From an uncultured Opitutaceae bacterium (GTDB taxonomy: Bacteria; Verrucomicrobiota; Verrucomicrobiia; Opitutales; Opitutaceae): 64,000 bases of DNA. Shown in pieces: positions 1-64,000 of this stretch. The position numbers and the translations under genes were made by a program. The stretch covers positions 1 to 64,000 of the forward strand of contig CALFNN010000105.1 of NCBI GenBank assembly GCA_937902925.1, written 5' to 3'. A model generated the notes under the pieces. The model was not told where the DNA came from. It did no database searches and saw only the letters and a list, made by a program, of their open reading frames with translations. Every line of letters starts with the position of its first letter. Position 1 is the first letter of the stretch.

Positions 1-2427
1 AAAACCTACACCATGGCCGCGGCCGCAATGGAATTGAAACGGCTTCGCCTCGCGCAAAAGCCGATGATCGTCGTCCCGAATCACATGCTCGGTCAGTTCT
101 CGTCCGAGCTGCTCAACCTGTATCCGGGGGCGAGCATCCTCGTTGCCGGGAAGGCGGACTTTGAGAGTTCGCGCCGCCGCGAATTGATGGGTCGCATCGC
201 AACCGGCAACTGGGATGCGGTGATCGTCACGCACGCGGGCTTCGAGCGGCTGCCCCTGTCCGTTCGCGCCCAGGAGGATTTCATCCAGGAGCAAATCACC
301 GAGTTGGAAGTCTGCACCCGGAAGGCGAAGGAAGGCGAAGCCGACGCCCGGATTGTGAAGCAACTGGAGCGCGCAAAAAAGAAACTCGAGGCGAAACTGA
401 AGGCACTCGCCGCGGAGCACCGCAAGGACAACACCCTGACGTTCGAGGAACTCGGGGTCGACCGGCTGTTTGTCGACGAGGCCCACGCCTACAAAAATCT
501 CTTCTACGTCTCGAAAATGTCGCGGGTCGCGGGACTGCCCCAGACCGCCTCGGAGCGGGCGTTCGACATGTATCTCAAGGTGCAGCATATCCAGCGGTTG
601 AATCGCGGCGCGGGCGTGGTGTTCGCGACCGGCACCCCCGTTACCAACACGATGGCGGAGATGTTCACCCTGCAGCGGTTCCTGCAGCCGGATGCACTCC
701 GGCGGCTAAACCTCCAGCACTTCGATGCGTGGGCCGGCACGTTCGGCGAACCCGTCACGGCGATGGAGCTGGCGCCGGACGGCGCGGGCTACCGGCTTAA
801 CACCCGCTTCGCCCGGTTCGTTAACGTGCCCGAACTGCTCGGGATGTTCCGCCAGATGGCGGACATCCAGACGGCGGAGATGCTCAAACTGCCCATCCCG
901 GCGCTCGACGACGGCAAGGCCCGCATTGTCCGCGCGCCCGTCACGTCCGAATTGAAGTCCGTCGTCGCCGCCCTCGCCCAGCGCGCCGAGAAGCTGAAGT
1001 CCGGTTCAGTCGACCCCTCGGAGGACAACATGCTCAAGATCACCGGCGAGGGCCGGAAGGCCGCGCTCGATCTCCGGCTCGTGCGTCCACGCGCGCCGGA
1101 TCACCCCGAAAGCAAGGTCAACCTGGCGGTGCGGGAAATCCACGCCATCTGGCAGGAGACACGCGACCAGCGGCTCACCCAACTCGTGTTCTGCGATCTC
1201 TCCACGCCGAAAACCGACCGTCGCGGCTTCTCGGTTTACCATGACCTCAAGGCCAAGCTGGCAAACCACGGGGTGCCCACCTCGGAAATCGCGTTCATCC
1301 AAGACTATGATACCGACGCCGCGAAAACCACGCTCTTCAAAGACCTTCGCGCGGGCAAGGTGCGGATCGCGATTGGCTCGACCCAAAAGATGGGCGCCGG
1401 CACGAACGTCCAGACCTTGCTGATTGCCGAGCACCATCTCGACGCCCCCTGGCGCCCGGCGGACATTGAGCAGCGCGAGGGCCGGATTCTGCGGCAGGGC
1501 AACACCAACCCGATCGTCAAAATTCTGCGCTATGTCACGGAAGGCAGTTTTGATGCCTACATGTGGCAAACCCTCGAAACCAAGGCGAAGTTCATCAGCC
1601 AGATCATGACAGGCGAAAGTGCGGCGCGAAAAATCGAGGACCTCGATGCGCCCGCGCTCACGTATGCCGAAGTCAAGGCCATCGCGTCCGGCAATCCGCT
1701 CGTCATCGAAAAAGCCAGGGTCGACGCCGAAGTCATGCGATTGTCGCGCCTCCGCGCTGGCCACGCCGAAAGCCAGTTCGCCGCTCGCAGCCGACTCCGC
1801 GCCATGGAGAGCGACCTGCCGCGGATCGAGCGCCACGTCGCCAGCATGGAACAGGACCTCGCCGCGCGGCAGGACACCAGCGGCGACAAGTTCCGGATCG
1901 TGCTCAACGGACACACCGTTACCGAGCGCCCGAAGGCCGGCGAAATGTTGATTCAGCTCGTCGATCGTCACTACCGCGCCGCTGCCCCCGTTGTCCTCGG
2001 GGAGCTGGCCGGCTTCAGGATCGAATATCGCTCGACGCTCGCCGACACCCTGACGCTGCAGGGTTCGGCCCACTACCAGGCGAAAATCTCCGTGAGCCCG
2101 ATCGGCATCATCAGCTCCCTGGAGCACGCGGCGCGTTCCATCGAGGACCGGCTGCATGCGCGGCGCACCGATCTTGCGCAAACGAATAAGAATCTGGTGG
2201 AGTTGTCGGCGCTGGTCGGCAAGCCGTTCGAGCACGAGACGCGTTACGCCGAATTGCTCGCTCGCCAGAACGAACTCGTCGAGGCGCTCGACCTCACGAA
2301 GAATCAGGCGCCGAACAATCTCTCGGCCGAAACGACTGACGTCGAATTAACAATCTCCTTGGCGAACGAAGCGATGGTCGAAACTCCCGCGCCTGACGCG
2401 GCGCCGGCCGCACGAATGGCCGTTTGA
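1..2427 (+). CDS. SF2/SNF2-type helicase of a mobile element, N-terminus outside window
   Basis: The frame is open to the left edge: bases 1-12 read Lys-Thr-Tyr-Thr directly before the first Met, which looks like the end of a Walker A (GKT) motif. At least 808 residues are visible. A DEAH box lies in VDRLFVDEAHAYKNL (about residue 155), and the second RecA-like domain has IGSTQKMGAGTN followed by QREGRILRQGN (motif VI, near residue 495). The C-terminal third is charged, helical and alanine-rich. Such proteins are normally very large methylase/helicase or anti-restriction proteins carried on plasmids and integrative elements. I infer the same here from its neighbours, a serine recombinase and a tRNA. 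DNA or chromatin remodelling activity is family knowledge; the substrate is unknown. The next gene starts 9 bp after the stop. Confidence 0.85.
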   Translation, partial: KTYTMAAAAMELKRLRLAQKPMIVVPNHMLGQFSSELLNLYPGASILVAGKADFESSRRRELMGRIATGNWDAVIVTHAGFERLPLSVRAQEDFIQEQITELEVCTRKAKEGEADARIVKQLERAKKKLEAKLKALAAEHRKDNTLTFEELGVDRLFVDEAHAYKNLFYVSKMSRVAGLPQTASERAFDMYLKVQHIQRLNRGAGVVFATGTPVTNTMAEMFTLQRFLQPDALRRLNLQHFDAWAGTFGEPVTAMELAPDGAGYRLNTRFARFVNVPELLGMFRQMADIQTAEMLKLPIPALDDGKARIVRAPVTSELKSVVAALAQRAEKLKSGSVDPSEDNMLKITGEGRKAALDLRLVRPRAPDHPESKVNLAVREIHAIWQETRDQRLTQLVFCDLSTPKTDRRGFSVYHDLKAKLANHGVPTSEIAFIQDYDTDAAKTTLFKDLRAGKVRIAIGSTQKMGAGTNVQTLLIAEHHLDAPWRPADIEQREGRILRQGNTNPIVKILRYVTEGSFDAYMWQTLETKAKFISQIMTGESAARKIEDLDAPALTYAEVKAIASGNPLVIEKARVDAEVMRLSRLRAGHAESQFAARSRLRAMESDLPRIERHVASMEQDLAARQDTSGDKFRIVLNGHTVTERPKAGEMLIQLVDRHYRAAAPVVLGELAGFRIEYRSTLADTLTLQGSAHYQAKISVSPIGIISSLEHAARSIEDRLHARRTDLAQTNKNLVELSALVGKPFEHETRYAELLARQNELVEALDLTKNQAPNNLSAETTDVELTISLANEAMVETPAPDAAPAARMAV

Positions 2428-2436
2428 GGGAGGCTT

Positions 2437-2817
2437 ATGACCCGACTGTCATTCGACCATCAGGCACGTCTCGCGGAGGCCGATCGCATCCAGCAGATCG
2501 GAGAACTGGTCGCCACGGCGGTCATTCGCCATTGCCGACGCCAGCGGATCGAACAATGGCCGGGCCCGGGGAAGCAGGCGGCTTCACAGACGGAAGCTCC
2601 GCAGTTTCTGCTCGGGGACGAGACGGAGAGACGCATCGTGCGGTTTATCGCCACCGCGGGTTCAGCCGCACCCCTGCACCTGTGCGCCGGACTCGGCCTC
2701 CCTCGAGCCACGGTGACGCGAAAGCTCACCCGGCTGCGAACGGCCGGAGTCCTTGTTGTGACGGGTCGGACGAAAGGCACCCGCTACCGTCTCCGGCACC
2801 GGTTCGAGGAGAACTGA
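2437..2817 (+). CDS. Small winged-helix DNA-binding protein
   Basis: 126 residues. A GGGAGG ribosome-binding site lies just before the ATG, an unusually good one for this window. Residues 65-122 fit a winged-helix/MarR-like fold. An Ala-rich helix is followed by the recognition-helix-like stretch LGLPRATVTRKLTRLRTAG, then a basic wing (VTGRTKGTRYRLRHRF). The N-terminal 60 residues are charged and unassigned. It probably regulates genes of the integrated element. It is cotranscribed with the helicase upstream and convergent with the recombinase, whose 3' end runs 156 bp into this gene on the other strand. The specific target is unknown. Confidence 0.7.
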   Translation: MTRLSFDHQARLAEADRIQQIGELVATAVIRHCRRQRIEQWPGPGKQAASQTEAPQFLLGDETERRIVRFIATAGSAAPLHLCAGLGLPRATVTRKLTRLRTAGVLVVTGRTKGTRYRLRHRFEEN

Positions 2818-4929
2818 CGGTGGTTGATCGTTGTCGGCTGGCTCCACCGCGGACGGCCGAAGCTGGCGTTTTAGCCGGACGAATTCCCGCAGCTGGCGGT
2901 CGGGCGGAATCTCCGCGAAAGCCTTCATCCGGTTGAGACTGAAAGCACGAAGGTCCGCGGACGTGTGAAGGTTCAGCAGAAATATCCGAACCTCAGGCGC
3001 CAGCTGCAGCAGCTTCAAGTGGTGCGTGAGTGTCCCCGCGGCAACGTGCTCCTGTGCTGCAAGTCTTCTCTGAGTCAGACCCGGATTCGTGGAAAGCTTG
3101 CGCTGCCATGCGAGGGCGCGGTGGATCGGATGCCGCCCACCGGGTTCAAGTGCGACTGCCGGGTGCCTTTGCAGCGGACCAACCTCGAGCCGCAACGGAG
3201 TGAGAACAACCGTCGGCCCGCCGGAACGAGTGACAGAGGCAAACTTCATATCCAGCCCGAGCAGACGGGCGGGTGGTGCGGGGACCTTGCTGCCCTGGGT
3301 TTCAACGACAACGCATTCCTCCATCCCCTCCACCAGACGGGCGAGGTGGAGTTTCAACCGGAGGCTGAACTGTCGGCCCCCGACGCCGGCGTTGGCCCCG
3401 TCGTCGGGCGCCGGGAAAATTTCCGTCCGCGCGATGACCAGCGTGACGAGATTGCGTTGTTCGGACGGAGACAGCGTCGGCAATACCTGGTGGAAACGTT
3501 CCAACGCCTGCCGGAGCCTGGGAGTGTCGAGACGATCCTGTTCGCCGGCGGCAATATCTTGCCGCAGGCGTTCGCAGGTCACGAGTAGACGCTCCTTGTC
3601 GTGCTTCAGCGTCGCAGCCCGCTCGCGCAGTTCATCGGCGATGGCGGCCAGGCCTCCGCTGGTGACCGCCTCCGCGCAGTTTCGAAGCTGCTGATCGACG
3701 TCCGACAGCGAACGCCGGGTGGCGTCGAATGCCGCGCGCAGCGGTGCGCGGTCCGCCTTGGTGCGCAGGCGCGAACTTTCCTCGGCGGCGCGAAGGACTT
3801 CGGGATGCCGGCTGCAGGCGCCAAGAAACCCGATGATGGCGGTTTCGACGGCCGTGGCGGAGACGTGACGGACCGGGCACATCGCATCCGTGCGCTCCTT
3901 GTGCGCGCGGCCGCAAGTGTAATACCTGTAGGGTCTCCCATCGGGATCGCGCTTGCCGCACACATTGGGGATCATCGCTCGGTGACAGCACCCGCAAAAC
4001 AGCACGCCTTTCAGCAGGTGGAAATGTTTGTCCCGCACGTTGAGATGGTGGCGCGCCGGTTGACCCGGTCGCCGGATAGCTGCGTTCGCACGCTCCCACA
4101 GGTCCGGCGCGACAAGCGCCTCGTGGCGTCCCGGATATTCCAGCCCGTGCATCCGCACCCGGCCGGCGTAAATCGGATTCCGGATCAGCCAGCGCAGGGT
4201 GTCGCTGCGAAATCGAACTCCCCCGACCTCAGTCCGGGTTCCGTCGCGTCGCCGAAACACTCGCGATTTGGTGCGAATGCCGTCCGCGGAGAGCGCGTTG
4301 GCGATGTCGGAGAGTGAAATCAAATTGGCCGCCTGCTCGAAGATCCGGCTCACTGCCGCCGCCTCCTCGGGGTGCGGATGCAGCGCCTGTTGCGCCGAGT
4401 TGTAGTTGTAGCCGTAGGGAACAAGCCCGCAGCTCCAATACCCGCGCTTGGCCTGTTCCCGCAATTTCGCACGCACCTTTTCGGCCGTATTGAGCCGCTC
4501 ATATTCGGCGACGCTCACGAGGAGGTTGTTTTTGAGCCGGCCCGAAGGAGTCGACTCCGTCAAATCTTCGGTCGTGCTCAAGAGCCGACAATCGTGCTTT
4601 TCCAGAAAAGCACGGAACGGAGCCCATTCATCAGTGCTGCGAAGGACGCGTTCGAACTTGAAGACGAGCACAATCCTGACGTCACCGGCCTCGATTCGGC
4701 GCATAAGCGCCTGCATGCCGGGGCGGTTCATTGAACGGCCCGAGTAAGCGGGATCGGAAAAGCAGGCGACTTCGTGCCAGCCTTCCACGGCATGTCGCTC
4801 GAGGTATTCGCGGCAGATGGCCGCTTGGCTTTCACAAGAATCGAAACGCCCGCCGACTTGGTTGAGCGTGGAAACGCGCGCGTAGATCGCGACGGGAACG
4901 GAGAGGGCCATGGATTTATTTGGATGCAT
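2662..4929 (-). CDS. Large serine recombinase / site-specific integrase
   Basis: 755 residues. The start is supported by AGGAGG five bases upstream of the ATG. The resolvase catalytic domain covers residues 12-165, with the nucleophile Ser20 in YARVSTLNQ and the catalytic-site stretch DPAYSGRSMNRPGM. A recombinase domain follows (about 170-285; GLVPYGYN, LRWLIRNPIYAGR), then a zinc-ribbon with Cys312, Cys315, Cys339 and Cys351. A coiled-coil segment (about 395-460) and a C-terminal helix-turn-helix-like stretch (LTQRRLAAQEHVAAGTLTHH, about 618-637) complete it. It would cut and rejoin attachment sites to integrate or excise the element, and it sits at the element end next to tRNA-Pro. The last 51 codons are antisense to the winged-helix gene and look low in conservation value, so the 3' end may have been extended by loss of an earlier stop. 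Confidence 0.93.
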   Translation of the reverse strand: MHPNKSMALSVPVAIYARVSTLNQVGGRFDSCESQAAICREYLERHAVEGWHEVACFSDPAYSGRSMNRPGMQALMRRIEAGDVRIVLVFKFERVLRSTDEWAPFRAFLEKHDCRLLSTTEDLTESTPSGRLKNNLLVSVAEYERLNTAEKVRAKLREQAKRGYWSCGLVPYGYNYNSAQQALHPHPEEAAAVSRIFEQAANLISLSDIANALSADGIRTKSRVFRRRDGTRTEVGGVRFRSDTLRWLIRNPIYAGRVRMHGLEYPGRHEALVAPDLWERANAAIRRPGQPARHHLNVRDKHFHLLKGVLFCGCCHRAMIPNVCGKRDPDGRPYRYYTCGRAHKERTDAMCPVRHVSATAVETAIIGFLGACSRHPEVLRAAEESSRLRTKADRAPLRAAFDATRRSLSDVDQQLRNCAEAVTSGGLAAIADELRERAATLKHDKERLLVTCERLRQDIAAGEQDRLDTPRLRQALERFHQVLPTLSPSEQRNLVTLVIARTEIFPAPDDGANAGVGGRQFSLRLKLHLARLVEGMEECVVVETQGSKVPAPPARLLGLDMKFASVTRSGGPTVVLTPLRLEVGPLQRHPAVALEPGGRHPIHRALAWQRKLSTNPGLTQRRLAAQEHVAAGTLTHHLKLLQLAPEVRIFLLNLHTSADLRAFSLNRMKAFAEIPPDRQLREFVRLKRQLRPSAVEPADNDQPPSVLLEPVPETVAGAFRPTRHNKDSGRSQPGELSRHRGSREAESGAQVQGCG

Positions 4930-4986
4930 TTTTTCCTCCTTCAGTTTGGAGGGCGATCCACTTGGCCTCAGCCCAGATCAATTATT

Positions 4987-5034
4987 CACTCGGTAGAGAC
5001 TGCTCGATTTTTCCAAAAATCTCAACACCGAGTG
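4987..5034. repeat. 8-bp inverted repeat upstream of the recombinase
   Basis: CACTCGGT at 4987-4994 is matched by ACCGAGTG at 5027-5034, with a 32-bp spacer that is AT-rich compared with the surroundings. It lies 58-105 bp upstream of the recombinase start. It could be an operator for the recombinase promoter or part of an attachment site; no experimentally known site is recognised. Confidence 0.45.
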
Positions 5035-5097
5035 TTTAACGCTCGGCGCGATTTTCAGCGATTTTGCCGTGTTTTTCTAATGTGCGGCGCCACTCAA

Positions 5098-5198
5098 ATC
5101 CGAACTCGGGCAGAGATCGTTAAATTCGCTCGTTACCTTTCGAGCACGTAACGATGGACTTACGAAATCAATTTAACGACTCTTCGGAGAGTTCGGAT
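5098..5198. repeat. 101-bp imperfect dyad between recombinase and tRNA-Pro
   Basis: Two pairs of 10-bp arms share exactly the same centre at 5148: ATCCGAACTC 5098-5107 with GAGTTCGGAT 5189-5198, and TCGTTAAATT 5117-5126 with AATTTAACGA 5170-5179. The hexamer TCGTTA occurs at 5117 and 5130 on this strand and in inverted form (TAACGA) at 5149 and 5174. The arrangement is typical of a site bound by a dimer or tetramer. Its place beside a serine recombinase suggests an attachment-site or regulatory function (inference). No gene is seen between 4930 and 5210. Confidence 0.6.
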
Positions 5199-5210
5199 CT
5201 CTAGATGAAA

Positions 5211-5287
5211 TGGTCGGGGCGACAGGATTCGAACCTGCGACCTCCTGGTCCCAAACCAGGCGCTCTACCAGGCTAAGCTACACCCCG
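5211..5287 (-). tRNA. tRNA-Pro (anticodon UGG)
   Basis: On the minus strand the 77-nt gene starts CGGGGTGTAGC and ends CGCCCCGACCA with an encoded CCA. The anticodon stem CCTGG/CCAGG encloses the loop TTTGGGA, giving UGG. The T-arm reads GCAGGTTCGAATCCTGT. The acceptor stem pairs CGGGGTG with CGCCCCG. The 3' end faces the mobile element, the usual geometry for an integration target inside a tRNA gene. Confidence 0.97.
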
Positions 5288-5644
5288 AACAGGGGCTGCA
5301 CCGTTGGCGGATATGCGGTGGTGTCAACGGTGCGCTCCTGACTTGAAACCGAGAAGGACGCCGCATCCCGCTTGGTGTCCCCGCGGAAGTTTTGGATAGT
5401 TGGAGTTCGACTAGGGGGAGTAAGATGGGCTTCCTGCGCGGTCCAGGAAGCGGCGCGGGCTGCTCTATTGGGCTGGATTCCATCCCGTTGTGCGGGATGG
5501 CGGGATCGCCGGGGCGGCGGATTTCGGCTGCCCGGTTTCCGCGCAGGTAGCTGACTCAGGGTGGGTTCCGCTCGCCGGCGCATTCAATCTCTGCTTGCCT
5601 CGCCCGGAGATTACCTTTCTTCTACCCGGTCTACCCTTTCAAAC
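5288..5644. other. Non-coding stretch with three hairpins
   Basis: No convincing gene. Three perfect inverted repeats are present: GCACCGTTG 5298-5306 with CAACGGTGC 5325-5333; CTTCCTG 5430-5436 with CAGGAAG 5444-5450; and CCATCCCG 5480-5487 with CGGGATGG 5493-5500. None is followed by a T tract. The stretch must carry the tRNA promoter (reading left) and probably that of the LysM gene (reading right). It could hold a structured RNA, but I recognise no known family. Confidence 0.4.
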
Positions 5645-6169
5645 ATGGATACCATTTCTCGCGAAAATAACAGCATGCTGCCGGTCGGTGGCCTTATTGT
5701 AGGCGTCATCGGCTTGCTTCTGGGCGGCATTGCGCTCGTCCAGATCTCGAAGGTCAACAAGACCATCGCGGACAATCAGGCGAAAATCGACAAGATCGAC
5801 GCCATCGAACAACAGGCCAATACCGCCGCGGCCACTGCCGACAAGGCGGTCCGCGATGGCAAGGCAACGTTCGATTCGACGCAGAAGGCGTTTAACGACG
5901 TGGCCACCATGATCGCCGAGGTAAAGGGCTCGGTGATCAAGCTCGAGGACTCGATGAAGAAACCCGTGGCCGCGGCCAAGCCCGGCTCCAGCGGTCCGGT
6001 CGTCGCCGGTCCCGGCGAATATGTCGTCAAGGGTGGCGACAGCGGGGCCAAGATCGCCCGCGAGCATGGCGTGTCGCTGAGCGACCTGATGGCGGTAAAC
6101 CAAGGAGTGGACTGGACGCACATGAAGCCCGGCCAGAAGCTCAAGCTGCCGTCGACGGCGAAGAAGTAA
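5645..6169 (+). CDS. Membrane-anchored coiled-coil protein with C-terminal LysM domain
   Basis: 174 residues from the ATG that opens MDTISRENNSML. A single transmembrane helix lies at about 12-34 (VGGLIVGVIGLLLGGIALVQI). A heptad-like helical region follows (about 35-105), then a Pro/Ala linker and a LysM domain (about 125-172; YVVKGGDSGAKIAREHGVS, WTHMKPGQKLKLP). The protein is probably anchored in the inner membrane and binds peptidoglycan, perhaps as a spacer or envelope-integrity factor. An upstream in-frame start at 5561 would add residues with no conserved character and was not used. It stands alone and ends at a good terminator. Confidence 0.85.
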   Translation: MDTISRENNSMLPVGGLIVGVIGLLLGGIALVQISKVNKTIADNQAKIDKIDAIEQQANTAAATADKAVRDGKATFDSTQKAFNDVATMIAEVKGSVIKLEDSMKKPVAAAKPGSSGPVVAGPGEYVVKGGDSGAKIAREHGVSLSDLMAVNQGVDWTHMKPGQKLKLPSTAKK

Positions 6170-6191
6170 TTTCGCGCGACCCAAATTTTCC

Positions 6192-6229
6192 ATGCCTCCT
6201 CGCCGTCGTGGCCGGGAGGCATTTTTATT
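6192..6229 (+). terminator. Rho-independent terminator after the LysM gene
   Basis: TGCCTCC (6193-6199) pairs with GGAGGCA (6215-6221) and is followed by TTTTTATTTT. It lies 23 bp after the LysM stop. Confidence 0.85.
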
Positions 6230-6256
6230 TTCAATTTTCCCGCACCGAAAATTCCC

Positions 6257-6844
6257 ATGAGTTCCCTTTCGCCCGTTCCGTCCGGCCCTTCGCGTTGGGA
6301 AAAACTTGGCGAAAGCACGCAGGCCACGACCCGGGTTTTCGAGGTGATGAGTGCGCACTACCGGCATCCGGTGCGGGGCACGAAGCGCGACTTCGTTGTC
6401 CTGCGTGCGCCGGATTGGGTCAACGTGCTCGCGCTGACGCCGGACGAGCGGATCGTGCTCGTGCGGCAGTTTCGGTTCGGGGTGGATGCGTTTTCACTCG
6501 AGATTCCCGGCGGCGTCATGGATGAGGGCGAGGATCCGGTGGCAGCCGGGCTGCGCGAGTTGCGCGAGGAAACCGGCTTTGCCGGCCGTGGCGCGCGGCT
6601 TCTCGGCAGCGTGCATCCGAATCCGGCCATCCAGTCGAACCGCTGCCACATCGTCTTCGTCGAGGATGCGGTGCGGACCGAGGCGCTCGAGTGGGATGCG
6701 GACGAGGAGATGGAGATTTCGACGCTGGCGGCCGACGAGGTGTTCGCGCTGGCGCGCCAGGGCGGCATCACGCACGGCCTCGTCCTGAACGCGTTGCTTT
6801 TGTTCGAACCGCTCTGGCGGGAACGGAAAGGGCGGGGCGTTTGA
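6257..6844 (+). CDS. NUDIX hydrolase, ADP-ribose pyrophosphatase-like
   Basis: 195 residues. A complete Nudix box starts at Gly86 (G-x5-E-x7-REUxEExGU; seen as GGVMDEGEDPVAAGLRELRE then ETGF, to residue 108). Upstream, RIVLVRQFRFG and LEIPGG match the ADP-ribose/nucleoside-diphosphate sugar pyrophosphatase subgroup (NudF-like). It would hydrolyse a nucleoside diphosphate linked to another moiety using Mg2+ bound by the box glutamates. The exact substrate cannot be read from sequence. The gene follows a terminator, so it probably has its own promoter, and it is followed after 41 bp by the PaaK-like gene. Confidence 0.9.
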   Translation: MSSLSPVPSGPSRWEKLGESTQATTRVFEVMSAHYRHPVRGTKRDFVVLRAPDWVNVLALTPDERIVLVRQFRFGVDAFSLEIPGGVMDEGEDPVAAGLRELREETGFAGRGARLLGSVHPNPAIQSNRCHIVFVEDAVRTEALEWDADEEMEISTLAADEVFALARQGGITHGLVLNALLLFEPLWRERKGRGV

Positions 6845-6885
6845 CTTCGCCCGGCCCGCTGCTTACCTGCGCTCCTGTTCCACGC

Positions 6886-8145
6886 ATGACCGCACCCACC
6901 TTTGCCAACGCCCCGGAGGTCCTCGGCAGCGCACTGAACGGCTATCTGCCGGCGCCGCTGGAGGCCGAGGTGCGAAAGATCTACGCCCGCAGCCCGCTCT
7001 ACGGACAGCGGTTCCCGCTGCACTCCGAGCCGCTCCATTGGGCGTGTTTTTGCGAGATTCCGGCGCTGTCGAAAAAGGAGATAGTCGAGCGCGGGCACCA
7101 GGCGTTCTTCGCGGACTACGCGGAAGTCGAGCGCGGGTTGCAGGCGAAACGGTTCGAATTCGAGAGCACGGGCGGCACCACGCAGTCGCCGATGACCGTC
7201 ATCATGGAGGAGGGCTGGTGGAACGCCCAGACCGAGCGCGCCTACCGCGCGTCGCCGATTCTCCGCGAATTTGCGGGCCGGCCCTACCGCAAGTGCGTCC
7301 TCGCGCCGGTCGGGTGTTCGAGCAACCTTTGTCCCTACGAGGATCATCCGTTTCCGCACCGCTACTTCGACGGCGTCGTGTATCTGAATTTGTCGAGCGA
7401 TCCGTTCGCGTTTCCCGAGGCGGAGTGGGACCGGATCGTCGTCGAATTGCAGGCGACGAAGCCCGAGGTGATCGAGGGCGAGCCCGTGTATCTTTCGCTC
7501 CTCGCGCGCGCGGCGCAGCGGCGCGGCGTGCAGGTGCCGAGTGTCCGGGCGGTGATCCTGACCTACGGGAAGGCGAGCACGCAGCACGGCCGGCGGATCG
7601 CGGAGGTGTTCCCGGCGGCGCAGGTCGACCTCTACGGCTCGACCGAGGCGGGCTACCTGTTTGTGGGCGAGGCGTTCAAGGACAACTCGCGGGTCATCGA
7701 TGCCAACGCGTTCATCGAACTCGTGCCGTGGCGGACGGAGCTGCCCGACGTTTTTCAAATCTACGTGACGACGCGCGACCGCGAGGCGATGCCGCTTTTA
7801 CGCTACCATACAGGCGACATCGTGCAGCGGTTCCCGAGCGGCTTCCGGCTCCTCGGGCGCGAGGGTAATTTATTTTTCCGGGCCGATGGCTCGCTTGTCT
7901 CCCCGACCGACATCGACGCCGCCCTGCCGGCGGACTTTGCGTGCTGGCACTACTCGCTCGTGCAGACCGGCGAGACCCGCTGGGATTTTCACTATGTGGC
8001 GGACGAGACCGCGGCCCACCGGGAAATCGAGACCGCGCTGGCCCGAATGCTCGGCGGTGGGGCGCGGGTGATTGCGTTTCGCCGCAAGGCGCTCGCGCCC
8101 GCGGCGAGCGGGAAGTTCGCCCTCTTGAAGCCGCTGGCCAGGTAA
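6886..8145 (+). CDS. Adenylate-forming enzyme, PaaK/CapK-like (phenylacetate-CoA ligase family)
   Basis: 419 residues from the ATG at 6886; longer in-frame readings run into the NUDIX gene and were rejected. The ATP-binding loop FESTGGTTQSP is at about 92-102, the adenylation motif YGSTEAGY at 250-257 and RYHTGD at 308-313. The length fits PaaK relatives. Such enzymes activate a carboxylate as an acyl-AMP and may pass it to CoA. No paa catabolic genes surround it, so phenylacetate is not established as the substrate. Many PaaK-like proteins in isolated settings act in lipid or polysaccharide modification. Confidence 0.75.
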   Translation: MTAPTFANAPEVLGSALNGYLPAPLEAEVRKIYARSPLYGQRFPLHSEPLHWACFCEIPALSKKEIVERGHQAFFADYAEVERGLQAKRFEFESTGGTTQSPMTVIMEEGWWNAQTERAYRASPILREFAGRPYRKCVLAPVGCSSNLCPYEDHPFPHRYFDGVVYLNLSSDPFAFPEAEWDRIVVELQATKPEVIEGEPVYLSLLARAAQRRGVQVPSVRAVILTYGKASTQHGRRIAEVFPAAQVDLYGSTEAGYLFVGEAFKDNSRVIDANAFIELVPWRTELPDVFQIYVTTRDREAMPLLRYHTGDIVQRFPSGFRLLGREGNLFFRADGSLVSPTDIDAALPADFACWHYSLVQTGETRWDFHYVADETAAHREIETALARMLGGGARVIAFRRKALAPAASGKFALLKPLAR

Positions 8146-8344
8146 TGCGGCGGGGCGGGATGCGGCTGCCGCCTATTAAAAAATGCAACCCAGGGCGGTC
8201 GGGCGGGCCGTGCATTCGCCTGACTTCAGTGCGAAAAATCCGGGCTAATGATGTCCGGGATGTCACAGGCGTCGCTTTACATCGTTGCCTCCGTCGCCAG
8301 CTTTGCTCTGCTTTGCGTTTTCACCCCACCCGCGAACTTCTGCG

Positions 8345-9109
8345 ATGAATCTTGTCGGTAATTTCTTCCGCTCTTCCGTTGGCCGGAAAATCCTGATGGC
8401 GCTCACGGGCGTGATCCTGATCGGGTTCGTGATCGGCCACCTCGTCGGCAACCTGCAGATTTTCCAGGAGCCGGACCACATCAACGGCTACGGGGCGTTC
8501 CTGCACCGCCTGGGGCCGCTGTTGTGGGCCGCGCGCATCATTCTCCTCGTCAGCGTCGTCGTTCACATCTGGGCGGCCACGGTCCTGACCCTGGAGAACA
8601 AGCGGGCGCGCGGTGGCGACTACGGTTTCAAGCACACGATCCAGGCGACCCTGGCCTCGCGCACGATGCGGGCGACGGGCTACATCGTCCTCGCGTTTCT
8701 TTTCTATCACCTCGCGCAGTTCACGTGGGGCTCCGCCCAGCCGGCGACGTTCAAGGAAAACCTGAAGCACTACACGATGCAGGGTGATTACCGGGTCGCG
8801 GGCATCCCGGTCGTCAAGGCGGGAAGCGACGTCCTCGACGTCTACAACATGGTGGTTTTCGGATTTCAGAACAAGGTCGTCGCCCTCTTCTACATCGTCG
8901 CGGTCGGGCTCCTCAGTTTTCACCTGCTGCACGGGACGGACAGCCTGTTCCAGACGCTCGGGCTGCGCAGCGGACGCTGGGCCGGAGCGCTGCGGACCGT
9001 GGCCCTGCTTTTTTGCCTGGGTTACTTTCTTCTCAACCTGGCGATCCCGGGCGCCGTCCTCACCGGCCGCCTCCAGCCGCATCCCGTGAGCGTGGCCGCC
9101 GCGCGCTGA
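8345..9109 (+). CDS. sdhC: Succinate dehydrogenase cytochrome b558 subunit
   Basis: 254 residues with about five transmembrane helices (around 15-35, 60-80, 108-130, 170-195, 215-235). Histidines suited to bind two b hemes occur within the helices (IGHLVGNLQ, VVHIWAA, FYHLAQFTW, FHLLHG). This is the single-polypeptide, di-heme anchor of the b558 type, as in Wolinella, Bacillus and Bacteroidetes, not the SdhC/SdhD pair of proteobacteria. It anchors SdhAB in the membrane and passes electrons to the quinone pool. It is the first gene of sdhCAB and is preceded by about 200 bp without genes that should hold the promoter. Confidence 0.93.
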   Translation: MNLVGNFFRSSVGRKILMALTGVILIGFVIGHLVGNLQIFQEPDHINGYGAFLHRLGPLLWAARIILLVSVVVHIWAATVLTLENKRARGGDYGFKHTIQATLASRTMRATGYIVLAFLFYHLAQFTWGSAQPATFKENLKHYTMQGDYRVAGIPVVKAGSDVLDVYNMVVFGFQNKVVALFYIVAVGLLSFHLLHGTDSLFQTLGLRSGRWAGALRTVALLFCLGYFLLNLAIPGAVLTGRLQPHPVSVAAAR

Positions 9110-9157
9110 ACCGCCCCTCAACCTTCCACGTTTAACTCTCAACTGCGCGAAGCGCCC

Positions 9158-11080
<1,923 letters not shown>

Positions 11081-11095
11081 ACCGCCCCATCCGTC

Positions 11096-11908
11096 ATGGT
11101 TGCCGAAAACACCACCAAGAATCTCAGCATCACGCTCCGGGTCTGGCGCCAGGCCGGCCCGAAGGCGCCGGGCAGGTTTGTCGACTACCAGTCGAAGGAC
11201 CTGAACCCGAACATGTCCTTCCTCGAGATGCTCGACGTTGTGAACGACGAGCTGACGCTGAAGGGCGAGGAGCCGATCGCGTTTGCGCACGATTGCCGCG
11301 AGGGGATCTGCGGCACCTGCTCCTGCACGATCAACGGCAAGCCGCACGGGCCGGGACACGGCGTCGCCACGTGCCAGGTCTACCTGCGCGCGTTCCGCGA
11401 CGGCGATGTCGTCACGGTCGAGCCCTTCCGTGCGGCGGCGTTTCCGATCGTCAAGGACCTCATCACGGATCGCTCGGCCTTCGACAAGATCCAGCAGGCG
11501 GGCGGCTTCATCACGGCGCGGACCGGTTCGGCGCCCGACGCCAACGCGCTGCCCGTGCCGAAGGGTGACGCCGACCGCGCGATGGATGCGGCGGCGTGCA
11601 TTGGCTGCGGTGCCTGTGTCGCCGCCTGCAAGAATGCGAGTGCGATGCTCTTTGTGGCCGCGAAGGTTTCCCACCTCGGCCTCCTGCCGCAGGGTCAGGC
11701 GGAACGCGACCGGCGGGTCCTCGCGATGGTCTCGACGATGGACGCGATGGGCTTCGGCAATTGCACGAACCAATACGAGTGCAGTGCGGCGTGCCCGAAA
11801 TTGATTTCGCACGACTTCATCGCGCGGATGAATGCCGACTACCTGAAGGCCTCGTGGCGGTCGGTGTTCAAGCCGGAGCCGGCGAGTTCGGCGGGCGGCG
11901 CGGGCTAA
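11096..11908 (+). CDS. sdhB: Succinate dehydrogenase iron-sulfur subunit
   Basis: 270 residues. A [2Fe-2S] ferredoxin domain has Cys67, Cys72, Cys75 and Cys93 (CREGICGTC). The C-terminal domain has [11 protein letters not shown] (Cys168, 171, 174, 178) and [12 protein letters not shown] (Cys223, 229, 233) for the [4Fe-4S] and third clusters. It carries electrons from SdhA to the heme anchor. It is the last gene of sdhCAB. Confidence 0.96.
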
Positions 11909-11930
11909 GGATGGTGGGATAAGAATCCGC

Positions 11931-11990
11931 GGCCGGCGTGATCGGAGGCGGTGACGCCCGCGGCGGGAATCGTGGCCGCCGGCTTTTCTG
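11931..11990 (+). terminator. Possible terminator after sdhB
   Basis: GCCGGCG (11932-11938) can pair with CGCCGGC (11977-11983), followed by TTTTCTG. The loop is long (38 nt) but can itself fold through GCCCGCGGCGGG. The position after the sdh operon fits; the structure is only moderately convincing. Confidence 0.4.
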
Positions 11991-12041
11991 TAACTTTTCC
12001 CGGCCGCGAGTGTTTTCAGGGCAATCATCCACATTGCTCCC

Positions 12042-12251
12042 ATGAAAACTGTTCCCGTCCTCACTTTGCTTGCCGCGCTTGGCGCGTTGGTCGTTTTGCC
12101 GCTCACCTTCGAGGCCGGGGTCTCGACGCTCTTTGCGGCCGGTCTGCTGGGTCTCCTGATTTCCGACTACGCGGCGGTCATCCGGCCGCGACCGATGCGC
12201 CGCGTGCCGGTCCCGTCTCCCGCGAACGAGCACTTGCGCCTCGCAGCCTGA
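12042..12251 (+). CDS. Small membrane protein, unknown function
   Basis: 69 residues starting MKTVPVLTLL. One or two hydrophobic helices (about 4-24 and 27-45) are followed by a basic, proline-rich tail ending RPMRRVPVPSPANEHLRLAA. There is no recognised domain. A strong terminator 15 bp after the stop and a gene-sized gap before it support a real, independently transcribed gene. It may be a small envelope or stress protein, but nothing specific can be claimed. Confidence 0.55.
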   Translation: MKTVPVLTLLAALGALVVLPLTFEAGVSTLFAAGLLGLLISDYAAVIRPRPMRRVPVPSPANEHLRLAA

Positions 12252-12266
12252 TCCGGTTTTTCACCC

Positions 12267-12306
12267 CGAGCGACTCCGCGCGGTGCGCCGGTCGCTCGTT
12301 TTATTT
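12267..12306 (+). terminator. Rho-independent terminator
   Basis: CGAGCGAC (12267-12274) pairs perfectly with GTCGCTCG (12291-12298), followed by TTTTATTT. It ends the small membrane-protein transcript. Confidence 0.85.
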
Positions 12307-12319
12307 CCGCCGCGCGGTC

Positions 12320-12574
12320 CTAGAACACCGAGAGCGCCTTTGCGCTTTCGAGGACCACCCAGGCGCAGCCGCCGACGACCGCGAGGCGGAGCACGTTGCG
12401 CATCAACTTGCGTCCCCGGAGGACGACGTCGTGCACGTCCGTGTCGAGCCGTTTGCGGTTGGTCTGCGCCATGAAGCTGACAAACCGGGGCTCCCGAAAC
12501 CGTCCGCGGGGGTCGCGCACCAATCCGAAGCGGATTGCGGGGCGATGGCAGAGGTTGAGGAGAATGCGGAGCAC
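12320..12574 (-). CDS. Small hypothetical protein with C-terminal membrane helix
   Basis: 84 residues from a GTG at 12574. Alternatives are a TTG at 12610 (96 residues) or the ATG at 12472 (50 residues, MAQTNRKRLDTDV). The middle is basic and arginine-rich (RFGLVRDPRGRFREPRFVSF). The end, VLRLAVVGGCAWVVLESAKA, is a likely transmembrane helix. I do not recognise a family. It is divergent from lysA with about 95 bp between starts. The coding call rests on protein-like composition and the lack of a better gene on either strand. Confidence 0.5.
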   Translation of the reverse strand: MLRILLNLCHRPAIRFGLVRDPRGRFREPRFVSFMAQTNRKRLDTDVHDVVLRGRKLMRNVLRLAVVGGCAWVVLESAKALSVF

Positions 12575-12670
12575 AAGGGAAGTAAATCGACTTTGGAGTG
12601 GTTTTCTCAAGACGATTTCCGCTAGCGTCCCCGGCTTTCACGTCTTTTTACCGCAAACTTCCCGCTCACC

Positions 12671-13975
12671 ATGCATCACTTTCGTTACGCCGGCCCGAAT
12701 CTCCACTGCGAGTCCGTCGACCTTGCCGAGGTGGCCCGACTCTACGGGACGCCGACCTATGTCTATAGTGCGGCGACGATGGAGGACAATTTCCGGCGCC
12801 TCCAGCGCGGGCTCACGGGTCTCGACGTGCAGATCTGCTTTGCGATGAAGGCGAACTCGAATCTCGCGGTGCTGCGTCATTTCGCGAACCTCGGGGCGGC
12901 GTTCGATCTGGTGAGCGGGGGCGAACTGCGGCGGGTGATCGCGGCGGGAGCGAACGCGAAGGCGAGTGTGTTTGCCGGCGTCGGGAAGACCGAGGCGGAG
13001 ATCAAGCTCGCGCTCGAAAACGGCATCTTTGCCTTTCATGTCGAGAGCGAGCCCGAGCTGGCGCGGATCAACCACGTGGCGGGGACCCTCGGGGTGAAGG
13101 CGCCGATCGCGATCCGGATCAACCCGGATGTCGATGCGCACACGCATGCGAAGATCACGACCGGAAAGAGCGACAACAAGTTCGGGATTCCGCTCAAGTA
13201 TGCGGGTGCCGCCTACGAGGCGGCGGCCAAGTATCCGAATCTCGCCCTGAAGGGCCTGCAGATGCACATCGGGTCGCAGCTCACCGAGGTCGGGCCCTTC
13301 GTCGAGGCGGTCGAGAAGGTCGTGCCGTTCGCGGCCGAACTGAAGGCGAAGTTCGGGCTCGTTTATTTTTCCATCGGCGGGGGGATCGGGATCGTTTACC
13401 GCGACGCCCTCGCGAGTGGCCAACCGGCCTGGTGGGACGCGCAGCCCGCGGGCCAGCGTCCGCTCACACCCGAGGCCTATGGCGCGGCGCTCGCGCCGCT
13501 GCTCCGGGGGCTGGGGCTGAAGATTCTCCTCGAACCGGGCCGGTTCATGGTCGGCAACGCGGGCGTCCTGCTCTCCCGGGTCGAGCATCTGAAGCGCGGC
13601 GCGGGCAAGAATTTCCTGATTGTCGACGCCGCGATGAACGATCTCGTGCGTCCGGCGATGTATGAAAGCTACCATGAGATCGTCCCGTTGCAGCGCGATA
13701 CGTCGCGGCGGGCGCTCGTGGCCGACGTGGTCGGGCCGATTTGCGAGAGCGGGGATTGTTTCGCGAAGGACCGCCAGCTGCAGGAAGTGGGCGAGGGCGA
13801 ACTCCTCGCCTTCATGAGCGCCGGCGCCTACGGCTATGCGATGGCGAGCCGCTATAATTCCCGCCCGATGGCGGCCGAGGTGCTGGTGAAGGGGAGTGCC
13901 TTCGAACTGATCAATGCGCGCGAAACCTTCGAACAGATGATCGGGGGCGAAAAAGTCCCGGCGTTTCTGAAGTGA
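12671..13975 (+). CDS. lysA: Diaminopimelate decarboxylase
   Basis: 434 residues. The PLP lysine is Lys60 in CFAMKANSN. Family signatures include HIGSQ, the glycine loop GGGIGI, EPGR and the cross-subunit CESGD motif. It decarboxylates meso-diaminopimelate to L-lysine, the last step of lysine synthesis. Length is normal for LysA. gpsA follows 104 bp downstream on the same strand. Confidence 0.95.
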   Translation: MHHFRYAGPNLHCESVDLAEVARLYGTPTYVYSAATMEDNFRRLQRGLTGLDVQICFAMKANSNLAVLRHFANLGAAFDLVSGGELRRVIAAGANAKASVFAGVGKTEAEIKLALENGIFAFHVESEPELARINHVAGTLGVKAPIAIRINPDVDAHTHAKITTGKSDNKFGIPLKYAGAAYEAAAKYPNLALKGLQMHIGSQLTEVGPFVEAVEKVVPFAAELKAKFGLVYFSIGGGIGIVYRDALASGQPAWWDAQPAGQRPLTPEAYGAALAPLLRGLGLKILLEPGRFMVGNAGVLLSRVEHLKRGAGKNFLIVDAAMNDLVRPAMYESYHEIVPLQRDTSRRALVADVVGPICESGDCFAKDRQLQEVGEGELLAFMSAGAYGYAMASRYNSRPMAAEVLVKGSAFELINARETFEQMIGGEKVPAFLK

Positions 13976-14079
13976 GGCGGAGTGAGGCCGGAAAAGCGGA
14001 AGCAGTGCGGTTCGGGCGCGCCGCGGCGGCCGATTTCCTGCGTTCCACCTTGGGGTTTTTATGATTTAGCTTTCGCCCT

Positions 14080-15099
14080 ATGAATTTCGTGGTCGTCGGG
14101 GCCGGGGCTTGGGGCACGGCGTTCGCACTGCACTTGGTGCGGGCGGGCCAGGCCGTGACGCTCGTCCCGCGACGGGCGGAACAGGCGCGGGCCTTGGCGC
14201 AGGCGCGGGAGAATGTCGACTACCTGCCCGGCATCCCACTGCCGGCAGCCCTGCAGATCGCCGCGGAGCCCGGCGCCGCGGTATCCGGTGCGGAAGTCAT
14301 CCTGCTGGCGTGCCCGACCCAGGCGTTGCGCGGGACCTGCGGCCGCGTCCGTGCGGCGGGCCCGGATGCGGCGCGGGTGCGGCTCGTTGCGAGTCTCGCC
14401 AAGGGGCTCGAACTCGGCACCCACCGGCGGCCCTCGGAAGTGATCGCCGAGACCCTGCCGGGCTTCACCGGGGCGGCGCTCGCGGGTCCGACGACTGCTT
14501 TGGAGGTGGCCCGCGGACTGCCGGCGGCGATGGTGCTGGCGGCAGCCCGCGCGGAAACCGCGGTGCAGGAGGTGCAGGCCGCCGTCAGCACGCCGAGCAT
14601 GCGCATCTACACCAGCGAGGATCTCCCGGGGGTGGAATTCGGCGGCTGCTTAAAAAACATCTATGCGATCGCGGCGGGTTGTTGCGACGGCCTGAAGCTG
14701 GGCGACAACACGAAGGCGGCGTTGATCACCCGTGCGCTGACCGAAATGGTGCGGGTCGGTGGAGCCCTCGGCGCCGGGCGGGAAACATTCTACGGGCTCA
14801 GCGGATTTGGCGATCTTGTGGCGACCTGCCATGGCAGCTGGAGCCGCAACCGCGAATTCGGCCAGCGCCTCGGCGAGGGCCGCCCGGTCGCCGAACTGCT
14901 CGCGCACCGCAAGACGGTGGTCGAGGGCTACAAGACGACCGAGGCGTTCGCCGGCCTCTGCCTCGAAAAAAAGATCGACGCCCCGATCCTGCGCGAGGTG
15001 CATGCGATTCTGTTTGGCGGCCGGCAGCCGGCGGAGGCGCTCGCGGCGCTCATGACCCGCGGCTTGAAACGCGAGACGGCGGCGCCGGTCCGGGCCTGA
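14080..15099 (+). CDS. gpsA: Glycerol-3-phosphate dehydrogenase [NAD(P)+]
   Basis: 339 residues. The N-terminal nucleotide-binding loop is VVGAGAWGTAFA. The catalytic lysine region GGCLKNIYAIAAGCCDGLKLGDN and the C-terminal GLSGFGDLVATC are hallmark GpsA sequences. It reduces dihydroxyacetone phosphate to sn-glycerol 3-phosphate for membrane lipid synthesis. There is no clear ribosome-binding site, as for most genes here. Confidence 0.95.
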   Translation: MNFVVVGAGAWGTAFALHLVRAGQAVTLVPRRAEQARALAQARENVDYLPGIPLPAALQIAAEPGAAVSGAEVILLACPTQALRGTCGRVRAAGPDAARVRLVASLAKGLELGTHRRPSEVIAETLPGFTGAALAGPTTALEVARGLPAAMVLAAARAETAVQEVQAAVSTPSMRIYTSEDLPGVEFGGCLKNIYAIAAGCCDGLKLGDNTKAALITRALTEMVRVGGALGAGRETFYGLSGFGDLVATCHGSWSRNREFGQRLGEGRPVAELLAHRKTVVEGYKTTEAFAGLCLEKKIDAPILREVHAILFGGRQPAEALAALMTRGLKRETAAPVRA

Positions 15100-15169
15100 C
15101 GGTCAGAGCCCCGGCCTGTTCCGCGGGCTTGCCTCGGGCGGGCGAAACCGTTCAGGTTTTGGCTCCCCC

Positions 15170-16810
15170 ATGACCCCCGAAGAATCCGTCGCGCTCGATC
15201 GCAAACACAAACTCGTCATATTCGCCTCGTCGCTGGGCACCGTTTTCGAATGGTATGACTTCTATATCTACGGGACGCTCGCCGCGTTTTTCGGCAAGCT
15301 GTTCTTTCCCGCCGACAATCCCACGACCGGGTTTCTCTCGAGCCTCGCCCTCTTCGGTGTCGGTTTCTCGGTGCGGCCGTTCGGCGCCTTGGTCTTCGGC
15401 CGCATCGGCGATCTGGTCGGGCGCAAATACACGTTTCTCATCACCATCACGGTGATGGGCCTGTCGACGGCGCTGGTCGGGGTCCTGCCGACCTACGAGC
15501 GGATCGGCTATTGGGCGCCGATCATCCTCGTGTTCCTGCGGCTCGCGCAGGGGCTCGCCCTCGGTGGTGAATACGGCGGGGCCGCCACCTACGTGGCCGA
15601 GCATGCACCGCACGGCAAACGCGGCGCCTTCACGAGCTGGATCCAGACGACCGCCACGGTCGGGCTCTTGCTTTCGCTCGGCGTGATCCTCGGGTTGCGG
15701 CAGACGATGTCGCCGGAGAATTTCGCCGCGTGGGGCTGGCGGATTCCATTCCTCGTCTCGGTGATCCTCCTCGCCGTCTCGGTTTACATCCGGCTGAAGC
15801 TGCAGGAGTCGCCGGTCTTCGCGGAGATGAAGGCGCAGGGCAAGGGCTCGAAGGCGCCCCTGACCGACAGTTTTGCCAAATGGGACAACGCCCATGTCGT
15901 CGTGCGGGCGCTCTTCGGCGCGACCGCCGGGCAGGGCGTCGTGTGGTATGGCGGCCAGTTTTATGCGCTCTATTTCCTGACCACGACGCTCAAGCTCGAC
16001 TACGTGAACGCCTACGTGCTGATCGCGCTCGCGCTCGTGATCGCGACGCCGTTTTTCATCGTCTGCGGCCGGCTGTCGGACCGGATCGGGCGAAAGCCGA
16101 TCATCCTGACGGGCTTCGCGCTCGCGGTCCTCACCTACATCCCGATCTTCCACGGGCTCACGCGGGCGACGAATCCGGCGCTTGCGAACGCCATGGAGCA
16201 GTCGCCGGTCATCATCCACACGACCGAATACCGCAACACGATGGAGCTCACCATCCAGGCGGTCTACGACGCCATGGGCAAGGTGACGATGATCACGGCG
16301 AAGAAAACGCCGACCGAAACCGACAAGGCCCGCAACTACCTCAACAAGCTCGGCATTCCCTTCACGCTGTCGCCCTCGCGGCCGGATGCACCGGTCGTCC
16401 TCGACATCGGTGGCCGCGACGTCGTGACCGGTTTCGACGAGAAGAAATTCGACGAGGCGCTGAAGCCGGCCGGTTATCCGAAGATTGCCGACCCGGCGGC
16501 GCTCAACCGCCCGATGATCGTCGGGCTCCTCGTCATCCTCGTCCTCTACGTCACGATGGTCTACGGCCCGATTGCGGCGTTCCTCGTCGAACTTTTCCCG
16601 ACCCGGATCCGCTACACCTCGATGTCGCTGCCCTATCACATCGGCAACGGCTGGTTCGGCGGCTTCCTGCCGCTGATCGCGGCGAGCATTGTCGTCTTCA
16701 CGGGCGACATCTACGCGGGCCTCTGGTATCCGATCGCGATCGCACTGATGTCGCTCATCGTCGGGTGGGTGGCGCTGCCCGAGACGAAGGACAACGACAT
16801 CAACGCCTAG
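15170..16810 (+). CDS. MFS transporter, metabolite:H+ symporter type, with soluble insert
   Basis: 546 residues with about 12 transmembrane helices. The start, SLGTVFEWYDFYIYGTLAA, and motif A (GRIGDLVGRKYT; repeated as GRLSDRIGRKP) place it in the metabolite:proton symporter (ProP/ShiA/KgtP-like) family. Between the helix ending near residue 330 and the helix starting near 448 lies an insert of roughly 115 residues. The insert is hydrophilic and contains a helix-strand pattern (ELTIQAVYDAMGKVTMITAK, DIGGRDVVTGFDEKKFDEAL). Standard family members are about 430 residues, so the insert explains the extra length. The substrate is unknown; likely candidates are organic acids or compatible solutes. 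Confidence 0.88.
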   Translation: MTPEESVALDRKHKLVIFASSLGTVFEWYDFYIYGTLAAFFGKLFFPADNPTTGFLSSLALFGVGFSVRPFGALVFGRIGDLVGRKYTFLITITVMGLSTALVGVLPTYERIGYWAPIILVFLRLAQGLALGGEYGGAATYVAEHAPHGKRGAFTSWIQTTATVGLLLSLGVILGLRQTMSPENFAAWGWRIPFLVSVILLAVSVYIRLKLQESPVFAEMKAQGKGSKAPLTDSFAKWDNAHVVVRALFGATAGQGVVWYGGQFYALYFLTTTLKLDYVNAYVLIALALVIATPFFIVCGRLSDRIGRKPIILTGFALAVLTYIPIFHGLTRATNPALANAMEQSPVIIHTTEYRNTMELTIQAVYDAMGKVTMITAKKTPTETDKARNYLNKLGIPFTLSPSRPDAPVVLDIGGRDVVTGFDEKKFDEALKPAGYPKIADPAALNRPMIVGLLVILVLYVTMVYGPIAAFLVELFPTRIRYTSMSLPYHIGNGWFGGFLPLIAASIVVFTGDIYAGLWYPIAIALMSLIVGWVALPETKDNDINA

Positions 16811-16846
16811 CTGCCGGACGGTTCAGGCGAAGCGCAGCCTGCGACA

Positions 16847-18427
16847 TTACACTCGCGACGGCGGAGGTTTCGTTCGCCGGAATTCGGCGACCACCTCGAG
16901 GACGTCGTCGCTCGCGTTCGGCTCCCCGTCCTCGAGCGGCGAACCGGCCTCGAGGAGCGCGCGGGCGACGCCGGGAAAATCCGCCTGCGGGCTGCGTTGA
17001 TTCAGCGAGGCATAGAAACACCAATTGAGCGGCGGGGTTTCGTAGCTTTTGTCGCGCGCGCTGGCCGATGCGCCATGGGCGAGAAGCACGCGGACCGCGG
17101 GAAGGCTGCCCGTGAACGCGGCCCAGTGGAGCTTGGTCTCGCCCATCCCGCCGGTGGTCGCGACGTCGAAGCCGCAGGCGAGCATGGTCTCGATCGCCGC
17201 CGTGCCGCACTCGAGGAAGGCCTGGGCGTGGGCCGCGACGAAGGCCGGGTCGCGGAGCCGCAGGGCCCCGGCACGGTCGCCCCGCATGCAGGCGGCGATG
17301 AACCGGTCCTCGGGCGACAGCTCCTCAGTGGCGCCGTGCGCGCGGAGTGCGGCGGCGGCCGAGGTGCGGCCGTTCAACTCGGCGAGCGTGAGGGCGGTGC
17401 GGCCGTCGGCGCGGCGGGTGTTGATGTCGGCGCCGTGGGCGACGAGCAATTCGATCATGGGGTCGTCCCAGTGGCGCGCCGCGGCATGGAGCGGCGTTTC
17501 GGCGGATTTCCGGGGATAACAAACGCGATTGGGATTCGCGCCGTGGGCGAGGAGCCACGCGGCACCGCGGCGGACGTCGGCGTCGTGCGCGAGCCCGGCA
17601 TAGTGACCGAGAATAAAGTAGAGGGGTGTGTTGCCCCACGGCCCCGCGTCCGCGCCGCCGTCCGCCTGCGCGCCGTGGGTGGCGAGGAGATCGAGCATCG
17701 CGAGGTCGCCGTTCTCGGCGGCATGGTAAGCCGATTCGCCATCGTCCGGCCGCGCACCCGCTGCGAGCAGCACTTCCGCGAGCGCGGGGTGGCGGGCGTG
17801 GCACGCGGCGGCCCAGAGGGCGGGGAGCGGTTGCTTCGGGTCGCCCTGCCACGGATAGGTCGTGTTCGGATCGGCGCCGCGCTCGAGGAGGACGCGCGCG
17901 ACGGCCACGAGACCGGCGGAATTTTTCCCGGCCCAGTGCGAGTGGGCGACGTAGAGCAACGGCTCCCAGGGGAGCGGGCCGCCTTTCCGCGTGGCGAGGG
18001 TGGGATTGCCGGCTAGGTGTGCGGTCACCGCTGGGAGATCACCGAAGACGAGTGCGGCGTGGAAATCTGTCGCGACGAGTTGCGGACGGAGTTCAAGGAG
18101 GCGCTCCGCGCGGGCCAGCCGGCGGTCGACGGAGCCTCGCGCGAATTCGGCGACGGCGTCGGCGAACTGGAGCGTGAGTTCCTCAACGCGTTCGCGGAGC
18201 GCGGACCACGAGGGGAAGCCGTGTTCGCGCGCGATGACCGACTGGGCGTCGTGGAGGGCGAGCGTGAGCCCGCCGAGTTCGGCGTCGGATTTGGCGGCAA
18301 GCGACGGCAGCGCGCGGAAACGGGCCAGCGCGGACGGATGCCGGGCGCGGGCGGATGCGAGCAGGCTTTTGGCCTGCTTCTTGAGCTGCTCGAGATTCGG
18401 GCGCTCGGGTAACTGCTGAATCGTCAT
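16847..18427 (-). CDS. Ankyrin-repeat protein
   Basis: 526 residues, starting MTIQQLPERPNLEQLKKQAK; a GGAGGT lies just upstream of this ATG. The N-terminal 100 residues form a helical region (LHDAQSVIAREHGFPSWSAL), often found in front of bacterial ankyrin arrays. Several ankyrin repeats follow in blocks around 105-300, 300-370 and 390-490 (for example TPLHAAARHWDDPMIELLVAHGAD split over the repeat consensus, and GMGETKLHWAAFTGSLPAVR). There is no signal peptide, so it is probably a cytoplasmic protein-protein interaction scaffold. Partner unknown. It is convergent with the MFS gene, 36 bp apart. Confidence 0.88.
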   Translation of the reverse strand: MTIQQLPERPNLEQLKKQAKSLLASARARHPSALARFRALPSLAAKSDAELGGLTLALHDAQSVIAREHGFPSWSALRERVEELTLQFADAVAEFARGSVDRRLARAERLLELRPQLVATDFHAALVFGDLPAVTAHLAGNPTLATRKGGPLPWEPLLYVAHSHWAGKNSAGLVAVARVLLERGADPNTTYPWQGDPKQPLPALWAAACHARHPALAEVLLAAGARPDDGESAYHAAENGDLAMLDLLATHGAQADGGADAGPWGNTPLYFILGHYAGLAHDADVRRGAAWLLAHGANPNRVCYPRKSAETPLHAAARHWDDPMIELLVAHGADINTRRADGRTALTLAELNGRTSAAAALRAHGATEELSPEDRFIAACMRGDRAGALRLRDPAFVAAHAQAFLECGTAAIETMLACGFDVATTGGMGETKLHWAAFTGSLPAVRVLLAHGASASARDKSYETPPLNWCFYASLNQRSPQADFPGVARALLEAGSPLEDGEPNASDDVLEVVAEFRRTKPPPSRV

Positions 18428-18592
18428 ATGACCTCCATGCTGGGAGCCGCGGTCCGCAGGCAGCAGCACGGGAATGACGTGCAGTGGAATGGAGGGACGA
18501 GGTGGGCTTGGCCCTTCGCGCGGACCCGCGGGCGCCCGTAGCGCACCGCGGCAACAAAGTGGCCTGCAGAACGCGAGTCAAACTCTGGCGCG

Positions 18593-19312
18593 CTACTTCG
18601 CGTTGGACGAACTCACCATGGCGCGGACGAACGCGCTCGCGAGCGGCGGCAGTTCCCCGCGCAGTGCCGCGCGCTCGGGTTGGAAGAGGGTGCCGACGAA
18701 AAAGGGATGCACGGCGGCGGGCAGCTCGGCCGCGCGGATTTCTTCGTGGCCGTCGAAACCGGTGAAGCGAAGGCCGGCGCGCTCCAGCGCCCTGCGGTGC
18801 GCCGGATTGAGACCGTAGTTGCAGTGATAGCCCTCGAGAGCCTCAGCGCGACCGTAAGCGGCATGGACGAGCGAGCCGGGAGTGAAATGGATGAGGCCGG
18901 TTTTCCCGACCATCGAACAACTGAGCGGCGTAATGACGAGCGTGTCGCCACCCGGGTTGGTTTCCGCGTGATCCGCGGTGGCGAGGCCGGCGACGTCGCG
19001 GGCGAATTCGATCAACGCGTGCTGGAATCCGCCGCAGGTGCCGAGGAACGGACGACCGGTTTCGCGGGCGAAGCGGATCGCGTCGATGGCTCCGGCGGTA
19101 TTTTCATAAGGGCTCGCGGGGACGACCCAGATGCCGGCGAAGTCGGCCAGGTCTCGCGCGGCATCGCCGATCTCCCGGGTGTGCACCCAGTGCCAAGCGA
19201 CGTCGGATTTGGTCGCAGTGCGGGCGAGGCCCAAGGCGAGGGGAATCGCGCGGTGGGCGATCACATCCGGGGAATAATCTCCTACGAGCGCAATGCGGGC
19301 TGAGCCGGCCAT
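18593..19312 (-). CDS. CTP synthase C-terminal-region-related protein (class I amidotransferase fold)
   Basis: 239 residues. The stretch GRPFLGTCGGFQHALIEFAR matches the glutaminase nucleophile elbow of CTP synthase (Cys in GTCGGFQ), and the beginning (RIALVGDYSPD) resembles its start. In normal glutaminases the triad is completed by His and Glu in an HPE motif. Here the equivalent is VGTLFQPER, so the catalytic His is replaced by Gln. The synthetase half of CTP synthase is absent. A Cys in VITPLSCSMVGKTG corresponds, as I recall it, to a position that can be selenocysteine in relatives; here it is encoded by an ordinary Cys codon. The reaction is unknown, and glutamine hydrolysis is doubtful. 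Confidence 0.75.
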   Translation of the reverse strand: MAGSARIALVGDYSPDVIAHRAIPLALGLARTATKSDVAWHWVHTREIGDAARDLADFAGIWVVPASPYENTAGAIDAIRFARETGRPFLGTCGGFQHALIEFARDVAGLATADHAETNPGGDTLVITPLSCSMVGKTGLIHFTPGSLVHAAYGRAEALEGYHCNYGLNPAHRRALERAGLRFTGFDGHEEIRAAELPAAVHPFFVGTLFQPERAALRGELPPLASAFVRAMVSSSNAK

Positions 19313-19619
19313 GGCGCGAAGTGATGGCCGATTTTGCCAGCGGGCGCACGCGGATTGTCGCCGCTACCGGAAACAGGCGGGCCGGAACAGTGCCGGCACA
19401 GATTGGCTGCGAGTCCCGCGCCGAGGCGCGTGGCACGGGCTCGTTTTCCCCGGCCCGCGGTTGGCGGAGAACGGGGCTTCGTTTATGTCATCAATCAAAG
19501 GTTTCCGGCGGTCTGTTGAACCGCTTGATTCGTCACCCTGCCGGTGCGTAAAACTACTCGGTTGCGTGCGGTCGGTTCCCCTAGACCCCATGCGCTGCGA
19601 TTCGTAAAAACGTGCTTTC
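19313..19619. other. Intergenic region before the pilus operon
   Basis: About 300 bp without a supported gene, between the divergent amidotransferase homologue and the first prepilin. It should contain promoters in both directions. A TGGCACG at 19431 resembles a sigma-54 -24 element but has no matching TTGC at -12. No clear hairpin-plus-T terminator is visible. Confidence 0.4.
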
Positions 19620-20147
19620 ATGGTTCCCGCCGGCCCACGCATTCGAAGCGGTTTCAGCCTCATCGAAGTGATGATGGCGACGACGATCCTTTTGGTCGGA
19701 TTCATCGGCATGATCCAGGCGGTGACCATCGGATCGGAGTCGCTGGATACGGCCCGCAAACAACAAGTGGCCAACCAGATTGTCATGGCGGAAATCGAGA
19801 AACTCCGCGGAGGGGAGTGGAGTGCCGTCGCGAGTCTCCCGGCGAGCGGCAGGATCACGATCAGCTCGGCCGGGGTCATTTCGGGCGACTCCTCGAATTT
19901 TGCCCTGGCCAACCACACCGCGGACACGAGTGACGACGACACGGACTTGTGCGCGTCGGCCCGGAGTTTTACGTGCGCATTTGTGCGCACTTATTTGCGG
20001 CCGTCCGCGGCTGCCGCGAGCACGGTCACCTACCTGAAGCTCGTCTACACCGTCGGCTGGAAAACCAACACCGGCCGCCAGCAAAGCCATCAGTATGAGG
20101 CGTATTTCGGCGAGAACGGCCTGCACCTTTCCTACCAGCGATCATGA
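19620..20147 (+). CDS. Type IV prepilin-like protein, PilV-type
   Basis: 175 residues. A short basic leader ends in the prepilin cleavage/N-methylation site RSG|FSLIEVMMATT, followed by the hydrophobic helix ILLVGFIGMIQAVTIG. Phe1 and Glu5 of the mature protein are present, as needed for PilD processing. It contains two cysteines (CASARSFTCAF) that may form a disulphide. Gene order and size fit the minor pseudopilin PilV that primes pilus assembly. The next gene overlaps by 4 bp (ATGA). Confidence 0.82.
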   Translation: MVPAGPRIRSGFSLIEVMMATTILLVGFIGMIQAVTIGSESLDTARKQQVANQIVMAEIEKLRGGEWSAVASLPASGRITISSAGVISGDSSNFALANHTADTSDDDTDLCASARSFTCAFVRTYLRPSAAAASTVTYLKLVYTVGWKTNTGRQQSHQYEAYFGENGLHLSYQRS

Positions 20148-20728
20148 AGCGCCGGACGACAGGCCCGGCGGGGTTCACGCTCGTGGAGGTGTTGATCAGC
20201 GCGTCGCTGGCGGCTGTCATCATGACGTCCGTCCTTTCGACTTACCTCTTCATCGGCCGCAACCTGGCGCGACTGGCGAGCTACGAGGCGCTCGAGACCG
20301 AGAGCCGCCGGACGCTCGCTTATCTCTGCAAGGATTTCGCCCAGGCGGAGAGGGTGAAGGCCGGCACGACCCCGACCACCGCCGGCGTCACGCTGGAGCT
20401 CCCCGCGGGCGAGGTGACGTATTCCTACGACGGCACCGCGCAATCGTTGCGACGCCAGGCAAATTTCGGTTCCGGTCGCGACCTGACCTTCCTGCACAAC
20501 GATTCGTGCGCGTGCACGACGTTCTCGTTCAAGTTTTTCACGCTCACCGATGGCGCGCCGACGGACCAGACGGCGCCGACCGCGAACGTCCCGTTCAGCA
20601 TCAAACAAATCCAAGTCGGGTATGTCGTCGAGTCGCCGTCGTCCTGGTCGACCCTCACGCGCACCCGGTATGAGACGGCGTCGGCCCGTTACCTCTTGCG
20701 AAACCGGGAGGCGCCCGATGGCACGTGA
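20144..20728 (+). CDS. Type IV prepilin-like protein, PilW-type
   Basis: 194 residues. Prepilin signal PAG|FTLVEVLISASLAAV with a typical 25-residue hydrophobic N-helix. The C-terminal region contains a Cys-x-Cys (NDSCACTTFSFKFF). Position between PilV-like and PilX-like genes suggests the PilW minor pilin. It is translationally coupled on both sides: a 4-bp overlap upstream and an 11-bp overlap downstream. Confidence 0.8.
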   Translation: MKRRTTGPAGFTLVEVLISASLAAVIMTSVLSTYLFIGRNLARLASYEALETESRRTLAYLCKDFAQAERVKAGTTPTTAGVTLELPAGEVTYSYDGTAQSLRRQANFGSGRDLTFLHNDSCACTTFSFKFFTLTDGAPTDQTAPTANVPFSIKQIQVGYVVESPSSWSTLTRTRYETASARYLLRNREAPDGT

Positions 20729-22145
20729 CCGCGGCGGATTTTCCGATTCGGCCCGGCCGGGCGCCGGGTCGGTCACGCTCGTGTCGCTTTGCCTGACGAC
20801 GGCGCTCGGCATCGCGCTGGGCAGCTACCTGGCCTTGTGCATGCACTCGGCCCGGTCGAGCGCCCGCCTCCTGAACCAGACTGAGGTGCAGGAACTGGCG
20901 CAGACGGGATTGGAGGAGGCGCTGTGGGCGCTGAATAACAACAACTGGACCGGCAGCGGGCCCGGCGGAAACACGAGCTGGACGACGAGTGGGGCGAACC
21001 GGGCGGCGACCCTGACCTACACCCTGCCCGGGTCGAACCTGGCGGGGCAGGTCGCGCTGAGCGTGGCCGACTACGCGAGCACGGGCCCGACCTGGCCCAC
21101 GATCACCTCCGCGGCGACCGTTACGCTCGCGAGCGGCGAGACGATTTCCAAATCGCTGCGGGCGACGACCGGACCGGTGCCGCTTTTCGGCAACGCGATC
21201 GCGTCGGCCAGCTCCTATGTTTCGTTCGCCGCGGGGGGAACGGTTGACAGTTGGAATTCGGACCCGGACAACGATTCATCCACGCCGGCGGTGGCTTACT
21301 CGTTCACGGCGGGCAGCCCGGCAAACTATTCCGCCGTGGTCGCGGGCCGGACCAACGGGACGTATGGGGTGGTCCTCACCCAGGCGGCGGTCCGGGGCTA
21401 CGTTGCGACCTTCGGTCTGCCGGTGTCTTATTCCACCTCGGGTTCCCCGCCGGCGAGCGTGACCGGCCCGACGACGCCCGCCGGCACCAACGTTGACACG
21501 GCGCGACTGGGCAAGAGCGCGTTCGTGCCGCTGGCCCCGGTTTTCACGGTCACCCCGCCCACGGTCGACTCGTCCGGCGGCGGACTGCTGAGCAGCGTGC
21601 TCACGCTCGTCGCCACTCTTCTCGGCGCGCCGACCGGCACCGTTTTCGAATGGAACGGGGATCTCAATGTCAACGGCGGACTGCCGCTTCCCCTGCTCAA
21701 CTCCAGCCCCAGCCTGACGATCAACACGCCGACGCAATTTGTCGTCGACGGCGACCTGGCCATCGGCAGCACCGGTCAGATCACGATCGCCCCCGGGGGC
21801 TCGCTCGAGCTCTTCGTCAAGGGCGACGTGACGATCGGTGGCAACGGCATCGACAATCAAACTCACGAGCCGAAGAAACTTGTCATCTTCTGCACGGGGA
21901 ATTCGACCTCCGACACGATCACCTACACGACGTCCCACGATTTCTGCGGCGCGATTTACAGCGAAAACAAGCCGATCGACATCCGGCAGAACGCCACGTT
22001 CTACGGCGCCCTCCTGAGCGGACAATACGTCCGGTTCGGCACCAGCGCGACGGCGCCGGTGTTCCACTACGATGCCGCCTTGCGCCAGGTGCGCTTCAAC
22101 GGCGTCGCGACGCCCTACCTGCTTACCCAGGTGACCGAACTCTGA
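20718..22145 (+). CDS. PilX-like pilus assembly protein with C-terminal DUF7305-like domain
   Basis: 475 residues from the ATG at 20718. The N-terminus has a hydrophobic helix (VTLVSLCLTTALGIALGSYLALCM, about 17-40) but no canonical Gly-Phe prepilin site. This is common for PilX-type proteins with the start SGSVTLVSL. The middle is Ser/Thr/Gly-rich. The C-terminal 150 residues (FVVDGDLAIGSTGQITIAPG, LELFVKGDVTIGG, AIYSENKPIDIRQNATFYGA) form a beta-helix-like repeat known as DUF7305. The domain is probably exposed outside the membrane as part of the pilus initiating complex or an adhesin. Confidence 0.75.
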   Translation: MARDRGGFSDSARPGAGSVTLVSLCLTTALGIALGSYLALCMHSARSSARLLNQTEVQELAQTGLEEALWALNNNNWTGSGPGGNTSWTTSGANRAATLTYTLPGSNLAGQVALSVADYASTGPTWPTITSAATVTLASGETISKSLRATTGPVPLFGNAIASASSYVSFAAGGTVDSWNSDPDNDSSTPAVAYSFTAGSPANYSAVVAGRTNGTYGVVLTQAAVRGYVATFGLPVSYSTSGSPPASVTGPTTPAGTNVDTARLGKSAFVPLAPVFTVTPPTVDSSGGGLLSSVLTLVATLLGAPTGTVFEWNGDLNVNGGLPLPLLNSSPSLTINTPTQFVVDGDLAIGSTGQITIAPGGSLELFVKGDVTIGGNGIDNQTHEPKKLVIFCTGNSTSDTITYTTSHDFCGAIYSENKPIDIRQNATFYGALLSGQYVRFGTSATAPVFHYDAALRQVRFNGVATPYLLTQVTEL

Positions 22146-22174
22146 ACCCACGCTCGCGCCCGTCACTCCGCCCG

Positions 22175-23866
22175 ATGCCTGCGCTTAAATTTCCCAGTGT
22201 CGCCGCGCGCAACTCGCGCCGGATCGTGGCCGTGGAATTCAATCCCTACCAGATTCTCGCGGTGGAAATCAGCCGTCCGCATCGGGGCGCCGTGGTGGTG
22301 GAGGCGACGGCGGAATTCGACCGGGAGGACACGGCGGGCCTGGGGGCGTGGCTCGAGGCCAACGACGGCGGCCGCCGGGCGTGGACCATTGCCATTTGCG
22401 GGCTGGTGCCGCTCCGCGGCATGGTGCAGCGCGAAACCGTGCAGCCCGCGCGCCTGGCGGAGGCCGGCTATCTCGAGACCGTTGTCCAGGAGCAGCAGAA
22501 GGGACGGTTTTTGACGGCCACGCCGTTCAAGATCGGCCGGGAGGGGGCCTGGACCTATTCCACCGTGAACGCGGTCGCGGGCACGCCGCTCACGCCGGAC
22601 AGCCCCCCGCAACCGGCCCTCATCTGCGCGCTCGCCAACGACGACGTGCATGAGACGCAGCAGCGACTGCTCGAACAAAGGCTGATTCGCGACCGCATCG
22701 AGCCGGGCGTCTATTCGCTGTTTGGCGCGATCTATGACATCATCGAGCGCCGCGGCGACATGCGGGCCGTCGTGGTCGTCATCATCCACGAGAGCGTGAC
22801 GGCCGCCTACATCCTCGGCAAGGAAGGGGTCCACACCCCGAATCCGGTTTTGCACGGGCTCCATTCCATCGTCGATGTCGCGCGGAAGGAAACCGGCGGG
22901 ACGAACGACTTCGAGACCCTGGCCGAACTCGAAAAAGGCAATCCGGATTTGCTCAATCTCGCCCCCAAGCTGGTGCGGCGCATCGGCCGCGATCTGAAGC
23001 CGGTGGTGGATTCGTTTGAGATGACGACCGGGCAGCCGGTGGACGAAATCCTGTGCGCCTACCTGCCGCCCAAGCTGCGGTGGCTGGGAGATGAGCTGGC
23101 GCAAGCCACGGGACGCAAGCCCTTCGCGCTGGATTACAACGAGTGGTTGCCGAAGGCCCGGCTGGAGATGAGCGCGGGCGCGGGCAACCCGGCGTTCGGG
23201 CCGAATTGGCTGGGGGCGCTGAATCTCGTGGCCAATTTGCCCGAGGTTTCCGGGCTGAAGTTCGACCGCCAGGCCCGCGTGAACCGGGCCTATCAGCGCC
23301 CGTGGCATGTGGACTGCAGCATCCGCGCCGAGGCCGACGACCACCGGCTCACCGGCCGCCGTTTCCTCGGGGGCGTGCTCGCCGGGGCGCTGGCGCTGTT
23401 CATGGTGGTGCTCGCTGCCTGGCAGCTTTACGTCGACCGTTCGCTCCGGGCCGATACGCAATTCTGGGAAAGTCAGATGGCCGGGAATCACAAGCTGCTC
23501 GACGAACTCGCCGCGGCGAATGTGACGCTGAAAAAACAGACGGAAATCCTCGACCGCGACTACGAGCTGATGGCCGCACCGCTCGACCTGACCGACCTCG
23601 TCATGAACCTCGGACGCACCGTCCCGCCCCACCTGCGGGTCGACCGGATCAACTCGAGCGACCAGCGGGTGGCCGTCGGGGGAACGTTGCTCGAACCCGC
23701 CGAGGTCGCCAGCGAGACACTGCGCCGCTACGTCGAGGAGTTGCGCCACAATCCGGCCATCGGTCCGCTTTTTTCGAGCATCGCCATCACGACCCTCCAG
23801 CGGCAGAAAGGTGACGAGGGGATGGCCTTCGAGCTGACCCTCCGGCTCGCGCCAACCGCGCCATGA
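22175..23866 (+). CDS. PilM-PilN fusion-like pilus assembly protein
   Basis: 563 residues from the ATG at 22175. Residues 1-395 resemble an actin-like PilM domain (start SRRIVAVEFNPYQILAVEI; MRAVVVVIIHESVTAAYIL). A transmembrane helix follows at about 399-422 (LAGALALFMVVLAAWQLYV), then a periplasmic coiled-coil and a small alpha/beta domain (LRVDRINSSDQRVAVGGTL) as in PilN. In most bacteria PilM and PilN are separate proteins that bind each other; here one chain appears to carry both. It would link the cytoplasmic motor to the periplasmic PilO/PilP collar. The next gene overlaps by 4 bp. Confidence 0.72.
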   Translation: MPALKFPSVAARNSRRIVAVEFNPYQILAVEISRPHRGAVVVEATAEFDREDTAGLGAWLEANDGGRRAWTIAICGLVPLRGMVQRETVQPARLAEAGYLETVVQEQQKGRFLTATPFKIGREGAWTYSTVNAVAGTPLTPDSPPQPALICALANDDVHETQQRLLEQRLIRDRIEPGVYSLFGAIYDIIERRGDMRAVVVVIIHESVTAAYILGKEGVHTPNPVLHGLHSIVDVARKETGGTNDFETLAELEKGNPDLLNLAPKLVRRIGRDLKPVVDSFEMTTGQPVDEILCAYLPPKLRWLGDELAQATGRKPFALDYNEWLPKARLEMSAGAGNPAFGPNWLGALNLVANLPEVSGLKFDRQARVNRAYQRPWHVDCSIRAEADDHRLTGRRFLGGVLAGALALFMVVLAAWQLYVDRSLRADTQFWESQMAGNHKLLDELAAANVTLKKQTEILDRDYELMAAPLDLTDLVMNLGRTVPPHLRVDRINSSDQRVAVGGTLLEPAEVASETLRRYVEELRHNPAIGPLFSSIAITTLQRQKGDEGMAFELTLRLAPTAP

Positions 23867-24417
23867 ACTCGTTCCTCGCCCAGTTTCTCACCGTCATCCG
23901 GCTCCGGCCGTTTGTCTCGGGTTGTCTCGCGCTGGCGCTGGCGCTCGGCGGCGCGAATTTTTTCCTGTGGCGGGGGCGGCAGGGGGCGACGCGCCAGCAC
24001 GACGAGGTGCGGCAGCGGGGCGAGCACCTGATCAACGCCCTCAGCGACCGGCCGAGGGTCGACACGGATGTCGCGGCGCTGCGGGTCGCGCTCCGGCAGA
24101 TCGAACAAAACCTGTTCGACGAGCAAAGCATGGAGGTGAACCTGGGATATTTTTACCGGCTGGAAAAAATCACGCGGGTGCATCTGATCCGGGTCAACCA
24201 GCTCGCGGCGCTGGCGCCCGCGCCGGGGAGCGAGCACAAGGCGCTGCCGTTCTCGATGCAGCTCTCGGGCTCGTATCGGAACAGCATGGCGTTCCTGCAT
24301 GCGCTGGAAACGGGACCGCACGTCCTTCGCATCCGGAGTTGCAACTTTGAACGGATGAACCCGGACAGCAGCGATGTCATGGTGGAGTTGAACGTCGAAA
24401 TCCTCGCCAAAGCATGA
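23863..24417 (+). CDS. PilO-like pilus alignment protein
   Basis: 184 residues. A short cytoplasmic N-terminus is followed by one membrane helix (FVSGCLALALALGGANFFLW, about 17-37), a coiled-coil (about 40-90) and a ferredoxin-like alpha/beta domain (FSMQLSGSYRNSMAFLHALE, CNFERMNPDSSDVMVELNVEIL). This is the PilO layout. Gene order after the PilM/N protein supports the call. It overlaps its neighbours by 4 bp on both sides. Confidence 0.72.
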   Translation: MNSFLAQFLTVIRLRPFVSGCLALALALGGANFFLWRGRQGATRQHDEVRQRGEHLINALSDRPRVDTDVAALRVALRQIEQNLFDEQSMEVNLGYFYRLEKITRVHLIRVNQLAALAPAPGSEHKALPFSMQLSGSYRNSMAFLHALETGPHVLRIRSCNFERMNPDSSDVMVELNVEILAKA

Positions 24418-24950
24418 AGGCCCCGCCCCGATCTTTTCCGCGTTGCGCCGCTCGGCTGCTCATCGCACCGGCGTTGGGGTTGCTTTCGACTTTCGCCGCC
24501 GTCCCGTCCTCCGCCATCCAGCAACGCATCGATGCCCTCTTGAAACACCGGTTGGATCCGACGCCGCTGCCGGTGGAATTGCCCAATCCCTTCCAGGTGG
24601 TGAAGGGAAGCATCCGCGAATACACTGCGGACGATTCGACCGCCGGCCTGCCGGCGACGATGACCGGGGTCGTCACCGCGCCCGCGGCGGACGGATCGAC
24701 CCCGCCGAAGACCCCCGCCACCGCGAGCAATGCCGAGGTGCTGACCAGTGCCGCGGCCCGGCTCAAGGTCGGCGGCTTCATCGTGCTCAACGATCAAATC
24801 CAGGTCGTGATCAACGGGGCGCCCCGGCGGGAGGGCGACATGATCGCCGTGGATTGGAACAGCGGCCTGATTTATCTGAAAATCGTCCGGTTGCTCTCGA
24901 ACGAGATAGTGCTGCGCTACGGCGACACGGACGCGATCCTCCGGTTTTAG
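24414..24950 (+). CDS. Secreted protein in the PilP position
   Basis: 178 residues. The N-terminal signal-like helix (RLLIAPALGLLSTFAAVPSSA) predicts export. It is followed by a helical stretch with PVELPNPFQVV, a low-complexity Ala/Thr/Pro linker and a C-terminal beta-rich domain (FIVLNDQIQVVINGAPRREG, IYLKIVRLLSNEIVLRYGDT). PilP has a disordered N-terminus followed by a beta domain that contacts the secretin, and the gene order fits PilP. No lipobox Cys is clear. No secretin (PilQ) gene follows; the next gene is convergent. Confidence 0.6.
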   Translation: MKAPPRSFPRCAARLLIAPALGLLSTFAAVPSSAIQQRIDALLKHRLDPTPLPVELPNPFQVVKGSIREYTADDSTAGLPATMTGVVTAPAADGSTPPKTPATASNAEVLTSAAARLKVGGFIVLNDQIQVVINGAPRREGDMIAVDWNSGLIYLKIVRLLSNEIVLRYGDTDAILRF

Positions 24951-24976
24951 CGGGGCCGCGCGCGGGCGGCGGCGAA

Positions 24977-26245
24977 TCACGGCCGCGCGAGAAGCGCCGC
25001 CATTTCCGGCAGGCCGTGAACAAACGCAAACGCCTCGGCGCCCCGCGCCACGTCATGCCCGATCGGGACCGGCGAGTTGCTGAGTAAACTGGTGATGATC
25101 GCCCCCTGGGTCTCGGAGTTGAGTTCCAGCCATGGCCGCGGGCGGAAAGCGCCGCCTTCGGCGAAGGTCAGGCGTTGGTCCGGGTCGAGAAAGACCGTCA
25201 AGGACTGGTAGGGCGGCGAGCGCAGCGGGCGCACGAGCAGCGGGCTGTCCCGCGTGTATCTCCGCAACTCGGCCGTCCGCCAGGCCTCGAGAATCCGGAT
25301 GCTGGCCGGTGCCTGCTGGAGCGCGAGTTCCCGTTCCTTGGTTCCAGCCGCGCCGGCCGGCGGGCTTGCGATCAGCTTCAGGAAATCGACTTCCGTTCCG
25401 GCGGCCGGCGGCGGGGTCGTGGCGATTTCCACCGGCGCGGCGGGAGCCGCGGGGGCCGGCTCGGCCGTGGCCGTCGCCGGCTCCGAGCGCAAGGCGGCGC
25501 CGAGGGCGGCGCGCAGCTCCTGGCTGCCCGCGAGTTCTTTTTCGTGGTTGAGTTGCGCGCGGTAAAGCAGCGCCGCGGCCGCGCCGAGCGCGACGATCGC
25601 CAGCCCAACCAAGGCCAGGTTCCGCCCGCTGAAGGCCGAGGGCGATTCCGGCTTGGCGATGGCGGGCAGCGGGGAAGCCGGCGCGGGTGGTGCCGGTCGC
25701 GGGGGATCCAGGAGGACGTGATACATCTGGACCGCCTCGTTGATGTTTTTGAGTTTCCGGGGTTCCAGCCGGACGACGTCCAGCTTCAGCTTGTTTTTTA
25801 CGACGCCATAGACGACCTGGGAGATGCAAATCCCGGCGGGCGGCGCCTCCGCCTGGACCCGGGCCGCGACGTTCACGCCATCGCCCATGATGTCGTCGGT
25901 GCCCAAAAAAACCTCGCCGAGGTGGATGCCGATCCGGTGACGGAGGATTTGATTCGGCGGCAGGCGCGACGCCTGGTCGGCGAGATGCCGCTGGGTTTTC
26001 AACGCCCAGTTCACCGCCTCGACGGCGCTCTTGAAATAGAGCAGCAGCCCGTCGCCGGTCGATTTTATCACGGTGCCGGAATGCGTCGTGCAGAAAAGAC
26101 GCATCGTGACGAAGTCTCGTTCCAGCAGTGCAAGGGTGGCCGCTTCCTTCGTCTCCATCCGGGTCGTGAACCCGGCGACATCGGTAAATACGATCGCCGC
26201 CAGGAGGCGCCGGTCAGTGAGATTGACGGGAGGAGTGGATGACAT
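24977..26245 (-). CDS. Class III adenylate/guanylate cyclase with transmembrane anchor
   Basis: 422 residues from the ATG at 26245. The catalytic domain is N-terminal (about 12-185). It contains metal-binding Asp22 (IVFTDVAGFT) and Asp65 (STGDG), the purine-selecting pair Lys61 and Asp118, and the transition-state residues Asn125 and Arg129 (GDGVNVAAR). All catalytic residues look intact, so it should make cAMP or cGMP; Lys/Asp favours ATP. A Pro-rich linker, one transmembrane helix (about 214-236; LALVGLAIVALGAAAALLY) and a C-terminal domain (about 280-420) of unknown type follow. The order, catalytic part before membrane anchor, is the reverse of the common sensor-first layout. It is convergent with the pilus operon. 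Confidence 0.87.
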   Translation of the reverse strand: MSSTPPVNLTDRRLLAAIVFTDVAGFTTRMETKEAATLALLERDFVTMRLFCTTHSGTVIKSTGDGLLLYFKSAVEAVNWALKTQRHLADQASRLPPNQILRHRIGIHLGEVFLGTDDIMGDGVNVAARVQAEAPPAGICISQVVYGVVKNKLKLDVVRLEPRKLKNINEAVQMYHVLLDPPRPAPPAPASPLPAIAKPESPSAFSGRNLALVGLAIVALGAAAALLYRAQLNHEKELAGSQELRAALGAALRSEPATATAEPAPAAPAAPVEIATTPPPAAGTEVDFLKLIASPPAGAAGTKERELALQQAPASIRILEAWRTAELRRYTRDSPLLVRPLRSPPYQSLTVFLDPDQRLTFAEGGAFRPRPWLELNSETQGAIITSLLSNSPVPIGHDVARGAEAFAFVHGLPEMAALLARP

Positions 26246-26459
26246 GAATCCGCGAGACGGAATGACGCGCTGGCTTGAGCCGACCTCGGAATGGCGCGGA
26301 CATTTGAACCATGAACCGACTTCGGCGCCACGAGCGTGGGACGGGCGGCGTTCAAACGCAAAACCGCATTTTGAAATTCCTGCGCGGACAACGATCCGCC
26401 CGAAGCCAGCGCGGCAGGGCGGTGCGGATATTCCCGGCCGGCGGCGCCGCGCGGAAGCC

Positions 26460-29258
26460 CTACGCCATGGGCAACAGGGCCGGCGGAATCGCAGGCGGGG
26501 CGGATGAGGCGAACGCGGGTTGTGACGCACTCAGGTGGTGTTCGATGGCGTCGAGCGGCCCCCGCGGATTGTCGCCACCAGCGGAGCCAGGTGCGGCGGA
26601 AAGCCGCCGGCACAACTCCAGCAAGGTCGTGTCCGCCAGGAGCAGCGCCGACGACTGGAGATAGTGCGAGAGCCGGCGCAGGGCGCCGGAGTCGCCCGCG
26701 GCGACGGCGGCCTCGGTTTCGGCGCGCAGGTGCGGCCACTCGCGCCTAAGAAGAGCCCGCGTGCGGCCGGCCGCCTCGGGGGAGTTGAGCCGGTCGAAAA
26801 GGTTGGCGGCGGCGGCCGTGACCGGCACCGGAGCGACGGCTCGGGCCAGCGTTTCGAGCGAGACCGGTTTCACGAGAAACCGGTCGAAGCCCGCGTCGAG
26901 TGCCGCGGTGCGGACGGCGGGCAGCGCTTCCGCGGAGCAGGCGACAATCCGGAGCGAGGGACAACGCGCGCGAAGTTCGCGGGCGACCGCCACGCCGTCG
27001 ATCCCCGGCAGGTTGATGTCGAGGACGGCGACGTCGAACGCGCGGCCGGCGGAGGCCGTGAGTGCCGCGGCCCCGTCGGCGACGGCTTCGACGTCGTGAC
27101 CCAGGCAGTGAAGCGCCTCGACCAGCAACTCGCGGGTCGCCGTGTTGTCCTCGGCCAGCAGCACCCGCACCCCCGCCGGTTCCGCCCGCGCCACCCGCGC
27201 CACCCGCGCCACCCGCGCCGGATCGTCCGCGGCGACCGGGACCGGGAGGTTGTCAACTATTAGTTGACAACCTCCCGCGAGTTTCGGGGAGTCCCCGACG
27301 GAACCGGGGAGGGGGAAGGCGAGCTTCACGGTGAACTCGGCGCCGCCATCGGGGCGGTTGGCCGCCGTGACGGTGCCGCCCATCAGGGTGCAGAGCCGGC
27401 GGACGAGCGCGAGACCGACGCCGGTGCCCTCACGGGTGAACGTGCCGCCGGAGTCGAGGCGCGTGAAAAGCGTGAAGAGCTGCGGGATTTTTTCCGGCGG
27501 CAGGCCCGGACCGGTGTCGCGGACGACGAACAGGAGGGATCGAGGGAGTTGGGAGTCGAGAGGCGAGAGCGGAGAGTCCGACGGCGCGGCGGCACGGGTG
27601 ACATGAAGAGTGACGCCGCCGCGGATGGTGTATTTGACGGCGTTACCGAGGAGGTTGCCGAGGATCTGGCGCAGACGGGCTTCGTCGCCGACGAGTGCGT
27701 CGGACACGGTGGGGTCGACGGAGATCGTGAGTGCGAGGTGTTTCTCGGCCGCGGGTGCGCGCACGGTGTCTTCGACGGCGGCCAGCGCGTGGCGCAGGGA
27801 AAACGGCGCAGGACGCAGGAAGAACTGGCCGGCCTCGATCGTCCCGAGGTCGAGGAGATCGGTGACGAGGCGCAGCAGCAACCGGCCCTGCGCGTCGATG
27901 GCGGCGGCGTGGCGTTCGGCGGCAGGTTGCGCGCGGAGCAGTTCGGCCCGTCCGAGGATGGTTTGGAGCGGCGTGCGCAGTTCATGACCGAGGAACGCGA
28001 GAAATTCGGTTTTCGCCCGATCGGCGGCCTGCGTGCGCTCGAGGTCGAGCTGCCGGGTGTGTTCGAGTTGCTGGCGGGCGACGAGAACGAAGCCCATGGC
28101 GCAGAATGCCGCCAGGAGGCCGGCGAGCGCGACACCCGCGCGATGGGCGTGCGCGCGTTGGACCGCCCAAAACGCGTCGGGAAAATCGAGCGACAACCAG
28201 GCGGCGGGGTTCTCGAAGGCTCCCGGGATCAGCGGCGCGCAGGCGGTGACCACCAGCCGACCGGCGGCGGGGTCGGCCGGGATCACGAAGGCGTTGGAAC
28301 GTTCGGCGACCGCTTGTTCGGCGGCCGTCGCGGCGCGGGTGTCGACGAAGTCGCCGGCGGCCAGATCGACTGCGAAGACGCGGCCAGAGCGCAGTCTCCA
28401 AATCGAGGCAGCGGCGATCAAGGGATCGGTCGCGCGGAGGCCTTCGAGGTGGCGTGCGGCGGATTTGCGCGTTTCCGGATCGAGACGATCGTCGGAAAGG
28501 CGCTGGGCAAGACGACCCTGCAGCGAGGCGGCCGCGCGCTCGACTCGTCCGAGCACATCGGCTTGCTCGGCGGCGTCTGGCGATCGTTGGCGGAGAGAGG
28601 AGACCAACGGGCCGAGGATGGTTACGAGAACGAGACCGGCGGCGCAGGCGAGGGCGGCGCGAGTGCGCGTGGCCGGCATCGCAAAGCATGCCGCTCCGAG
28701 GCCGAGAGCGGCGGTCCACGGCGGGAGTGCGCTCCACGTTTCACCGGGAATGCCGTAGAGTCCGAGTCCGACACTCGCAAGGCGGAGGGCGACGCGGCGG
28801 CGCGAGTCGGTTTCGTGGTCGAGACAGCGCCAGAGCATCAGGGCGGCGGCGCCGCCGAGCAGGCCCGGCAGGGTCGAGTAGAGCACGTCGACGGGCAGGA
28901 ACCATCCGGGGCGTGCACTGCCCCCGATCGTCACAGCCCCGACCAGGGCGAGACATTCGACGGCCGGCAAGTGGGTGAAGGCGGGGACGTGGTGCCGGCC
29001 GGCATCGTTCCAGACGCGGCGGGCGAATTCCCAGAGCAGGAGGCCGCCGAGGACCGCGGCAAGTTGACGCCATTCCGGATCGACATCGATGACGAGGCCC
29101 GGCGCCGCGACGAGGAGGCGTGCCGCGCAAAAACCGAGCAACCAGCCGGCGTGGCGTCGTCCCACGGCACCTGGCAGGCTGGGCCAGACGGCGGCAAACA
29201 TGAGGGCGGCGAGCCAGCCGAGACAGGAGAGCAACGGGAGGTAGTCGGCGGGCGACAT
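26460..29258 (-). CDS. Hybrid sensor histidine kinase with receiver and HPt-like C-terminus
   Basis: 932 residues from the ATG at 29258. About seven or eight N-terminal membrane helices (1-220) are followed by an extracytoplasmic-type segment and a helix at 374-396. HisKA has His425 (AFLGHELRTPLQ). HATPase motifs are QILGNLLGNAVKY (N box), DTGPGLPP and GTGVGLALV. A receiver follows (about 697-812; acceptor Asp747 in VLDINLPG; Lys797). An HPt-like helical tail carries a His in RRLSHYLQSSALLLAD. This is a complete phosphorelay in one chain. The linker between HATPase and receiver carries an insertion (35-bp palindrome plus 9-bp tandem repeats). The membrane-protein gene upstream ends 13 bp before this start. 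Confidence 0.92.
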   Translation of the reverse strand: MSPADYLPLLSCLGWLAALMFAAVWPSLPGAVGRRHAGWLLGFCAARLLVAAPGLVIDVDPEWRQLAAVLGGLLLWEFARRVWNDAGRHHVPAFTHLPAVECLALVGAVTIGGSARPGWFLPVDVLYSTLPGLLGGAAALMLWRCLDHETDSRRRVALRLASVGLGLYGIPGETWSALPPWTAALGLGAACFAMPATRTRAALACAAGLVLVTILGPLVSSLRQRSPDAAEQADVLGRVERAAASLQGRLAQRLSDDRLDPETRKSAARHLEGLRATDPLIAAASIWRLRSGRVFAVDLAAGDFVDTRAATAAEQAVAERSNAFVIPADPAAGRLVVTACAPLIPGAFENPAAWLSLDFPDAFWAVQRAHAHRAGVALAGLLAAFCAMGFVLVARQQLEHTRQLDLERTQAADRAKTEFLAFLGHELRTPLQTILGRAELLRAQPAAERHAAAIDAQGRLLLRLVTDLLDLGTIEAGQFFLRPAPFSLRHALAAVEDTVRAPAAEKHLALTISVDPTVSDALVGDEARLRQILGNLLGNAVKYTIRGGVTLHVTRAAAPSDSPLSPLDSQLPRSLLFVVRDTGPGLPPEKIPQLFTLFTRLDSGGTFTREGTGVGLALVRRLCTLMGGTVTAANRPDGGAEFTVKLAFPLPGSVGDSPKLAGGCQLIVDNLPVPVAADDPARVARVARVARAEPAGVRVLLAEDNTATRELLVEALHCLGHDVEAVADGAAALTASAGRAFDVAVLDINLPGIDGVAVARELRARCPSLRIVACSAEALPAVRTAALDAGFDRFLVKPVSLETLARAVAPVPVTAAAANLFDRLNSPEAAGRTRALLRREWPHLRAETEAAVAAGDSGALRRLSHYLQSSALLLADTTLLELCRRLSAAPGSAGGDNPRGPLDAIEHHLSASQPAFASSAPPAIPPALLPMA
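27185..27220. repeat. Four 9-bp tandem repeats inside the hybrid kinase gene
   Basis: The unit CCCGCGCCA occurs three times perfectly and a fourth time with one mismatch. Read on the minus strand it encodes repeated Ala-Arg-Val residues (ARVARVARVARAE) in the linker before the receiver domain. Copy number could vary by slippage without breaking the frame. Confidence 0.8.
27243..27277. repeat. 35-bp perfect palindrome inside the hybrid kinase gene
   Basis: CGGGAGGTTGTCAACTA (27243-27259) is followed by a single T and the exact reverse complement (27261-27277). It encodes kinase residues 661-672 (AGGCQLIVDNLP). Its AT-rich core contrasts with the surrounding GC-rich code. It looks like a small palindromic repeat element inserted in frame into a tolerant interdomain linker. 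Confidence 0.8.
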
Positions 29259-29271
29259 CGCGGGAACGCGG

Positions 29272-31047
29272 TCAGGTTTTCGTGAGACGAGCGAGCAGGC
29301 CCGCGCGGAGATCCTGGGTTTTCCAGTAGGATTCGCCCACCTTTCCAAAAACCGGGGTGGAAATTCCCAACAGGGCCCGTCCGAGGAAATTCTTGAAGTG
29401 GGGACGGATATCCTCGGTGCTGAACCGGGCGGTGCGGGCAGCGATCTGGTCAAATTGCCGGTTGCCGATAAGCTCCTGGAGATCCGCGACAAACTCGCCG
29501 TAGAGATTCATGGTGGCATGGGGATTATAGACGAAAGGGCCGACAACATTGAGCGACCGCCGGAGCCAGGGGGAATTTACGTCCAGCAAATCGCCGACCG
29601 GTCGGACGAGTGAGGCCCGGAGGGTGAAGACGTATTCGGTCGCGACCAGCCGGCGGGCGCCGGCTGGACCGCCGCCGGGAACCGCGAGCGCGGCCACGAG
29701 GCGGGCACGCGCCACGGGTGAGATGGCGGTGTGGTCGAGGATGAATCCGGCGGTTTGCACGCTCATGCGTTCCATCACAATGGCGATCATCTGGCGCACG
29801 AGCGTGCGGTCGGACGGCTGAAGTTTGCGCGCGACCTGCAGGATTGGCAGCAGCGTATCGATCGCCTCGTCCCCATGGCCGGCGAGGGCTTGCAGACTCG
29901 CCATGGCGCAGCCGTGCTGCGACATCGTCCGCAGTGGAGCGAACGTGATGATCTCGGCATCGAACCGGGTGGGCGTGAGATCGCCGATGCGATCGAAGGC
30001 GTTTAGCTCGGCCCACCACGTGCGCATGGGAGCAAGGTCGGCCCAATCGGCCTCGATGTCGGCCTGGTGCGCGGTGAGAAAGGCGAGCCATTGACCGGGA
30101 TTTCCCGGGTCAAGCGCCTCGCCGGGCTTGAAGTTTTTCCAAATGCGGTCCGGCGCACGGAAGGTCTGGCCCAGCGGATGGTTTTTGCCGTAGCGCATCA
30201 GCACCTCGAAACTGTTTTCCGCGCCGGAAAACGCCGGGGAGATTTCCTCCATCGTCAGCGGGCGGCGGACGACCGGATCGTCAGTCGCCAGATAGGCGAA
30301 CACCGGCGCGAGCGTGAGGTAGCCGCCGCCGACCCACCACCACGAGTGCCGTCGCAGCCGCGATAAGGCGCCGAATACCACCGTCGGAACCAGTCCGACC
30401 AAAATAAGAACGAGGACAAGCGTGGAGACCGCTTCACTGTCGGCATTGTCGGTAAACCTCCAGATCAGGTCGCTGACCTCATCGAACAGCGGTCGGCAAA
30501 AGGCGACCAGGACCAGATCGGCGACCAGCACCGACGCGACCACGAGAGCGAGGAACACAAAACTGCGCGGCAAACCGGGACGCAGGCGCCAGGTGGCAAA
30601 GCCCAGCACGGCCAAGGTTACGACGATCATCGTCAGCGACAGGCCGTAGGTTTTCGAGAGGAACGTCCCGGTCAGAGAGACGAATCCACCGACGACCGAC
30701 GGGAAGGATGCGACCACGACCAGGTTGACCACCAGCGTCGAAATGACGGCAAGTCCGAAATAAACCCGGCCGCGCGGCGAGCGCATTGGCAGGCGACGGG
30801 CCACGGAGCCGAGAATGAGCGGAGTCAGCACGATCAACGCGAGGGCGACGGGCAAGCCGGCATCGAACGGGCGATGCTGTCCCCAAATCAGGCCCCCAAA
30901 GAGCTTGTGCATCTGCGGGAACGCCGTGAGCAGAACCAGATCGACAATGAACGTGAGTCCGAGCGTGAGGCCGAGCAGCGCGAGTCCGCGGAGAATACGG
31001 ATGGCGATCAAGCGGGGCGAAAGGGGAATAATTTCGGAGGTGCTCAT
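29272..31047 (-). CDS. Seven-helix membrane protein of unknown function
   Basis: 591 residues. Hydrophobic helices lie at about 18-42, 64-82, 95-115, 135-153, 162-184, 206-228 and 236-254, followed by a soluble region of about 335 residues (255-591) without a recognised motif. The soluble part is mostly helical and may be repeat-like (ALAGHGDEAIDTLLPILQVAR). It sits between a LuxR-type response regulator (109 bp upstream) and the hybrid kinase (13 bp downstream), all on one strand. An accessory or sensory role in that signalling pathway is an inference from position only. Confidence 0.7.
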   Translation of the reverse strand: MSTSEIIPLSPRLIAIRILRGLALLGLTLGLTFIVDLVLLTAFPQMHKLFGGLIWGQHRPFDAGLPVALALIVLTPLILGSVARRLPMRSPRGRVYFGLAVISTLVVNLVVVASFPSVVGGFVSLTGTFLSKTYGLSLTMIVVTLAVLGFATWRLRPGLPRSFVFLALVVASVLVADLVLVAFCRPLFDEVSDLIWRFTDNADSEAVSTLVLVLILVGLVPTVVFGALSRLRRHSWWWVGGGYLTLAPVFAYLATDDPVVRRPLTMEEISPAFSGAENSFEVLMRYGKNHPLGQTFRAPDRIWKNFKPGEALDPGNPGQWLAFLTAHQADIEADWADLAPMRTWWAELNAFDRIGDLTPTRFDAEIITFAPLRTMSQHGCAMASLQALAGHGDEAIDTLLPILQVARKLQPSDRTLVRQMIAIVMERMSVQTAGFILDHTAISPVARARLVAALAVPGGGPAGARRLVATEYVFTLRASLVRPVGDLLDVNSPWLRRSLNVVGPFVYNPHATMNLYGEFVADLQELIGNRQFDQIAARTARFSTEDIRPHFKNFLGRALLGISTPVFGKVGESYWKTQDLRAGLLARLTKT

Positions 31048-31155
31048 GGCTGGCGGTTGGGTTGCGAGGCCCAGCAGGGTAGAGAAAAAGAGGTCGCGGC
31101 GCGTCGGGCCGGCGGCCCGATTCGGAAGTAGGGGGCGGCCCGAGGCGGAGCGACG

Positions 31156-31836
31156 TCAACGGCGCCCGGCGGCTTGCACCCACTGTGCGGCGCGGGCAAC
31201 GAGGGCGGCGTGGGTGTCGACGCCGAGCTTGGTCTTGATGTTCTCACGGTGCGCCTCGACGGTTTTCACGCTGATGCCGAGTTTCTCCGCGATGTCGCGC
31301 GTGGAAAGCGCGAGACCGGTCAGGCGGTAGACGTGCAGCTCGCGATCGGTGAGCGCCGCTTCGGAAGTGGCCTGGGAGGCCGCGTTGCCGCGAAGATTCG
31401 CGAGCGTCGTGGCGGTGACGCGCGGGCTCACGTGGATGCCGCCGGCGGCGACCGTGCGGATGGCGCCGTAGAGCACGGGCAGCGGCTCCTGTTTCGACAC
31501 GTAGCCGTGGGCGCCGGCGCGCAGGCAGCGCTCGGCGTAGATTTCCTCGGGCTGGAGCGAAAAAACCAGCACGCGTGCGGCCGGCGCCAGCGTGGCGAGT
31601 TCGCCGATCAGCGTGAGGCCATCCTCGTGTTCCAGCATGAGATCGAGGAGGATGATATCGGGCGCGCAGGCGGGGGCGAGGGTTCGGGCCTCGCGGGCGG
31701 AGCCGGCACGACCGGCGATCGCGCATCCCCCCTCGCGCTCAAGGAGGCCGGCGAGGCCTTCGCGAACGACGGGATGGTCCTCGATGACGAGCACGCGGAC
31801 CAGCGTGACGGGGTGACGGACGGAGCCGGCGGACAT
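31156..31836 (-). CDS. NarL/FixJ-family response regulator
   Basis: 226 residues. The receiver domain covers about 13-130, with acidic residues in VLVIEDHP, phospho-acceptor Asp65 (IILLDLMLEHEDG) and Lys114 in HGYVSKQEP. A LuxR-type helix-turn-helix is at about 160-215 (LTDRELHVYRLTGLALSTRD, IAEKLGISVKTVEAHRENIK). It should bind DNA as a dimer when phosphorylated. The natural partner is probably the hybrid kinase encoded downstream in the same direction. Confidence 0.92.
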   Translation of the reverse strand: MSAGSVRHPVTLVRVLVIEDHPVVREGLAGLLEREGGCAIAGRAGSAREARTLAPACAPDIILLDLMLEHEDGLTLIGELATLAPAARVLVFSLQPEEIYAERCLRAGAHGYVSKQEPLPVLYGAIRTVAAGGIHVSPRVTATTLANLRGNAASQATSEAALTDRELHVYRLTGLALSTRDIAEKLGISVKTVEAHRENIKTKLGVDTHAALVARAAQWVQAAGRR

Positions 31837-31895
31837 GGCGCGAGCGCATGAAGCGCCCGCCCGGCAGGCGGCTCAAGCGGAATTCGTGCGCGGAG

Positions 31896-32954
31896 TCACC
31901 GCCGGGATGCAGGCTTCGGAGAGGGAACGCGGCTCTTCGTGATCGTGATGATGGCGACGGCGCCGATGATGATCGCAGCGGCGACGGCGATCCGCGGCGT
32001 CAGCGGTTCGTGAAGGACGGCCCACCCGAGGATGACGGCGACAATGGGATTCACGTAGGCGTAGGTGGAGACGCGGGCGGGCGTGCTGTGCTGGAGAAGC
32101 CAGACATAGATGGGATAGGCGACAAGCGAACCGGCGGTGACAAGATAACTCCATGCGAGCCACGAGTGAGTGCTGATGGTGGCGAGGTGGATGCGCGCGC
32201 TTTCGCCCGCGAGGAAACCGGTGGCGAGCATCGCGAAGCTCCCGCAGAGCATCTGGAGGGCGGCGGCCATGAGCGGCGCGGCGCCGCTTTTTGCGTGCTT
32301 GCCGTAGAGCGAGCCGCCCCACCACGAAAAGCTCGCGAAGAAAAGTGCAGCGAGCGCGAGCGGCGCGGGCCGGGCGCTCTCCGGCAAGGCACCGGGTCCG
32401 AGCAGGACGTAGAGGCCGGCGAATCCCGTCGCGAGACCGAGCCAGGTGGCGGTGGCGGGGCGCGAACCGCCCGGGCGAACCCAGTCCATGATGACCATGA
32501 TAAATGGCGACGCGCCGAGGATGAGGGTCGTGAGGCCGGAGGGAACTGTCTGCTCGGCCCAGGCGACGACCGCGTTGCCCCCGAGGAGAAGGCAGGTGCC
32601 GACGATGGCCTGATCGCGCCATTGTGCGGCGGTCGGCCATGACGCGCCACGAATCAAGAGCAGCGTAAAAAGAAAAGTCCCGGCAACGAGGAAGCGGGCG
32701 CCGGCCATGAGGAAGGGCGGCATGGTTTCGACTGCCACGCGGATGCCGAGGTAGGTGCTGCCCCAGATGAGATAGATCGCGGCGAAGGCGAGCAGGAAGG
32801 CGGTGCGGGACGGGGCGGGCGAAGTCGAGGTCACGGCGGGGGAGAGGGGAGCGGCCCGCGGGTGCGGGGCAAAATCGATGCCCGGGACGTGCGCCCGGCC
32901 CGGCCGGGCGAACAATTCGTGCGGCGGATGAGGGAGGGAGGCCGGCGCTTTCAT
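31896..32954 (-). CDS. EamA/DMT-family transporter
   Basis: 352 residues with about ten transmembrane helices arranged as two EamA repeats. Typical features are FAAIYLIWGSTYLGIRVAVE at the start of the first repeat and AYVNPIVAVILGWAVLHEPL near the end of the second. It is likely an exporter of amino acids or small metabolites (YedA/RhaT-like). The ATG at 32954 overlaps the DJ-1 gene stop (ATGA), which suggests translational coupling. A GTG at 32834 would remove a 40-residue Pro-rich tail lacking family similarity and give the usual length of about 312 residues, so the true start is uncertain. Confidence 0.87.
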   Translation of the reverse strand: MKAPASLPHPPHELFARPGRAHVPGIDFAPHPRAAPLSPAVTSTSPAPSRTAFLLAFAAIYLIWGSTYLGIRVAVETMPPFLMAGARFLVAGTFLFTLLLIRGASWPTAAQWRDQAIVGTCLLLGGNAVVAWAEQTVPSGLTTLILGASPFIMVIMDWVRPGGSRPATATWLGLATGFAGLYVLLGPGALPESARPAPLALAALFFASFSWWGGSLYGKHAKSGAAPLMAAALQMLCGSFAMLATGFLAGESARIHLATISTHSWLAWSYLVTAGSLVAYPIYVWLLQHSTPARVSTYAYVNPIVAVILGWAVLHEPLTPRIAVAAAIIIGAVAIITITKSRVPSPKPASRR

Positions 32955-33532
32955 GGGCGGCGGTATTCCATGTAATCCGCGGTCGCGATCGCGGCCGCGC
33001 GGCCGAGCAAGCGTTCAACCACATGCAGCGAGCAGTCGATGCCGGCCGAGATGCCGGCGGCGGTGAGAACCCGGCCGTTGTCGACGAAGCGTTCGGTCCC
33101 GACAATCTCGGTCTGCGGGGCGAGCTGCCGGAGTTCGGAAATATTTTCGTGATGGGTCGTCGCGCGCAGGCCGTCGAGGAGCCCGGCTTTCGCGAGGACG
33201 AGGGCACCGGTGCAGACCGACATCACGACCTCGGCGTGGCGGGCCTTCAGCCGGAGCCATTCGAGGAGCGCGGGTTTTCCCAGCAAGGGACGCGTGCCCG
33301 CGCCACCGGGGACGACGAGGATCTGCGGGGGTGGACAATTCTCCAGCGTGAAGTCGGGGAGGACCTTGAGGCCATTGCGGGCGCGCACGCTGCCAGGAGC
33401 GAGCCCGACGAGGAACGTGTGAAAGGGCGCATGTTCCTGCAGCTCGTCGGTGACGGCGAAAACCTCGAACGGGCCGGCAAAATCGAGGACCTCGGCGTCG
33501 TCAAAGACGAGGATGGCAACATTCTTTTTCAC
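32951..33532 (-). CDS. DJ-1/PfpI-family protein
   Basis: 193 residues from a GTG at 33532. The GTG overlaps the stop of the upstream acetyltransferase gene (GTGA). The nucleophile elbow Cys lies in VMSVCTGALVLAKAGLLDG and the fold starts VAILVFDDAEVLDFAGPFEV. Sequence is closest to the isonitrile hydratase/AraC-GATase1 branch without the DNA-binding part. Possible roles are isonitrile hydration, deglycation or sensing; none can be chosen. It is part of a GNAT-DJ-1-EamA coupled set. Confidence 0.87.
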   Translation of the reverse strand: MKKNVAILVFDDAEVLDFAGPFEVFAVTDELQEHAPFHTFLVGLAPGSVRARNGLKVLPDFTLENCPPPQILVVPGGAGTRPLLGKPALLEWLRLKARHAEVVMSVCTGALVLAKAGLLDGLRATTHHENISELRQLAPQTEIVGTERFVDNGRVLTAAGISAGIDCSLHVVERLLGRAAAIATADYMEYRRP

Positions 33533-34050
33533 GTGAGTTCCTTGAAGTAAACCACGGTGTCGATGAACGGTCCGTCGGGATCGCGGGCGTAGCGGGGAAT
33601 CGCGCCGACCCGCGTGTAGCCGCAGCGGGCGTAGAGGTTCAGGGCGTGGCCGGTGGCGCTCGTGTCGAGGACGATGAGCGTGCGATGGCGGAGCCGGGCG
33701 AAATCCTCGGCGACCGCCATGAGGGCGGTGCCGAGGCCGCGGCCGCGGTGCGAACGGAGCACGAGGAGTTTTTGAAGTTCGCAGCGGTGGAGGGAATTCG
33801 CGCGGGTCGCGAGTCCGAGTTGGACGCTGCCGACGATTAGGCCGGCGTCGCGGGCGACCAGGAGGACACGGGTGCCGGCGGCGACATCGGTGAAGATACC
33901 GGCCCAAAAGGCGGAGACGTCGGTTTCGGCCAGCGGCAGCATGAAGCCCACCGAGGCGCCGCCCTCGACCGCGTCGCGCAGGAGCGCGCCGAGGCCGGCC
34001 AGGTCGGCCGCGGCGGGCGGCGCCGAGAGGGCAACGATTTCTTCGGCCAT
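33529..34050 (-). CDS. GNAT-family N-acetyltransferase
   Basis: 173 residues. The acetyl-CoA pyrophosphate-binding motif RSHRGRGLGTALM (about 100-112) and the terminal beta-bulge region (LNLYARCGYTRVGAIPRYA) are clear. It transfers acetyl from acetyl-CoA to an amine; the substrate is unknown. It is the middle gene of a run with the MocR regulator 10 bp upstream and the DJ-1 gene overlapping downstream, which suggests these genes are transcribed together. Confidence 0.87.
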   Translation of the reverse strand: MAEEIVALSAPPAAADLAGLGALLRDAVEGGASVGFMLPLAETDVSAFWAGIFTDVAAGTRVLLVARDAGLIVGSVQLGLATRANSLHRCELQKLLVLRSHRGRGLGTALMAVAEDFARLRHRTLIVLDTSATGHALNLYARCGYTRVGAIPRYARDPDGPFIDTVVYFKELT

Positions 34051-34060
34051 GACGGCGGGT

Positions 34061-35503
34061 TCAGAGCTGCTTCTTCGCCAGTTCGCCGAGCGTCCGGAGG
34101 GCGGCCTCGACGGTGTCGCTCCACGGAATGCCGCAGTTCATGCGGAGGCAGTTCCGGTAGCGATCCTTCACGGAGAAGAGAGCGCCGGGAGCGGTGTTGA
34201 TGTGATGCTTCAAGGCGTCGCGGTGGAGCCGGAGCGTGTCGACCCCCGGCGGCAGCTCGAGCCAGAGGACAAAGCCGCCGTCGGGCCGGCTGAGCCGCGT
34301 GCCCTCGGGGAAGTGGCGCAGGATCGCCTGCGAGAAAAGGTGCAGTTGCTGGTGATACGCGCGGCGGATCGAGCGGAGATGATGATCGTAGCCGCCGTTG
34401 CGGAGGAAATCCGAGACGGTTTTCTGGAGCACGACGGGCGTGCCGAGCGTGTTGGTGAACTTGAGCCGGCGGACGCGCTCGAGGTAGCGGCCGGGGGCGC
34501 ACCAGCCGACGCGCAGCGAAGGCGCGAGGGTCTTGCCGAAGGAACTGCAGAGGAGCACGCGACCGTCGGTGTCCCAGGCCTTGAGCGGCTTGGGGCGGCG
34601 TTCGCCGAAATGCAGGTCGCCGTAGACGTCGTCCTCGATGACCGCGATGTCGAACTCCGCGGCGATCCGGTAGAGCTTCTCCTTGTTTTCGTCGGGCATG
34701 CAGGAGCCGAGCGGGTTCGAAAAGCTCGGCATGACGAGGAGGGCCTTGATGTCGTTGTTCGCGAGGGCTTCGCGGGTGGCATCGAGACAGATGCCGGTCC
34801 GTGGACCGGTGGGAATCTCGACGACGCGCAGACCCTGACTCTGGATGGTCTCGAGAAAACCGAAGTAGGTGGGCGTCTCGACGGCAACGGTATCGCCGGG
34901 CTTCGCCACGGCGCGCAGGGAAAGGTTGAGCGCCTCGGCGCAGCCGATCGTGACGACGAGTTCGTCGTGGGAGAGCGGACAGCCGGCCTGCAGGTAACGG
35001 CGGGCGATCTCGCGCGTCAGCGGATCGTAGGCCCAGTTCATCGCGTAGCGGCCGAGGAGCGCGGGGTCGTTGCGGCCGACGGCGGCGAGGATCCGGGCGA
35101 GCTTCTTCGTGGGAAAAAGCGTGTGGTCGGGGCAGGCGGCGCCGAAGGGCACGTAGGCGGGATTGGTCGCGAGCGTGAGGACTTCGGCCGTGAGATCGTT
35201 CACGCCCACGTAGCTCGGGCGCGCCATCGGGCGGGCCATGCGCGGCTCGGGCGTGTTGCTCGGGAGCCGCGGGCGGACGTAGTAACCCGACTGCGGGCGC
35301 GCTTCCACCCAGCCGCGATTCTCGAGGAGCGTGTAGGCCTGCAGGACGGTCGAGATGCTGACGTCGCGCTGGAGCGACATCCGGCGGACGGAGGGCAGCC
35401 GGTGGCCGGGGCGCAGGGTGCCCTGCTCGATCAACTGTTCGAGGGAACGCGCCAGCTCGACATACAGGGGAGCGGCGGCAGGCGGGGTCAGCGTCTGGAT
35501 CAT
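34061..35503 (-). CDS. MocR/PdxR-like regulator (GntR HTH plus aminotransferase domain)
   Basis: 480 residues from the ATG at 35503. An N-terminal GntR winged helix (about 12-78; GHRLPSVRRMSLQRDVSIST) is followed by a linker and a fold-type I PLP-dependent aminotransferase domain (about 110-475). The Schiff-base lysine is in CSSFGKTLAPSLRVGW. MocR regulators use PLP as a ligand; some control vitamin B6 genes, others unrelated pathways. No pdxS/pdxT lies nearby, so its target may be the GNAT/DJ-1/EamA genes that follow in the same direction, or itself. Confidence 0.9.
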   Translation of the reverse strand: MIQTLTPPAAAPLYVELARSLEQLIEQGTLRPGHRLPSVRRMSLQRDVSISTVLQAYTLLENRGWVEARPQSGYYVRPRLPSNTPEPRMARPMARPSYVGVNDLTAEVLTLATNPAYVPFGAACPDHTLFPTKKLARILAAVGRNDPALLGRYAMNWAYDPLTREIARRYLQAGCPLSHDELVVTIGCAEALNLSLRAVAKPGDTVAVETPTYFGFLETIQSQGLRVVEIPTGPRTGICLDATREALANNDIKALLVMPSFSNPLGSCMPDENKEKLYRIAAEFDIAVIEDDVYGDLHFGERRPKPLKAWDTDGRVLLCSSFGKTLAPSLRVGWCAPGRYLERVRRLKFTNTLGTPVVLQKTVSDFLRNGGYDHHLRSIRRAYHQQLHLFSQAILRHFPEGTRLSRPDGGFVLWLELPPGVDTLRLHRDALKHHINTAPGALFSVKDRYRNCLRMNCGIPWSDTVEAALRTLGELAKKQL

Positions 35504-35602
35504 GGGAGGAGGAGGGAACGAGGTGGCGGAACGGGCACAGGCTACGGGAAAACGGGACGGGCGGGCAGGGCTAGCGGGCGGAGTTTGCGACCAGCACAGT
35601 TT

Positions 35603-35631
35603 CATAAAACATGAAGGTGTGACCATGACAA
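35603..35631 (-). promoter_or_regulatory. Candidate sigma-70-type promoter for the MocR gene
   Basis: Reading the minus strand, TTGTCA (35626-35631) is separated by 17 bp from TTTATG (35603-35608). Both are close to consensus and stand out in GC-rich sequence. The predicted start would give a leader of about 95 nt. It is a sequence match only. Confidence 0.45.
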
Positions 35632-35643
35632 TTATTCCCGCTC

Positions 35644-36312
35644 ATGACGCGAGACGCCGCGATCGGGCGGGACGAGGCGCGCGAGTTGACGGACGACGGC
35701 GCCTCGGCTGGGCTCCACCCGATGAATCTAGACCCCGGGGATTTTCCCGAGCTCGTGCGCGCCGTCCTCGCGCGCTTCCTGGCGCAGAACGCGCAGCCGG
35801 TGCCGCCGGACGCGGAACTGGCGGCGTTCGGCGCGCGGCTGTGGGAGCTGGTCGCCGGGCGCGGGCTGCCCCGGCCGCTGGCGCCGGGCGAACGGGGCGA
35901 ACCGGGGGAAATGTCCGACGAAGAGTGCGCCCCGCTGGTCGCGCGCGTCCTCGCGGGAGTGGACAATCCCCTGCTCGCGGTCGCGGCGCGCCAACTCGTG
36001 AAGGCCTGTCTTTATCCGGAATTCAAAAAGTGCCGCGACTCGTTCCGCGAGATGGCGGCCGACGGTTCGTGCCGGCGGCAGGAACTGAAGCGCGTGCGGG
36101 GAAGGATCAGCGGGGCGCACTGCGTCGACTGCCCGCACTGGATCGCGTTGACGCCGGCGCAGCACGAAAAATATCTGGCGCGCGAGTGGCGCGCCGGCGC
36201 CGTGGAGTTTGCGGCGCACCGCGGGGTTTTCCTGCCGGAGGATTTCCGGGCGCTGCGCCGCTGGCTGCACGCGCGGGCGCGCGAAGCGGGCGGCGGACGC
36301 CTCAGGATTTGA
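35644..36312 (+). CDS. Hypothetical protein with cysteine-rich segment
   Basis: 222 residues from the first ATG; an internal ATG at 35722 (MNLDPGDFPELVRAVLARF) may be the true start, giving 196 residues. The region with CRDSFREMAADGSCRRQELK and then AHCVDCPHWIAL holds four cysteines spaced like a metal- or Fe-S-binding site (about residues 120-162). The N-terminal half is helical. I recognise no family. It is divergent from the MocR gene and convergent with the V4R gene, overlapping the latter's 3' end by 11 bp. Confidence 0.7.
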   Translation: MTRDAAIGRDEARELTDDGASAGLHPMNLDPGDFPELVRAVLARFLAQNAQPVPPDAELAAFGARLWELVAGRGLPRPLAPGERGEPGEMSDEECAPLVARVLAGVDNPLLAVAARQLVKACLYPEFKKCRDSFREMAADGSCRRQELKRVRGRISGAHCVDCPHWIALTPAQHEKYLAREWRAGAVEFAAHRGVFLPEDFRALRRWLHARAREAGGGRLRI

Positions 36313-36952
36313 GGCGGGCGATGATCGCCTCGGCGGTCGCGGTGCCGAGGAGCGGGGCCACGGCGGCCAGCCGGTCGGGGGCGGTGATGACAAAGGTGCA
36401 GTGCGCGGCACCTTTCCGCGCGCAGGCGATTTCAAGGCAGCCGAGTTCCTGTCCGCTGACATGCTCGAAGAATCCCTGGAGAATCCCGGAGAGCAGGGGA
36501 TCGACGAACTCGCCGGCGTCAGCGAGCACCTCGACAAAGTAGCTGCCGTGGAGTTGGGCGCTCACGAGGCCGTGTTCGGGCGCGTCGGTGAGGTCGAGCT
36601 TCAGCCGCCCCCAGCCGTGGGAGGCAAAGTGGCGCTCGATGAAAACGAGGCAGGTCTCGAGCGGGAGGGCGGCGAGGACCGGCTGGTCCAGCCGGCCGAG
36701 CTCGGCATCGAGGCCGGCAGCCACTTTCCGCCCCAGGGCGATGCCGCATTGCAGGAAGGTGGTTTGCCAGACGGCATTTTTTTCCGCGCGCAGCAAGCCG
36801 TGGAGACTGCGCACCAGATTGTGCGGGAGAAACACGAGGCGGCTGCCGTCGTGGTCCGCGACCGTGCCCGCGGCGGCATCGACGCGAAAGCCGCGGCCGT
36901 CGAAGAGAGCGTCGAGCGGCGGCGGAAGGGGCGTGGCGTCGGGCGAAGGCAT
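36302..36952 (-). CDS. V4R-domain protein (second copy)
   Basis: 216 residues from the ATG at 36952. The C-terminal half is a V4R (4-vinyl reductase-like) domain, ending with the hallmark two-Cys strand (LGCLEIACARKGAAHCTFVI). V4R domains bind small hydrophobic ligands in regulators such as XylR, DmpR and PoxR. Here the domain stands alone with an N-terminal helical extension, and no DNA-binding part. Overall layout matches the preceding V4R gene 28 bp upstream, so the two are likely ancient duplicates in one operon. Confidence 0.8.
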   Translation of the reverse strand: MPSPDATPLPPPLDALFDGRGFRVDAAAGTVADHDGSRLVFLPHNLVRSLHGLLRAEKNAVWQTTFLQCGIALGRKVAAGLDAELGRLDQPVLAALPLETCLVFIERHFASHGWGRLKLDLTDAPEHGLVSAQLHGSYFVEVLADAGEFVDPLLSGILQGFFEHVSGQELGCLEIACARKGAAHCTFVITAPDRLAAVAPLLGTATAEAIIARLKS

Positions 36953-36980
36953 TTTCAGGAACGGGCGCGAGCAGCTTGGT

Positions 36981-37625
36981 TCAAGCCAGGCGGCGGCGGA
37001 TTTCCGCGGCGTCGGCGCCTTGTTTGCGCCAGACCTCGATGGCGTCGATCTGGGCGCCGGGCGCGATGACGAACTGGCACGACGGGTGACCCATCGCGGC
37101 GCACTGAATTTCGACCGCGTGGTTTTCCTCGCGTTTGAAAAAGCTGACCGCACCGGCGAACAGCCCGGCGTAGAGGTGGCAAACGGGCGCAGTGACGCCG
37201 GAGTGGGCGGCGGCGACGGCGCTATTGCGCAGTTCGACGAGGCAAACTCCCTTGGCGGCCGCGGAAAGGTCGAGCACCCACCGGCCCCAGCCGGCGGCCG
37301 TGAGCGGCGCCCACCAGCTCTCAAAGACAACGTTCGCTTCCATGTGCCAGACATCGAGGTTTTCGCTGCCGCGGTCGGCGCGCAGGCGATGGGTGAGGCG
37401 GACCATGTCCTGCAATCCCCATTCGTAGCCGCAGGCATAAAGCAGATGGTGGGCGGAATCGCCCTGATCCCGGGCCAGGCTTTCATGCAGGCTGCGAACG
37501 AACTCCGGTGAAACGGCGGCGGCGCGCTGGCCATCGCTCGAACGGATGGCGCCCTCATCGGGGAGATGGCGGAAAAGCTCATCGCCAACGATTTGGCGGC
37601 GGTCGCTGGTCTCGGGGGTCGGCAT
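36981..37625 (-). CDS. V4R-domain protein (first copy)
   Basis: 214 residues from the ATG at 37625. The N-terminal helical part (RSLHESLARDQGDSAHHLLY) is followed by a V4R domain to about residue 195. That domain has SGVTAPVCHLYAGLFAGAVS and the terminal EIQCAAMGHPSCQFVIAPG. It probably senses a small molecule or acts as a protein-interaction module. It follows the degenerate NtrC-like protein by 131 bp on the same strand. Confidence 0.8.
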   Translation of the reverse strand: MPTPETSDRRQIVGDELFRHLPDEGAIRSSDGQRAAAVSPEFVRSLHESLARDQGDSAHHLLYACGYEWGLQDMVRLTHRLRADRGSENLDVWHMEANVVFESWWAPLTAAGWGRWVLDLSAAAKGVCLVELRNSAVAAAHSGVTAPVCHLYAGLFAGAVSFFKREENHAVEIQCAAMGHPSCQFVIAPGAQIDAIEVWRKQGADAAEIRRRLA

Positions 37626-37756
37626 TTGACGTGAACCCCCGACATTGATTCCCACCGGGCGTTTGGCGAATGCGAAACGCAAGGAAATCGCCGGGCGGGC
37701 GCGCCGGTCGCCGCGGAAGGCCGCCAGAGGAGGGAACAGGAGCCGGCGCGTCCGGT

Positions 37757-39268
37757 TCAGAACGCGCCGGCAATGGCCTCGGCGGCGCCGAGGGACGCCG
37801 CAAGGCGCTGGCCAAAATCGTAGGCGCGGGACGCGGGCCGGAAGATGCTGCGGGCCGTGAGCACGGCCGCACGGGCGGGCGTCGGCCGGGCCGGGGCGGG
37901 GCTGGAAAGCGGCCCATTGGCCGGGGCCGCGACAACGGCCGGCGCGGGCGTGGGAGCCGGAGTCGCAACCTCGGTCATCGTGACGAAGGGAGAACGCGTG
38001 CGGCGCGGGCGGGCGGGCGCCGCCGGGCGGTTGCTGGCGGACGTTTCGAGGTCCCGGCGCAGGCTGGCCTCAAGGGCGGCGACGGTGATTTTCGAGCCCG
38101 CGATCTCGAGGGCTGCGAGCAGGACGCGAGAAAGTTGATCGTAGTTGCCTGGCCAGGCTTGGCTGGCGAGCCAGCTTTCGGCGCCGGGCTCGAGCGCGAT
38201 CGGCAGCGCAAGGTTGTTCGCGGCGCGGTGTTCCTGCAAGAGGTGACGGGCGTTCCCCGCGATATCGCCGGCCATCTCGGCCAGCGTCGGGACCGACAGG
38301 CTCAGGGAGCTGATCTTGTAGAACAGCGTTTCGTCGAACTGGCCCGCGTCGGCGAGTTCGGAAAGGTTGGCGGCGGCGGCGACCACGAGGCGGAAACGGC
38401 GGGCGAACGGCAGGAACATGTCGCGGCTGGACGCGAGCGTTTGCAGGACTTTCTGCTGTTCGGACGTGAAGGTCTCGACGCCGGTGATGACGAGCGTGCC
38501 CGCGTCCTGCGAAAGGAGGCAGGGGGCGAGCACCTCGATCAGGTGGCGGGTCTCGAAGCGCGCGGCGTCGCAGACCATGACGGGGCCGTTGCGAAAGATG
38601 GAAATCTCGGCGAGTTCGCGGGCGAGCGGCACGAACGGGCTGCCGTCGGCGCCCTGCAACAGGAGGACGGCGCGAAAATCGCGGACCTTCCACAGCCGGT
38701 GGGTGAAATCGCGAAACGGCGCGGAGCGGCCGATCACGTGCTGCGGCACGTAGGCGAGCTGGTCGTCGGTGGGCTCGGCCGGCGCGGCGGTCACGGTGGC
38801 GAACGGCGAATTCGAGTTGCCGCGGCGGGCGGCGGGCAGCGGCGAATTGGAGCGACCGGGGAGCGCGGCGTCGCGCGAACCGGTGCGGGCGAGGGTCTCG
38901 TTGATTTTCTCCAGGAGAATCTTCGGATTGGCCGGCTTGTTGAAAATGCCGGCGACGCCCTGTTTGCCGAGATGGATCGCGAGCTCGAGGGTGAGGGAAC
39001 CGGAGACAAAGACGACGGCGATCCCGGGACGAATCTTCCGGAGGGCGTGCATGAACTGCTCGCCGTTCATGCCGGGCAGCTCATAGTCGATGATCACGAG
39101 ATCGTAGGCGCGTTCCTTCGCGGCGGCGAGGGCGGCGTCCGGATGCTCGTGGCCGGAGACCGCATAGCCGGCCTGGCGGAGCAGGAGGCCCTGCATCTCG
39201 CGAAACACGGACGAGTCCTCCACGATGAGAACATGGGCCCGGTCGGGACTCTTGGCGGGCTCGCTCAT
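37757..39268 (-). CDS. Receiver domain fused to a degenerate NtrC-type AAA+ domain
   Basis: 503 residues. The receiver domain is at about 12-130 (Asp18 in VLIVEDSS, acceptor Asp61 in VIIDYELPGMNGE, Lys near 111). After a Ser/Pro linker, residues 175-400 resemble an NtrC-family AAA+ domain (VIGRSAPFRDFTHRLWKVRD, LDETLFYKIS-like FDETLFYKISSLSLSVPTLA, WPGNYDQLSRVLLAAL). The Walker A loop is lost (LLLQGADGSPFVPLA) and no GAFTGA loop for sigma-54 contact is visible. The C-terminus is Ala/Pro-rich without a Fis-type helix-turn-helix. It is therefore unlikely to activate sigma-54. It may be a phosphorylation-responsive scaffold for the V4R proteins encoded next to it. Confidence 0.83.
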   Translation of the reverse strand: MSEPAKSPDRAHVLIVEDSSVFREMQGLLLRQAGYAVSGHEHPDAALAAAKERAYDLVIIDYELPGMNGEQFMHALRKIRPGIAVVFVSGSLTLELAIHLGKQGVAGIFNKPANPKILLEKINETLARTGSRDAALPGRSNSPLPAARRGNSNSPFATVTAAPAEPTDDQLAYVPQHVIGRSAPFRDFTHRLWKVRDFRAVLLLQGADGSPFVPLARELAEISIFRNGPVMVCDAARFETRHLIEVLAPCLLSQDAGTLVITGVETFTSEQQKVLQTLASSRDMFLPFARRFRLVVAAAANLSELADAGQFDETLFYKISSLSLSVPTLAEMAGDIAGNARHLLQEHRAANNLALPIALEPGAESWLASQAWPGNYDQLSRVLLAALEIAGSKITVAALEASLRRDLETSASNRPAAPARPRRTRSPFVTMTEVATPAPTPAPAVVAAPANGPLSSPAPARPTPARAAVLTARSIFRPASRAYDFGQRLAASLGAAEAIAGAF

Positions 39269-39466
39269 CCGGCGTTCTCCCGCAGGCCCAGCCCCGCCCG
39301 GCGGGCCAAGCCGTGGCCGCCAGCCGCACTTAATGTGTGCTTGAGCTTGAGTTCTGTCATCGTGATTGTCAGACGCTACATACTAACAAACATTGCATGG
39401 CCACGCATCCGTAGTTCTGCGGAGCGGGGTCAGGCAGAATTGCTTACTTCGATCCCGAAAACTTGC

Positions 39467-40111
39467 ATGCGTAATCTCCGCGCCGTCCTCATCGAAGACG
39501 AGACCATGTTTCGCCAGCTGATTCTGCTGACCCTGGGCAAGGTGAAAGGGCTGCAGGTCGTGGGCGAATTCGGCATGGGCAAGCCCGGGCTCGAATTCTG
39601 CCTGCGGGAAAAGCCGGACATGCTGGTGGTGGATCTCATGCTGCCCGACTTGAACGGCATGGAAATCGCGCGCGAGGTGCGCCGCGCCTCGCCGGACACG
39701 AAGATCCTCGTCATCACCGCGCACCCGAGCGAGCGGCTGCCGGCCGAGCTGATGGCGCTCGGCGTGAACGGCTACGTCGACAAGACCGAACCGATCGAAT
39801 ACGTGCTGAGCGCCGTCGAAACGGTGCGCGGCGGCGGAATGTTTTTTGCGAGCCGCGTGCGGGCGAAGGGCGGGGCGGGAACGGCGCTGGCGAGCGTGCG
39901 CCGGCCGCTCGATGTGCCGCTCACGGAACGCGAGCAGGAGATCGCCCGCCTCGTGGCCGCGGGCCAGATGTCGAAGGAGATCGCCGCGACCCTGAACCTC
40001 AGCGTGCGCACGGTGGAAAAGCACCGGGCGAACATCATGGAGAAGATCGGCGTCCGCGAGGTTGCGAGCCTCACGCGCTGGTGCATCCAGGCCGGATTGG
40101 TGGACGACTGA
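39467..40111 (+). CDS. NarL/FixJ-family response regulator
   Basis: 214 residues from the ATG at 39467. The receiver has Glu10/Asp11 (LIEDETM), acceptor Asp56 (LVVDLMLPDLNG) and a Lys in GYVDKTEP. The C-terminal LuxR-type helix-turn-helix runs from about 150 to 205 (LTEREQEIARLVAAGQMSKE, IAATLNLSVRTVEKHRANIM). It is divergent from the receiver-AAA gene (198 bp between starts), and an HPt gene is convergent 7 bp beyond its stop. A shared phosphorelay is a reasonable inference. Confidence 0.92.
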   Translation: MRNLRAVLIEDETMFRQLILLTLGKVKGLQVVGEFGMGKPGLEFCLREKPDMLVVDLMLPDLNGMEIAREVRRASPDTKILVITAHPSERLPAELMALGVNGYVDKTEPIEYVLSAVETVRGGGMFFASRVRAKGGAGTALASVRRPLDVPLTEREQEIARLVAAGQMSKEIAATLNLSVRTVEKHRANIMEKIGVREVASLTRWCIQAGLVDD

Positions 40112-40118
40112 CACCGGC

Positions 40119-40457
40119 TCAGGGACCGGTGAAGGCGCGCAGGGGCGCCGCGATGACCTCGTATTCGCGGGAGATGGCCGCGAGATCCTCCGGCGTGATG
40201 TCGCCGCCGCCCGCCTGTTCGAGCCGGGTTTCCAGCGCCGCCATCCGTTGCGAGAGTTCCATGGCGCCCACCAGCCGGGTGTTGCTCTTCATGCTGTGGG
40301 CGATCCGGTGACGGTTGGCGCGATCGCCGCCCGACAATTCGCTGAACGACACGGGAAAATCCCGCAGGAAGGTGCGCACGAGAGTGCGGACGTTGTCCTC
40401 GCCCAGGACTTCGGCGAGCTCGGCGAGCGCCGCATTGGGCGGAGGCACATTGGACAT
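40119..40457 (-). CDS. Stand-alone HPt phosphotransfer protein
   Basis: 112 residues, all helical. The phosphorylatable His54 lies in RIAHSMKSNTRLVGAMELSQ, the HPt signature (HxxKSxxxxxGA). It would shuttle phosphoryl groups between hybrid kinases and response regulators. Several possible partners are encoded in this window: two hybrid kinases and three receiver proteins. Confidence 0.88.
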   Translation of the reverse strand: MSNVPPPNAALAELAEVLGEDNVRTLVRTFLRDFPVSFSELSGGDRANRHRIAHSMKSNTRLVGAMELSQRMAALETRLEQAGGGDITPEDLAAISREYEVIAAPLRAFTGP

Positions 40458-40517
40458 GCGGCGTATTTACCTTCGCAAATGACGGCTCCGGCAACGCAAA
40501 AAACACACGGGAACTGC

Positions 40518-41318
40518 TCAGAGGATGACTTCGCCGCGGAGATAGAGCGCGGTGTGGCCGGCGATTTTCACCCGCTCTCGCGCAATCTCGCACCAGAGTT
40601 CGCCGCCGCGCGCCGAAATCTGGCGGGCGTGAAGCTCGGTTTTCCCGAGTCGTTCCGCCCAGTAGGGGGCGAGGGCGCAGTGGGCCGATCCGGTCACCGG
40701 GTCTTCGGCGATCCCGCTTTGCGGCGCGAAGAAGCGGGACACAAAATCGCATGTGCCGTCGCCCGGGGCCGTGACAATCAGGCCGCGACCGCCCGCGGCC
40801 GTGACGTGTTCCGGATCGGGGCGCAAGGCGCGGACGGCCGCCGCATCCGGCAGGACGGCGAAGCGGTCGAAAGTCGAGCGCCCGAGCCATTCAGGCGGCC
40901 GGCCGAGCGCGGTCGCGACGGAGCGGGCGACCGTGGCATCCGTTTCGGCCGCGACCGGGGTCGCGGGAAAATCGAGCTCGAGTTTTCCGTCGGGGCGGCG
41001 CGCGACGACCAGCGGGCCCGACCGCGAATCGAACGTCACGCGGCCGCCGCGTTGCCCCCGCTCGTGAAACAGAACGTGAGCCGCCGCGAGTGTGGCGTGG
41101 CCGCAGAGGTCGACCTCGACCGTGGGCGTGAACCACCGCAGGTGAAAACGGGCTTCGCCGGCCGGGACAAAGAACGCCGTCTCGGCGACGCCATGCTCGA
41201 ATGCCATGCGCAGCAGCGCGGTGTCGGGGAGCCAGCGTTCGAGCGGAACGACCACGGCTGGATTGCCCGCGAAGGGCCGGTCGGCGAAGGCGTCGATCCA
41301 GTATAAGGAGGCGTTCAT
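40518..41318 (-). CDS. PhzF-family isomerase/epimerase-like protein
   Basis: 266 residues. The catalytic Glu46 lies in HGVAETAFFVP. Family motifs are DAFADRPFAGNPAVVV at the start, FTPTVEVDLCGHATLAAA in the first half and GIAEDPVTGSAHCAL in the second. The family folds as two DapF-like halves. PhzF itself isomerises a phenazine precursor, but no phenazine genes are near; most relatives have unknown substrates. Confidence 0.9.
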   Translation of the reverse strand: MNASLYWIDAFADRPFAGNPAVVVPLERWLPDTALLRMAFEHGVAETAFFVPAGEARFHLRWFTPTVEVDLCGHATLAAAHVLFHERGQRGGRVTFDSRSGPLVVARRPDGKLELDFPATPVAAETDATVARSVATALGRPPEWLGRSTFDRFAVLPDAAAVRALRPDPEHVTAAGGRGLIVTAPGDGTCDFVSRFFAPQSGIAEDPVTGSAHCALAPYWAERLGKTELHARQISARGGELWCEIARERVKIAGHTALYLRGEVIL

Positions 41319-41403
41319 GACATAGCTTTCGTCGGTCGCCCGGGCGGCATGGCGGGAGAAAGGGAAAGAAGGAGGAAAAAAGGGGAAGACCGATCCGCCT
41401 GTG

Positions 41404-41877
41404 CTACGCGTATTGTTCGAGCGCTGCGCCGGTCAGGCGGCACACCTGCCATGCGCGCATCCGGCGGGCGCCGAGCGCCTCGTAGAATTCGATCGCCGGC
41501 TGATTCCAGTCGAGGACAGCCCACTCCATCCGGCCGCAGCCGCGCGCGTTGGCGAGCCGGGCCAGATGCAGGAGCAGCGCCTTGCCGATGCCGCGGCCGC
41601 GAAACGCCGGCGCGACGAACAGGTCCTCGAGGTAAAGCCCGGGTTTCGCGAGAAACGTGGAGTAGTTGGAAAAATAAATCGCAAAGCCGGCGGGCGTGCC
41701 GCTCTCGAAGGCGAGCACGCACTCGGCCGCCGGGCGCGGACCGAAGAGCGTGGCGCGCAGCCGGTCCTCGGTGGCCTCGACCTCGTCGAGGAGTTTTTCG
41801 TAGGCCGCGAGGGCGCGGATGAATTCGAGGATCAGCGGCAGGTCGGCGACGGCAGCGGGGCGGATCTGGAGGGACAT
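41404..41877 (-). CDS. GNAT-family N-acetyltransferase (diamine/thialysine acetyltransferase-like)
   Basis: 157 residues from the ATG at 41877. The start IRPAAVADLPLILEFIRALA, the acetyl-CoA motif APAFRGRGIGKALLLHLARL and the block MEWAVLDWNQPAIEFYEALG are characteristic of the SAT1/thialysine acetyltransferase branch. Substrate is probably a polyamine or an amino-acid analogue, not proven. It is divergent from the PAS kinase by 99 bp. Confidence 0.88.
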   Translation of the reverse strand: MSLQIRPAAVADLPLILEFIRALAAYEKLLDEVEATEDRLRATLFGPRPAAECVLAFESGTPAGFAIYFSNYSTFLAKPGLYLEDLFVAPAFRGRGIGKALLLHLARLANARGCGRMEWAVLDWNQPAIEFYEALGARRMRAWQVCRLTGAALEQYA

Positions 41878-41976
41878 GCCGGCAGCGTGGGGCGAAACGG
41901 CGGCCGGCGCGATGGGTTTTCGCGGGCGGGCGGCGTGTCCTCGACAAAAACGGCTTCGCACCTTTGGCTGCCGGGG

Positions 41977-44532
41977 ATGCCCGTCCCCGCCCCGCCGCCG
42001 ACCCTCGCCATTCTGCCCCCGTGGGCTGAGTTGCCGGCAGCCGGTCCGCTCGGTCCGCTCCTGGGACTCTCGCTGCTTGCCGGCGCGGGGGTCATCGCCG
42101 TGGCGCTCTGGCTGCGCTACCTGTCGGCCCGCCACGCCCGCGAGTTGCGGGCGAGCGAGGATCGGTTTCGCGAGTTGTTCGAAAACGCGATCGAGGGCGT
42201 CTACGAATCGAGGCCCGACGGGGGGTTTCGCAACGCGAACCCGGCGATGGCGCGGTTGCTCGGTTTCGCCAGCACCGAGGAACTGTTGAACGTGGCGCCG
42301 GAAAAGACGGCGTGGCTCTACGCGTCGCCGACGCGGCGCGACGAGTTTTTCAAATTGCTGGGGGCCGGCGACCGCGTGACGAATTTCGAGTCGGAAGTGC
42401 GCCAGCAGGACGGCACGACGATCTGGATCAAGGAGAACGTGCGCGCGGTGCGCGGCCCCGGCGGGCAGTTGACCGGCCTGCAGGGCGTCGTGTCCGACGT
42501 CACCGCCCGCAAGGAGGCCGAGACGGCGCTCCGGGCGAGCGAGGAGCGCTACCGCGAACTCTACGAACACTCGCCGGTGGCCATCGTGGAGCTCGATTCC
42601 CGCGCGACAGTCGAGAAGCTGCGGCGGCTGCGGGAAAGCGGCGAGACCGACCTGCGCCGGTGGTTCGAAAAGCACCGCGAGGAAACCGAGGAGATGCTGG
42701 GGCACCTGCCAATCACCGGCATGAACCAGGCGGCGCTCCTGCTCCTCGGGGCGCGTTCGACGGACGAGGTCAAGTCAAGCCTCGCGCGGATTCTCACGCC
42801 CGAGGCGATCGAAACGCGCCGCGAGGCGCTGCTGGCGGTGTGGGACGGGCGCAATCTGGTCGATGGGGAGACGCGGATCTGCGGACTCGATGGCCTCGTG
42901 CGCACCGTCTATCAACGCTGGTGGATTCCGGTGGATGGCGGGCGGCCGCGTTACGAGCACACCCAGCTCGCCATGGTCGACCTCACGGACGTCAAGTCCG
43001 TGCAGTCCGCGCTCGCCGCCGAACGCGAGCGGCTGAGCGTGACGCTGGGGGCGATGACGGAGAGCGTGGTGACGACCGATGTCGAGGGCCGGGTGCAGTT
43101 CATGAACGAGGCGGCGGCGGAGTTCACCGGCTGGCCGGCCGCGGCGGCGATCGGCCGGCCCATCGCGGAGGTGTTTGCGCTCTGCCACGAAAAAACCGGC
43201 CGCCCGGTGCCGGCCCCGGTGGCGGCGGCGCTGAGCGCCAACGCGCCGGTCGACCTGCCGCCGCAAACGCTCCTGCAACCGCGGCAGGGCGCGGCACGCC
43301 TGGTCGAGGGCCGGTGCGCCCCGATGCACGATGGGACGGACCGGGGGATCGGCGCCGTGGTGGTGCTGCGGGATGTCGCGGAGCGCGCGCGCCTCGAGGC
43401 GGAGATGCTGCGCGCCTCCAAGCTCGAGTCGGTCGGACTCCTGGCCGGCGGCATCGCCCACGATTTCAACAACCTGCTTGCCGTCGTGATGGGAAACCTG
43501 ACGATCGCCTTGCTCGACGAAAGAACGGCGGCCTCGGCCGGCCGGTGGTTGCGCGAGGCGGAACGGGCGACCCTGCGCGCGCGGGAACTGACGCAGCAAT
43601 TGCTCACGTTCGCCCGTGGCGGCGAACCCGTGCGGACGGCGGTTTCGCTGCCGGACATCGTGCGGGAGGCCGCCGAGTTCGCGTTGCACGGCGCGACCGT
43701 CCGGTGCGAATTCGATCTCGCGGCCAACGTGCGGCCGGCGGACGCCGATCGGGGACAGATCGGCCAGGTGGTGCAGAATCTCGTGATCAACGCCGTCCAC
43801 GCGATGCCGGCCGGCGGCGTGATCCGGATCGGACTCTGCAACGAGACGCTGGCGGCCGGCGCGGTGCCGCCGCTCGCCGCGGGCGATTACCTGCGGCTGG
43901 ACGTGGCGGACAACGGGCAGGGCATCGCGCCCGAACACCTGGTGCGGATTTTCGAGCCGTTCTTCACGACCAAGGAACACGGGTCCGGCCTCGGGCTCGC
44001 CACGGTTTTTTCCGTGGTGCGCAAGCACCGGGGCCACGTCACGGTGGAGTCGACGCTCGGGCGCGGGACGACGTTTCGCGTCTGGCTGCCCGCGGCGCAA
44101 GTGGAGCCCACGGAAAAGCCGGTGTCCGCATCGCCGTTCGAGCCGATGCAAGGGCGGGTGCTGTTCATGGACGACGAGGAGCCGATCCGGCTGATGACGC
44201 GCACGCTGCTCGAACGGCTCGGCCTCGAGACCATCGTGACGGCGGACGGGCGCGAGGCGGTGGAACAGTTTGCCCTGGCGCGGGCGGGCGGGCGGCCGTT
44301 CGACATCGTGATCATGGATCTCACCGTGCCGGGGGCGATGGGCGGCGCGGAAGCGATGCGGGAGATCCTCAAGGCGGACCCCAACGCCCGCGGCATCGTG
44401 TCGAGCGGCTATTCGAGCGATCCGGTCATGGCGAATTTTCGCGCGCACGGGTTCCGGGCCATGGTGCCCAAGCCCTACCGGATCGCCGACTTCGCGCGAA
44501 CGCTGCGCGAATTGCTGCTGGAGCCGAAATAG
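41977..44532 (+). CDS. Multi-PAS hybrid sensor histidine kinase
   Basis: 851 residues from the ATG at 41977. One membrane helix lies at about 30-48. Three PAS-type domains follow (about 62-185, 190-345, 350-465; SEDRFRELFENAIEGVYESR starts the first). HisKA has its His near residue 495 (LAGGIAHDFNNLLAVVMGNL). HATPase motifs are QNLVINAVHAMPAGG, DNGQGIAPE and SGLGLATVFSVVRKHRG. A C-terminal receiver follows (about 722-848; MDDEEPIRL, VIMDLTVPGAMGG, VPKPY). The HDFNN kinase type is usually paired with the attached receiver. Ligand unknown. Confidence 0.93.
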   Translation: MPVPAPPPTLAILPPWAELPAAGPLGPLLGLSLLAGAGVIAVALWLRYLSARHARELRASEDRFRELFENAIEGVYESRPDGGFRNANPAMARLLGFASTEELLNVAPEKTAWLYASPTRRDEFFKLLGAGDRVTNFESEVRQQDGTTIWIKENVRAVRGPGGQLTGLQGVVSDVTARKEAETALRASEERYRELYEHSPVAIVELDSRATVEKLRRLRESGETDLRRWFEKHREETEEMLGHLPITGMNQAALLLLGARSTDEVKSSLARILTPEAIETRREALLAVWDGRNLVDGETRICGLDGLVRTVYQRWWIPVDGGRPRYEHTQLAMVDLTDVKSVQSALAAERERLSVTLGAMTESVVTTDVEGRVQFMNEAAAEFTGWPAAAAIGRPIAEVFALCHEKTGRPVPAPVAAALSANAPVDLPPQTLLQPRQGAARLVEGRCAPMHDGTDRGIGAVVVLRDVAERARLEAEMLRASKLESVGLLAGGIAHDFNNLLAVVMGNLTIALLDERTAASAGRWLREAERATLRARELTQQLLTFARGGEPVRTAVSLPDIVREAAEFALHGATVRCEFDLAANVRPADADRGQIGQVVQNLVINAVHAMPAGGVIRIGLCNETLAAGAVPPLAAGDYLRLDVADNGQGIAPEHLVRIFEPFFTTKEHGSGLGLATVFSVVRKHRGHVTVESTLGRGTTFRVWLPAAQVEPTEKPVSASPFEPMQGRVLFMDDEEPIRLMTRTLLERLGLETIVTADGREAVEQFALARAGGRPFDIVIMDLTVPGAMGGAEAMREILKADPNARGIVSSGYSSDPVMANFRAHGFRAMVPKPYRIADFARTLRELLLEPK

Positions 44533-44575
44533 CGGCGGGTTGCGCTGGCGCGCCGCCCTGTCATGGTCGGGCGGG

Positions 44576-45022
44576 ATGAAACGCTGGATGACAATTGCGG
44601 CCGCATTGGCCGGCGGGTTCGCGTTCGTGGCGCCAGCGCGGGCGCAGGACGAAGACGGCGGGACGCATGCGAGCAAGCCGGACGTGCGGAAAGAAGTGGT
44701 CGCGGTGATCGAGGCGCAGCTCACGGCGTTTCGGGCGGGCGAACTGAAGAAGGCCTACAGTTTTGGCGCGGCCGCGCTCCGGGCGCAGACGCCGCTCCGG
44801 GCGTTCGTCGCGATCGTCCAAAACAACTATCCGGAAATCCTCGCGAACACGCGGGCGGAATTCGGACTCGTGCGCGACGACGGCCAGCGGGCGACGGTGC
44901 GGGTGCACGTGTTTGCGAAGGACGCCGACGCGCCTTACGACTACGTTCTGGTCAAGGAGCGCGCCGGCTGGCGGATCAGCGGCGTGTTGCCGCACCGCGC
45001 GGCCGGGGCGGACCGGTTGTGA
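44576..45022 (+). CDS. Secreted DUF4864 protein
   Basis: 148 residues from the ATG at 44576. A signal peptide is predicted (MKRWMTIAAALAGGFAFVAPARAQ) with cleavage after ARA. The mature part, VIEAQLTAFRAGELKKAYSF then APYDYVLVKERAGWRISGVL, matches DUF4864, an NTF2-like small domain. It acts outside the cytoplasm; function unknown. It follows the PAS kinase by 43 bp on the same strand and is convergent with the pilT pair. Confidence 0.78.
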   Translation: MKRWMTIAAALAGGFAFVAPARAQDEDGGTHASKPDVRKEVVAVIEAQLTAFRAGELKKAYSFGAAALRAQTPLRAFVAIVQNNYPEILANTRAEFGLVRDDGQRATVRVHVFAKDADAPYDYVLVKERAGWRISGVLPHRAAGADRL

Positions 45023-45055
45023 CCGAATCGCGGGCGGGGGCGGGCGGCGCCGGAC

Positions 45056-46132
45056 TCAATGTCCGCCGTCGAGGTCGCCGGGCTTGAGGAGCGGGACGAA
45101 GGTGGCCTTGATCGCGGCCTTCATGTAGGCTTCCTTGGGCTCGATCGTGCCGTCCTTCACGCGCGCCATGAGGCTGTTGTCCATCGTGACCATCCCGTCG
45201 CCGCCGCCGCTCTCGATGATGGTCTTGATGTTTCCAATCTGGCCGCTGCGGATCGTGTTGGGCAGCGCCTCGTGCGAGAGCAGGATTTCGTGGACGGCGC
45301 AGCGCCCCTTCGGGATGCGTTTGCAGAGGAGCTGGGCGACGACGCCGGCGAGACAACTGCCGAGCATGATGCGGACCTGGTTTTGCTCCTCGGCGGGAAA
45401 GGTGTTGATGATGCGGTCGACCGTCTTCGGGGCGTTGTTCGTGTGCAGCGTGCCGAAGACGAGCATGCCCATCGAGGCGCAGCCGAGCGCGAGCTTGATC
45501 GTTTCCATTTCGCGCATTTCACCGAGGAGCAGGATGTCGGGGTCGTGGCGCATGGCGCCCTTCAGCGCGGCGGCGAACGACTGGGTGTGCTCGCCAACCT
45601 CGCGATGGACGATGACGCACTTCTTCACCGGATGGACGAACTCGATCGGGTCCTCGATCGTGATGATGTGCTTCGCGAGGTTCGAGTTGATGTAGTCGAT
45701 CATCGCGGCGAGCGTGGTCGACTTGCCGGAGCCGGTGGGACCGGTGACGACGACGAGGCCCTGGTCGAGGTGGCAGAGTTTTTTCAGCGCCTCGGGCAGC
45801 TTGAGCTCGTCGAAGGAGAGAATCTTCGCCGGGATCTGGCGGAAGACCGCCGCCTGGCCCCAGTGATTGTAGAGATAGTTGCCGCGGAACCGCGCGAGGC
45901 CGGGGATTTCGTGGGCGAGGTCGAGGTCCTTGCGCTCGAGAAACTCGACCCAGCGGCGCTCGGGGACGATTTCCTTCAGGAGCGCCTCCATGGTTTTGGC
46001 GTCGACCGGCTGGTCGCTCATCGCCTGGAGCGAGCCGGAGGCGCGGGTCTTCGGCGGGAGACCGACCGTGAGGTGCAGGTCGGAGCCGCCCTTTTCGAGC
46101 ATCTGGCGGAGGAGGGAATCGATGGCGGCCAT
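45056..46132 (-). CDS. pilT: Type IV pilus retraction ATPase, PilT family
   Basis: 358 residues. The N-terminal PAS-like domain contains GGSDLHLTVGLPPKTRASGS. Walker A is GPTGSGKST, followed by the Asp box (IITIEDPIEFVH), Walker B (DILLLGEMREMETIKLAL) and the His box (LVFGTLHTNNA). It powers pilus retraction, or is its PilU-like accessory. Directly upstream (3 bp) is a second, longer PilT-type ATPase. They are far from the pilus assembly operon at 19.6-25 kb. Confidence 0.92.
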   Translation of the reverse strand: MAAIDSLLRQMLEKGGSDLHLTVGLPPKTRASGSLQAMSDQPVDAKTMEALLKEIVPERRWVEFLERKDLDLAHEIPGLARFRGNYLYNHWGQAAVFRQIPAKILSFDELKLPEALKKLCHLDQGLVVVTGPTGSGKSTTLAAMIDYINSNLAKHIITIEDPIEFVHPVKKCVIVHREVGEHTQSFAAALKGAMRHDPDILLLGEMREMETIKLALGCASMGMLVFGTLHTNNAPKTVDRIINTFPAEEQNQVRIMLGSCLAGVVAQLLCKRIPKGRCAVHEILLSHEALPNTIRSGQIGNIKTIIESGGGDGMVTMDNSLMARVKDGTIEPKEAYMKAAIKATFVPLLKPGDLDGGH

Positions 46133-46135
46133 GGG

Positions 46136-47551
46136 TCAGGTGATTTTCGCCTTCAGGACGCGGTTCGTGATATTGGCGTTGGCGGTGGCGGCGGAGATTT
46201 TGTTTTCCTTCCAGAGGCCGAAGATGACGTTGTCCATGAGACACATCCCCTCCTTCACCCCGGTCTCCATCGTGTTGCGCAGGCCGGCGGACTTGCCCTC
46301 GCGGATCAGGTTTTGAATCGCGGTGTTGCTGATGAGAATCTCGCAGGCGAGGACGAGATCGCCCTCGGGCGATGGGAGCAGGCGCTGGCAGACGACGCCG
46401 CGGAGGCTCTCGGCGACGCTGGCGCGAATCTGCGTCTGCTGGGCGGGCGGGAAGACATCGAGGAGGCGGTTCAGCGTCGTGGCAGCGTCGCTCGTGTGCA
46501 TGGTGCCGATGACGAGATGGCCCGTTTCCGAGGCGCTGATCGCCATCTCGATCGTCTCGAGGTCGCGGAGTTCGCCGATGACGATGACATCGGGATCCTC
46601 GCGGAGGGCGCCCTTGAGCGCCGTGAAAAACGACTTGGTATGCGGGCCGACCTCGCGCTGGGTGACATTGCAGCCCCGGGCGGGCTGGACGACCTCGATC
46701 GGGTCCTCGACCGTGATGATGTGGTCGGTGCGGGTCTCGTTGAGGTAGGCGACCATCGAGGCGAGGGTCGTCGTCTTGCCCGAGCCGACGGGCCCCGTGA
46801 TCAGGATGAGGCCGTTGTGGTAGGAGAGAAGTTTGTGGAGGGTCGCGATGTGCGGCTTGTAGCCGAGCTCCTCGAGCGTGCGCGTTTCCGCAGGGACGAG
46901 GCGGTAGGCGCCGGCGGCGCCGTTCTTGTGGAACATCAGGTTGACCCGGTAACGTTCCGTGGCCGTGACCGCGAGGGCGTAGTCGTAGTCCTTGCGCTCG
47001 AGAAAAGTTTTTTTCTGCTCGGGGGCGAGGAGGGAGACGTTCAAGCGCAGCGAGTCCTCCGGGGTGAGCACGTAATCGGAGAGATAGGAGAGGGCGCGAT
47101 TCTTGCGGACGAAGGGACGCGCCCCGGTCGAGAGGTGGAGATCGCTGGCGCCGAAGAGGCCGGTGTCCTTCAGGAGGCCGCGCAGGGCCGTGGCGAGGGC
47201 CGCGTCGTCCAGTTTCGCGATCGTGTCGAAGGCGAACTGGGGGGCACCGGCCGCGGCCTTGAAGGTGGCGGCCGTCTTGGCGGGACCGGTCTGGACAAAC
47301 GGCACGCTCGAGCCGGATTCCTCAAACGGGTCGTTCGCCGGCGGGCCCTTCTCGGCTTTCGTGAGCGCGAGGTCGGCGACTTTCTCCAGCGTCTCGACAT
47401 CGGTGACGATGGCGGAGTCGATAAACTCCTGGGCGTAGGCCATGAGGTCGGCGTCTTCGCCGAGCTTGGCGCGGACCTGCAGGCATTGCGGACGGGTGAA
47501 GAGGCCCTGATCGATGCCGAGGCGGGCGAGCCAGCGGGTGTCGTTGTTCAT
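46136..47551 (-). CDS. PilT-family ATPase with N-terminal extension
   Basis: 471 residues. About 110 extra residues at the N-terminus (starting MNNDTRWLARLGIDQGLF) form a helical domain not found in PilT. Then comes the PilT core: GASDLHLSTGARPFVRKN, Walker A GPVGSGKTTT, Asp box IITVEDPIEVVQP, Walker B DVIVIGELRDLETIEMA and His box LVIGTMHTSDA. All catalytic signatures are intact. It is probably a second retraction motor or regulatory partner of the PilT encoded next in the operon. Confidence 0.9.
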   Translation of the reverse strand: MNNDTRWLARLGIDQGLFTRPQCLQVRAKLGEDADLMAYAQEFIDSAIVTDVETLEKVADLALTKAEKGPPANDPFEESGSSVPFVQTGPAKTAATFKAAAGAPQFAFDTIAKLDDAALATALRGLLKDTGLFGASDLHLSTGARPFVRKNRALSYLSDYVLTPEDSLRLNVSLLAPEQKKTFLERKDYDYALAVTATERYRVNLMFHKNGAAGAYRLVPAETRTLEELGYKPHIATLHKLLSYHNGLILITGPVGSGKTTTLASMVAYLNETRTDHIITVEDPIEVVQPARGCNVTQREVGPHTKSFFTALKGALREDPDVIVIGELRDLETIEMAISASETGHLVIGTMHTSDAATTLNRLLDVFPPAQQTQIRASVAESLRGVVCQRLLPSPEGDLVLACEILISNTAIQNLIREGKSAGLRNTMETGVKEGMCLMDNVIFGLWKENKISAATANANITNRVLKAKIT

Positions 47552-47713
47552 GCGTGGCGGAAGAAGTGGGGACGGCGGGGAGATTGCGCCCGGCCTGCGG
47601 TCAAGCCAAGCGCGAACAAGGCGGTGAAAGTTCCATCGGGGATGAACTTTACGCGCCCGTTACCTCCGGGGCTGGCGCAACCGGGCCGGGAAACGTTGGT
47701 CTATGGCAGGACT

Positions 47714-48127
47714 ATGAACATGCCATCCCACCATCCCCTGCATCGATTTGCCGTGCTGGCCGCTGTCATCGCCATGCTCGCCTTCAGCCCAGGCTGCTTT
47801 CTTGTGGCCGTGGGGGCGGCGGGGGCGGCCGGGGCCGGCGCAGTCGCCTATGTGCGCGGCGAACTCAACGCCACGGTGAACGGAGGCATCGATGCGGTCG
47901 ACCGGGCGACGAACCGGGCCCTCGAGCAACTGCAGTTTGCGAAGATCAACGAAGGCAAGAGCACGGTGGACGCCGCTATCACGGCGCGCACCGGTCAGGA
48001 CCGGAAGATCGACATCAAGCTCGACCGCTCCGCGGACAATCTCACGCGGGTGCGGATCCGCGTGGACACGTTTGGCGACGAATCGCTCTCGCGGATGCTC
48101 CTCGACAAGATCAAGTCGAACCTCTGA
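47714..48127 (+). CDS. Probable lipoprotein, DUF3568 family
   Basis: 137 residues from the ATG at 47714; another ATG lies 6 bp later. A hydrophobic signal ends in a lipobox-like FSPGC, so Cys near residue 29 may be lipid-modified. A Gly/Ala helix follows (VAVGAAGAAGAGAVAYVRGE), then the DUF3568 core (ELNATVNGGIDAVDRATNRA, LEQLQFAKINEGKSTVDAAI). The family is exported; function unknown. It is divergent from the pilT operon and convergent with the glyoxalase gene. Confidence 0.78.
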   Translation: MNMPSHHPLHRFAVLAAVIAMLAFSPGCFLVAVGAAGAAGAGAVAYVRGELNATVNGGIDAVDRATNRALEQLQFAKINEGKSTVDAAITARTGQDRKIDIKLDRSADNLTRVRIRVDTFGDESLSRMLLDKIKSNL

Positions 48128-48151
48128 GCGCCCGCGGCGCGGGGCGGCCCG

Positions 48152-48931
48152 CTAGTCGGGGATCAGGCGAAGCCCGATGCCGTCGGGATCGGTCAAGTCT
48201 TTCGGGGCGCCGCCGCCCTTGCGGGCGAAGGTCGCGGCCGCGAGGCCGAGCGCGCCGGACGGCTGCGGCGACCGCGGCCGCCCCCAGGTGTTGAGTCCAA
48301 GGTGGTGGTGATAACCATCGGCGGCGAGGAAACGGGCGCCGGGATAGGAGCCTTGCGTCACGGTGACGCCGAGATGGTCGCGATAGAATTTTTCGCTGCG
48401 ATCAAGGTCGGTAACGCGCAGGTGGAGATGCCCCCAGCGGGCACCATGCAATGGCGTCGGGCCGGACGACGCGCCGGCACGGAGCAGCGAATCGACATCG
48501 AGCGGCAGCGTGCCCATGGCGAGGCCGCCGTCCTTGAAGGGCCACCGTTCACGCGGTCGGTCGGCGTAGAACTCGAGGCCGTTGCCGTCGGGATCGGTGA
48601 GGTAGAGTGCCTCGCTGACGCCGTGATCGGAGAAACCGTCGAACTCGACGCCCGCGTCCGCCGCGCGGCGCAGCCAGCCGCCGAGGGCGGCGCGCGTGGG
48701 GAGGAGCAGCGCGGCGTGAAAGAGTCCCGCCGTGTCGCGCGCCGGCGCCGGCGCCCCGCGGTCCGCGATGAGCGTGAGGATCGCGGGCCTGTCCGCCGCG
48801 GTCGCCAGTTCGACGCCACCGGCCGATTGCCGGAGGACGACGAAGCCGAGCTGGCGCGAATAGAAATCCATCATTCGCGCGAGGTCGGAGACGCGAAGGG
48901 CGACGGAGGCGAGACGAAGGGAGGAGGTCAT
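48152..48931 (-). CDS. Glyoxalase/dioxygenase-superfamily protein (VOC family, CatE-like)
   Basis: 259 residues from the ATG at 48931, forming two VOC modules (about 8-125 and 160-258). Putative metal ligands are spaced as in type I extradiol dioxygenases: His in FHAALLLPTR, His in RWGHLHLRVTDLDRSEKFYR and an acidic residue in LTDPDG. It is similar to the CatE/YfiE group of catechol 2,3-dioxygenase-like proteins. Substrate is unproven; quinones or electrophiles are possible because an Rrf2-type operator motif lies upstream. A 32-codon reading frame overlaps the start (ATGA). Confidence 0.85.
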   Translation of the reverse strand: MTSSLRLASVALRVSDLARMMDFYSRQLGFVVLRQSAGGVELATAADRPAILTLIADRGAPAPARDTAGLFHAALLLPTRAALGGWLRRAADAGVEFDGFSDHGVSEALYLTDPDGNGLEFYADRPRERWPFKDGGLAMGTLPLDVDSLLRAGASSGPTPLHGARWGHLHLRVTDLDRSEKFYRDHLGVTVTQGSYPGARFLAADGYHHHLGLNTWGRPRSPQPSGALGLAAATFARKGGGAPKDLTDPDGIGLRLIPD

Positions 48932-49026
48932 GCGGCTTGCGGGCCGGCGAGTTCGTCGAGCCCGGACTGAGACTGGAAAGCCGTCGAGACGGAGGCGGCG
49001 GCGCGGGCGGATGGATTCGTGGTCAT
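48928..49026 (-). CDS. Possible 32-residue leader peptide before the VOC gene
   Basis: ATG at 49026 to TGA at 48928-48930, sequence MTTNPSARAAASVSTAFQSQ followed by SGLDELAGPQAA. Its stop overlaps the VOC start codon (ATGA), suggesting translational coupling. Its start lies 8 bp after the candidate Rrf2 operator. It shows no homology I recognise. It could be a coupling leader or simply chance. Confidence 0.35.
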   Translation of the reverse strand: MTTNPSARAAASVSTAFQSQSGLDELAGPQAA

Positions 49027-49033
49027 AATTAAT

Positions 49034-49050
49034 GGAACTAAAAGTGTTAC
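49034..49050. promoter_or_regulatory. Candidate Rrf2 operator upstream of the VOC gene
   Basis: GGAACTAAAAGTGTTAC. It matches the motif upstream of the rrf2 gene (49512-49528) at 13 of 17 positions, with identical GTTAC half and AAC/AAG core. It is embedded in an AT-rich strip between rrf2 and the VOC gene. Confidence 0.5.
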
Positions 49051-49068
49051 ATTTGAGCCGAAATTTTT

Positions 49069-49503
49069 TTACCGCCTGCCCGTGCAGACGGCGTGGAGCT
49101 GGCGGTGCACGTCGGCGAGGCTGACCCGCGCGAGTTCGGCCTCCATGCTGGCATGTGCCTTCGCGAGCACGCCCCCGAGGATCGTCTCGATCTTCGCGCC
49201 GACGGGACACTTTTGATTGGGCGAGAAGTGACGGAGGCCGTGATCCGGCTTCGGCTCGACCGCCCGGTAGATGCCGAGGAGAGAAATGCCTTCCGGCGGC
49301 GCCGAGAGCGAAAAACCGCCGGCGGCACCCTTCCGGGCCGCGACCAGACGCGCCTTGACCAAGGCGGAAAGCAAGCGGCGGATGACGACGGGATTGGTAT
49401 CCACGCTCGACGCGATCTCCGCCGACGGCACCGCGGCCCCCTGACGGTAGGCCAGGTAGGCGAGCATGTGCACGCTGACGGCGAAGCGGGAGTTTCCACT
49501 CAT
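49069..49503 (-). CDS. Rrf2-family transcriptional regulator
   Basis: 144 residues. The N-terminal winged helix (about 5-70; SRFAVSVHMLAYLAYRQG, then SSVDTNPVVIRRLLSALVKA) ends in the wing VAARKGAAGGFSL. A long dimerisation helix follows. Only one Cys lies in the sensor region (NQKCPVGAKIE), so the three-Cys Fe-S cluster of IscR/NsrR is absent. It resembles the YwnA/cluster-free group. It probably represses itself and the downstream VOC gene through the matching 17-bp motifs. Confidence 0.88.
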   Translation of the reverse strand: MSGNSRFAVSVHMLAYLAYRQGAAVPSAEIASSVDTNPVVIRRLLSALVKARLVAARKGAAGGFSLSAPPEGISLLGIYRAVEPKPDHGLRHFSPNQKCPVGAKIETILGGVLAKAHASMEAELARVSLADVHRQLHAVCTGRR

Positions 49504-49511
49504 GACTTAAT

Positions 49512-49528
49512 GTAACCACAAGAGTTAC
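49512..49528. promoter_or_regulatory. Candidate Rrf2 operator upstream of rrf2
   Basis: GTAACCACAAGAGTTAC: inverted GTAAC/GTTAC halves with a 7-bp spacer, 9 bp upstream of the rrf2 start codon. Autoregulation is inferred. Confidence 0.55.
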
Positions 49529-49631
49529 GCTTAGGATTGTGTCAAGCGCCGGTTCGCCCGGCGTGAAGGCGGCCACATCCGGGGTTGCAAAGGGGATAGT
49601 TTCCGCGAGGCTGGCGGGCTTACCAATTGTC

Positions 49632-51332
49632 ATGCTGAAGAAAATTTTTGCGAAGCTGCGCGAAACGATCGCGCCCTCGCGCGCCAAGAAGCCCGCCCAT
49701 CCCCATGAAGGCGCCAAGTCGGCCGCCCAACCCAGAGCAGCGGGGGCGGCGCATCGCGGTGAGGCGCCCCGCCACGATCGCGGTGGATCGGGTCACGGCG
49801 CCCAGTCCCGCGGCGGGCGCGGGCACGAGGCGGGGCGCGGCCAGCCGCGCGACCCGCGGGACATCCCGGAACCGCGCGCGCAAGGCGGCGGACACGAATC
49901 CCGCCCGCAGCGGGAGGAGCACGGGCAACGGGGCGGTGCGCACGGCGGCGGCCAGGGCGGCCGGGGCCAGCACTCGCGGGGTGGAGGCGGGCGCGGGGGG
50001 CGCGGTGGTTCATTCGATCCGGGGCACGCCAAGCGCGAGCGGCCGACGATCGACAAGACTTTCGACCACCCGCGGACGGCGGACGTGAAGCCGGTTGTGC
50101 CGGTGGATATTCCGAAGATGGACACGGCGTTCACGGCGCTCGGGCTGTCGGACGCGCTGGCGTTCGGCGTGCAGGAAATGGGTTACGTGACGCCGACGCC
50201 GATCCAGGCGCAGGCGATTCCGGTCGTCCTGCGCGGGGGCGACGTCATCGGCTCGGCGCAAACCGGCACGGGCAAGACCGCGGCGTTTGCGCTCCCGATC
50301 ATCCAGCGCCTCGGCACGCATGGCGCGTTGCGGTGCCTGATCCTCGAACCGACGCGCGAACTCGCGCTGCAGGTGGAGGAGGCGTTTCAAAAATTCGCCA
50401 AGTTCACGGACCTGCGGGTGACGATCGTCTACGGCGGGGTCGGCTACGGGAAGCAGACCGACGACCTGCGGCGGGGAATGGATATCCTGGCGGCGACGCC
50501 GGGGCGGCTCCTCGATCATCTCGAGCAGGGCAACTGCTCGCTCGACAAGATCGACATCCTCGTCCTCGACGAAGTCGACCGGATGCTCGACATGGGATTT
50601 TTGCCGGACGTGCGCCGCATCGTGCAGAAATGTCCGCGGGACCGGCAGACGCTTTTCTTCACGGCCACGCTGCCGCCCGAGCTCGAGCAGCTGGCCGGCT
50701 GGGCGCTGCGCGATCCCCTGAAGGTCGAGATCGGCCGCCAGCGTTCGCCGGCGGAAACGGTGTCGCATGCGTTTTATCCCGTGGTCGCCTCGCAGAAGTT
50801 CGACTTGTTGCAGCTGTTGCTGGAGCAGACGACGTTCAAGAGTGTGCTCATCTTTTCGCGCACGCGGATGGGGGCCGACCGGATCGCGCACCGGCTCGTG
50901 ACCAAGGGTCACACGGTCGGGGTGATGCATTCCGACCGCAGCCAGCGGGAGCGGATCGAGGCCCTCGATGGATTCAAGAGCGGCAAATTCGAGGTGCTCG
51001 TGGCGACCGACATCGCGGCCCGCGGGCTCGACATCGCCGGCGTCTCGCACGTCATCAATTACGACGTGCCGGAAAATCCGGAAGACTATGTCCACCGGAT
51101 CGGCCGCACGGGCCGGGCGCATAACACCGGTGATGCGTTCACGCTCGTGACCGAGGACGACGTGCGCGATGCGCGCTCGATCGAGCGCTACATGGGGCTG
51201 GCGGTCGAGCGGAAGAAAATCGAGGGCTTCCCCTATATCTATTCGGCGCTGTTCGACGAAAAGGCGCTGGCGGAGATCAGTGCGGCCGCGGCCAAACCGA
51301 CGAGCCGGCTGCACCGCGGGGCGCGCCGGTAA
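49632..51332 (+). CDS. DEAD-box RNA helicase with RGG-rich N-terminal extension
   Basis: 566 residues from the ATG at 49632. Residues 15-145 are Gly/Arg/His-rich (RGGRGH, GGGGRGGRGG repeats), resembling RNA-binding RGG regions that usually sit at the C-terminus. The helicase core follows: Q motif (YVTPTPIQAQAIP), Walker A AQTGTGKT (about 212-219), motif Ib/III (TPGR; SAT is FTAT), motif II DEVD (about 311-314, in place of DEAD) and motif VI HRIGRTGRAH. It would unwind RNA in ribosome assembly or cold adaptation (RhlE-like). It has its own promoter region of about 100 bp. Confidence 0.93.
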   Translation: MLKKIFAKLRETIAPSRAKKPAHPHEGAKSAAQPRAAGAAHRGEAPRHDRGGSGHGAQSRGGRGHEAGRGQPRDPRDIPEPRAQGGGHESRPQREEHGQRGGAHGGGQGGRGQHSRGGGGRGGRGGSFDPGHAKRERPTIDKTFDHPRTADVKPVVPVDIPKMDTAFTALGLSDALAFGVQEMGYVTPTPIQAQAIPVVLRGGDVIGSAQTGTGKTAAFALPIIQRLGTHGALRCLILEPTRELALQVEEAFQKFAKFTDLRVTIVYGGVGYGKQTDDLRRGMDILAATPGRLLDHLEQGNCSLDKIDILVLDEVDRMLDMGFLPDVRRIVQKCPRDRQTLFFTATLPPELEQLAGWALRDPLKVEIGRQRSPAETVSHAFYPVVASQKFDLLQLLLEQTTFKSVLIFSRTRMGADRIAHRLVTKGHTVGVMHSDRSQRERIEALDGFKSGKFEVLVATDIAARGLDIAGVSHVINYDVPENPEDYVHRIGRTGRAHNTGDAFTLVTEDDVRDARSIERYMGLAVERKKIEGFPYIYSALFDEKALAEISAAAAKPTSRLHRGARR

Positions 51333-51345
51333 GCGGCGCCCGCGG

Positions 51346-51969
51346 TCACTCGTCGCCGTTCACGATCTTGTAGGTGATGGCGGCGACCGCGGCGCCGCCG
51401 AAATTGGCGACGAGGAAGACCCAGAGATTGCCCCACGTCTGGAGGCCCATCAGGACGAGGCCGAGGGCGACCGCGGGGTTGAAGGCGCCGCCCGACACGC
51501 CACCCACGGCGTAGGCCCCGGTCATCACCGTCATGCCGATCGCCAGGCCATAGAAGGAATTGTTCGCCGTGCCCTTCGCGGTGGCGACGTTCAGCACCAC
51601 CCAGGCGAGCGCGAAGGTGAACAGGAATTCGGCGAGCAGCGCGGCCTTCACGCCGATGGCGAAGGGCGCGGCGGACCCGATCGGCTTGAAGTAGTGGATG
51701 CACCACGAGGCGACGAAGGCGGCGGCAAACTGGGCGACCCAATAGGGGATGAGGTCGGTCGTGGTGAGCCGGCCGCGGATTCGGACCGCCAGCGATACGG
51801 CCGGATTAAAGTGTCCGCCCGAAACATGCCCGCCGGCGAAGATCATGACCATCAGGGAGGCGCCGATCGCGAGCGGCGCGAGGAGCCCGGCGTCGGGCGG
51901 GATCACGGTGCTGCCGACCGTGAAGACGAGAAAGAACGTGCCGATGAACTCGACGAGATATTTTTTCAT
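51346..51969 (-). CDS. Aquaporin-family channel (MIP), arsenic-island linked
   Basis: 207 residues with six membrane helices. Two NPA boxes are present: GHFNPAVSLAVRIRGR (first) and GAFNPAVALGLVLMG (second). In water and glycerol channels the second box is followed by an Arg (NPAR) that lines the selectivity filter; here it is Val. From memory, the Sinorhizobium AqpS channel of ars operons also has a non-Arg filter and passes methylated arsenicals. The gene is divergent from arsM with about 155 bp between, so a role in methylarsenic or arsenite passage is plausible. Confidence 0.88.
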   Translation of the reverse strand: MKKYLVEFIGTFFLVFTVGSTVIPPDAGLLAPLAIGASLMVMIFAGGHVSGGHFNPAVSLAVRIRGRLTTTDLIPYWVAQFAAAFVASWCIHYFKPIGSAAPFAIGVKAALLAEFLFTFALAWVVLNVATAKGTANNSFYGLAIGMTVMTGAYAVGGVSGGAFNPAVALGLVLMGLQTWGNLWVFLVANFGGAAVAAITYKIVNGDE

Positions 51970-52123
51970 GGGAAGCGGGAGGGGTTGGAAGCGCGACCGG
52001 ACGCGGGGAGGTTTGAAACCGGGGCGGGGAAAGACAACGCGATTTCGGCGGCGGCGAGGGAAGGCCGAATCTTTGCGTCCTGGCGCGACGATCTCCGTCA
52101 GCAGGGATGAACCAACCATCATC

Positions 52124-53020
52124 ATGACCAACGTTTCACTTCCCGATTCCGAAAAGATCCGTGCCTTTGTCCGCGAGCGCTACGGCGCGATTGCCGAGCA
52201 GTCCGGTGGTGCCGGCTGCGGCTGCGCGGCGGCCGGCGACTCGCCGGTCGCGCCCGGCGCGGGCTGCTGCTCCGACGAAAATCGCGCGGCGACCGTCGCC
52301 GAGACGAACTGTTGCGCCAGCACCTGCTGCGACGGCGGCGGCAAGTCCTACGGCGAGAAACTCGGCTACAGCGCCGACGAACTGGCCGCCGCCCCCGCGG
52401 GCGCCGATCTCGGCCTCGGCTGCGGCAATCCGCTCGCGATCGCCTCGATCCAGCCGGGCGAGACGGTGCTCGATCTCGGAAGTGGCGCGGGTTTCGACTG
52501 TTTTCTCGCGGCCCGCCAGCTCGCGGGCACGGGGCGGGTGATCGGGGTCGACATGACGGCGGCGATGATCACGAAGGCGCGGGGCAATGCCGCCAAGGGC
52601 GGCTATGCTAACGTGGAGTTCCGGCTCGGCGAGATCGAGGCCCTGCCGGTGGCGGACGCGACGGTCGACCTCATCATGTCGAACTGCGTCATCAACCTGT
52701 CGCCGGAGAAGGCGAGGGTGATGCGCGAGGCGTTTCGCGCGCTGAAGCCGGGCGGCCGGCTGGCGATCGCGGACGTCGTGGCGACAAAGCCCCTGCCGGC
52801 GGAACTGCGGAAAAAACTCGGGGCGATCGGTGCGTGCGTCGGCGGAGCGACCTTGGTCGACGAGTTGAGGGCCATGCTGGCCGAGGCCGGATTCGTGCGG
52901 ATCGCGATCACCCCGAAAGAGAGTTCGCGCGAATACATCGGGCACTGGACCGACGATCCCACGACCGGCGAATTTGTCGTGAGTGCGCTCATCACCGCGT
53001 CCAAGCTCGGGACCGCATGA
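52124..53020 (+). CDS. arsM: Arsenite methyltransferase
   Basis: 298 residues. The Cys-rich N-terminus has pairs at 48-49, 63-64 and 68-69. The S-adenosylmethionine site is DLGSGAGFDCFLAA (about 117-130). The conserved arsenic-binding cysteines of the ArsM family are recognisable as Cys100 (LGCGNPL), Cys188 (SNCVINLSPEK) and Cys238 (GACVGGA), with the 188-to-238 spacing as in the algal enzyme. It methylates As(III), giving volatile or exportable products. It overlaps the sigma factor gene by 4 bp (ATGA). Confidence 0.95.
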   Translation: MTNVSLPDSEKIRAFVRERYGAIAEQSGGAGCGCAAAGDSPVAPGAGCCSDENRAATVAETNCCASTCCDGGGKSYGEKLGYSADELAAAPAGADLGLGCGNPLAIASIQPGETVLDLGSGAGFDCFLAARQLAGTGRVIGVDMTAAMITKARGNAAKGGYANVEFRLGEIEALPVADATVDLIMSNCVINLSPEKARVMREAFRALKPGGRLAIADVVATKPLPAELRKKLGAIGACVGGATLVDELRAMLAEAGFVRIAITPKESSREYIGHWTDDPTTGEFVVSALITASKLGTA

Positions 53021-53568
53021 CCGCCGTCGCCTTCGATTCCACGGTGGCCGGCTTCACCGGCCGATTGCGGGCGTTTATCCGGCGGCGGGTGCGGGACGAC
53101 GCGACGGCCGACGATCTCACGCAGGAGACGATGCTGAAAGTCTTCCGCTCGCGCGCCTCGCTGCGCGACGGCCAGCGGCTGGAAGCATGGCTTTACCGGA
53201 TCGCGCGAACGACGCTGATCGATCACTACCGGCGCCAGCGGCCGAGCGAGGAATTACCGGCGGCCCTCGCGGCGGAACCGGCGGACGAGATGGCGGCGCT
53301 CCGGGCGGCGGTCGTGGCGTCGATGCGGCGGTTCCTCGAGGAATTGCCGGAGGCGTATCGGGAGCCGGTCCGGCTGGCGGAACTCGAGGGACTGCCGCTG
53401 GCCAAGATCGCGCTGCGCCTGAACCTTTCGCTGACGGCGGTGAAATCGCGCGTGCGGCGGGGCCGGGCGATGCTGAAGCAAAAGCTGCAGGATTGCTGCC
53501 GGTTCGAATTCGACCGGCTGGGCCACATGATCGGCTGGGAGCGGCGGCGGCCGGCGTGCTGCGCGTGA
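53017..53568 (+). CDS. SigZ-like ECF RNA polymerase sigma factor
   Basis: 183 residues. Region 2 (about 12-75; RRRVRDDATADDLTQETMLK, FRSRASLRDGQRLEAWLYRI) and region 4 (about 115-165; LPEAYREPVRLAELEGLPLA, KIALRLNLSLTAVKSRVRRG) are complete. Its tail has vicinal cysteines (QDCCRFEFDRLG and RRPACCA), which is typical of the ars-linked SigZ branch. No anti-sigma gene is adjacent. Translation is coupled to arsM. Cys pairs suggest direct arsenite sensing, but this is an inference. Confidence 0.88.
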   Translation: MTAVAFDSTVAGFTGRLRAFIRRRVRDDATADDLTQETMLKVFRSRASLRDGQRLEAWLYRIARTTLIDHYRRQRPSEELPAALAAEPADEMAALRAAVVASMRRFLEELPEAYREPVRLAELEGLPLAKIALRLNLSLTAVKSRVRRGRAMLKQKLQDCCRFEFDRLGHMIGWERRRPACCA

Positions 53569-53601
53569 CGATCGCGTGACGCCGCGGGATGGGGCTTGAT
53601 T

Positions 53602-53623
53602 CATATTCCCGAATGGGAATATG
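53602..53623. promoter_or_regulatory. Candidate ArsR operator
   Basis: CATATTCCC (53602-53610) and GGGAATATG (53615-53623) form a perfect inverted repeat with a GAAT spacer. It overlaps the annotated arsR start codon. Such ATAT-flanked palindromes are typical ArsR/SmtB binding sites. Confidence 0.75.
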
Positions 53624-54010
53624 CATGACCGCGTGGACCTGGTGAAAATCTATGAGTGCCTGTGCGACCGGACGCGGCTGCGGCTCCTGAACGTGCTGGC
53701 GCAGGGGCCGCTCTGCGTCTGCCACTTCCAGGAGATTTTGCGCGAGCCGCAGGTGAAGATTTCCAAGCACCTCGGCTACCTGCGCACGCGGGGGCTCGTG
53801 GCCTACGAGCGGCAGGGCAACTGGATGGTCTACGAACTGCCGGCGAAGCCCTCGCGCGAACTGCGGGCGAATCTCGCGTGCCTCCAGGATTGCGCGCGGG
53901 AGAACCCGGTGTTCCGGCGCGACCTCGCGCGCCTCGAAAAGCTCACGCCGAAATTCGCCGAGACCAGTCCGTGCGGCTGCCGGCCGGCCGCGAAGACGAC
54001 GGCGGGATGA
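53621..54010 (+). CDS. arsR: ArsR-family arsenic-responsive repressor
   Basis: 129 residues. The winged helix runs from about 8 to 90 (LVKIYECLCDRTRLRLLNVL, EILREPQVKISKHLGYLRTR). The As(III)-binding cysteines are in GPLCVCHFQ (Cys32, Cys34), with further Cys near the C-terminus (CLQDCAREN; SPCGCR). The start ATG lies inside the operator palindrome. A GTG at 53633 (VDLVKIYECL) would leave the operator upstream and gives the length most ArsR proteins have, so the true start may be there. It should repress this cluster until As(III) binds. Confidence 0.93.
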   Translation: MHDRVDLVKIYECLCDRTRLRLLNVLAQGPLCVCHFQEILREPQVKISKHLGYLRTRGLVAYERQGNWMVYELPAKPSRELRANLACLQDCARENPVFRRDLARLEKLTPKFAETSPCGCRPAAKTTAG

Positions 54011-54019
54011 TTTTATCCG

Positions 54020-54538
54020 ATGACTCCGAACACCAAGCCACCGCTCAAAGTCCTGATTCTCTGCACGGGCAACTCGGCCCGCTCGATCCTGGGCGAGTAT
54101 CTCCTGAGAAAAATCGGGCGCGGACGCTTCGAGACGTTCAGCGCCGGATCGAAGCCGACGGGGCGCGTGAATCCGCTCGCGGTGCGGGTGCTGCGCGAGA
54201 AATACGGGCTCGATGCGAGTGCGGCGCGCTCGAAATCGTGGGACGAGTTCAAGGGCGTGAAGTTCGATTTCGTGATCACGGTCTGCGACCACGCGCGCGA
54301 GGCCTGCCCGGTGTGGCCGGGGCAGCCGGTGCTGGCGCACTGGGGTTCGCCGGACCCGGCGGCAGTCGAGGGCACGGAGGAGGAAAAGCACTGGGCGTTT
54401 GTGCAGGTGGCGTCGCAGATCGCGCGGCGGGCCGAACTCCTTTGCGCGCTGCCGGAGGCAAAACTCCTCGACGGGCTCGCCGTGCGGGCGATCGGCGAGC
54501 AGGAAAAACTGGAAAACGAAACGGGAATGAAACGATGA
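54020..54538 (+). CDS. arsC: Arsenate reductase, low-molecular-weight phosphatase type
   Basis: 172 residues. The Cx5R loop is ILCTGNSARS (nucleophile Cys15). The redox cascade cysteines are Cys89 and Cys96 (VCDHAREACPVWPG), seven apart as in the thioredoxin-coupled ArsC of Staphylococcus and Bacillus. It reduces As(V) to As(III) for Acr3 export. It begins 9 bp after arsR and overlaps the next gene by 4 bp. Confidence 0.94.
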   Translation: MTPNTKPPLKVLILCTGNSARSILGEYLLRKIGRGRFETFSAGSKPTGRVNPLAVRVLREKYGLDASAARSKSWDEFKGVKFDFVITVCDHAREACPVWPGQPVLAHWGSPDPAAVEGTEEEKHWAFVQVASQIARRAELLCALPEAKLLDGLAVRAIGEQEKLENETGMKR

Positions 54539-55041
54539 ACTCCGATTCCACCAAGGAAACCTGCGGATGCGCGGCGCCGGAAGCCTTTGCGCCCGGCATG
54601 ACGGTATCGGCGTTGAAGGCGGCGCTGGCGGCGGCACCGGACCTTCCGCTCACGGCGCTCTGGCCGGATGGCGACCCGATCGAGGCGCATTTTCATGTCA
54701 CCGAGGTGGGCCGGGTGCAGAAGGATTTTGTCGATTGCGGCGGGACGGTGCGCCGGACCGTGACGTGCCTCCTGCAAACGTGGGTGGGCGACGACACGGA
54801 GCACCGCATCACGGCGGGCAAGCTCCTGAAGGCGTTCGAGCACGCGGCGCCGATCCTCGGCGGGGACGACCTGCCGGTGGAACTCGAATATGAGGCGTGC
54901 AACGTGATCCAGTTCACGGTGGCGGCGGTCGAGCGGGAGGCGGCGCGGCTCGTCATGCGATTGGGCGGGAAGCACACCGATTGCCTCGCCAAGGAATTGT
55001 GCGTGCCGTCGGCGCGCGCGGCGGGCGGCGGATGTTGCTAG
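54535..55041 (+). CDS. DUF6428 protein of the ars operon
   Basis: 168 residues. The core [20 protein letters not shown] then [20 protein letters not shown] matches DUF6428, a family seen in ars operons. Cysteines cluster at both ends ([14 protein letters not shown]), fitting soft-metal binding. Function is unknown; a chaperone or sensor of arsenic species is possible. It overlaps arsC by 4 bp and acr3 by 10 bp. Confidence 0.82.
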
Positions 55042-56123
55042 CTGCAGTCCCGGGCGAAAGGCGCGACCTGAATCCGACCCTGAAAAAACTCTCGTTTCTC
55101 GACCGTTACCTGACGGCGTGGATTTTCCTCGCAATGGCGGCGGGAGTGCTGGCGGGACGGTTCCTGCCGGCGCTGCCCCGGCTCCTGACCGCGTGGAGCG
55201 TCGGGACGACGTCGATCCCGATCGCGGCGGGCTTGATCCTGATGATGTATCCGCCGCTCGCGAAGGTGCGCTACGAGGAACTGCCCGATGTGTTTCGCGA
55301 CAAGAAGGTGCTCCTGCTGTCGCTCGTGCAGAACTGGCTCGTGGGCCCGATCCTGATGTTCGCGCTCGCCGTGATTTTCCTGCGCGACCGGCCCGAGTAT
55401 TTCGCGGGGCTCGTCCTGATCGGGCTCGCCCGCTGCATCGCGATGGTGATCGTGTGGAACGATCTCGCCGAGGGGAGCCGGGAATATTGCGCGGGCCTCG
55501 TGGCCGCGAACGCGCTTTTCCAGGTCTTCTTTTTTGCGCCGATGGCGTGGCTCTTCTTGAAGGTGCTGCCGCCGCTCGTGGGCGTGACCCTGGGCGAACT
55601 GGACTTGTCGGGGGTGACGATCGGCGCCGTGGCGCAGAGCGTTTTTATCTACCTCGGAATTCCGTTTCTCGGCGGATTGGTGTCGCGGTTCGGCCTGCGG
55701 CGCGGGGGGCGGGTGGCCTGGTATGACGAAAAATTCCTGCCGGCGGTCAGCCCGGTCACGCTCGTGGCGCTCCTGTTCACGATTGTCGTCATGTTCAGCT
55801 TGAAGGGCGACACGGTCATGCGCATTCCGCTCGACGTGCTGCGGGTGGCGCTGCCGCTCGTCGTCTATTTCGGGATCATGTTTGTCGTCACGTTTTGGGC
55901 CAGCGTGCGGGCGGGGACCGACTACGCGCGGGCGGCGACCCTCGCGTTCACGGCGTCGGGGAATAACTTCGAACTGGCGATCGCGGTCGCGGTGGGGGTG
56001 TTTGGCATCGCCTCGGGGGCGGCGTTTGCGGCGGTGATCGGGCCGCTGGTCGAGGTGCCGGCGCTGATCGGACTTGTCAGCGTAGCGTTGGCTTGGAAAC
56101 GCCGGCTCGGTCGCGCAACGTGA
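55032..56123 (+). CDS. acr3: Acr3-type arsenite efflux transporter
   Basis: 363 residues with about ten membrane helices. The conserved functional Cys135 lies in [20 protein letters not shown] and the family segment [18 protein letters not shown] is present. It exports As(OH)3 by proton antiport. The ATG at 55032 overlaps the DUF6428 gene end by 10 bp. The preceding residues of the overlap are not conserved, and a later start near 55080 is possible. Confidence 0.94.
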
Positions 56124-56130
56124 TGGCCGC

Positions 56131-56661
56131 ATGAGCGGTCAATCCATCCAAGTCGAACCCATGTCCGCCGCGGACTGGCCGGCGGTGGCGGCGATCTGGC
56201 GGGAAGGGATCGCCACGGGACACGCGACGTTCACGGCGGAGCCCGTGGCATCGTTCGCGGCATTTTGCGAAGGAAAGATCCCGATCGGGAACCTAGTGGC
56301 GCGAGACGCATCGGGCGGCGCCGTGGTCGGGTGGACGACGCTGTCGAAGGTGTCGAGTCGCTGCGTCTATGAAGGCGTGGGTGAACTGGGCGTCTATGTG
56401 GCGGCAGCGGCGCGGGGCCACGGGGTCGGAAGTGCGTTGATGCGCCAACTGATCGCGCGGACGGAGGCGGCGGGCATCTGGACCTTGCAGGCGGGGATTT
56501 TCCCGGAGAATGCCGGAAGCCTCGCGTTGCACGCGCGGCATGGCTTCCGCGAAGTCGGCCGCCGGGAACGGATCGGAAAGATGACGCACGGGCCGCGGGC
56601 GGGACAGTGGCGCGACGTGTTGCTGCTGGAGCGACGGAGCCCGGTGGCGGGACGGGATTGA
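56131..56661 (+). CDS. GNAT acetyltransferase, ArsN/PAT-like
   Basis: 176 residues. The acetyl-CoA motif is AAAARGHGVGSALM and the family block PENAGSLALHARHGFREVG is typical of phosphinothricin/methionine-sulfoximine acetyltransferases and of the ArsN1 enzymes that detoxify arsinothricin. Direct position after acr3 (7 bp) supports an ArsN role, inactivating organoarsenical antibiotics. Phosphinothricin or other amines are alternatives. Confidence 0.82.
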   Translation: MSGQSIQVEPMSAADWPAVAAIWREGIATGHATFTAEPVASFAAFCEGKIPIGNLVARDASGGAVVGWTTLSKVSSRCVYEGVGELGVYVAAAARGHGVGSALMRQLIARTEAAGIWTLQAGIFPENAGSLALHARHGFREVGRRERIGKMTHGPRAGQWRDVLLLERRSPVAGRD

Positions 56662-56721
56662 GCGCGGTTTCGCCGGATAAAAGTTGAAAGTTGAAAGCGG
56701 CCTGCGACCGTGATCGTTCGC

Positions 56722-57315
56722 ATGAAACTGGACATTCCGCCGGGCGACTTCGCCGGCTACATTTTTGACCTCGATGGGACGCTCGTCGACACGATGCCGC
56801 TGCATTACCGGGCGTGGGACGAGGCGATGCGGTCGGTCGGGCTCAAGTGCCCGCTCGACGAGGAGTTGTTTTATTCCCTTGGCGGAGTGCCGACCCTGAA
56901 GGTCGCGGAATTGATCGCGAAACACTACGGGCTGTCGGTCGACCCGCACGCCGTGTTCGACCACAAGGAGGCGCTCTTCAAAGCGATTCAGAAAGACGCG
57001 AAGCTGATCGAGCCCGTGGTGGCGATCGCGCGGCGGGTGGCGCAGACGCACCCGGTGGCGATCGCCTCGGGCGGCCCGCGGGACATCGTGCGAAAATCGC
57101 TCGAACTGGCCGGGCTCGCGCCGCTCTTCAAGGTGGTCGTGACGCCGGAGGATGTGGTGCACGGGAAGCCGGCGCCGGACATGTTCCTGCTCGCGGCGCA
57201 AAAAATGGGCGTGACGCCGGAGCAATGCCTCGTGTTCGAGGACGCCGAACCCGGCATGCGGGCGGCGACGGCGGCCGGGATGAAGTTTGTCCGCGTGCCG
57301 AGCAGGCGGAAGTGA
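56722..57315 (+). CDS. HAD-superfamily phosphatase, beta-phosphoglucomutase-like
   Basis: 197 residues from the ATG at 56722; a GTG at 56710 is an alternative. Motif I FDLDGTLVDTM, a small helical cap, motif II ASGG (in AIASGGPRDIV), motif III Lys in VVHGKPAPDMF and motif IV FEDAEPGM. The cap and the DGTLVDTMPLHYRAWDEA stretch fit the beta-phosphoglucomutase/sugar-phosphate phosphatase subgroup (YqaB-like). Substrate unknown. It is preceded by AGTTGAAAGTTGAAAG, a simple direct repeat at 56685-56700. Confidence 0.88.
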   Translation: MKLDIPPGDFAGYIFDLDGTLVDTMPLHYRAWDEAMRSVGLKCPLDEELFYSLGGVPTLKVAELIAKHYGLSVDPHAVFDHKEALFKAIQKDAKLIEPVVAIARRVAQTHPVAIASGGPRDIVRKSLELAGLAPLFKVVVTPEDVVHGKPAPDMFLLAAQKMGVTPEQCLVFEDAEPGMRAATAAGMKFVRVPSRRK

Positions 57316-57334
57316 GCGACGGCCGCGGCGAGGA

Positions 57335-58462
57335 TTATTCGTCGTAGCGGTGGATGCTGACGGTGTCGCCGACTTTCAGGGTGGCGGTCGTGGCGGCATC
57401 GGCGTAGTTGCGGGCGAACCAGAAGAAGCCCTCGGCACTCGGAAAGGCGACCCACTCGCCGCGCTTCACGCTGTCGAAATCACGGCCGTAACGCACCCGG
57501 TAGGCGTGGCCGTGCGCCGAAAATTGAAACCAGGTCATGCCGCGGATCCCGGCGGTGACGAAATCCGCGGGCTGGGCATCGATGACGAAGTTGCCATAGA
57601 CGCCGTCGATTTCGGTGACGTGGGCCTCGAAGCCATGTCCGTCCGCGTGGAGCGCGACCTGGGAGGGCTGGGCCGCGGGGGCGACGGTGACATCGAAATA
57701 ATCGCGGCCGGGCGCCGGCGGCGGGAGCTGGTTGCGGCCGAGGTCGAGCCAGGTGTTCAGCGCGCGGAGGGCGGCGAGGCGCTCCGCGGCGTTGACGTTG
57801 ACGTGGCCGTTGCGGGAGACGCGAAAGAGAACCGGCCGCAACGGCGGGGGAAAATCGCCGGGGCGCAACTTGGTCGTGAGGTAGGCGATCGGACCGTCGA
57901 GCTCGGTTTGGTTGCTCAGAAAAAGCAGGGGCATCTGCGGCGTGAGGCTGAGACCGGCATTGGCGGCGTTCTCGGTCATCTCGAGCGCGGCGCCAACGGC
58001 GGCGGCCCCGGCGTAACGGCGCGGCTCCTCCGGGACGCGCTCGGCCATGAGGGTGACGATGAGCCCGCCCATCGACTCGCCCTCGAGCAGCACGCGGTCG
58101 GGTGTGCCGAATTTTTTCTCGATGTAGTCGCGGAGCGAGTCGAGGTCGGCGATGGCATCGGCGATGATGGTGCCGTTGCGGCGGTAGCTCGTTTTCGCAA
58201 CGATCCAGCCTTCGTCGAGCAGCGTGCGGTAGGCGAGGTCATCCGGCGACAGATCGGCGACGAGCGGTCCGCCCGCCTCGCGGTAGCCGTGCGCCAGGAG
58301 GAGAAGGTGCGCGTTCCAGTGCGCGGGACGAGCGAGGGTGAACTTGGCGCCGGCGATCTCGCCGGTCTCGAGCGTGACCGGAGCGGCGCGAAGCCCGACC
58401 ATGGGAAGGAAGGAGACGACGAGCGCAGCGATGCGGAGAAATGAAGAATGGCTGCAACGCAT
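57335..58462 (-). CDS. Exported alpha/beta hydrolase fused to a SAM-hydroxide-adenosyltransferase-like domain
   Basis: 375 residues. The signal peptide (FLRIAALVVSFLPMVGLRAA) predicts export. The hydrolase part (about 30-235) has the oxyanion stretch LLAHGYR and nucleophile LLEGESMGGLIV. The C-terminal part (about 255-375) contains DGVYGNFVIDAQPADFV and FPSAEGFFWFARNYADAATT. It resembles the barrel domain at the C-terminus of fluorinase/SAM hydroxide adenosyltransferase proteins. The usual N-terminal catalytic half of that family is absent. Substrate unknown. Confidence 0.72.
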   Translation of the reverse strand: MRCSHSSFLRIAALVVSFLPMVGLRAAPVTLETGEIAGAKFTLARPAHWNAHLLLLAHGYREAGGPLVADLSPDDLAYRTLLDEGWIVAKTSYRRNGTIIADAIADLDSLRDYIEKKFGTPDRVLLEGESMGGLIVTLMAERVPEEPRRYAGAAAVGAALEMTENAANAGLSLTPQMPLLFLSNQTELDGPIAYLTTKLRPGDFPPPLRPVLFRVSRNGHVNVNAAERLAALRALNTWLDLGRNQLPPPAPGRDYFDVTVAPAAQPSQVALHADGHGFEAHVTEIDGVYGNFVIDAQPADFVTAGIRGMTWFQFSAHGHAYRVRYGRDFDSVKRGEWVAFPSAEGFFWFARNYADAATTATLKVGDTVSIHRYDE

Positions 58463-58515
58463 GGGGCGATATTTGGGGCTTTCGCGCGGCTGTCGAATCG
58501 TGTTCGAGTGTTGGG

Positions 58516-59607
58516 ATGAATTACGAGTCGCTCGTCAAACCCGCCGTGCGGACGCAACCGGTCTACGAGCCGGGCAAGCCGATCGAATACGTCGCACGCG
58601 AACTCGGGCTCGATCCGGCGGGCATCATCAAGCTCGCGTCGAACGAGAATCCGTTCGGGCCGTCGCCGCGGGCGGTGGCGGCGGCGAAGCGGGCGCTGGA
58701 GGAGGGCGAACTTTATCCCGACGGCGGATGCTTTGCGCTGCGGCAGAAGCTGGCGCAGCGGTGGGGCTTGGGGGCGGACCAGTTCATCATTGGCAACGGC
58801 TCGAACGAGATCATCGAACTGCTCGGGCATGCGTTTGTCGGCGCGGGCGACGAGGTGGTGATGGGCGCGCCGGCCTTCGTGGTTTATAAACTGGTTACGC
58901 TGCTGTTTGGGGCGAAGGCGGTCGAGGTGCCGCTCGTGAATCACCGGCACGATCTGGCGCGAATTGCGGCGGCGATCACGCCGCGGACGAAACTGGTTTT
59001 CGTCTGCAGTCCGAACAACCCGACGGGGACGGCGAACACGGAGGCGGAACTGCTCGCGTTTGCGCGGGCGCTGCCGGAACACGTCGTCGGAGTCTTCGAC
59101 GAGGCCTATGCGGAGTTTTTGGAAAAGGCGCCGGACCTGCGTCCGCTGCTGACGGAGGGACGGAAGGTCGTATGCCTGCGGACCTTTTCAAAAATCTACG
59201 GGCTCGCGTCGCTGCGCGTGGGTTATGGCTACGGCAGTGCGGAAGTTTGTGCGCTCCTGAACCGCGTGCGGCAGCCGTTCAACGTGAACGCGATCGCGCA
59301 GGCGGCGGCCGTGGCGGCGCTCGACGACGACGAGTTCGCCGGGCGATGCGCGCGGGAAAATCGCGCCGGGCTGGTGCAGCTGGAGGCGGGCTGCCGGAAG
59401 CTGGGACTCGAGACAGTGCCGAGCGTGGCGAACTTCATGCTCGTGAAAGTGGGCGACGGCGGACGCGTGTTCGAAGCGCTGCAGCGTCGCGGGGTGATCG
59501 TGCGGCCGGTCAAGTCCTACGGGATGCCGGAATGGGTGCGCGTGACCGTCGGAACCCGAGAGCAGAACGAGCGGCTGCTCGGGGAATTGGAAGCGGCGAT
59601 CCGCTAG
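58516..59607 (+). CDS. hisC: Histidinol-phosphate aminotransferase
   Basis: 363 residues from the ATG at 58516. Family motifs are KLASNENPFGPSP, GNGSNEIIELL, CSPNNPTGT, FDEAYAEF and the PLP lysine in RTFSKIYGLASLRVGYG. It catalyses the imidazole-acetol-phosphate/histidinol-phosphate transamination in histidine synthesis and may also accept aromatic substrates. It stands outside a his operon. Its 3' end overlaps the convergent TPR gene by 4 bp. Confidence 0.93.
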   Translation: MNYESLVKPAVRTQPVYEPGKPIEYVARELGLDPAGIIKLASNENPFGPSPRAVAAAKRALEEGELYPDGGCFALRQKLAQRWGLGADQFIIGNGSNEIIELLGHAFVGAGDEVVMGAPAFVVYKLVTLLFGAKAVEVPLVNHRHDLARIAAAITPRTKLVFVCSPNNPTGTANTEAELLAFARALPEHVVGVFDEAYAEFLEKAPDLRPLLTEGRKVVCLRTFSKIYGLASLRVGYGYGSAEVCALLNRVRQPFNVNAIAQAAAVAALDDDEFAGRCARENRAGLVQLEAGCRKLGLETVPSVANFMLVKVGDGGRVFEALQRRGVIVRPVKSYGMPEWVRVTVGTREQNERLLGELEAAIR

Positions 59608-61271
59608 AGGCGGGTCGGGACAGGCGGGGATTTCTCCAAGGCGACGCGAATGGCCTCGAGCGCGGCGGGACGCTCGGAGGAAAACAGGAAGAGGTCGCTG
59701 CCCAGTTTGTGTTGTGCGACGAGAAGCACGTCCGGCGAGGGCCGGCGCATGGTGACGAGGCGGCGGAGGTGCGCGGGTAGTTCGTCGATCCGATTCAAAT
59801 TGAGGTCGAGTTCGACGAGCTGCGTGAGCGCGGCTTGGTTGAGGGGATCGGCGGCCACGGCGCGGAGCAGCGTCAGGCGGGCCTGCTCAGCAGCATCGAC
59901 CGCCGCGAGGCGTTTGGCGATCGCGAGGAGGTTTTCCACGCGGAGGTCGGAGTGATTGAGGAAGTTCGAAAGGAAAAGCTGCGCCGCCTCGGTGTCGCCA
60001 AGGCCATAGTGGGCGATCGCCTGCAAGCTGCCCAAGAGCGTGGCGTAGCGGGTGTCCCAACCGGGATTGTCGTGCAGGAGTGCCCGGGTCGTGTCGAGTG
60101 CAGCACGATAATCCCGGGCGACGATGAGCGATTCCACGACGAGGATCGCGTGCGCTTCCGGCGGGAGATTATGAGACCGAGCCTGGTCGGCGACACGTCG
60201 GGCGAGCGTGACGTCACCGGTATCGGCGGCAAAATCGGCCAGGGTAAGGAGCGCAGTGGCGTCCGCGGGAAAATCGCGCAACAGGGCGGCAGCTTCGCGG
60301 GCGACCCGGTCGCGTTCGCCGGCGCGGTGGTAGGCATGGAGCAACTCGATGCGCGGCCCGGGCAGGGCGGGATGGGCGATTTGGAATCCCAAACTGAGGC
60401 GGCGAGCTTCGTCGGGCCGATCGCGCTCGCCCAAGCGCGTCACAAGCTCGGCGTGAATTTCACTGTCGTCGGGCAGTTCGCTGGCGAGCGCGCGGAGTTG
60501 GAGCAGGGCAAGTTCGCAATAGCCGCGTTCCCAACCGATCCGTGCTTCAAGCAGGCGACCGTCGCGGGAAAAGGGAAGCCGCGGCTCCGCGTGGAGAAAA
60601 TCGTCCGCTCGATCGTAGTTGCCGCGAAAATAACTGGCGGTCGCCGCCGCGAGGGCGAAGAGACGCTGGCATTCGTCGGGGACGCGAGAGCGGGCAAGGG
60701 AAGCTTGGGCCAGGGCGACGACCCGAGCGTCCTGCTGCTCGCGCAGGAGGAAAGCGAGGAGCGATTGCAAATACGCGGGATCGTCCGCGTGGAATTTGAG
60801 CCCCTCCAAGAGAACCTGTTGCGCCGTGTTGCTCCGACCGGCCTCGACCAGCAACTGGGCGAGCAACAACCGGCCATCGCGATTGGCCGGGGAATACGCC
60901 ACGCCTGTGCGAACCAAGAGCAATGCCTCGAGGCGCCGGCCTTGGCCGAGGGATTTTTGCGCATCGGCAACATCCCGATTCCCGAGCGCCATCCGGTAAT
61001 ACCCCCAGCGCGACGGCACCACGAGATCGAGAAATGAAACCGACACGACGCGCTGGCCAAAGTAGACAAAGAGGAAGAAAACGGTGGCCGCTGCGAGATA
61101 AAGCAGAATGGGACCGCCGAGCGCAAAGACTGCAACGCGCAACCAGAGAACTCTGCCGGATCGACTGGTTTCCCCGGGGTGAGCGGTTCGAAAAAAAGAC
61201 CGCAGGAAGTGCGGCCGTCGTGAAGCGGTCGACGAGACGTCACTCAGAGGCGGGGACTTCCGACGATTCAT
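59604..61271 (-). CDS. Membrane-anchored TPR-repeat protein
   Basis: 555 residues from the ATG at 61271. A basic N-terminus precedes one membrane helix (about 44-70; VAVFALGGPILLYLAAATVF), then about 12 TPR-like helical pairs (for example RLLLAQLLVEAGRSNTAQQV, ALLTLADFAADTGDVTLARR). It is probably a periplasm-facing scaffold. Similar proteins often accompany exopolysaccharide loci (PEP-CTERM/EpsH systems). It lies divergent from the polysaccharide export genes. Confidence 0.85.
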   Translation of the reverse strand: MNRRKSPPLSDVSSTASRRPHFLRSFFRTAHPGETSRSGRVLWLRVAVFALGGPILLYLAAATVFFLFVYFGQRVVSVSFLDLVVPSRWGYYRMALGNRDVADAQKSLGQGRRLEALLLVRTGVAYSPANRDGRLLLAQLLVEAGRSNTAQQVLLEGLKFHADDPAYLQSLLAFLLREQQDARVVALAQASLARSRVPDECQRLFALAAATASYFRGNYDRADDFLHAEPRLPFSRDGRLLEARIGWERGYCELALLQLRALASELPDDSEIHAELVTRLGERDRPDEARRLSLGFQIAHPALPGPRIELLHAYHRAGERDRVAREAAALLRDFPADATALLTLADFAADTGDVTLARRVADQARSHNLPPEAHAILVVESLIVARDYRAALDTTRALLHDNPGWDTRYATLLGSLQAIAHYGLGDTEAAQLFLSNFLNHSDLRVENLLAIAKRLAAVDAAEQARLTLLRAVAADPLNQAALTQLVELDLNLNRIDELPAHLRRLVTMRRPSPDVLLVAQHKLGSDLFLFSSERPAALEAIRVALEKSPPVPTRL

Positions 61272-61562
61272 TGTAACTGCTTGGCGAGGCGGTCGTCTGT
61301 CTGGCCTACCGTGCCGGGAAAACTTTAGGTTACGCGACAAAAATAACCCTTGCGCCGGTAAATATGTTGCACTTCCCTCCCCCTCGAATCTGTCCGTTCG
61401 ATTGTTGAACTGCCGTCATGCGCGTGGCCTCTGGCTACACCGAAAATTGGATGCCAAGCGCGTGGCAGGGTGTTCATTAGCTGGGTCGAATTGGCAACAA
61501 TTCTGCTTTTCAAAGCACAAGTCAGCGACTAGACAGTCAGGTCATCTCTAACACTCACCCAC

Positions 61563-62699
61563 ATGAAGAACTTAGCCAGTATTGCGCTAATTGCGCTAGC
61601 CGTTGCCGCGACCGGTCATGCTGCGCCATTTATGGCCATCGGAGACGGAGCCGAACTTTTCCTCACTGGAACGGTGGGTGTTCGCTCGGATGACAATATC
61701 TTTTTGTCGAGCAACAAGGAGAGCGATGTGATTTTCGACATCAATCCCGGCGTGGAAGTCACGTTCGGCAAGAACGCGCAGGTCAATGGGGCGCTGACCC
61801 TCGTGGACGCTTTCGCCAACTACTCGAGCAACAGCAGCATTAATACGAATCTGTTCTCCGGGGATTTCAATTCGGCGTTTGACGACGGCAAGCTCAAGCT
61901 GGACTTCGCCACGGGGTTCCATGAGCTGAACCAGAACACAGTGGATGTCCGCCCCACTGGACCCGTGGGCGGGCTGATCCGACGCGATGCATTTTCGGCG
62001 CACGGCAGTGCGGAGGCGGAAGTCTCCCAAGTTACGGCCGTCGCGGTGGGCCTCGACTACGTCCACACGAACTACAAGCGCGCGGGCTATGGCGATTCGG
62101 ATGACTATACGATGCCGATCAATTTCTATTACAAATGGACCCCCAAGGTCGACTTGAGCGCGGGCTATCGTTATCGCGACTTCCAGACCGCCGTTGGCTC
62201 GGATTCCACGGACCATTTCTTCAACGTTGGCGCGCGTGGCGAATTCACGCCGAAATTGACCGGCAAGTTTGCCGTCGGCTATCTGGAGCGCCGGCTGCAG
62301 AAAGGGGCGAGTGAAAACACGATTGGCCTCGATGCCAGTCTCACCGCTGCCCTGACTCCGAAGACATCCTTGCAGCTAGGAGCCTCCAACGCGCCCGACA
62401 CGAGTCCCCAAGGATTGCAGCAGAAGAATTTTTCGCTCAACGGAGTCTTGACGACAAACATCTCCGACCAATGGAGCGTGAACGGCGGTCTCAGTTACCG
62501 GGCGATCGATTATCAGGCCACGGCGACCGCGGCAGGCCGGACGGATGACTACGTCGAGGGTTCGTTGGGCGCGACCTACACCGTCAACGCTTATGCGCGG
62601 GTGGTGGGCGCCTACACCTATCGCCATAACAGTTCGGATATCTCGTCGAGCGAGTTTACGAACAACGTGTTCAGCGTTGCAGTGAGTTTTCGCTATTGA
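61563..62699 (+). CDS. Outer-membrane beta-barrel protein of the exopolysaccharide locus
   Basis: 378 residues. Signal peptide (LASIALIALAVAATGHA). The rest is built of alternating beta strands with aromatic girdles (YYKWTPKVDLSAGYRYRDFQ, AGRTDDYVEGSLGATYTVNA) and ends in FSVAVSFRY, a typical BAM recognition end. It resembles the BBP2-type barrels found next to Wza/Wzc-like genes. It may export polysaccharide. Preceded by 291 bp of lower-GC sequence, which should hold its promoter and that of the divergent TPR gene. Confidence 0.83.
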   Translation: MKNLASIALIALAVAATGHAAPFMAIGDGAELFLTGTVGVRSDDNIFLSSNKESDVIFDINPGVEVTFGKNAQVNGALTLVDAFANYSSNSSINTNLFSGDFNSAFDDGKLKLDFATGFHELNQNTVDVRPTGPVGGLIRRDAFSAHGSAEAEVSQVTAVAVGLDYVHTNYKRAGYGDSDDYTMPINFYYKWTPKVDLSAGYRYRDFQTAVGSDSTDHFFNVGARGEFTPKLTGKFAVGYLERRLQKGASENTIGLDASLTAALTPKTSLQLGASNAPDTSPQGLQQKNFSLNGVLTTNISDQWSVNGGLSYRAIDYQATATAAGRTDDYVEGSLGATYTVNAYARVVGAYTYRHNSSDISSSEFTNNVFSVAVSFRY

Positions 62700-62730
62700 G
62701 CATTCGCCACGGCTCGCTGGGCCACTCTAG

Positions 62731-62766
62731 CGGAAGAAGATCGTCGCGGTCTTCTTCCGTTTTTTG
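62731..62766 (+). terminator. Strong hairpin terminator between barrel and Wza-like genes
   Basis: CGGAAGAAGA (62731-62740) pairs perfectly with TCTTCTTCCG (62750-62759), followed by TTTTTT. It ends 7 bp before the next start codon on the same strand, so it may act as an attenuator lowering expression of the downstream genes. Confidence 0.88.
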
Positions 62767-62772
62767 TCAGCG

Positions 62773-63420
62773 ATGAATTTCTGCATGTTTCGCTCCGCCT
62801 GTTTTTTTCTGCTCGCCATCGCCAGTGGGATTGCCGCCCAAGGGGCGCCGTCCGATGCATCCCCGGCGACGGATGCGGCCAAGTCCGATACCGTGAAGAC
62901 TGACGTGGTCGTAAAGAGCGATTATGTGCTCCAGCCGCAGGACTTGATCAGGGTGCAAGTCTTCCAGGAGGATGACCTCAACCGGGAGGTTCGCCTGTCG
63001 CAGGAATCGACGGTGAACCTGCCGCTGATCGGCAATGTCGACCTCAAGGGCAAGACGGCACGGCAAGCGGAGGAGCTGATCCGTGCCGCCTATGATCGTG
63101 ACTATCTGGTCAACCCCGGGGTCAACCTGTTCGTGATCGAATACGCCAAGCGCTACGTCAACGTGCTCGGGGCCGTGGGCAATCCGGGTCCGGTTATCTT
63201 TCCGCCGGAGGAAGGGCTCACGCTGTTGGATGCCATTTCCCGGGCCGGCGGCTTCGCCCGGATCGCGGATCGAAAGCACGTCACCGTCAAGCGCACGAAC
63301 GCTGACGGGAAGACCGAGACTTCGATCGTCAATGCCGACGATATCATGAAGGGCCGCACCGACGAATCCTGGCCCTTGCAGCCGAACGACACCATTTCCG
63401 TGCCCGAGATCATTTTCTGA
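62773..63420 (+). CDS. Polysaccharide export protein, Wza-like
   Basis: 215 residues from the ATG at 62773. Signal peptide (FRSACFFLLAIASGIAAQGA; a Cys is present but no clear lipobox). A Poly_export domain follows (YVLQPQDLIRVQVFQEDDLN, STVNLPLIGNVDLKGKTARQ), then one SLBB-type domain (VNVLGAVGNPGPVIFPPEEG). It would form an outer-membrane or periplasmic export channel. Sits directly after the attenuator-like hairpin and 17 bp before the chain-length regulator. Confidence 0.92.
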   Translation: MNFCMFRSACFFLLAIASGIAAQGAPSDASPATDAAKSDTVKTDVVVKSDYVLQPQDLIRVQVFQEDDLNREVRLSQESTVNLPLIGNVDLKGKTARQAEELIRAAYDRDYLVNPGVNLFVIEYAKRYVNVLGAVGNPGPVIFPPEEGLTLLDAISRAGGFARIADRKHVTVKRTNADGKTETSIVNADDIMKGRTDESWPLQPNDTISVPEIIF

Positions 63421-63437
63421 GCGACCGCTTCGTTTTC

Positions 63438-64000
63438 ATGGATCCTGCCTCAAAGTCGAAACAAACACCCGAAAGTGGCGGCAGTGGCTATGGCTACAGT
63501 TACGGTGGCAATTATGCGGGATATTCCGCGGTGGGCTACGGTTATGGCGACGGCGGCGGTGGTGGCGGGGTGCAGCGCAGCTTTCAGGACTACCTGTTGA
63601 TCCTGCGCGAGCGCATCTGGTATATCATCGTTGTCTTCCTGGTTGTGTTCTCGAGTTCGCTCGTCTTCACGCTCAGCCAGGTGAAAGTCTACGAGTCGTC
63701 GGCGACCGTCCAGATCTTCCGGCGCGATCCCACGGTCATGCAGGTCCAGCAGGTGATGGATAACGACATTCGCGGGGCCGAGGATCTCAATACGCAGATG
63801 AAGGTGCTGGAGAGCGGCTCGATCATCCAGCGCGTGGCCGAGCGCATCACCGGCGAGGACAAGAGTGCCTTTCTCGCGCCCTACGAGCGGAGCACGGCGG
63901 ACACGGCCTTTGTCGCCGATATCCTCGCGAAAAATCGGAAGGTGCAACTCCAGCGGCTTACGCTGATCGTCACGGTCTCCTACGATCATCCGAATCCGGC
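63438..64000 (+). CDS. Polysaccharide chain-length regulator (Wzz/Wzc-type), C-terminus outside window
   Basis: 187 residues visible, open to the window end. The N-terminus is Gly/Tyr-rich (GYGYSYGGNYAGYSAVGYGY then GDGGGGGG), an unusual low-complexity cytoplasmic tail. It is followed by SFQDYLLILRERIWYIIVVF and the membrane helix VVFLVVFSSSLVFTL. The Wzz domain starts with YESSATVQIFRRDP. Whether a BY-kinase domain follows cannot be seen. It would control polymer length with the Wza-like protein. Confidence 0.88.
   Translation, partial: MDPASKSKQTPESGGSGYGYSYGGNYAGYSAVGYGYGDGGGGGGVQRSFQDYLLILRERIWYIIVVFLVVFSSSLVFTLSQVKVYESSATVQIFRRDPTVMQVQQVMDNDIRGAEDLNTQMKVLESGSIIQRVAERITGEDKSAFLAPYERSTADTAFVADILAKNRKVQLQRLTLIVTVSYDHPNP

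Follow-up and report, generated by a model that had tools for sequence, protein, structure and literature searches.

The locus examined here raises the question of what a membrane channel is doing beside a cluster of arsenic genes. In a stretch of 64,000 nucleotides from an uncultured Opitutaceae bacterium (this whole stretch is called 'the window'), a gene of the aquaporin superfamily (MIP) lies divergent from arsM, and its product has Val at the position of the selectivity filter where Arg is usual. AqpS carries methylated arsenicals and has Val in its filter in the place of Arg. An earlier note on this DNA had combined the Val and the arsM neighbour into a proposal, namely that the channel lets arsenic compounds pass, and that the products of the methylase could leave through it in the manner of AqpS.

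The identity of the gene was as the note had described it. The reading frame gives 207 amino acids and a stop, with the two boxes HFNPAVS and AFNPAVA, and both the translation and the alignment to rice NIP2;1, from which all filter positions were read, put Val167 after the second NPA box. The filter consists of Ile35, Ala152, Gly161 and Val167 (hereafter IAGV), with Val at the usual Arg site and no charged residue. The gene is indeed divergent from arsM, at a distance of 154 bases (Table 1). The protein scores 104 bits against Pfam PF00230 (MIP), for a cut-off of 25, and its AlphaFold model (17 rows) has a mean pLDDT of 86 and a pTM of 0.85. A fold search with this model had 7cjs_A as its top match (rice NIP2;1 according to a sequence search; Z 28.7, 2.0 A, 200 residues); the best-matching solved structures are ordinary aquaporins, and the top rows are tied, so that no subfamily is singled out. 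The Pfam match, the two NPA boxes and the aquaporin fold place the protein in the MIP superfamily, and it is the only MIP detected in the whole 6-Mb assembly. It is not an AqpZ: the NCBIfam AqpZ profile gives 104 bits, under the cut-off of 256, the filter is unlike Phe-His-X-Arg, and the protein does not group with AqpZ rows in the tree described below. Nor does it belong with the AqpN/NIP-like proteins, as it lacks the filter Arg and stands apart from NIP2;1 and the bacterial AqpN-like rows in the same tree. As for the genes of the cluster, the DUF6428 protein recurs across the ars clusters of the family.

Table 1. Features of the channel gene, its neighbours and the candidate control elements in the window
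Feature	Position	Strand	Basis or remark
DEAD-box helicase, convergent with aqp in the window and many relatives	49632..51329	+	domain search
MIP channel gene (aqp), AqpX-like, filter IAGV	51346..51969	-	translation, Pfam, filter alignment
Second NPA box and Val167 (NPAV), LE2 filter position	51469..51480	-	translation, alignment
Filter residue Gly161, LE1	51487..51489	-	rice NIP2;1 alignment
Filter residue Ala152, helix 5 position	51514..51516	-	rice NIP2;1 alignment
First NPA box, Asn55-Pro56-Ala57	51799..51807	-	translation
Filter residue Ile35, helix 2 position	51865..51867	-	rice NIP2;1 alignment
Element upstream of aqp, AAATCGCGTTGTCTTT on the aqp strand	52030..52045	-	at most 4 mismatches in 16/79 family loci
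Element upstream of arsM, TGCGTCC-N15-CGTCAGC, candidate SigZ promoter	52074..52102	+	conservation
arsM, arsenite methyltransferase	52124..53017	+	NF008823, 322 bits, cut-off 263
sigZ, ECF sigma factor	53017..53565	+	TIGR02959, 182 bits, cut-off 169
Candidate ArsR operator, palindrome CATATTCC-N6-GGAATATG	53602..53623	.	genome pattern search
arsR	53621..54007	+	listed start 53621; relatives suggest a start at about 53633
arsC-like, low-molecular-weight phosphatase type	54020..54535	+	over Pfam cut-off; NCBIfam arsC 86 of 174 bits, below cut-off
DUF6428 protein of the ars cluster	54535..55038	+	Pfam
acr3, arsenite efflux transporter	55032..56120	+	421 bits, cut-off 283
ArsN1-like acetyltransferase	56131..56658	+	below NCBIfam cut-off, 118 of 170 bits
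HAD-type phosphatase-like ORF, named from sequence	56710..57312	+	ORF list; adjoins aqp in several ars-less relatives

Among 150 genomes of the window's family, 94 gave a match at E 0.001 or better, some of them through other MIPs only, and 81 a strong channel match (E below 1e-30). Eighty strong loci were collected, those of G085, G100 and G137 being left out, and the resulting family alignment had 80 rows: 79 loci and the window (one locus, L078, was dropped as its start is cut off). Val occupies LE2 in 76 of these rows, and the full IAGV filter is present in 67; the four others have Ile, Thr, or, in two cases, a broken or partial sequence. The second box itself is altered to DPA in the row with Ile (L058) and to NAA in the row with Thr (L117). 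In a scan of genome_contigs, the best 80 of 557 confirmed relatives, a set that shares some contigs with the family set (for example L123/L067 and L182/L107), had Val in 76 cases and Ile in 4, with IAGV in 68; their titles place them in Verrucomicrobia, Planctomycetota, Actinomycetes, Bacteroidetes, Nitrosomonas, Chloroflexi and more. Conserved neighbours of the clade outside the family were sought in these loci, and no shared gene family turned up in more than five of them (with crude ORF calling). Across the order, 18 of 177 genomes matched at E 1e-30, eight from the window's family and ten from other families.

A tree was built from 36 hand-chosen MIPs, a small set with long branches and without an AqpM or an AqpS row. 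The 20 window-type rows formed one clade in it, with support 100/100 and a long stem, separate from the AqpZ rows and from the group of rice NIP2;1 and AqpN-like proteins. Two of the 20 deviate from IAGV (IAAV or IAGI), while all 16 rows outside the clade keep Arg, including the Rubrobacter ars-operon channel. The Val is no chance variant: it is a trait of a whole monophyletic clade. Within the family, IAGV is found irrespective of ars genes (25/28 ars-adjacent rows, 36/44 rows without adjacency), and a search across the family alignment for a filter residue marking the ars-adjacent rows found none. Since the Val is clade-wide and is also present in members without ars neighbours, it is no signature of arsenic transport, contrary to what had been proposed, and the exchange of Arg for Val in the filter is by itself no ground for calling a protein an arsenic channel.

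In the gene neighbourhood, ars genes were detected by tblastn with the ars proteins of the window, a procedure that distant ArsR, ArsC or ArsB types may escape, and 72 of the 80 family rows could be assessed, the other 8 having too little flank. The channel lies immediately beside ars genes in 28 of the 72, in two arrangements. In 23 rows, the window included, it is divergent from them, and its partner is arsR in 18, arsM in four (the window, L042, L043 and L082) and the DUF6428 gene in L040. In the five others it stands in tandem behind arsC or acr3, without the helicase, at distances of 69 (L059), 75 (L063), 260 (L054), 394 (L052) and 466 bases (L072, labelled by hand). The ars-adjacent channels range from 56 to 82% identity to the window protein. 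On the channel tree, obtained by a quick method that leaves 30 of 73 inner branches open, the number of changes required is 11 for ars adjacency, 8 for its divergent form and 3 for its tandem form; the 8 changes of the 'divergent' label compare with a mean of 20.0 after shuffling, none of 500 shuffles being as low, a clustering that can arise from near relatives alone. We conclude that the ars neighbourhood is real and lineage-specific, and is more than an accident of one genome.

The same survey also yielded observations that speak against a role in arsenite handling. No ars gene was detected in 42 of the 72 rows, and two more had a distant cluster only. Among the best 80 of 557 relatives from genome_contigs, of which 53 have 2.5 kb on both sides, 77 lacked an ars match; ars genes were found only at L123, L130 and L182, all with the helicase synteny of the window. 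The presence of acr3 in the genome does not follow that of the channel (51/81 genomes with it, 40/69 without). Of the 22 divergent loci, 20 have the helicase next to the channel and one more is too short in flank; of the 42 loci lacking ars genes, 7 have it there, with labels that may miss a few cases such as L084. The helicase, which is not known to have an arsenic role, is retained about as faithfully as the ars genes. Finally, a stretch made of HAD, aqp and helicase, without an ars match, is found in L046, L047, L048 and L069. The distance from HAD to aqp is 101 to 460 bases in these and in L066, of which only 1.7 kb of flank are available. As HAD adjoins the channel without ars genes in L046 to L048 and L069, the cluster was therefore gained or lost beside a stationary channel.

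Candidate control elements were sought in the intergenic regions. The element upstream of aqp is also present in rows without an ars match (L069, L073 and L084; the flank of L077 is too short). For arsM, the pattern TGCGTCC-N13-17-CGTC[AT]GC precedes the gene in all five loci where it lies near the channel (the window, L042, L043, L055 and L082), and sigZ is found in four of the five, L042 with its short flank being the exception. A SigZ-like pattern with 3 mismatches was unspecific, and the strict form was used for genome counts: it has two exact places in the whole genome, that of arsM included; one such element also occurs in L084, which has no arsM. That it is a SigZ promoter is a guess. 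As to ArsR, the sole perfect ATATTCC-N5-7-GGAATAT of the genome lies at 53603-53622, at arsR and more than 1.6 kb from aqp, and no ArsR-type palindrome was found in the gap between aqp and arsM of the window. In loci where arsR itself is divergent from the channel, the palindrome with at most 4 mismatches is present in the gap between the two genes, near arsR, in 17 of 18 cases (L102 is the exception), and aqp and arsR may share control there. In the window, since the perfect palindrome is at arsR and not at aqp, an arsenic role of aqp would probably rest on another promoter. A search for sigma-70 promoters at 51300-52200 found none.

Other MIPs also occur at ars clusters. A second MIP match was seen at the ars cluster of four relatives (L038, L044, L060 and L067), and no acr3 was found at E 1e-60 in the genomes of the same four (G128, G108, G060 and G027). 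The second MIP is of the GlpF type, with the filter Trp-Ile-Ala-Arg, in L060 and L067, and L038 and L044 have weak partial matches only. The arsenite path in these relatives is probably the second MIP, the IAGV channel being present too. A search for AqpS among plasmids, chromosome-sized records included, gave 174 and 1479 records with a match; AqpS was not identified in the 18 that were opened, a result that does not bear on its placement. Of the channels read in these records (L213-L215 were left out), two are relatives of the window clade with NPAV, namely L032 (Mycolicibacterium, 63% identical) and L033 (Rhodococcus, with a broken frame), and the others have Arg in the filter (L034-L037, L118 and L199-L206). 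The genes next to L032 and L033 are of the VIT family, DUF2231 and heavy-metal ATPases, and none is an ars gene. The AqpZ-like L034 and L035, on Aminobacter and Bradyrhizobium plasmids, adjoin GroEL and a monooxygenase cluster. On an Alicyclobacillus plasmid (L204), an AqpN-like frame with internal stops lies near arsM and arsN1 annotated for arsinothricin biosynthesis.

The reading that we prefer, and hold tentatively as somewhat less than an even prospect, is that the window channel is an AqpX-like pore through which small neutral solutes pass passively, and which may have been recruited here for a flux of As(OH)3. The gene, its filter, its clade and its recurrent ars neighbours are observed; that the pore is open, what solutes it takes and any part it has in arsenic handling is what we infer. 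An AqpX-like MIP would let small uncharged molecules through passively; its aliphatic, Arg-less filter is that of the whole clade. In the window's family this channel has become a recurrent neighbour of ars clusters. Neutral As(OH)3 would move through it downhill in both directions: arsenite made by ArsC would leave, outside arsenite would enter, and the pump ACR3 would work alongside. Nearly as likely, because relatives exist that have the same flanks and no ars cluster, is that the channel is a bystander: water, gas or some other small solute would pass an ordinary AqpX-like pore, and the ars cluster would lie next to it only because a stable chromosomal stretch received or retained that cluster between aqp and HAD. 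It would fit this account that the clade is widespread without ars genes nearby among the best 80 of 557 relatives, that HAD near aqp with the helicase opposite is found free of ars genes in the five relatives named above (L066 included), that the aqp upstream element persists in rows free of ars genes, and that the only perfect ArsR palindrome is remote from aqp. Against a mere bystander stand the separate tandem arrangement with acr3 or arsC, in which the helicase is absent (5 rows), and the spread of the ars-adjacent rows over so wide a range of identity.

An exit for methylated, pentavalent arsenicals produced by ArsM, like that of AqpS, is what the earlier note had in mind, and here the arsM neighbour was the second reason given. 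It is the divergent partner in the window and three relatives, and lies 1.6 kb from the channel in one further row (L055); across the family, arsM turns up a little more often where the genome has the channel (25/81) than where it lacks it (9/69; Fisher P = 0.011, kinship ignored). However, arsM adjoins the channel in just 4 of the 28 ars-adjacent rows, and is present anywhere in 6 of the 28 corresponding genomes, compared to 17 of 42 genomes that bear the channel without ars adjacency (P = 0.12). A conserved upstream element of its own precedes arsM, and sigZ follows it in four of five such loci; the Val is a clade trait; and in the tree the clade is separate from every AqpZ and NIP/AqpN-like row. 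The same tree, which has no AqpS row, lends no support to kinship with AqpS. We therefore regard this exit as quite unlikely, and as a weaker reading than passive As(OH)3 flux. Of the note's arsenic-channel proposal, the genetic link thus holds, being found in 28 of 72 rows and in two arrangements, while neither the Val nor the arsM neighbour serves as a reason for it. In ArsM itself, selenocysteine was considered after notes of a 'TGA inside', and was rejected: in the one case read, the TGA is an ordinary stop. A broader version of the As(OH)3 reading, in which the AqpX-like clade consists of metalloid channels and its ars-adjacent Opitutaceae members pass As(OH)3, plus methylated neutral products where arsM is beside them, seems unlikely to us; if true, it would provide the first natural substrate for AqpX. 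Least probable of all is a channel for some other small neutral solute tied to arsenic stress, such as hydrogen peroxide: the filter is uncharged and a bacterial aquaporin releasing H2O2 is described in the accessible part of PMC6912568, but no neighbour or motif pointing to H2O2 was found.

How does the window channel compare with systems already described? A limited literature search combining aquaporin, arsM, acr3 and Verrucomicrobi found no joint report. MIPs in ars operons as such are known: the portion of PMC4435449 available to us counts 18 in a survey of about 2,500 strains. Excerpts of PMC6205960 describe AqpS and an AqpS-ArsC fusion, and the passage of arsenite through MIPs for GlpF and AqpS. 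The AqpS of Sinorhizobium meliloti (SMc02648) and the window channel are both MIPs linked to ars genes; from what these excerpts and those of PMC4531530 state, however, AqpS stands in for the ArsB pump, whereas the window has acr3 and a separate, divergent channel gene (PMC6205960, PMC4531530). The window channel thus does not replace the arsenite pump, acr3 being part of its cluster; the arrangement nearest to that of AqpS is found instead in the acr3-less loci with a second MIP. The Rubrobacter ars-operon channel (L200) resembles that of the window in lying beside arsM, arsR and arsC, but its filter is Phe-Ala-Ala-Arg and it groups with rice NIP2;1, outside the window's clade.

The closest counterparts are of an already published kind, the IAGV/AqpX-like channels, and the window channel, judged by its sequence, is a member of that group: it has the IAGV filter and falls in one clade with such proteins. 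A 2019 paper already lists the IAGV filter for Opitutus terrae, Methylacidiphilum, Singulisphaera and Isosphaera, and in the sections of PMC6912568 that we could consult its function is left open. The four filter residues of the window channel are identical to those of these aquaporins, for which the same sections give no ars neighbourhood, in contrast to the window. In our set, L123, titled Opitutus, has ars genes and the synteny seen in the window, and its channel is 67% identical to that of the window. The AqpX grade was defined in 2021 by an aliphatic, Arg-less filter; many of its members have Val at LE2, and about 75% of its nodes are bacterial; according to the same partial text, little water and no glycerol pass through the kinetoplastid AQPX, which speaks against an arsenite role (PMC8355241). 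The window channel shares with AqpX, as there described, the aliphatic filter, the non-aromatic residue in helix 2, the Val at LE2 and the Ala at Froger position P2, a likeness in described residues. The Arg-less aliphatic filter, the LE2 Val and the P2 Ala are all present in the window; three of the 20 clade rows have Gly at P2, and one has Val. Positions P3 to P5 are roughly Val, Phe and Leu in the window (assigned by hand and by eye), as compared to Gln-Tyr-Trp in kinetoplastid AQPX, from which bacterial members may differ. No link between AqpX and arsenic appears in the available text of PMC8355241, unlike the neighbourhood seen in the window. The solutes of the IAGV/AqpX channels are left open in what we had of PMC6912568 and PMC8355241, and the recurrent ars adjacency offers a concrete candidate substrate.
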